A DNA stretch of 13,896 nt from Pyrobaculum sp. (lineage in GTDB: Archaea > Thermoproteota > Thermoprotei > Thermoproteales > Thermoproteaceae). Below are positions 1 through 13,896 of this stretch, piece after piece. The notes beneath the pieces are model-generated. The model saw nothing but the letters and a program-made list of their open reading frames with translations. It was not told where the DNA came from and searched no databases. The stretch is from positions 1 through 13,896 of the forward strand of contig WYEI01000006.1 of assembly GCA_009903905.1 (NCBI GenBank), given 5' to 3'. Each line of letters begins with the position of its first letter. The stretch's first letter is position 1. Both the position numbers and the translations under genes were made by a program.

Positions 1-164
1 AAGCCCACGACCTCCTCAGCCGTCTCAACGCCGCGAGGCTTGAGAAACTGCTTGATGAAGGTGGTCTTCCCGGCGCAGGGCGGCCCCACCACGACCACCT
101 TCGCCCCGCCCTCCGCCGCCTTCTCAGCCCTAAGCGCGTAGAGACGGCCGAAGAGCAAGACCAT
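1..164 (-). CDS. N-terminal part of a P-loop NTPase (runs off window)
   Basis: Only the first 54 codons are present; the gene continues past base 1. The translation begins MVLLFGRLYALRAEK and has a clear Walker A motif, VVVVGPPCAGKTTF, at about residues 23-36. The ATG at 164-162 is chosen because a TATA-like box is centred about 24 nt upstream, which fits a leaderless archaeal mRNA. The region around the P-loop resembles the N-terminus of the 1502-residue protein at 1126-5634 (FVLIGPPGSGKTFF), so the two may be paralogues in the same orientation. That link rests on a short stretch that includes the generic P-loop. The function is unknown beyond probable nucleotide binding. Confidence 0.72.
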   Translation of the reverse strand, partial: MVLLFGRLYALRAEKAAEGGAKVVVVGPPCAGKTTFIKQFLKPRGVETAEEVVG

Positions 165-183
165 AATAACTGCGTGGAGACTC

Positions 184-192
184 GATAAAAAG
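184..192 (-). promoter_or_regulatory. Probable TATA box of the 1-164 gene
   Basis: Read on the minus strand this is CTTTTTATC, centred about 24 nt before the ATG at 164. That is the usual spacing for leaderless archaeal transcription. No ribosome binding site is needed for this start. Confidence 0.5.
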
Positions 193-1005
193 CTTACGCT
201 AACGGTCGGTACCTGGTTGCTTACGGCTTCGACGTTTTTCGCTTCACTGGGGAGGGAGCTTTTAACAGAGGGCGAATGCGTCTTCAGAGACGTAGCTAAG
301 GTGTCTCGGCGCATCTCGCGCCGAAGGCATGTGGTGTCTCTACGCGCACGCCGCCCCAGCCCACGAGCAGAGGCCGGTGGAGAGAGGAGGAAAGCCTACA
401 AGCCGTCGGAAAGAGGCAGAAAACTCCTCAGCAGACTGAAAGGATGCGCCCTCGAGACTGGGGAGGGCTTCTACTGGAGACACCGCTTGGCGTATGCACA
501 GTGGAGCTTGTAGTTGCTACTATCCACGGCGTACATGCTGGTCGATACAGCCGCAAGAGGCGCAGAGTTGCTGAGGAGGATACAATGCGAGAGAGGGGGT
601 GCCTGGACCCGAGAAACGACTCTCAGCAGAAGCTAAAGCTTTTCGAAACCCACCCCAGGCGACTGCGACGCCGCAGGTGGCTAGAAGTAAAAGAATGGAG
701 CATAAGAAGATCCAAAACCTCCAAGAGGCCGAACCGATGAAGAATGCCACACCTACGCACGCTTTGAGACAACGGCCTGGCCCTACGGCCTATAAACTCC
801 CTCTTGAACCCCCACCCCCTACACGAACTCCCTCCCCACATATTGAAGAGGCCCCCAGTCTCTACAGACGTAGTGAACCACGTAATTTACAAATGCCTCC
901 ACCGTTCCGTAACTACTTTCCCTTGTTCCGGTGACCTCTGTTGGTTGTAGTTATGCCCCGCAACACAGCCAAGACATAGCCCTAACCACACCGAGCTAAT
1001 AGGCA
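193..1005. other. Intergenic, probably decayed sequence without a supported gene
   Basis: This stretch of about 800 bases has only short open frames (72-111 codons) on both strands, rich in Arg, Pro and Ser. None has a recognisable domain, consistent codon use or a convincing start. Around 840-955 a plus-strand frame reads LKRPPVSTDVVNHVIYKCL and then stops; it may be a gene scrap but I do not recognise it. I see no tRNA, CRISPR repeat or insertion-sequence end. It is best read as degraded accessory DNA between two minus-strand P-loop genes. Confidence 0.45.
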
Positions 1006-1128
1006 ATAAACACACTAACAACACTCATCGCCTTGGCGCTACCCCAACAAGCACCAGTCGACGCATTAACACTCAACATCTACGTCAACTCACCACCCAG
1101 CTACAACCTCGACTACACAGCCACGTCA
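1006..1128 (+). pseudogene. Possible 5' remnant of a secreted-protein gene
   Basis: On the plus strand, an open frame just after a TAG (1000-1002) reads INTLTTLIALALPQQAP and continues DALTLNIYVNSPPSYNLDYT. The first part looks like a short signal peptide with a hydrophobic core, and the rest like the start of an exported beta-rich domain. Codon choice is consistent along the stretch. There is no ATG, GTG or TTG at the expected start, where an ATA stands, and the frame runs into the antisense of the large gene's 3' end and soon stops. It may be the stump of a gene truncated when the neighbouring segment arrived. No family is recognised. Confidence 0.3.
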
Positions 1129-4100
1129 ACTAGACAACGAAGCAGACCAGAACCCCGAGGTTTTACTCTTCAGTGCTCGTGTGTAGAAAAATAGCTTTGC
1201 GATGGCGCGCCTAAACTCCTCATTATTCGGGTCACAACACGCCCTGTAAGCTTCAAGGAACAACCTCGCGGGTAGCTTGCCAGAATGGTTCATAGCCCCC
1301 ATGAGTGCGTGCGCCTTGGCTAGCTTCTCATTACCATTGATTAATGCATAAAGCATAAAGGTTAAATATACCGAGGAGCACCTTTTTCCATCTCCAGGCT
1401 TTATCGTACCATAAGTAGCCTTCAACGCGGGCAGATAATCAATATATAAATATCCGTGCCCAAAAGCCACTATTAACTCCCCAGGTTTAACAACAAGCCA
1501 GTCCCTAAGCTCGCTACTTAACTCAACTCTTGGGCTGAGTAGGGCGTTGAGCGTCAGCCTGGTCAGGATCGGCCTTGGCTCATATTTAAGTTGCCACTGC
1601 TCCTTAAGCAACTCCTCAATTCTCCTAATCTCCTCATCGCCACCCGTTAGGGCCAGGGACACGAGGTACCCGCCAAGTATATCTCTCAATATATTCTTCC
1701 ATAGAGTACCGTAGTCCGGAGACGCGGACATGAAACGCTCCGCATTGAGTGCCTCCTCGTACAGTTGCCTAAACCCATTAACCAACTTAACCAAGTCATC
1801 GCCAGCCAACGGGCTCTTAATTGCCTCGACACGCAATGCCCAGTCACGATTATCTAGGTAATTTAGATAGTCACCGATCACCTTACTCTCCTCAGCCGCC
1901 TCGTTAAATAGTCTCCCTGCCTCGTCGAGCTCGTCATTAACAAACTTATATTGCGCCAATGTGTGCTTAAGAATTGATGTCACCTCAAGGATTCCTCTCT
2001 TAGCCGCCTTCTCATCAGCCTCTGCGAGCCGGGACCTCACAAAACCCATAAGGTCCTCATCCCTTAATAGTTCCCGAACACTCCCCCTCAACTCGCTTAG
2101 CTCTCCAGCAACCTCCTTAGTCTTATTAACCACGTCGATACCCAGCTCGCTCTCTATAAGCATTCTTACACACTTATTCTTATTTTTACTATCTAGCGCT
2201 GATAGTGACGCATACGCGGCAATGATGCCTAGGTTGGGGCTCCACCTGTTTGTCTTATCCAGCAAATCAGCAAGCTCACTAATCATACGCTCAAACTTCG
2301 CACGGAAAGACGCAACCCTATGCTCAAACCAATAATCAACACAACGTTCTAGGCATTTATAGAGTGAGTGAGTTAAGGTGTTTATCACATCGACGAGGGT
2401 CCTAGCATGTCCCTTTACTTCAACCCCGTATTTGTTTAATATGTAATCAAGTTCATTAAGTATGTTCATCACTGTGTCCCAATCGTGACACGTACCCAGT
2501 CTGGTGAATTTATCCAGTGCACAGACTAGTACTTCAAGGTACCTCTGAGGCGCCTTATCACGCAACGGCGCCAAGGCAGTTAGTAATCGTATAATGTGAA
2601 GTGTCGATTGAACGTGTGACATGGCGAACGATGCTATGTGCAATGCCGCATCAGCATCACTGTGTCCAACGGGCCTGCCTGACTCAGCAGCTTTGGCTAT
2701 TATCGTGGCTAGCCCAAGACCATAATACGCCTCTTCATAATAAAATTCGCCCCTATTCTTGATGATGTTAAGAAGTCTCTTTATCTCGGCAATAGCCTCA
2801 TTGTACTTATCGATGAACACCCCAGCCAAGGCACATGCATGATTTCCGATTAGCCCCATCATTAATGATGGGATTTTATCACCAACGATTAGGTAGTTAT
2901 CAACGCCACATTCCTTCAAGGCATCGCCGAGAGACTCAACGATACTCGCATAATACTTGGCTAAGCTCATTCTTTGTGGGTTTTTATCACCATTGGCACC
3001 TAATCTGCTTAAGGCATCGCTGGGGGACTCAATGCCAGTCTTGCTCAAATTCATGGACATGAATGCAGACAAGTACTTACGCCTAGGCAATAGAGGATCT
3101 CCAGCCAGGGCGTGCCCAATGATGTACACGGCTCTCTTCCAGCACTCATTGCTGAAGACCTTTAATGCGCTTGTGAGTCTCTCGCCGTAGTTACTGGCGA
3201 AGTACTCGACGGCGCTGTCTACATCATTCACCTTCTCCGAGACCTTCCTCAATAACTCTATAACTCCTGTTGTTTTCCAAGGCTTCAACGCATCACCAAG
3301 TACTTTACACCCCTCACCCTTGCCCTCTATGCAGTCGAGCAACTTCCCAATCGCCTCTTCGATTAAGTCATGTAGCCAAATTGCCAACCAACTCCTCAAC
3401 TCTTCACCCTCGGCACCATAGAGAATCTTTACGCCCCCCGCCTCGCCAATCAACTCAACAATACCAGGCGTCAGTATTGGGTCGCCGGGCTTTACTGCAC
3501 TAATAAATGGACTCCTCAATACGTAGACCTTGACTAGGAACTTGCTTGTGTCGGGTATTGAGTCGTCGGACTCTACCGCACTAATAAATGGTCTCCTCAA
3601 TGCAAAGATCTCAACCAAGGCCTTGGCTGTGTCGGGGTTTTCGTGGACTTTGAATAGTCCGTTTATGTGTAGTATTATGAATGCCTCGGCTTTGCCCTTG
3701 GCGCTGTTTATTAACTCCTCGACCTTGCCAACACCGCAGTTGCTCCTCGCCAGTTCCTCGCCGATGAGTCTGGCTATAAGTGCGTGGCCAGAGTCGAACT
3801 TTGCTAATTCGCCTGCCAATTTGCTGAGCACGTCATCGCTTAGTGCGCACCCATTAGGCTTATCCTTGGTTTTTGAATACTCCCTAATCAACTCAGCCAG
3901 AAACTCGGTGTTGATGAGTACCTGCGAAACGTCAAGTCTATATCCCTCCAACGCATTTTTCACTTCCCCACTCAATGCGTTGTAGACATCGCTCGGTAGT
4001 ACGATGAGTGTGAACGGTTTTGATGCCTTGGAGCTTTTTGAGTTTACAAGGTTCTTTATTGTCCTCTCGATATTTGATTGTATGGGAGCCTCCGTGTCGA

Positions 4101-5634
4101 TGCCCACTTTCTCGTAGGCTTTAGTTGACACTGGGTCGTAGAGTATGAGTAACTTGCCAAAGTGCTCACTGAATTTCTCACCGTAGTTCTCTACGAACGT
4201 GGCAAGCTCTGAGTAATTCTTCAAATCAAGCACATCAACACGTGCAACTAGCCCAATATCGCTGTTCATGAACAACTCCCAAATCACGGCTGCGGCTAGC
4301 GTGGACTTACCAATACCCTTGGGTCCAACGACCACGACGAAGCCCTGCTTCAAAAGCCCATCCCTAACCTCGTTAACCAATTCGTTGAACTTACCTGCCC
4401 TAACAATGCTGTGGTACCCATCCTCAACCCTAATCCTCAACTCACCGTTTTCAACCTTAATGTTTGGGTAAGTCCTACCTTTCGCGAACTCGTTGACATC
4501 AGCCGTGACAATGCCCGCAGGCACTTCCAGCCTGAACAGCTCAATCTTCTTCTCAAGCTCCTTAATCCTCCACTCAATCTCATTAACCCTCCTCTTCAGC
4601 TCATCTATGCTTAAGCCCGTTATGTCCATTAACGCCTCTTTTGCCTCATCATAACTCATCCCCATCGCGTAGGCAACCCTATAGACCAACAGCTTGCCCA
4701 ACTCGTTAAACTCGCCATCCGACCTCCTCAACCTCTCAAGGCCCCTCTTCAACTCAATAATCCCCTTGATGTAGCCCTCCCCTTCCCTCTTAAATGCCAT
4801 ATACGTGAGCACTGAAATGAGGGCTAGGGCAGACGCGCCAATCAATGGGTCTACAACTAAACCACTAATCACATAACTCGCGTAGTTGATCACGAAGTTA
4901 CTCAGGTACTCCACAAATGACTCCTCCCACTCAAGCAAGTCATCGCTCAAACCCAGAATCTTGCGCAAAGTCTCATCTGCTTCGGAGTAGGCTTCAACCC
5001 AGCCTTTAAGCTCCTCCCTAGCCCCGTCCTCACCCTTTACCCTGATCAAGTCGATGACATCCTTGACCAGGCCTGGCGGTACGTACTCAGCCTTGAACCA
5101 CCTAATCCTTATTTTCTTATCATCAAAGACCTTCTTGATTAACTCCAACGCCCTACTGACATTCGCATCGAAGGTGCATGCGTTTGGCTCATCAACGCAT
5201 TTCCACGGTATGTAGTAAGCCCTGTGCGGCGAGTCCCCAATACTCCTCCTAGCCCCCTCAACAATATGCTTGGGGGCTCTATCACCAAGCACTTTCCTTA
5301 ACTCCTCATCATCAACCTCTGCAGTCTCCCTCAACTTCTCAATTAGAGGTATCATCCGCTTAAGATACTTCATAGCCTTCTTGGAAATCCCCGAGCCCTT
5401 CCTGGCTTCCTCACTCTCGATCTTGGCGGTTGTGGAGATGCCTAGCGTGTACTCATCGACGATGACACCTGTCCCCAGCCTGCCCTCTAGGTAATTCTCT
5501 TTGAAAAACGTCTTACCGCTCCCCGGCGGCCCAATGAGGACGAACCTACTGCAACCAGCGCACCTGCGAAGAACCTCGCTGACCTCACCCTCATTGAAGT
5601 CCCTAAACAAATCGACGCCAGAGCCACTCTGCAT
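1126..5634 (-). CDS. Giant two-P-loop, STAND-like membrane NTPase with helical C-terminal half (1502 aa)
   Basis: I do not recognise a named family; the architecture below is read from the sequence. Residues 28-42 contain a first Walker A (GPPGSGKT, 35-42) in an N-terminal domain of about 235 residues. Residues 241-281 are hydrophobic and could form a membrane hairpin. Residues 340-365 are charged and coiled-coil-like. A second NTPase core has Walker A GPKGIGKS (437-444), a Walker B-like LLILYDP (495-501), a sensor-like strand FTLIVLPSD (541-549) and a SGHALIARL helix (616-624) in the place where STAND ATPases have their GxP-type winged-helix motif. The rest, to 1502, is almost all alpha-helical with TPR-like stretches such as AGRLFNEAAEES. 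This matches a sensor-type STAND layout, and a role in defence or signalling is inference only. The ATG at 5634 follows a TATA box by 25 nt. The gene is AT-richer than the genes of the right half of the window, which suggests transfer. It has a 27-codon internal duplication at about residues 679-720. Confidence 0.85.
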   Translation of the reverse strand: MQSGSGVDLFRDFNEGEVSEVLRRCAGCSRFVLIGPPGSGKTFFKENYLEGRLGTGVIVDEYTLGISTTAKIESEEARKGSGISKKAMKYLKRMIPLIEKLRETAEVDDEELRKVLGDRAPKHIVEGARRSIGDSPHRAYYIPWKCVDEPNACTFDANVSRALELIKKVFDDKKIRIRWFKAEYVPPGLVKDVIDLIRVKGEDGAREELKGWVEAYSEADETLRKILGLSDDLLEWEESFVEYLSNFVINYASYVISGLVVDPLIGASALALISVLTYMAFKREGEGYIKGIIELKRGLERLRRSDGEFNELGKLLVYRVAYAMGMSYDEAKEALMDITGLSIDELKRRVNEIEWRIKELEKKIELFRLEVPAGIVTADVNEFAKGRTYPNIKVENGELRIRVEDGYHSIVRAGKFNELVNEVRDGLLKQGFVVVVGPKGIGKSTLAAAVIWELFMNSDIGLVARVDVLDLKNYSELATFVENYGEKFSEHFGKLLILYDPVSTKAYEKVGIDTEAPIQSNIERTIKNLVNSKSSKASKPFTLIVLPSDVYNALSGEVKNALEGYRLDVSQVLINTEFLAELIREYSKTKDKPNGCALSDDVLSKLAGELAKFDSGHALIARLIGEELARSNCGVGKVEELINSAKGKAEAFIILHINGLFKVHENPDTAKALVEIFALRRPFISAVESDDSIPDTSKFLVKVYVLRSPFISAVKPGDPILTPGIVELIGEAGGVKILYGAEGEELRSWLAIWLHDLIEEAIGKLLDCIEGKGEGCKVLGDALKPWKTTGVIELLRKVSEKVNDVDSAVEYFASNYGERLTSALKVFSNECWKRAVYIIGHALAGDPLLPRRKYLSAFMSMNLSKTGIESPSDALSRLGANGDKNPQRMSLAKYYASIVESLGDALKECGVDNYLIVGDKIPSLMMGLIGNHACALAGVFIDKYNEAIAEIKRLLNIIKNRGEFYYEEAYYGLGLATIIAKAAESGRPVGHSDADAALHIASFAMSHVQSTLHIIRLLTALAPLRDKAPQRYLEVLVCALDKFTRLGTCHDWDTVMNILNELDYILNKYGVEVKGHARTLVDVINTLTHSLYKCLERCVDYWFEHRVASFRAKFERMISELADLLDKTNRWSPNLGIIAAYASLSALDSKNKNKCVRMLIESELGIDVVNKTKEVAGELSELRGSVRELLRDEDLMGFVRSRLAEADEKAAKRGILEVTSILKHTLAQYKFVNDELDEAGRLFNEAAEESKVIGDYLNYLDNRDWALRVEAIKSPLAGDDLVKLVNGFRQLYEEALNAERFMSASPDYGTLWKNILRDILGGYLVSLALTGGDEEIRRIEELLKEQWQLKYEPRPILTRLTLNALLSPRVELSSELRDWLVVKPGELIVAFGHGYLYIDYLPALKATYGTIKPGDGKRCSSVYLTFMLYALINGNEKLAKAHALMGAMNHSGKLPARLFLEAYRACCDPNNEEFRRAIAKLFFYTRALKSKTSGFWSASLSS
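3473..3601 (-). repeat. In-frame 81-nt tandem duplication inside the giant NTPase gene
   Basis: Bases 3473-3520 and 3554-3601 are nearly identical 48-mers offset by 81 nt, exactly 27 codons. In protein terms, LRRPFISAVESDDSI and LRSPFISAVKPGDPI occur one after the other. The offset keeps the frame, so the protein stays open. The few differences are mixed silent and amino-acid-changing substitutions, so the duplication is not brand new. It lies just after the second NTPase core, at the transition to the helical C-terminal region. Confidence 0.8.
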
Positions 5635-5654
5635 TCAGTGCGGCATGGTTCAAT

Positions 5655-5665
5655 GATATTTAAGG
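5655..5665 (-). promoter_or_regulatory. Probable TATA box of the giant NTPase gene
   Basis: The minus-strand reading CCTTAAATATC is a good archaeal TATA-like element centred about 25 nt before the ATG at 5634. It supports that start and a leaderless, independently expressed mRNA. An ATG slightly upstream (about 5646) is followed at once by a stop codon and is not the start. Confidence 0.55.
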
Positions 5666-5754
5666 TTTGCTTATAGCCCTTATGGATGGTGCCGTGATGG
5701 TGTGCGTCTTAGATGCTTCATGATTCATACCGTCGAGAACCTCTGGATTGTTGA

Positions 5755-5988
5755 GTGACAATAAAAGGTGTTTTTGATTTCATAGCGTTCATGCGTCTCG
5801 CGCGTGAATTACTCAATGACGTGTCCGTAGACGCGAACATGGACGTGACACACGCCGAATCCTACACACATAATCGACAAACACGAAGGCGCAAAAAGGT
5901 CGTAAACACACTCTACAAGGAAACAGCCGAGAAAATAAACGCAAAACAACCAAACAGGGCAAAGAAAATAGGGAGGCGCCGTCGGCGG
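5755..5988 (+). pseudogene. AT-rich gene remnant fused in frame to the HerA-like fragment
   Basis: This is the first part of an open frame that starts with GTG at 5755 and runs to 6414. It reads MTIKGVFDFIAFMRLARELL and, further on, KKVVNTLYKETAEKINAKQ; it is basic, AT-rich and different in composition from what follows 5985. The Lys/Arg-rich helix is vaguely like the middle of TnpB-type proteins of IS200/IS605 elements, but no catalytic motif is present and I would not assign it. The abrupt change to GC-rich sequence at about 5971-5990 suggests that two unrelated remnants were joined. It is probably not a functional protein. Confidence 0.35.
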
Positions 5989-6414
5989 TGGTGTATAGAA
6001 TGTTGTAGGCTGTTTAAGGCGGTGAATGAGGATCCGGCGAGAGGCGCCGCGCCTTCGCCCATGTCCATCGACGATGCCCATTTCTACTTACCGCGGGAGG
6101 GCGCCCGGGAGGACTTCAACAAGGAGGCGGCCGTGATAAACAAGCTCACCAGGCTGGGTAGGGTGAGGAGGATGGGCGTGGTCTTCGCCACCCACAGCCC
6201 CGCCGACCTCAACGACATGGTGATCCAGCTCACCAACACCAAAATCGCAATGAGGAGCGAGCCCAAGGTGCTTGAACGCGTAGACATGGCCGAATACGCC
6301 GGGGAGCTGGCCTACGCCCAAAGCGGAGCCGCCGTGGCCAAAAGCTTTATCTACAGGACGCATGCCGTGACCTTCAAAACCCTGCCGCCCCAGACGAGAC
6401 ACAGAGGAGACTAG
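5989..6414 (+). pseudogene. Decayed C-terminal fragment of a HerA/DUF87-type DNA-translocase ATPase
   Basis: From about residue 80 of the open frame the translation reads LFKAVNEDP, then SIDDAHFYLPREG, then INKLTRLGRVRRMGVVFATH and SPADLNDMVIQLTNTKIAMR. This is the Walker B region and the following core of archaeal HerA/VirB4-like (DUF87) ATPases. In that family the strand before DEAH is hydrophobic; here it is PSPMSIDDAH, which suggests decay. The Walker A half is missing and the upstream part is unrelated. Intact family members pump DNA and often pair with the nuclease NurA, which is not in the window. It is most likely a pseudogene left by a rearrangement. The frame ends at the TAG at 6412-6414. 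Confidence 0.7.
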
Positions 6415-6785
6415 CGACCCCCCGACGCTCTATGGCGTCTTCGGCGCCTTCGCCGGGGATCTGCCAGAGGGCGCCGGCTTTTGTACTCCTGGAGGGCCTC
6501 GGGCTCCGGCCGTCCGCCTCGGCCGCGGAGGCGAGGCGCATGAAACCACGGCTCTAGAGAGGGGCCCGCGTCCCTAGGCACCTCCGCCAGCAACCGAAGG
6601 CTCAGTGGTTCCCGCCCGCGCCGCGGCGCATCCGTCCTCCACCGAAGTCCCGCCGCAGTGGCGGGCGGAGGTGTTCTGCGGCTTCTTCGATTACGGCGAA
6701 GAAGAGGCCGAGACAGCATAGCGACACTGGCGAAGCCCAAAGCCCGGCGCACCCACCACTCCACAAGCCTCAATCCGCGATCAGC
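6415..6785. other. GC-rich non-coding or degraded stretch before the CRISPR leader
   Basis: These roughly 370 bases are very GC-rich. The open frames crossing them on the minus strand are Arg/Pro-rich and lack any domain signature, which is typical of shadow frames in GC-rich DNA. There is a short hairpin-like CCGCCGCAGTGGCGGGCGG near 6650-6668. I see no tRNA and no supported gene. Confidence 0.4.
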
Positions 6786-6976
6786 ACTGCGAAGAATGGC
6801 GCACCTTTCCCGCCAATTTTCTCGTCTTCGCCTTCGCGGCGCGCCGAAGAATGGCGTCTCGCTTTCACCCAACGCCGTGTGAAATGAATGTAAAGCGTGG
6901 TTCCAAGCCGACCGCCGAACCCACAAAAAACCAAAGAAAAACTTAAAAACCCACAACAACCGAATACACAAGCCCC
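6786..6976 (+). promoter_or_regulatory. CRISPR leader of array 1
   Basis: This sequence directly precedes the first repeat and is matched almost along its full length by the reverse complement of 8631-8818, which precedes array 2. Shared landmarks are two copies of CGAAGAATGGCG (6790-6801 and 6845-6856), a central block GTGTGAAATGAATGTAAAGCG, and an A-rich end with CTTAAAAA at about 6942-6949. The last is a TATA-like box about 30 nt before the first repeat and would drive rightward pre-crRNA transcription. Conservation between the two leaders fades upstream of about 6786, which sets the boundary. Confidence 0.85.
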
Positions 6977-7406
6977 AGAATCTCAAGAAGGGTTGAAACA
7001 GCTCGTGCACCGTCAGCCGATAGAGCACCAGGTCTTCCGGCCGACCAGAATCTCAAGAAGGGTTGAAACAGCTCGTGCACCGTCAGCCGATAGAGCACCA
7101 GGTCTTCCGGCCGACCAGAATCTCAAGAAGGGTTGAAACGCGGGCTTGTCCAGGGATATCCAGTTGCGGCGGTTCGGGCCAGAATCTCAAGAAGGGTTGA
7201 AACTCGGTTATTTCGCAGTCCGGCCGGGCGGCTTCCTGCACTGAACCAGAATCTCAAGAAGGGTTGAAACAACATGCTTGAACCGTCTGGCATAGACCGC
7301 TACAGGGGTCACCTTAGAATCTCAAGAAGGGTTGAAACACCCTAAACCAGTAGCGCACTTCGGACGTCGTGTAGTGGATGCCTAGAATCTCGAGAAGGGT
7401 TGAAAC
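6977..7406 (+). CRISPR. CRISPR array 1: 7 repeats, 6 spacers, transcribed rightward
   Basis: The 23-nt repeat begins AGAATCTCAA and ends GGGTTGAAAC. Copies start at 6977, 7047, 7117, 7181, 7248, 7316 and 7384. Spacers are 47, 47, 41, 44, 45 and 45 nt. Spacers 1 and 2, next to the leader, are identical, so the first 70-bp unit is duplicated. The last repeat has one change (CTCGAG for CTCAAG), as is usual for the leader-distal end. The 3' end GTTGAAAC fits the 8-nt crRNA handle known for archaeal type I-A and III systems with short repeats. Orientation is set by the leader, the variant end repeat and the handle. No cas gene is present, so the array must be served in trans. Spacer targets cannot be named from sequence alone. 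Confidence 0.97.
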
Positions 7407-7641
7407 CGTTGATGGAGTGAGACAACGTTAATTACGGCTCTCTGCTTAGCCGCCGGGGGCGAACTCGGCGTGGGCTGTCTCGCCGGCTCTGGTGGAGGGG
7501 GCTTGCTGGCGATTCTCACCTAGGGAGCGCTCGGCTTAGCCGCCCGCCGCCGTCGTTCACGTCTTAAAGCTGGCGCATCTGCATGAGCTTCTCCGCCAGA
7601 GGCCGCGGCGCTGGCCAAGAGCTCAACAACGACATCGGGCT
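7407..7641. other. Spacer region downstream of array 1
   Basis: This GC-rich stretch lies between the last repeat of array 1 and the 3' end of the interrupted gene. A minus-strand frame reads VEPDVVVELLASAAASGGEA but has no usable start and dissolves into Arg-rich sequence, so I do not call it a gene. No terminator is evident. Confidence 0.3.
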
Positions 7642-8145
7642 CTACACCGGCGCCTCTACTCCCAGCCTCTTGAGCTCTTTTCTCAGTGCCCTATGGGCCG
7701 TTGGCCATATCCAAGCCAGCGCAGACGCGGCGTCCAATATCGCCGCTTCGGCCTCCCAGACGCGGATCCTCCACCGGGGGCTGTCTCTACAGCGTCTGGC
7801 CACATACAGCGCGGCCGCCAGCGCCCTTGCCAACGCAACGGCAACCCTCCTCACGTCCACGGGGCGCGGGATCAGCCTTTTGAGCCTGGCGGCTAGGGTG
7901 AGGGGGTCTGTGAGGTTTCCCAAAAAGTACGTGTCGCTTGGGCGCCACCCCAGCTTCAGGTAAAGCCTACCGCCGAGAAGCCAGAGGTAGCCCGAAAGCG
8001 GCCCAACCCGGACCTTCCCCACGTAGAGATACATGGCCTACGCCGGCAGTTTTTCTAAGCGGCCGTCTTGTGGAGTAAAGCCTCCGCCCAAAGCGACGGC
8101 TTTCCCCGCCCGCATCTCCCGGACGAGCTTCAACTCCCTAAACAT
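7642..8145 (-). pseudogene. Unknown gene (about 167 aa) interrupted by an in-frame TAG
   Basis: An ATG at 8145 opens MFRELKLVREMRAGKAVALG and continues to KLPA, where a TAG (8040-8038) occurs. One codon later, in the same frame, an ATG at 8034 opens a 130-residue frame beginning MYLYVGKVRVGPLSGYLWLL and ending LKRLGVEAPV. Codon use is similar on both sides of the TAG, and a TATA-like box sits about 25 nt before 8145, not before 8034. The simplest reading is one gene of about 167 codons with a nonsense mutation. Alternatives are re-initiation at 8034, giving a shorter functional protein, or a sequencing error. The second half is helical with an Ala/Arg-rich helix pair. I do not recognise the family, and it shows no Cas signature although it lies between two CRISPR arrays. 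Confidence 0.55.
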
Positions 8146-8406
8146 AATCGCCGAACCGCACAGTAATAAAAAATTATGTATAGATGAATGTAAAGAGCGG
8201 TTGCGAAAACTGAGACGGCTGACGGCGGCTGGGCGGCGGGGCTGGCCACATAAACATGTCAGAAACCATTTACAAATATAAAAACGTGTAACGGCGAACT
8301 AGACGCCCAAGCAGAAGACAGCAGGCGCCGCGCCTACGAGACTCCACCAACGCCGCTTACGGCGTTATCCTTTGCCACTCTACGTACCGCAAGCTAATCG
8401 ACGGTG
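8146..8406. other. Intergenic region between the interrupted gene and array 2
   Basis: It holds the promoter of the interrupted gene and AT-rich patches such as TTTACAAATATAAAAACG near 8268. Bases 8184-8202 (ATGAATGTAAAGAGCGGTT) resemble the central block of the CRISPR leaders, but no repeat follows, so any link is speculative. No gene is supported. Confidence 0.4.
8164..8176 (-). promoter_or_regulatory. Probable TATA box of the interrupted gene
   Basis: The minus-strand reading TAATTTTTTATTA is centred about 25 nt before the ATG at 8145. The distance is typical for leaderless transcription and is the main reason to place the original start at 8145. Confidence 0.45.
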
Positions 8407-8630
8407 GATATGTAGCCTCGTGAGATTCTGACTGACATGCTAGAGGTGCTAGATCGCCTCCTTCCCGCCGCCAATGTTTCAACCCTTCTTGAGATTCTAG
8501 AGGTTCGGCAGTACATCCGTAGATTCCTCCTCAACCTGGAGTTTCAACCCTTCTTGAGATTCTAGCCAGAGGATCTGGTGGTGTACCAAATATCGGTACG
8601 CCACCTTGTTTCAACCCTTCTTGAGATTCT
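8407..8630 (-). CRISPR. CRISPR array 2: 3 repeats plus a degenerate end repeat, transcribed leftward
   Basis: Read on the plus strand, the repeat GTTTCAACCC...GAGATTCT occurs at 8476-8498, 8541-8563 and 8608-8630, the exact reverse complement of the array 1 repeat. Spacers are 42 nt (8499-8540) and 44 nt (8564-8607). A fourth, eroded copy at about 8407-8429 keeps CCTCGTGAGATTCT; it lies 46 nt from the next repeat, a normal spacer length here, and is at the leader-distal end where decay is expected. The leader at 8631-8818 sets the leftward direction. Spacer 8564-8607 contains a near-palindrome, GGTGTACC...CGGTACGCC. No cas genes are nearby. Confidence 0.93.
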
Positions 8631-8818
8631 GGGGCTTGTGTGTTTGGTTCTTGTGGGTTTTTAAGTTTTTCTTCAGTTTTTGTAGGTTCGGCGGTCGGTT
8701 TGAGGCTTCGCTTTACATTCATTTCACACGGCGTTGGGTAAAATCGAGACGCCATTCTTCGGCGCCCCGCAAAAACAAAAACGGAAAAAAAGCGGAAAGG
8801 CGCGCCATTCTTCGCAGT
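8631..8818 (-). promoter_or_regulatory. CRISPR leader of array 2
   Basis: The reverse complement is homologous to the leader of array 1. It shows the same two CGAAGAATGGCG motifs (complement at 8803-8814 and 8750-8761), the same ACCCAACGCCGTGTGAAATG block, and CTTAAAAA (complement at 8658-8665) about 30 nt before the first repeat as a probable TATA box. The stretch between the two motifs differs, being A/T-run-rich here and mixed in leader 1, so the conserved blocks are likely to be the functional ones. Confidence 0.83.
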
Positions 8819-9042
8819 TGGCGGTTTTTGTAGGGCGTAGGCGGCGGGTGCAGTCTGCGGAGGTCCGACCGGGGGGAGGGGAGTGCAACGCGGCTTGGTG
8901 GATACGGGGCCGGGGTGGCGGGTTTACGTGGCGTCTCGGCCTGTGTGTATCTAGGAGTGGGCGTAGGCATGGCCTCGGTGGCTTGTTCTGTCTGCACGGC
9001 GGCTGTGTGTTTTCTGGGGTTGGTGGGGCTGAGGGGCCCTAA
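8819..9042. other. Intergenic region upstream of rpl5
   Basis: GC-rich sequence between the leader of array 2 and the rpl5 promoter. Open frames on both strands here lack any domain and are low-complexity. One of them is only an upstream extension of rpl5, which the TATA box argues against. Nothing else is supported. Confidence 0.45.
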
Positions 9043-9052
9043 AATTTATATA
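9043..9052 (+). promoter_or_regulatory. TATA box of the rpl5 operon
   Basis: AATTTATATA is a strong archaeal TATA element centred about 25 nt before the ATG at 9074. It indicates a leaderless start for the operon and rules out the longer upstream reading frame. Confidence 0.7.
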
Positions 9053-9073
9053 GGCTGTGGAGTGTGGGTGGCT

Positions 9074-9613
9074 ATGCCGAGTTGGAGGGAGCTTGTGCTT
9101 GTTAGGGATCACCCCATGCGGAGGGTGTTCATCGAGAAGGTGGTGGTGAATATAGGCGTCGGTACGGGGGGTGAGAGGCTTGAGAAGGCGGCTGAGTTGC
9201 TGAAGGAGCTTACGGGGGCTGAGCCTTCGAGGAGGAGGGCTAAGCGGTCGATTAAGGATTTCGGCATTAGGAAGGGTGAGCCGATAGGGGTCGCTGTCAC
9301 GCTTAGGAGGGATAAGGCTGTGGAGTTTTTGATGAAGGCGTTGCAGGCGGTTAACAACAGGGTTAAGCAGTCGAGCTTCGACGATAGGGGGAATGTGTGT
9401 TTCGGCATTAAGGAGCACATCACGATTCCGGGGGTTAAGTACGACCCGGCTGTGGGGATCTGGGGGATGGATGTCTGTGTGAAGCTTGCAAAGCCTGGCC
9501 TCAGGGTGCAGCGGAGGAGGAGGAAGAGGAGCAAGGTGGGCAAGGGGCAGCTGGTCACCAAGCAGGAGGCGGTGGAGTTTTTCACCAAGGTGCTTGGGGT
9601 GCAGGTTGATTGA
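9074..9613 (+). CDS. rpl5: 50S ribosomal protein uL5 (L5)
   Basis: The 179-residue product is archaeal ribosomal protein uL5, which binds 5S rRNA and sits in the central protuberance of the large subunit. The signature EKVVVNIGVGTGGERLEKA is at residues 21-39. The family's C-terminal part follows with IKEHITIPGVKYDPAVGIWG, MDVCVKLAKPG and a basic RRRRKRSK segment. The length fits archaeal L5. The open frame extends upstream to 8915, but the ATG at 9074 (MPSWRELVLV) is chosen because the TATA box lies about 25 nt before it and the extension is unlike ribosomal protein. No other ribosomal protein gene is present; it heads an operon with a phosphoesterase and an RNA methyltransferase, and its stop overlaps the next start by one base. 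Confidence 0.96.
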   Translation: MPSWRELVLVRDHPMRRVFIEKVVVNIGVGTGGERLEKAAELLKELTGAEPSRRRAKRSIKDFGIRKGEPIGVAVTLRRDKAVEFLMKALQAVNNRVKQSSFDDRGNVCFGIKEHITIPGVKYDPAVGIWGMDVCVKLAKPGLRVQRRRRKRSKVGKGQLVTKQEAVEFFTKVLGVQVD

Positions 9614-10116
9614 TGCGTGTAGGGGTTGTCTCTGACAGCCACGATAACGTTTCTGCGATTAGGAGAGCCGGGGAGGAGCTGAGGAGGCGTGGGGTCGGGC
9701 TTGTTCTCCACGCGGGGGACTGGGTGTCGCCTTTTTCCGCCCGCTTCCTCCGGGAGGCCTTGGGCGAGGGGGTGCGGATTGTCGGCGTCTGGGGTAACAA
9801 CGAGGGGGAGAGGCCCTACTTCCTCGAGGTGGCGAGGAAATTCGGCGTGGAGGTGGCGGGGGAGGCGGCTGAGCTTGAGGTAGCGGGGAGGAGGGTGGCG
9901 GTTTACCACGGCACGTCCCCGATCCTCTTGAGGGCTTTGGTGGAGTCTGGTCTCTACGACGTGGTGGTGTATGGCCACACGCATCAGGCCGTTGTGGAGA
10001 GGCGCGGCGGGACGCTGGTGGTTAACCCCGGCGAGCTCTGTGGTTGTTTGACCGGCAGATCCTCCTACGCGGTGGTGGACCTGGATAAGCTGGAGGTGGA
10101 TCTCCTCTTCCTGTGA
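9613..10116 (+). CDS. YfcE/MJ0936-type metallophosphoesterase
   Basis: A 167-residue, single-domain calcineurin-like phosphoesterase, probably cytoplasmic with a two-metal centre. Visible metal ligands are D8 and H10 in SDSHDN, D36 in HAGDWV, N62 in GNNE, H99 in VYHG, and H122/H124 in YGHTHQ; the set is complete, so the enzyme should be active. Relatives hydrolyse phosphodiesters such as bis-p-nitrophenyl phosphate in vitro, but their physiological substrate is not settled. The ATG at 9613 overlaps the rpl5 stop (TGATG), and GGGGTG about 12 nt upstream may serve as a ribosome binding site. A TTG three bases earlier is possible but less likely. It is cotranscribed with rpl5 and the methyltransferase, suggesting a link to RNA or nucleotide metabolism. 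Confidence 0.9.
   Translation: MRVGVVSDSHDNVSAIRRAGEELRRRGVGLVLHAGDWVSPFSARFLREALGEGVRIVGVWGNNEGERPYFLEVARKFGVEVAGEAAELEVAGRRVAVYHGTSPILLRALVESGLYDVVVYGHTHQAVVERRGGTLVVNPGELCGCLTGRSSYAVVDLDKLEVDLLFL
10092..10098 (+). promoter_or_regulatory. Shine-Dalgarno that decides a GTG start
   Basis: GGAGGTG inside the end of the phosphoesterase gene lies 14 nt before the GTG at 10113 and complements the archaeal 16S 3' end. It supports internal initiation at the overlapping GTGA junction. Confidence 0.5.
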
Positions 10117-11360
10117 CTTGGACGCCTGATGAGCTGGTTGCCTTCGTCGGCAGGGTGCTCTATGAGGTGGTGGAGCGGGGGCTTACCTTGGACTTCGCCT
10201 TTCAGAGGGTGAAGAGGGGGTGGCGGCGGCTGGAGAGCTTTAAGGTGTTTTACGACGTGTCTTTTGACGCGGTTAAGCACTACTTCCTTCTGCGGCATCT
10301 GGCGGCGAGGTTGCTGGGCTCGTCGGGGGCGAAGGCCGTGGCGCGGGCGTGGTTTATATACCGGGCAGATGCCGTCTTGTACAACAGAGATATGGTGGCG
10401 CGGTATAGGAAAAGGCTTCTGAAGAGGGCTAGGGGTAGCCCGGAGGAGGCGTTGCGCTCCATCGAGGAGCTGAGGGGGGATCCGGTGCGGTACCTATCGA
10501 CGAAGTACAGCTACCACCCCTCCATCGTGGAGGCCCTCCTTTCTAACCTCCCGCGGGAGGAGGTGGAGAGGATACTGGAGGCGGGCAACGCCACGTGGGT
10601 TTGGCTGAGGATAAACACCTTGAGGGCTGATGTGGATAAGGCGTTGAGGATGCTGGAGGGGGAGGCGGAGGTGGAGCCGCACCCCGCCATACCGTTTGCC
10701 GTCCTCCTCAGAAGCTCTAAGAGGCCTGTGCAGTATCTGACCGCGGTGAGGGAGTTCGTGGCGGTGCCGCAGGACCTCGCCTCGATCTACGCCGTCCTTT
10801 CGTTGCGCCCCAGCCCGGGGGACAGGGTCGTGGACCTCGCCGCGGCGCCTGGCATGAAGACGAGCCTCATTGCCCAGCTTGCCGAGGGCAGGGCCAAGAT
10901 AGTGGCTGTGGAGCTTTCCACGAAGCGGGTGTACAGGATGAAGCGCCTGCTGAAGCTTCTCGGCGCTGCGGATCAGGTGGAGGTGGTGCGGGCGGACTCG
11001 AGGAGGCTGAGGACTAGGCGCTTCGATAAGGCTCTTCTGGACGCGCCTTGTACGTCAAGCGGCGCCTTCACCAAGGAGCCTGCCACGAAGATATACCCAA
11101 GGCTGGAGGAGGCGGCGCGCTACAGCAGGTTGCAGAGGGAGCTTCTCGCCAACGCCTTGACGCTGGCAGACGAGGTGGTCTACGCCGTCTGTAGCATCCT
11201 GCCCCAGGAGGGGGAGGAGGTGGTGGCCGCGGTGGGCGGCCGGGCGGAGAAGCCCCACCCCGACCTCGCCCCGTCTTACCGAGGCGGCGTCGGCGGCAGG
11301 ACGTTTCCCCACATACATAGAAGCGAGGCGTTTTTCATCTCGCGTGTCACCCCTTCTTGA
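10113..11360 (+). CDS. RsmB/NSUN-family RNA 5-methylcytosine methyltransferase
   Basis: A 415-residue SAM-dependent enzyme of the NOL1/NOP2/Sun family, methylating C5 of cytosine in tRNA or rRNA. Residues 1-140 are helical and look like the NusB-like RNA-binding domain of bacterial RsmB. Motif I, VVDLAAAPGMKTSLIA, is at 239-254, an acidic SAM-binding strand IVAVELS follows, motif IV is LLDAPCTSSGAF (308-319, Cys313) and motif VI is YAVCSILPQEGEEV (357-370, Cys360). In this family the motif VI cysteine is the nucleophile and the motif IV cysteine helps release the product; both are present. The start is GTG, overlapping the previous stop (GTGA). The 3' end overlaps the convergent UPF0210 gene by 14 bp. 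Whether the target is rRNA or tRNA cannot be told from sequence alone. Confidence 0.93.
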   Translation: MTWTPDELVAFVGRVLYEVVERGLTLDFAFQRVKRGWRRLESFKVFYDVSFDAVKHYFLLRHLAARLLGSSGAKAVARAWFIYRADAVLYNRDMVARYRKRLLKRARGSPEEALRSIEELRGDPVRYLSTKYSYHPSIVEALLSNLPREEVERILEAGNATWVWLRINTLRADVDKALRMLEGEAEVEPHPAIPFAVLLRSSKRPVQYLTAVREFVAVPQDLASIYAVLSLRPSPGDRVVDLAAAPGMKTSLIAQLAEGRAKIVAVELSTKRVYRMKRLLKLLGAADQVEVVRADSRRLRTRRFDKALLDAPCTSSGAFTKEPATKIYPRLEEAARYSRLQRELLANALTLADEVVYAVCSILPQEGEEVVAAVGGRAEKPHPDLAPSYRGGVGGRTFPHIHRSEAFFISRVTPS

Positions 11361-12693
11361 GCCTCTCCACGCCGGGGGGCGCGGTGCCGCCTCTGGAGAC
11401 CAGCGGGATTTTGGAGTATCTTGAAACGTCCATCACGGCCACCGAGCCGTAGAGGCCGCCGAGGTCGTATACGTCGCCGGGCTTCGCGCCGGGGACCGGC
11501 ACCAGCCTCACCCCCAGCGGCTTGTCTAGATGGACGGCGAGCGCCATTACGTCTGCCACAAGCGCCGCCACCGCCTCCGGGCTCGCGTCGCCCGGTATCC
11601 CCACCATGTCTATGCCTGTGTTGCAGACGGCGGCCATGGCCTTGAGGGTGTCGAGGGTGAGGGCGCCTTCGGCCGCGGCTTTTGCCATGGCGGCGTCTTC
11701 GCTGACTGGTATGAAGGCGCCGCTGAGGCCTCCGATGGTGGAGGCGGCCATGGCGCCGCCCTTCTTGACGGCGTCTGTGAAGAGGGCTAGGGCGAAGACG
11801 GAGCCGGGCGCCCCCACCCTCGGCAGGCCGATGGCCTCGAGGACGGCGGCCACGGAGTCTCCCACCTTTGGCGAAGGCGCCACGCTCAGGTCCACCGCGC
11901 CGAAGGGCACCCCCAGCTCCTTGGCCACCTCCCTCCCCACCAGCTCGCCCAGCCTTGTGATCTTGAAGGCGGCCCGCTTGATGGCGTCGTGGAGAGTCCT
12001 CACGTCTGCGTCAGGCATGTTCCTCACCACGGCCTCGATGACCCCGGGGCCGCTTACTGCGATGTTTACCACGGCGTCTGGGAGGCCGAGGCCGTGGTAT
12101 GCGCCGGGCATGAACGGGACGTCTTCTGGCAGGTTGGCGGTGACGGCGAAGCGCGCCGCCGCGTGGGGCCTCATGGCGAGGATGATCTCGGCGGCCTTCT
12201 TAACTGCGTCTAGGTTGATGCCTGTCATGGTGGAGGCCGTGTTTAGGAAGCCTGCCAACCTGGCGGTGGTGTTCAACGCCTCCGGCAGCGCCTCCATGAG
12301 GGCCTTGTCGCCTCTGGAGGCGCCCATGTGTACAAACGCGGAGAAGCCGCCCACCATGTCGACGCCGTATTTCTCGGCGAGTTTGTCGAGGTGCCGCGCC
12401 ACCTCAACCGCGGCGGCCCCGTCGCCTATGGGCTCGAGCAAGATGGAGACGGGAGACACGGCCAGCCTCACGGTCACGATCCTCACCCCCAGCCGCGACG
12501 CCACCCGCTCCACCGCCGGCCTAAGCCGCTTTAGATACGGCTCAAGCACCTCCTCAAGCGCGGGCAACAGATCCCCCGGCGTCGGCCTGGCGGCGGGGAG
12601 GGTGTTTACGCTCAGCGTGACGGCTCTGATGTCTAGCTCCCTAAAGAGAAGCATCTCCAGGACTTCGCCGATTTCCCCGGGCTCAAATCTCAT
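11347..12693 (-). CDS. UPF0210 / DUF711 family protein
   Basis: A 448-residue protein of the UPF0210 (DUF711) family, whose biochemical role is not established. Family hallmarks seen are ITVRLAVSP-like IVTVRLAVSPVS (72-83), NTASTMTGINLD (151-162), DLSVAPSPKVGDSVAAVLEA (268-287), the glycine-rich KKGGAMAASTIGGLSGAFIP (310-329), NTGIDMVGIPGD (358-369) and the C-terminal SRGGTAPP. The length is normal for the family. The frame is open upstream to 12993, but that part is only the shadow of the ACT gene, and the ATG at 12693 overlaps the ACT stop by 4 nt (ATGA), so the two are translationally coupled. The same ACT-then-UPF0210 order is found in bacteria such as streptococci, suggesting a conserved partnership, perhaps with the ACT protein sensing a small ligand. 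Confidence 0.92.
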   Translation of the reverse strand: MRFEPGEIGEVLEMLLFRELDIRAVTLSVNTLPAARPTPGDLLPALEEVLEPYLKRLRPAVERVASRLGVRIVTVRLAVSPVSILLEPIGDGAAAVEVARHLDKLAEKYGVDMVGGFSAFVHMGASRGDKALMEALPEALNTTARLAGFLNTASTMTGINLDAVKKAAEIILAMRPHAAARFAVTANLPEDVPFMPGAYHGLGLPDAVVNIAVSGPGVIEAVVRNMPDADVRTLHDAIKRAAFKITRLGELVGREVAKELGVPFGAVDLSVAPSPKVGDSVAAVLEAIGLPRVGAPGSVFALALFTDAVKKGGAMAASTIGGLSGAFIPVSEDAAMAKAAAEGALTLDTLKAMAAVCNTGIDMVGIPGDASPEAVAALVADVMALAVHLDKPLGVRLVPVPGAKPGDVYDLGGLYGSVAVMDVSRYSKIPLVSRGGTAPPGVERLKKG

Positions 12694-12962
12694 ATCCTCT
12701 GCATGTACCGAAATACGTCTATGTGGTAGACGCCTACCATAACTCCCAGCCTCCGGCCCTCCTCCTCCAGCTCCTTCCTGAGCTGGGAGATGTCTACGTC
12801 GGCTTTTGAGATGTCCACGACCATGATCATGGAGAAGATATCCCGCACCACGGTCTGCGAGATGTCTACGATGTTGACGTTGTGGCGGGCTAAAACGTTC
12901 GATATGCCAGCCACGATGCCCACCCTGTCGGCCCCCAGCACAGCTACGACGGCCATCTCCAT
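12690..12962 (-). CDS. ACT-domain protein, UPF0237 family
   Basis: A 90-residue protein that is a single ACT domain, a small-ligand (often amino-acid) sensing fold. The strand-helix signature VVAVLGADRVGIVAGISNV is at residues 5-23, followed by NIVDISQTVVRDIFSMIMVV (30-49), with a second helix to about residue 73 and a final strand. It belongs with the UPF0237 proteins usually encoded next to UPF0210. A longer frame back to 13100 exists, but its N-terminus is unstructured; the ATG at 12962 has a TATA box 24 nt upstream and fits the family length. A second ATG two codons later is possible. Its ligand is unknown. Confidence 0.92.
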   Translation of the reverse strand: MEMAVVAVLGADRVGIVAGISNVLARHNVNIVDISQTVVRDIFSMIMVVDISKADVDISQLRKELEEEGRRLGVMVGVYHIDVFRYMQRI

Positions 12963-12981
12963 AGGCGGAGGTCCAGACTGG

Positions 12982-12990
12982 CTTATAAAA
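12982..12990 (-). promoter_or_regulatory. TATA box of the ACT-UPF0210 operon
   Basis: The minus-strand reading TTTTATAAG is centred about 24 nt before the ATG at 12962, the distance expected of a leaderless mRNA, and supports that start. Confidence 0.65.
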
Positions 12991-13099
12991 CATGACCTAG
13001 ACGGAGTACAGGTGGAGGAGCCGGCCTGGGCGCTGGAAACGGCGCGGCATCCGCCGTCTAGGGGCCCGGCCGATTGGCCGTCGGCGGCGCTGTGGCACA

Positions 13100-13113
13100 A
13101 TAATTATAATTAT
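13100..13113. promoter_or_regulatory. Perfect 14-bp AT palindrome in a divergent promoter region
   Basis: ATAATTATAATTAT equals its own reverse complement. It lies about 110 bp upstream of the ACT TATA box and about 45 bp upstream of the citrate synthase TATA box, surrounded by GC-rich DNA. It could be an operator for a dimeric regulator such as an Lrp-type protein, or an extra TATA-like element. Low-complexity AT sequence is often palindromic by chance, so the call is tentative. Confidence 0.35.
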
Positions 13114-13150
13114 CGACAGCTTCATTGCTTTGATGGACGTTGTGCCGATG

Positions 13151-13161
13151 TAATATATATA
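13151..13161 (+). promoter_or_regulatory. TATA box of the citrate synthase gene
   Basis: TAATATATATA is centred about 27 nt before the ATG at 13184. It supports that start and leaderless transcription. Confidence 0.65.
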
Positions 13162-13183
13162 TGGGGCGTTTAACACTTCCGCA

Positions 13184-13896
13184 ATGTATTTCCCCGGTCT
13201 TGAGGGCGTTGTGGTGAAAGAAACCAAGATTTGTCACATAGATCTTGAAAATTCCAAGATCTACTACCGGGGGTACGACCTGGAGGAGCTCGCCGAGAGG
13301 TCCACGTTTGAGGAGACCGCGTTTCTCCTCTGGCACGGCAACCTGCCTCGGAGGTCGGAGCTTGAGGAGTTCAGGAGGAGCCTCGCCCAGCACCGCATCC
13401 CGCCGAGCCACGTCAAGGACCTCCTGCTGAGGGCACCCCGCGCCGCGGAGCCCATAGACGTGTTGAGGACGGCGGTTTCGGCGATGGCGTTTGGGGAGGA
13501 TCTGAGGGATAAGTCGCCGCAGGTGGAGCTGTCGAGGGGGCTGAAGATCACGGGGGCCATGCCCTACATAGTTGCCGCGTTTGATAGGTCTAGGAGGGGG
13601 CTGGGGCCGGCGGAGCCCGCGGAGGCCGGAAGCCACGCCGAGTTCTTCCTATGGGCGTTGCGGGGCGAGAGGCCCACCCCGCGGGAGGTGAGGGCTCTCG
13701 ACGTCATGTTGATAATATACGCGGAGCACTCCATGAACAACAGCGCCTTCACGGCCGTTACCGTGGCCTCCACACTGGCCGACATGTACGCCGCCGTCAC
13801 GGCGGCGATAGCCAGCCTCAAGGGGCCGTTGCACGGCGGCGCCAACGTAGACGCCTCGCTGATGCTGGAGGAGGTGGGTGAGGCGAAAAACGTGGA
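13184..13896 (+). CDS. gltA: Citrate synthase, N-terminal part (runs off window)
   Basis: The first 237 residues of a citrate synthase, which condenses acetyl-CoA with oxaloacetate to citrate in the TCA cycle. The translation begins MYFPGLEGVVVKETKICHID. Family signatures are YYRGYDLEELAERSTFEETA (27-46) followed by FLLWHGNLP, the active-site histidine in YAEHSMNNSAFT (H182), and the second in GPLHGGAN (H217). The catalytic aspartate lies beyond the window. A short N-terminus without a targeting extension is typical of archaeal enzymes. It could instead be, or double as, a 2-methylcitrate synthase, which cannot be separated on this part. The ATG at 13184 follows a TATA box at the right distance. 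Confidence 0.95.
   Translation, partial: MYFPGLEGVVVKETKICHIDLENSKIYYRGYDLEELAERSTFEETAFLLWHGNLPRRSELEEFRRSLAQHRIPPSHVKDLLLRAPRAAEPIDVLRTAVSAMAFGEDLRDKSPQVELSRGLKITGAMPYIVAAFDRSRRGLGPAEPAEAGSHAEFFLWALRGERPTPREVRALDVMLIIYAEHSMNNSAFTAVTVASTLADMYAAVTAAIASLKGPLHGGANVDASLMLEEVGEAKNV

Follow-up and report, generated by a model that had tools for sequence, protein, structure and literature searches.

A large archaeal STAND-like NTPase with a P-loop and predicted membrane front end as a candidate immune sensor

The locus and the architecture of its STAND-like protein

The window analysed here, a stretch of 13,896 nt of Pyrobaculum sp. DNA, carries on its minus strand an uninterrupted open reading frame (ORF) of 1502 codons (positions 1126–5634 in the ORF list of the window), which encodes a STAND-like protein of 1502 aa with homologues in both database and genome searches. 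The GC content is 0.46–0.51 across this gene versus 0.54–0.69 at positions 6001–13500, in line with an earlier note on this DNA, which had described a composition unlike that of the right half and a CRISPR locus nearby. Repeat analysis located two CRISPR arrays, one of seven repeats at the island border (6975–7410, plus strand) and one of three repeats in the opposite orientation (8475–8637, minus strand). Two leader-like 135-nt stretches beside the arrays (6817–6951 and 8655–8789) are 81% complementary to each other, and the first two repeat-spacer units (6975–7114) are an exact duplicate. Comparison of the spacers with the fetched loci gave just self matches and one 14-base match, and an Rfam scan gave zero matches. 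Divergent from the STAND gene lies the C-terminal remnant of a HerA helicase gene (6052–6357, plus strand; PADLOC model PDLC01055, E 6e-22, profile positions 416–517 of 532), which is fused to an unrelated stretch within an ORF at 5755–6414 (plus strand). At its start, the window cuts through an ORF (3–314, minus strand) that contains the P-loop GPPCAGKTT and may be what is left of a different P-loop gene; the DNA at 21–209 matches Pyrobaculum sp. WP30 at 75%.

Strain WP30 is 95% identical to the window over positions 9876–13896, with an RsmB-like protein at 97% identity, and has the same STAND gene beside a remnant of the same HerA gene, which is broken in both strains. Between these two genes and the CRISPR arrays, WP30 has approximately 18.5 kb of extra DNA that is absent from the window. 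This DNA holds a second STAND paralogue, DndC-like, nuclease-like, helicase-like, AAA-like and unknown genes, and a DNA methyltransferase, most of these names being our own reading of the sequences.

AlphaFold2 models of residues 1–690 (pLDDT 81, pTM 0.61) and 640–1502 (pLDDT 81, pTM 0.77) gave the order of parts as an alpha/beta P-loop domain, a hydrophobic hairpin, a long helix, an NTPase core and a helical superhelix, all features being encoded on the minus strand. The N-terminal domain (residues 1–230, of which the end is an estimate; positions 4945–5634) has 10-residue pLDDT means of 72–94, except at residues 1–10 and 71–80, and contains the Walker A motif GPPGSGKT (residues 35–42; 5509–5532), around which Pfam AAA_33 matches residues 32–51 below its cut-off. 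The second Walker A motif, GPKGIGKST (residues 437–445; 4300–4326), follows at a spacing of 402 residues, close to the 400 or so described earlier. Between the two, where a hydrophobic hairpin and a coiled coil had been proposed, the hairpin was recovered as modelled helices at residues 238–257 and 267–284 (hairpin 238–284; 4783–4923), with a Kyte-Doolittle 19-residue peak of 2.06 at residue 255 compared to at most 1.60 in the rest of the protein, and is a predicted membrane segment. The coiled coil fared less clearly: a long helix was modelled at residues 343–368 (4531–4608), but designed coiled coils match its profile positions weakly (E 0.085 and 0.098), and we regard the helix as a probable coiled coil.

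The NTPase core with its helical extension spans residues 366–670 (3625–4539) and includes a Walker B-like motif, LLILYD (residues 495–500; 4135–4152), a label of our own. The nSTAND3 family PF20720 matches with 29.7 bits against a curated cut-off of 27.2, covering just profile positions 7–61 of 155. A structure search had been set beforehand as a test that could refute a STAND-like NTPase, and Foldseek and VIA-align group residues 366–670 with AAA+/STAND proteins, including Apaf-1 and plant NLRs. The AAA+ proteins Clp, proteasome and Cdc6 match as well as or better than NLRs and Apaf-1, and AAA+ machines rank above most NLRs, which leaves the STAND class unproven by the fold search alone. A sequence search for solved relatives returned P-loop-sized, coiled-coil or short matches at most.

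The remainder of the protein (residues 700–1502; 1129–3537) is a putative sensor. As described earlier for a C-terminal region of more than 800 residues, the model of residues 640–1502 is helical throughout, with no strand of three or more residues. TPR folds head the structure-match lists, with a resemblance to TPR proteins such as LGN, though the Foldseek hits all have E values of at least 0.001 and helical repeats score so easily. The region thus models as a TPR-like superhelix of superstructure-forming repeats, a STAND-type feature. An in-frame tandem duplication of 81 bp lies after the NTPase (3474–3635), visible both as a DNA repeat and as alignment gaps, residues 676–700 being gaps in 75% of relatives. 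Together with a C-terminal gap of approximately 97 aa compared to WP30 and a change of the last 20 or so residues, this duplication sets the window gene apart from its relatives.

Conservation, distribution and gene neighbourhood of the family

Conservation was assessed in 131 database relatives of at least 1300 aa, after 24 of 155 proteins had been dropped as shorter. The STAND Walker A motif is kept in all 131, the N-terminal GPPxSGK in 115, and a segment with a Kyte-Doolittle value of at least 1.6 ahead of the STAND core in 127, so the anatomy proposed from the single sequence is not a chance feature. Within the core, G437, G440, G442–L446 and D500 are invariant in 62 divergent sequences. 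The P-loop and hydrophobic hairpin, which the earlier note had placed at the effector position, thus form a conserved front end with a putative effector role. The first P-loop is degenerate in some subfamilies (APPGSSR, GPGSSRL) and missing in the relatives L037 and L038. Two relatives, P0132 and L041, carry a SIR2_2 domain (PF13289) at the N-terminus, followed in P0132 by a degenerate P-loop (GPRLSGLT at 323) and in L041 by an intact one (GHSSTGKT at 284). These P-loops indicate that SIR2 is an addition ahead of the P-loop and membrane parts, and that the front-end P-loop is a real module, although the NTP-binding lysine is not kept in all members. In the window protein, SIR2 is absent among 25 of the 27 Pfam families listed.

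A search with the window protein gave 305 clusters in the protein database, and the 120 listed all have at least 50% identity. For the alanyl-tRNA synthetase (AlaRS) of Vulcanisaeta moutnovskia, used as a control, 54 of 120 listed clusters reach 50% and 12 reach 60%, a comparison between queries of different genera that is no more than suggestive of unusual diversity in the STAND family. Named relatives occur in V. moutnovskia, Pyrobaculum ferrireducens, Sulfolobus sp. S-194 and Saccharolobus islandicus. Across the order the spread is patchy, with matches in 18 of 45 genomes, some being just fragments or weak, and further members are found in Sulfolobus/Saccharolobus and on pNOB8. A wider search matched 95 of 398 genomes, mostly in the P-loop only. 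Among 72,556 plasmid records there was a single match (26% identity), to pNOB8, a conjugative plasmid of Sulfolobus. Broken copies and fragments are common (genomes G018, G004, G017, G021 and G022), and some copies are therefore probably dead. In V. moutnovskia (L039:6642–10924) and pNOB8 (L057:14007–17710) the gene consists of two overlapping ORFs with different break points, which may reflect decay or a form with two subunits. Another relative in two ORFs, highly similar (1984 bits), lies approximately 4 kb from a Cmr1 gene at L088, in a 3.03-Mb genome (G398) outside the 45-genome search, a possible transfer between orders. The family was also considered as a phage or viral gene; this was rejected, as 50,697 phage records gave zero matches at E 1e-5 and a pattern scan of IMG/VR, which detects close relatives only, matched three stretches, none of them a relative.

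Restriction-modification genes (type IIG and type II methyltransferases), HmaA/HmaB-like genes, BrxL and DpdJ lie beside relatives of the window gene, and DndC-like, Cmr1, CARF and NurA genes beside others. At E values up to 1e-12, PADLOC models match at least 12 of 60 neighbouring ORFs, a lower bound from those families (25 of 67 listed) that must be different proteins, versus about 3 of 60 random ORFs (Fisher p 0.012 for 12 versus 3, and 0.001 for 16 versus 3). The neighbours were 60 of the 76 ORFs of at least 250 aa within 10 kb of STAND copies at 14 loci, while for the background 20 stretches were chosen at random in the same ten genomes and 60 of their 159 ORFs were scanned. Related Hma-type genes account for three of the 12 matches; the background matches were HerA, Csx1 and Cas12f/TnpB-like, with one member each, and a local check found one HerA-like and one TnpB-like ORF. 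By eye, no defence gene was seen at L055, L090, L096 and L097. Models of pAgo match two of the 60 neighbour ORFs scanned.

The family is also found near conjugation genes. A STAND copy lies within 10 kb at 9 of 23 VirB4-like loci (all rows of at least 50 bits with pieces merged, weaker rows dropped), versus 0.45 expected if contig ends and shared ancestry are ignored. At the other 14 loci the contig shows no copy within 10 kb; among them are four of the five in genome G036, where a contig end may have cut one off. Conversely, 25 of 34 STAND copies lack a VirB4-like gene within 10 kb; the 34 include the fragments G004:C15 and G034:C123 and omit the short pieces G014:C25/C88, G017, G021, G022 and G226. 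At L039 and L042–L044 the STAND gene is embedded in a series of element genes, VirB4/HerA-like ones among them; L039 also has ParA-like, VirD4/TrwB-like and VirB11-like ATPases. All three copies of P. ferrireducens (G030) have a VirB4-like gene within 6 kb. The VirB4/HerA-like ATPases of these elements cluster with the 630-aa DUF87 protein of pNOB8. The lack of a nearby copy at 14 VirB4-like loci suggests that the gene is cargo and not part of the machinery. In genome G018, each of the three conjugation-like gene runs (L042, L043 and L044) has its STAND gene in pieces, among other split ORFs, which reflects either decay or sequencing error. The survey of homologues, proposed earlier as a check for location in defence islands, thus found the family not confined to conserved housekeeping contexts, which would have refuted the note's reading; many members lie in defence islands and some by VirB4-like genes. 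A housekeeping gene was rejected on the patchy spread and on the defence and conjugation neighbourhood compared to the random control.

Sequence divergence and segment exchange

Between the window and WP30, the flanking genes have Ks values of 0.11–0.37 and Ka values of 0.002–0.034, while sliding windows of the STAND gene have Ks values of 0.16–0.52 and Ka values of 0.04–0.29. The corresponding Ka/Ks ratios are 0.52–0.61 at the N-terminus, 0.23–0.39 over residues 201–850, 0.70–0.94 over residues 801–1250 and 0.27–0.67 beyond. The STAND gene hence changes its amino acids approximately ten times faster than its neighbours, with a Ks similar to theirs or modestly higher; the change is fastest in part of the putative sensor, and the NTPase core stays constrained. 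Compared to the more distant copy in G014, the pattern is weaker, as the ratio peaks at 0.65 (residues 1101–1250) and is 0.18–0.55 elsewhere. No window exceeds a Ka/Ks of 1, and positive selection is for this reason no more than suggested.

Among six relatives from three other genomes, the alignment block 600–750 falls into two classes, with 50–55% identity between and 74–86% within them. This split is supported by 24 of 33 two-state columns in the block, compared to 8 of 22 in the preceding block, and other blocks give no strong support. One clear internal segment has therefore been exchanged locally among these relatives, all of which come from genome assemblies of unstated finishing state, with G030 and G043 each on a single long contig. 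Mosaics of N- and C-terminal parts were also seen among database proteins, in a scan of 108 proteins of at least 1400 aa plus the query (5886 pairs). For example, P0019 and P0084 are 100% and then 61% identical, and P0024 and P0034 76% and then 99.9%. This mosaicism is stronger but carries little weight as evidence, since the assembly of metagenomes can produce chimeras in families of this kind.

A candidate immune sensor and its alternatives

The closest known system found is Avs5, described as SIR2 (PF13289), nSTAND3 (PF20720) and C-terminal repeats (PMC12931631). The window protein resembles it in its nSTAND3 core, TPR-like C-terminal repeats and variable sensor region, and the relatives P0132 and L041 have the complete Avs5 domain set with an N-terminal SIR2_2. 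It differs in having no SIR2 domain and in the additional P-loop domain, hairpin and coiled-coil-like helix ahead of the NTPase, and the family differs in being archaeal and often located in islands or by conjugation genes. The PADLOC Avs models, a library which may lack an Avs5 model, match neither the window protein (E up to 1) nor P0132, L041, P0123 and L053, and the sole Avs match of L092 is Avs2 at E 0.023. Given the shared nSTAND3 and repeats but the missing SIR2 and PADLOC Avs match, we regard the protein as Avs/NLR-like in its working and do not file it as Avs5.

Other systems are more distant. Knowledge of STAND immune sensors comes mostly from bacteria, plants and animals, and the sensors of NLRs are LRR or WD40 repeats. 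The window protein differs from plant and animal NB-ARC proteins (Apaf-1, NRC2, NRC4) in its TPR-like sensor and its P-loop and membrane front end, and is 15% identical to NRC2 over the aligned part. KAP NTPases, which have membrane helices inserted inside the P-loop domain, similarly combine such a domain with membrane helices in a conflict setting; in the window protein, however, the helices come after the P-loop domain, a second NTPase is present, and KAP is absent among 25 of the 27 Pfam families listed. Some copies share VirB4/HerA-like and ParA-like neighbourhoods with the Ted/Ced systems and pNOB8-type plasmids. The genes around Ted include VirB4, VirB6, VirB2, ParA, HerA and Rad50, and the passages on them mention no STAND protein (PMC9905601). 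The window protein is none of VirB2, VirB4 and VirB6 and its family is absent near most VirB4-like loci. A core component of a type IV secretion system or of Ted was rejected, as the domain content differs and copies lie within 10 kb of just 9 of 23 VirB4-like loci.

Taken together, the protein is probably a STAND immune sensor of Thermoproteales and some Sulfolobales (probability about two in three), with a front end formed by a P-loop and a predicted membrane segment; segment exchange would diversify it, and defence islands and conjugative elements would carry it. The possible archaeal defence or signalling protein of the earlier note is thereby supported by fold and neighbourhood and sharpened towards an Avs5-like function, which we infer. 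The C-terminal superhelix would bind an invader-derived molecule, and this binding would release the nSTAND3 NTPase for ATP binding and oligomerisation. The P-loop modules at the N-terminus, which the hydrophobic hairpin would hold at the cytoplasmic membrane, would thereby be brought together, and the clustered modules would kill or arrest the cell; our best guess at the output is membrane damage by hairpin assembly. In the rare relatives with an added SIR2 domain, this domain may consume NAD. Variation in the sensor would come from segment exchange between alleles and from rapid amino-acid change.

Some of the same observations could be explained by an accessory role in archaeal conjugation, for instance as an exclusion, transfer-control or partition factor and not as an antiviral sensor. 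The copies near 9 of the 23 VirB4-like loci, those inside the element runs at L039 and L042–L044, the three of G030 and the one carried by pNOB8 would all fit such a role, but the 14 loci lacking a copy, the lone plasmid record and the several copies that sit by defence genes away from any VirB4-like gene do not, and the SIR2 fusions and fast-changing sensor fit conflict better; we therefore consider this role unlikely. Still less probable is a non-immune regulator or stress-signalling NTPase that would sense a cellular ligand at the membrane by a logic like that of the STAND regulators MalT and AfsR. STAND cores with helical repeats also serve in regulators, and the conserved front end could be a signalling output. 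Against this stand the presence in just 18 of the 45 genomes, a Ka far above that of the flanking genes, and the absence of a DNA-binding domain among 25 of the 27 Pfam families listed. Finally, the frequent fragments and split copies, the C-terminal gap and altered end of the window copy and the absence of Ka/Ks values above 1 could point to a largely decaying repeat family that hitch-hikes on mobile elements under relaxed and not diversifying selection. This is very improbable, since 1502 and 1599 codons are open in the two strains, the Ka/Ks of the NTPase core is 0.23–0.35, the STAND Walker A and D500 are invariant in the 62 divergent sequences, and the rate varies by domain.

If the immune-sensor reading holds, hyperthermophilic archaea would possess in this family an NLR-like system with an unusual front end of double P-loop and membrane parts and a segment-exchange sensor, sometimes accompanied by conjugation genes. 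More tentatively, and with clearly less than even odds, these archaea may keep a population-wide combinatorial repertoire of NLR type. In such a repertoire a conserved chassis of P-loop, membrane and NTPase parts would have its internal and C-terminal segments recombined, and would be spread between genera and orders by conjugative elements and defence islands. This would be an archaeal counterpart of the recombining NLR repertoires of plants or fungi. Among the open-licence PMC papers listed by literature searches, no title or abstract opening describes this family. Full-length open genes are present in P. ferrireducens, Sulfolobus sp. S-194 and S. islandicus, which makes the question testable in Sulfolobales genetics.
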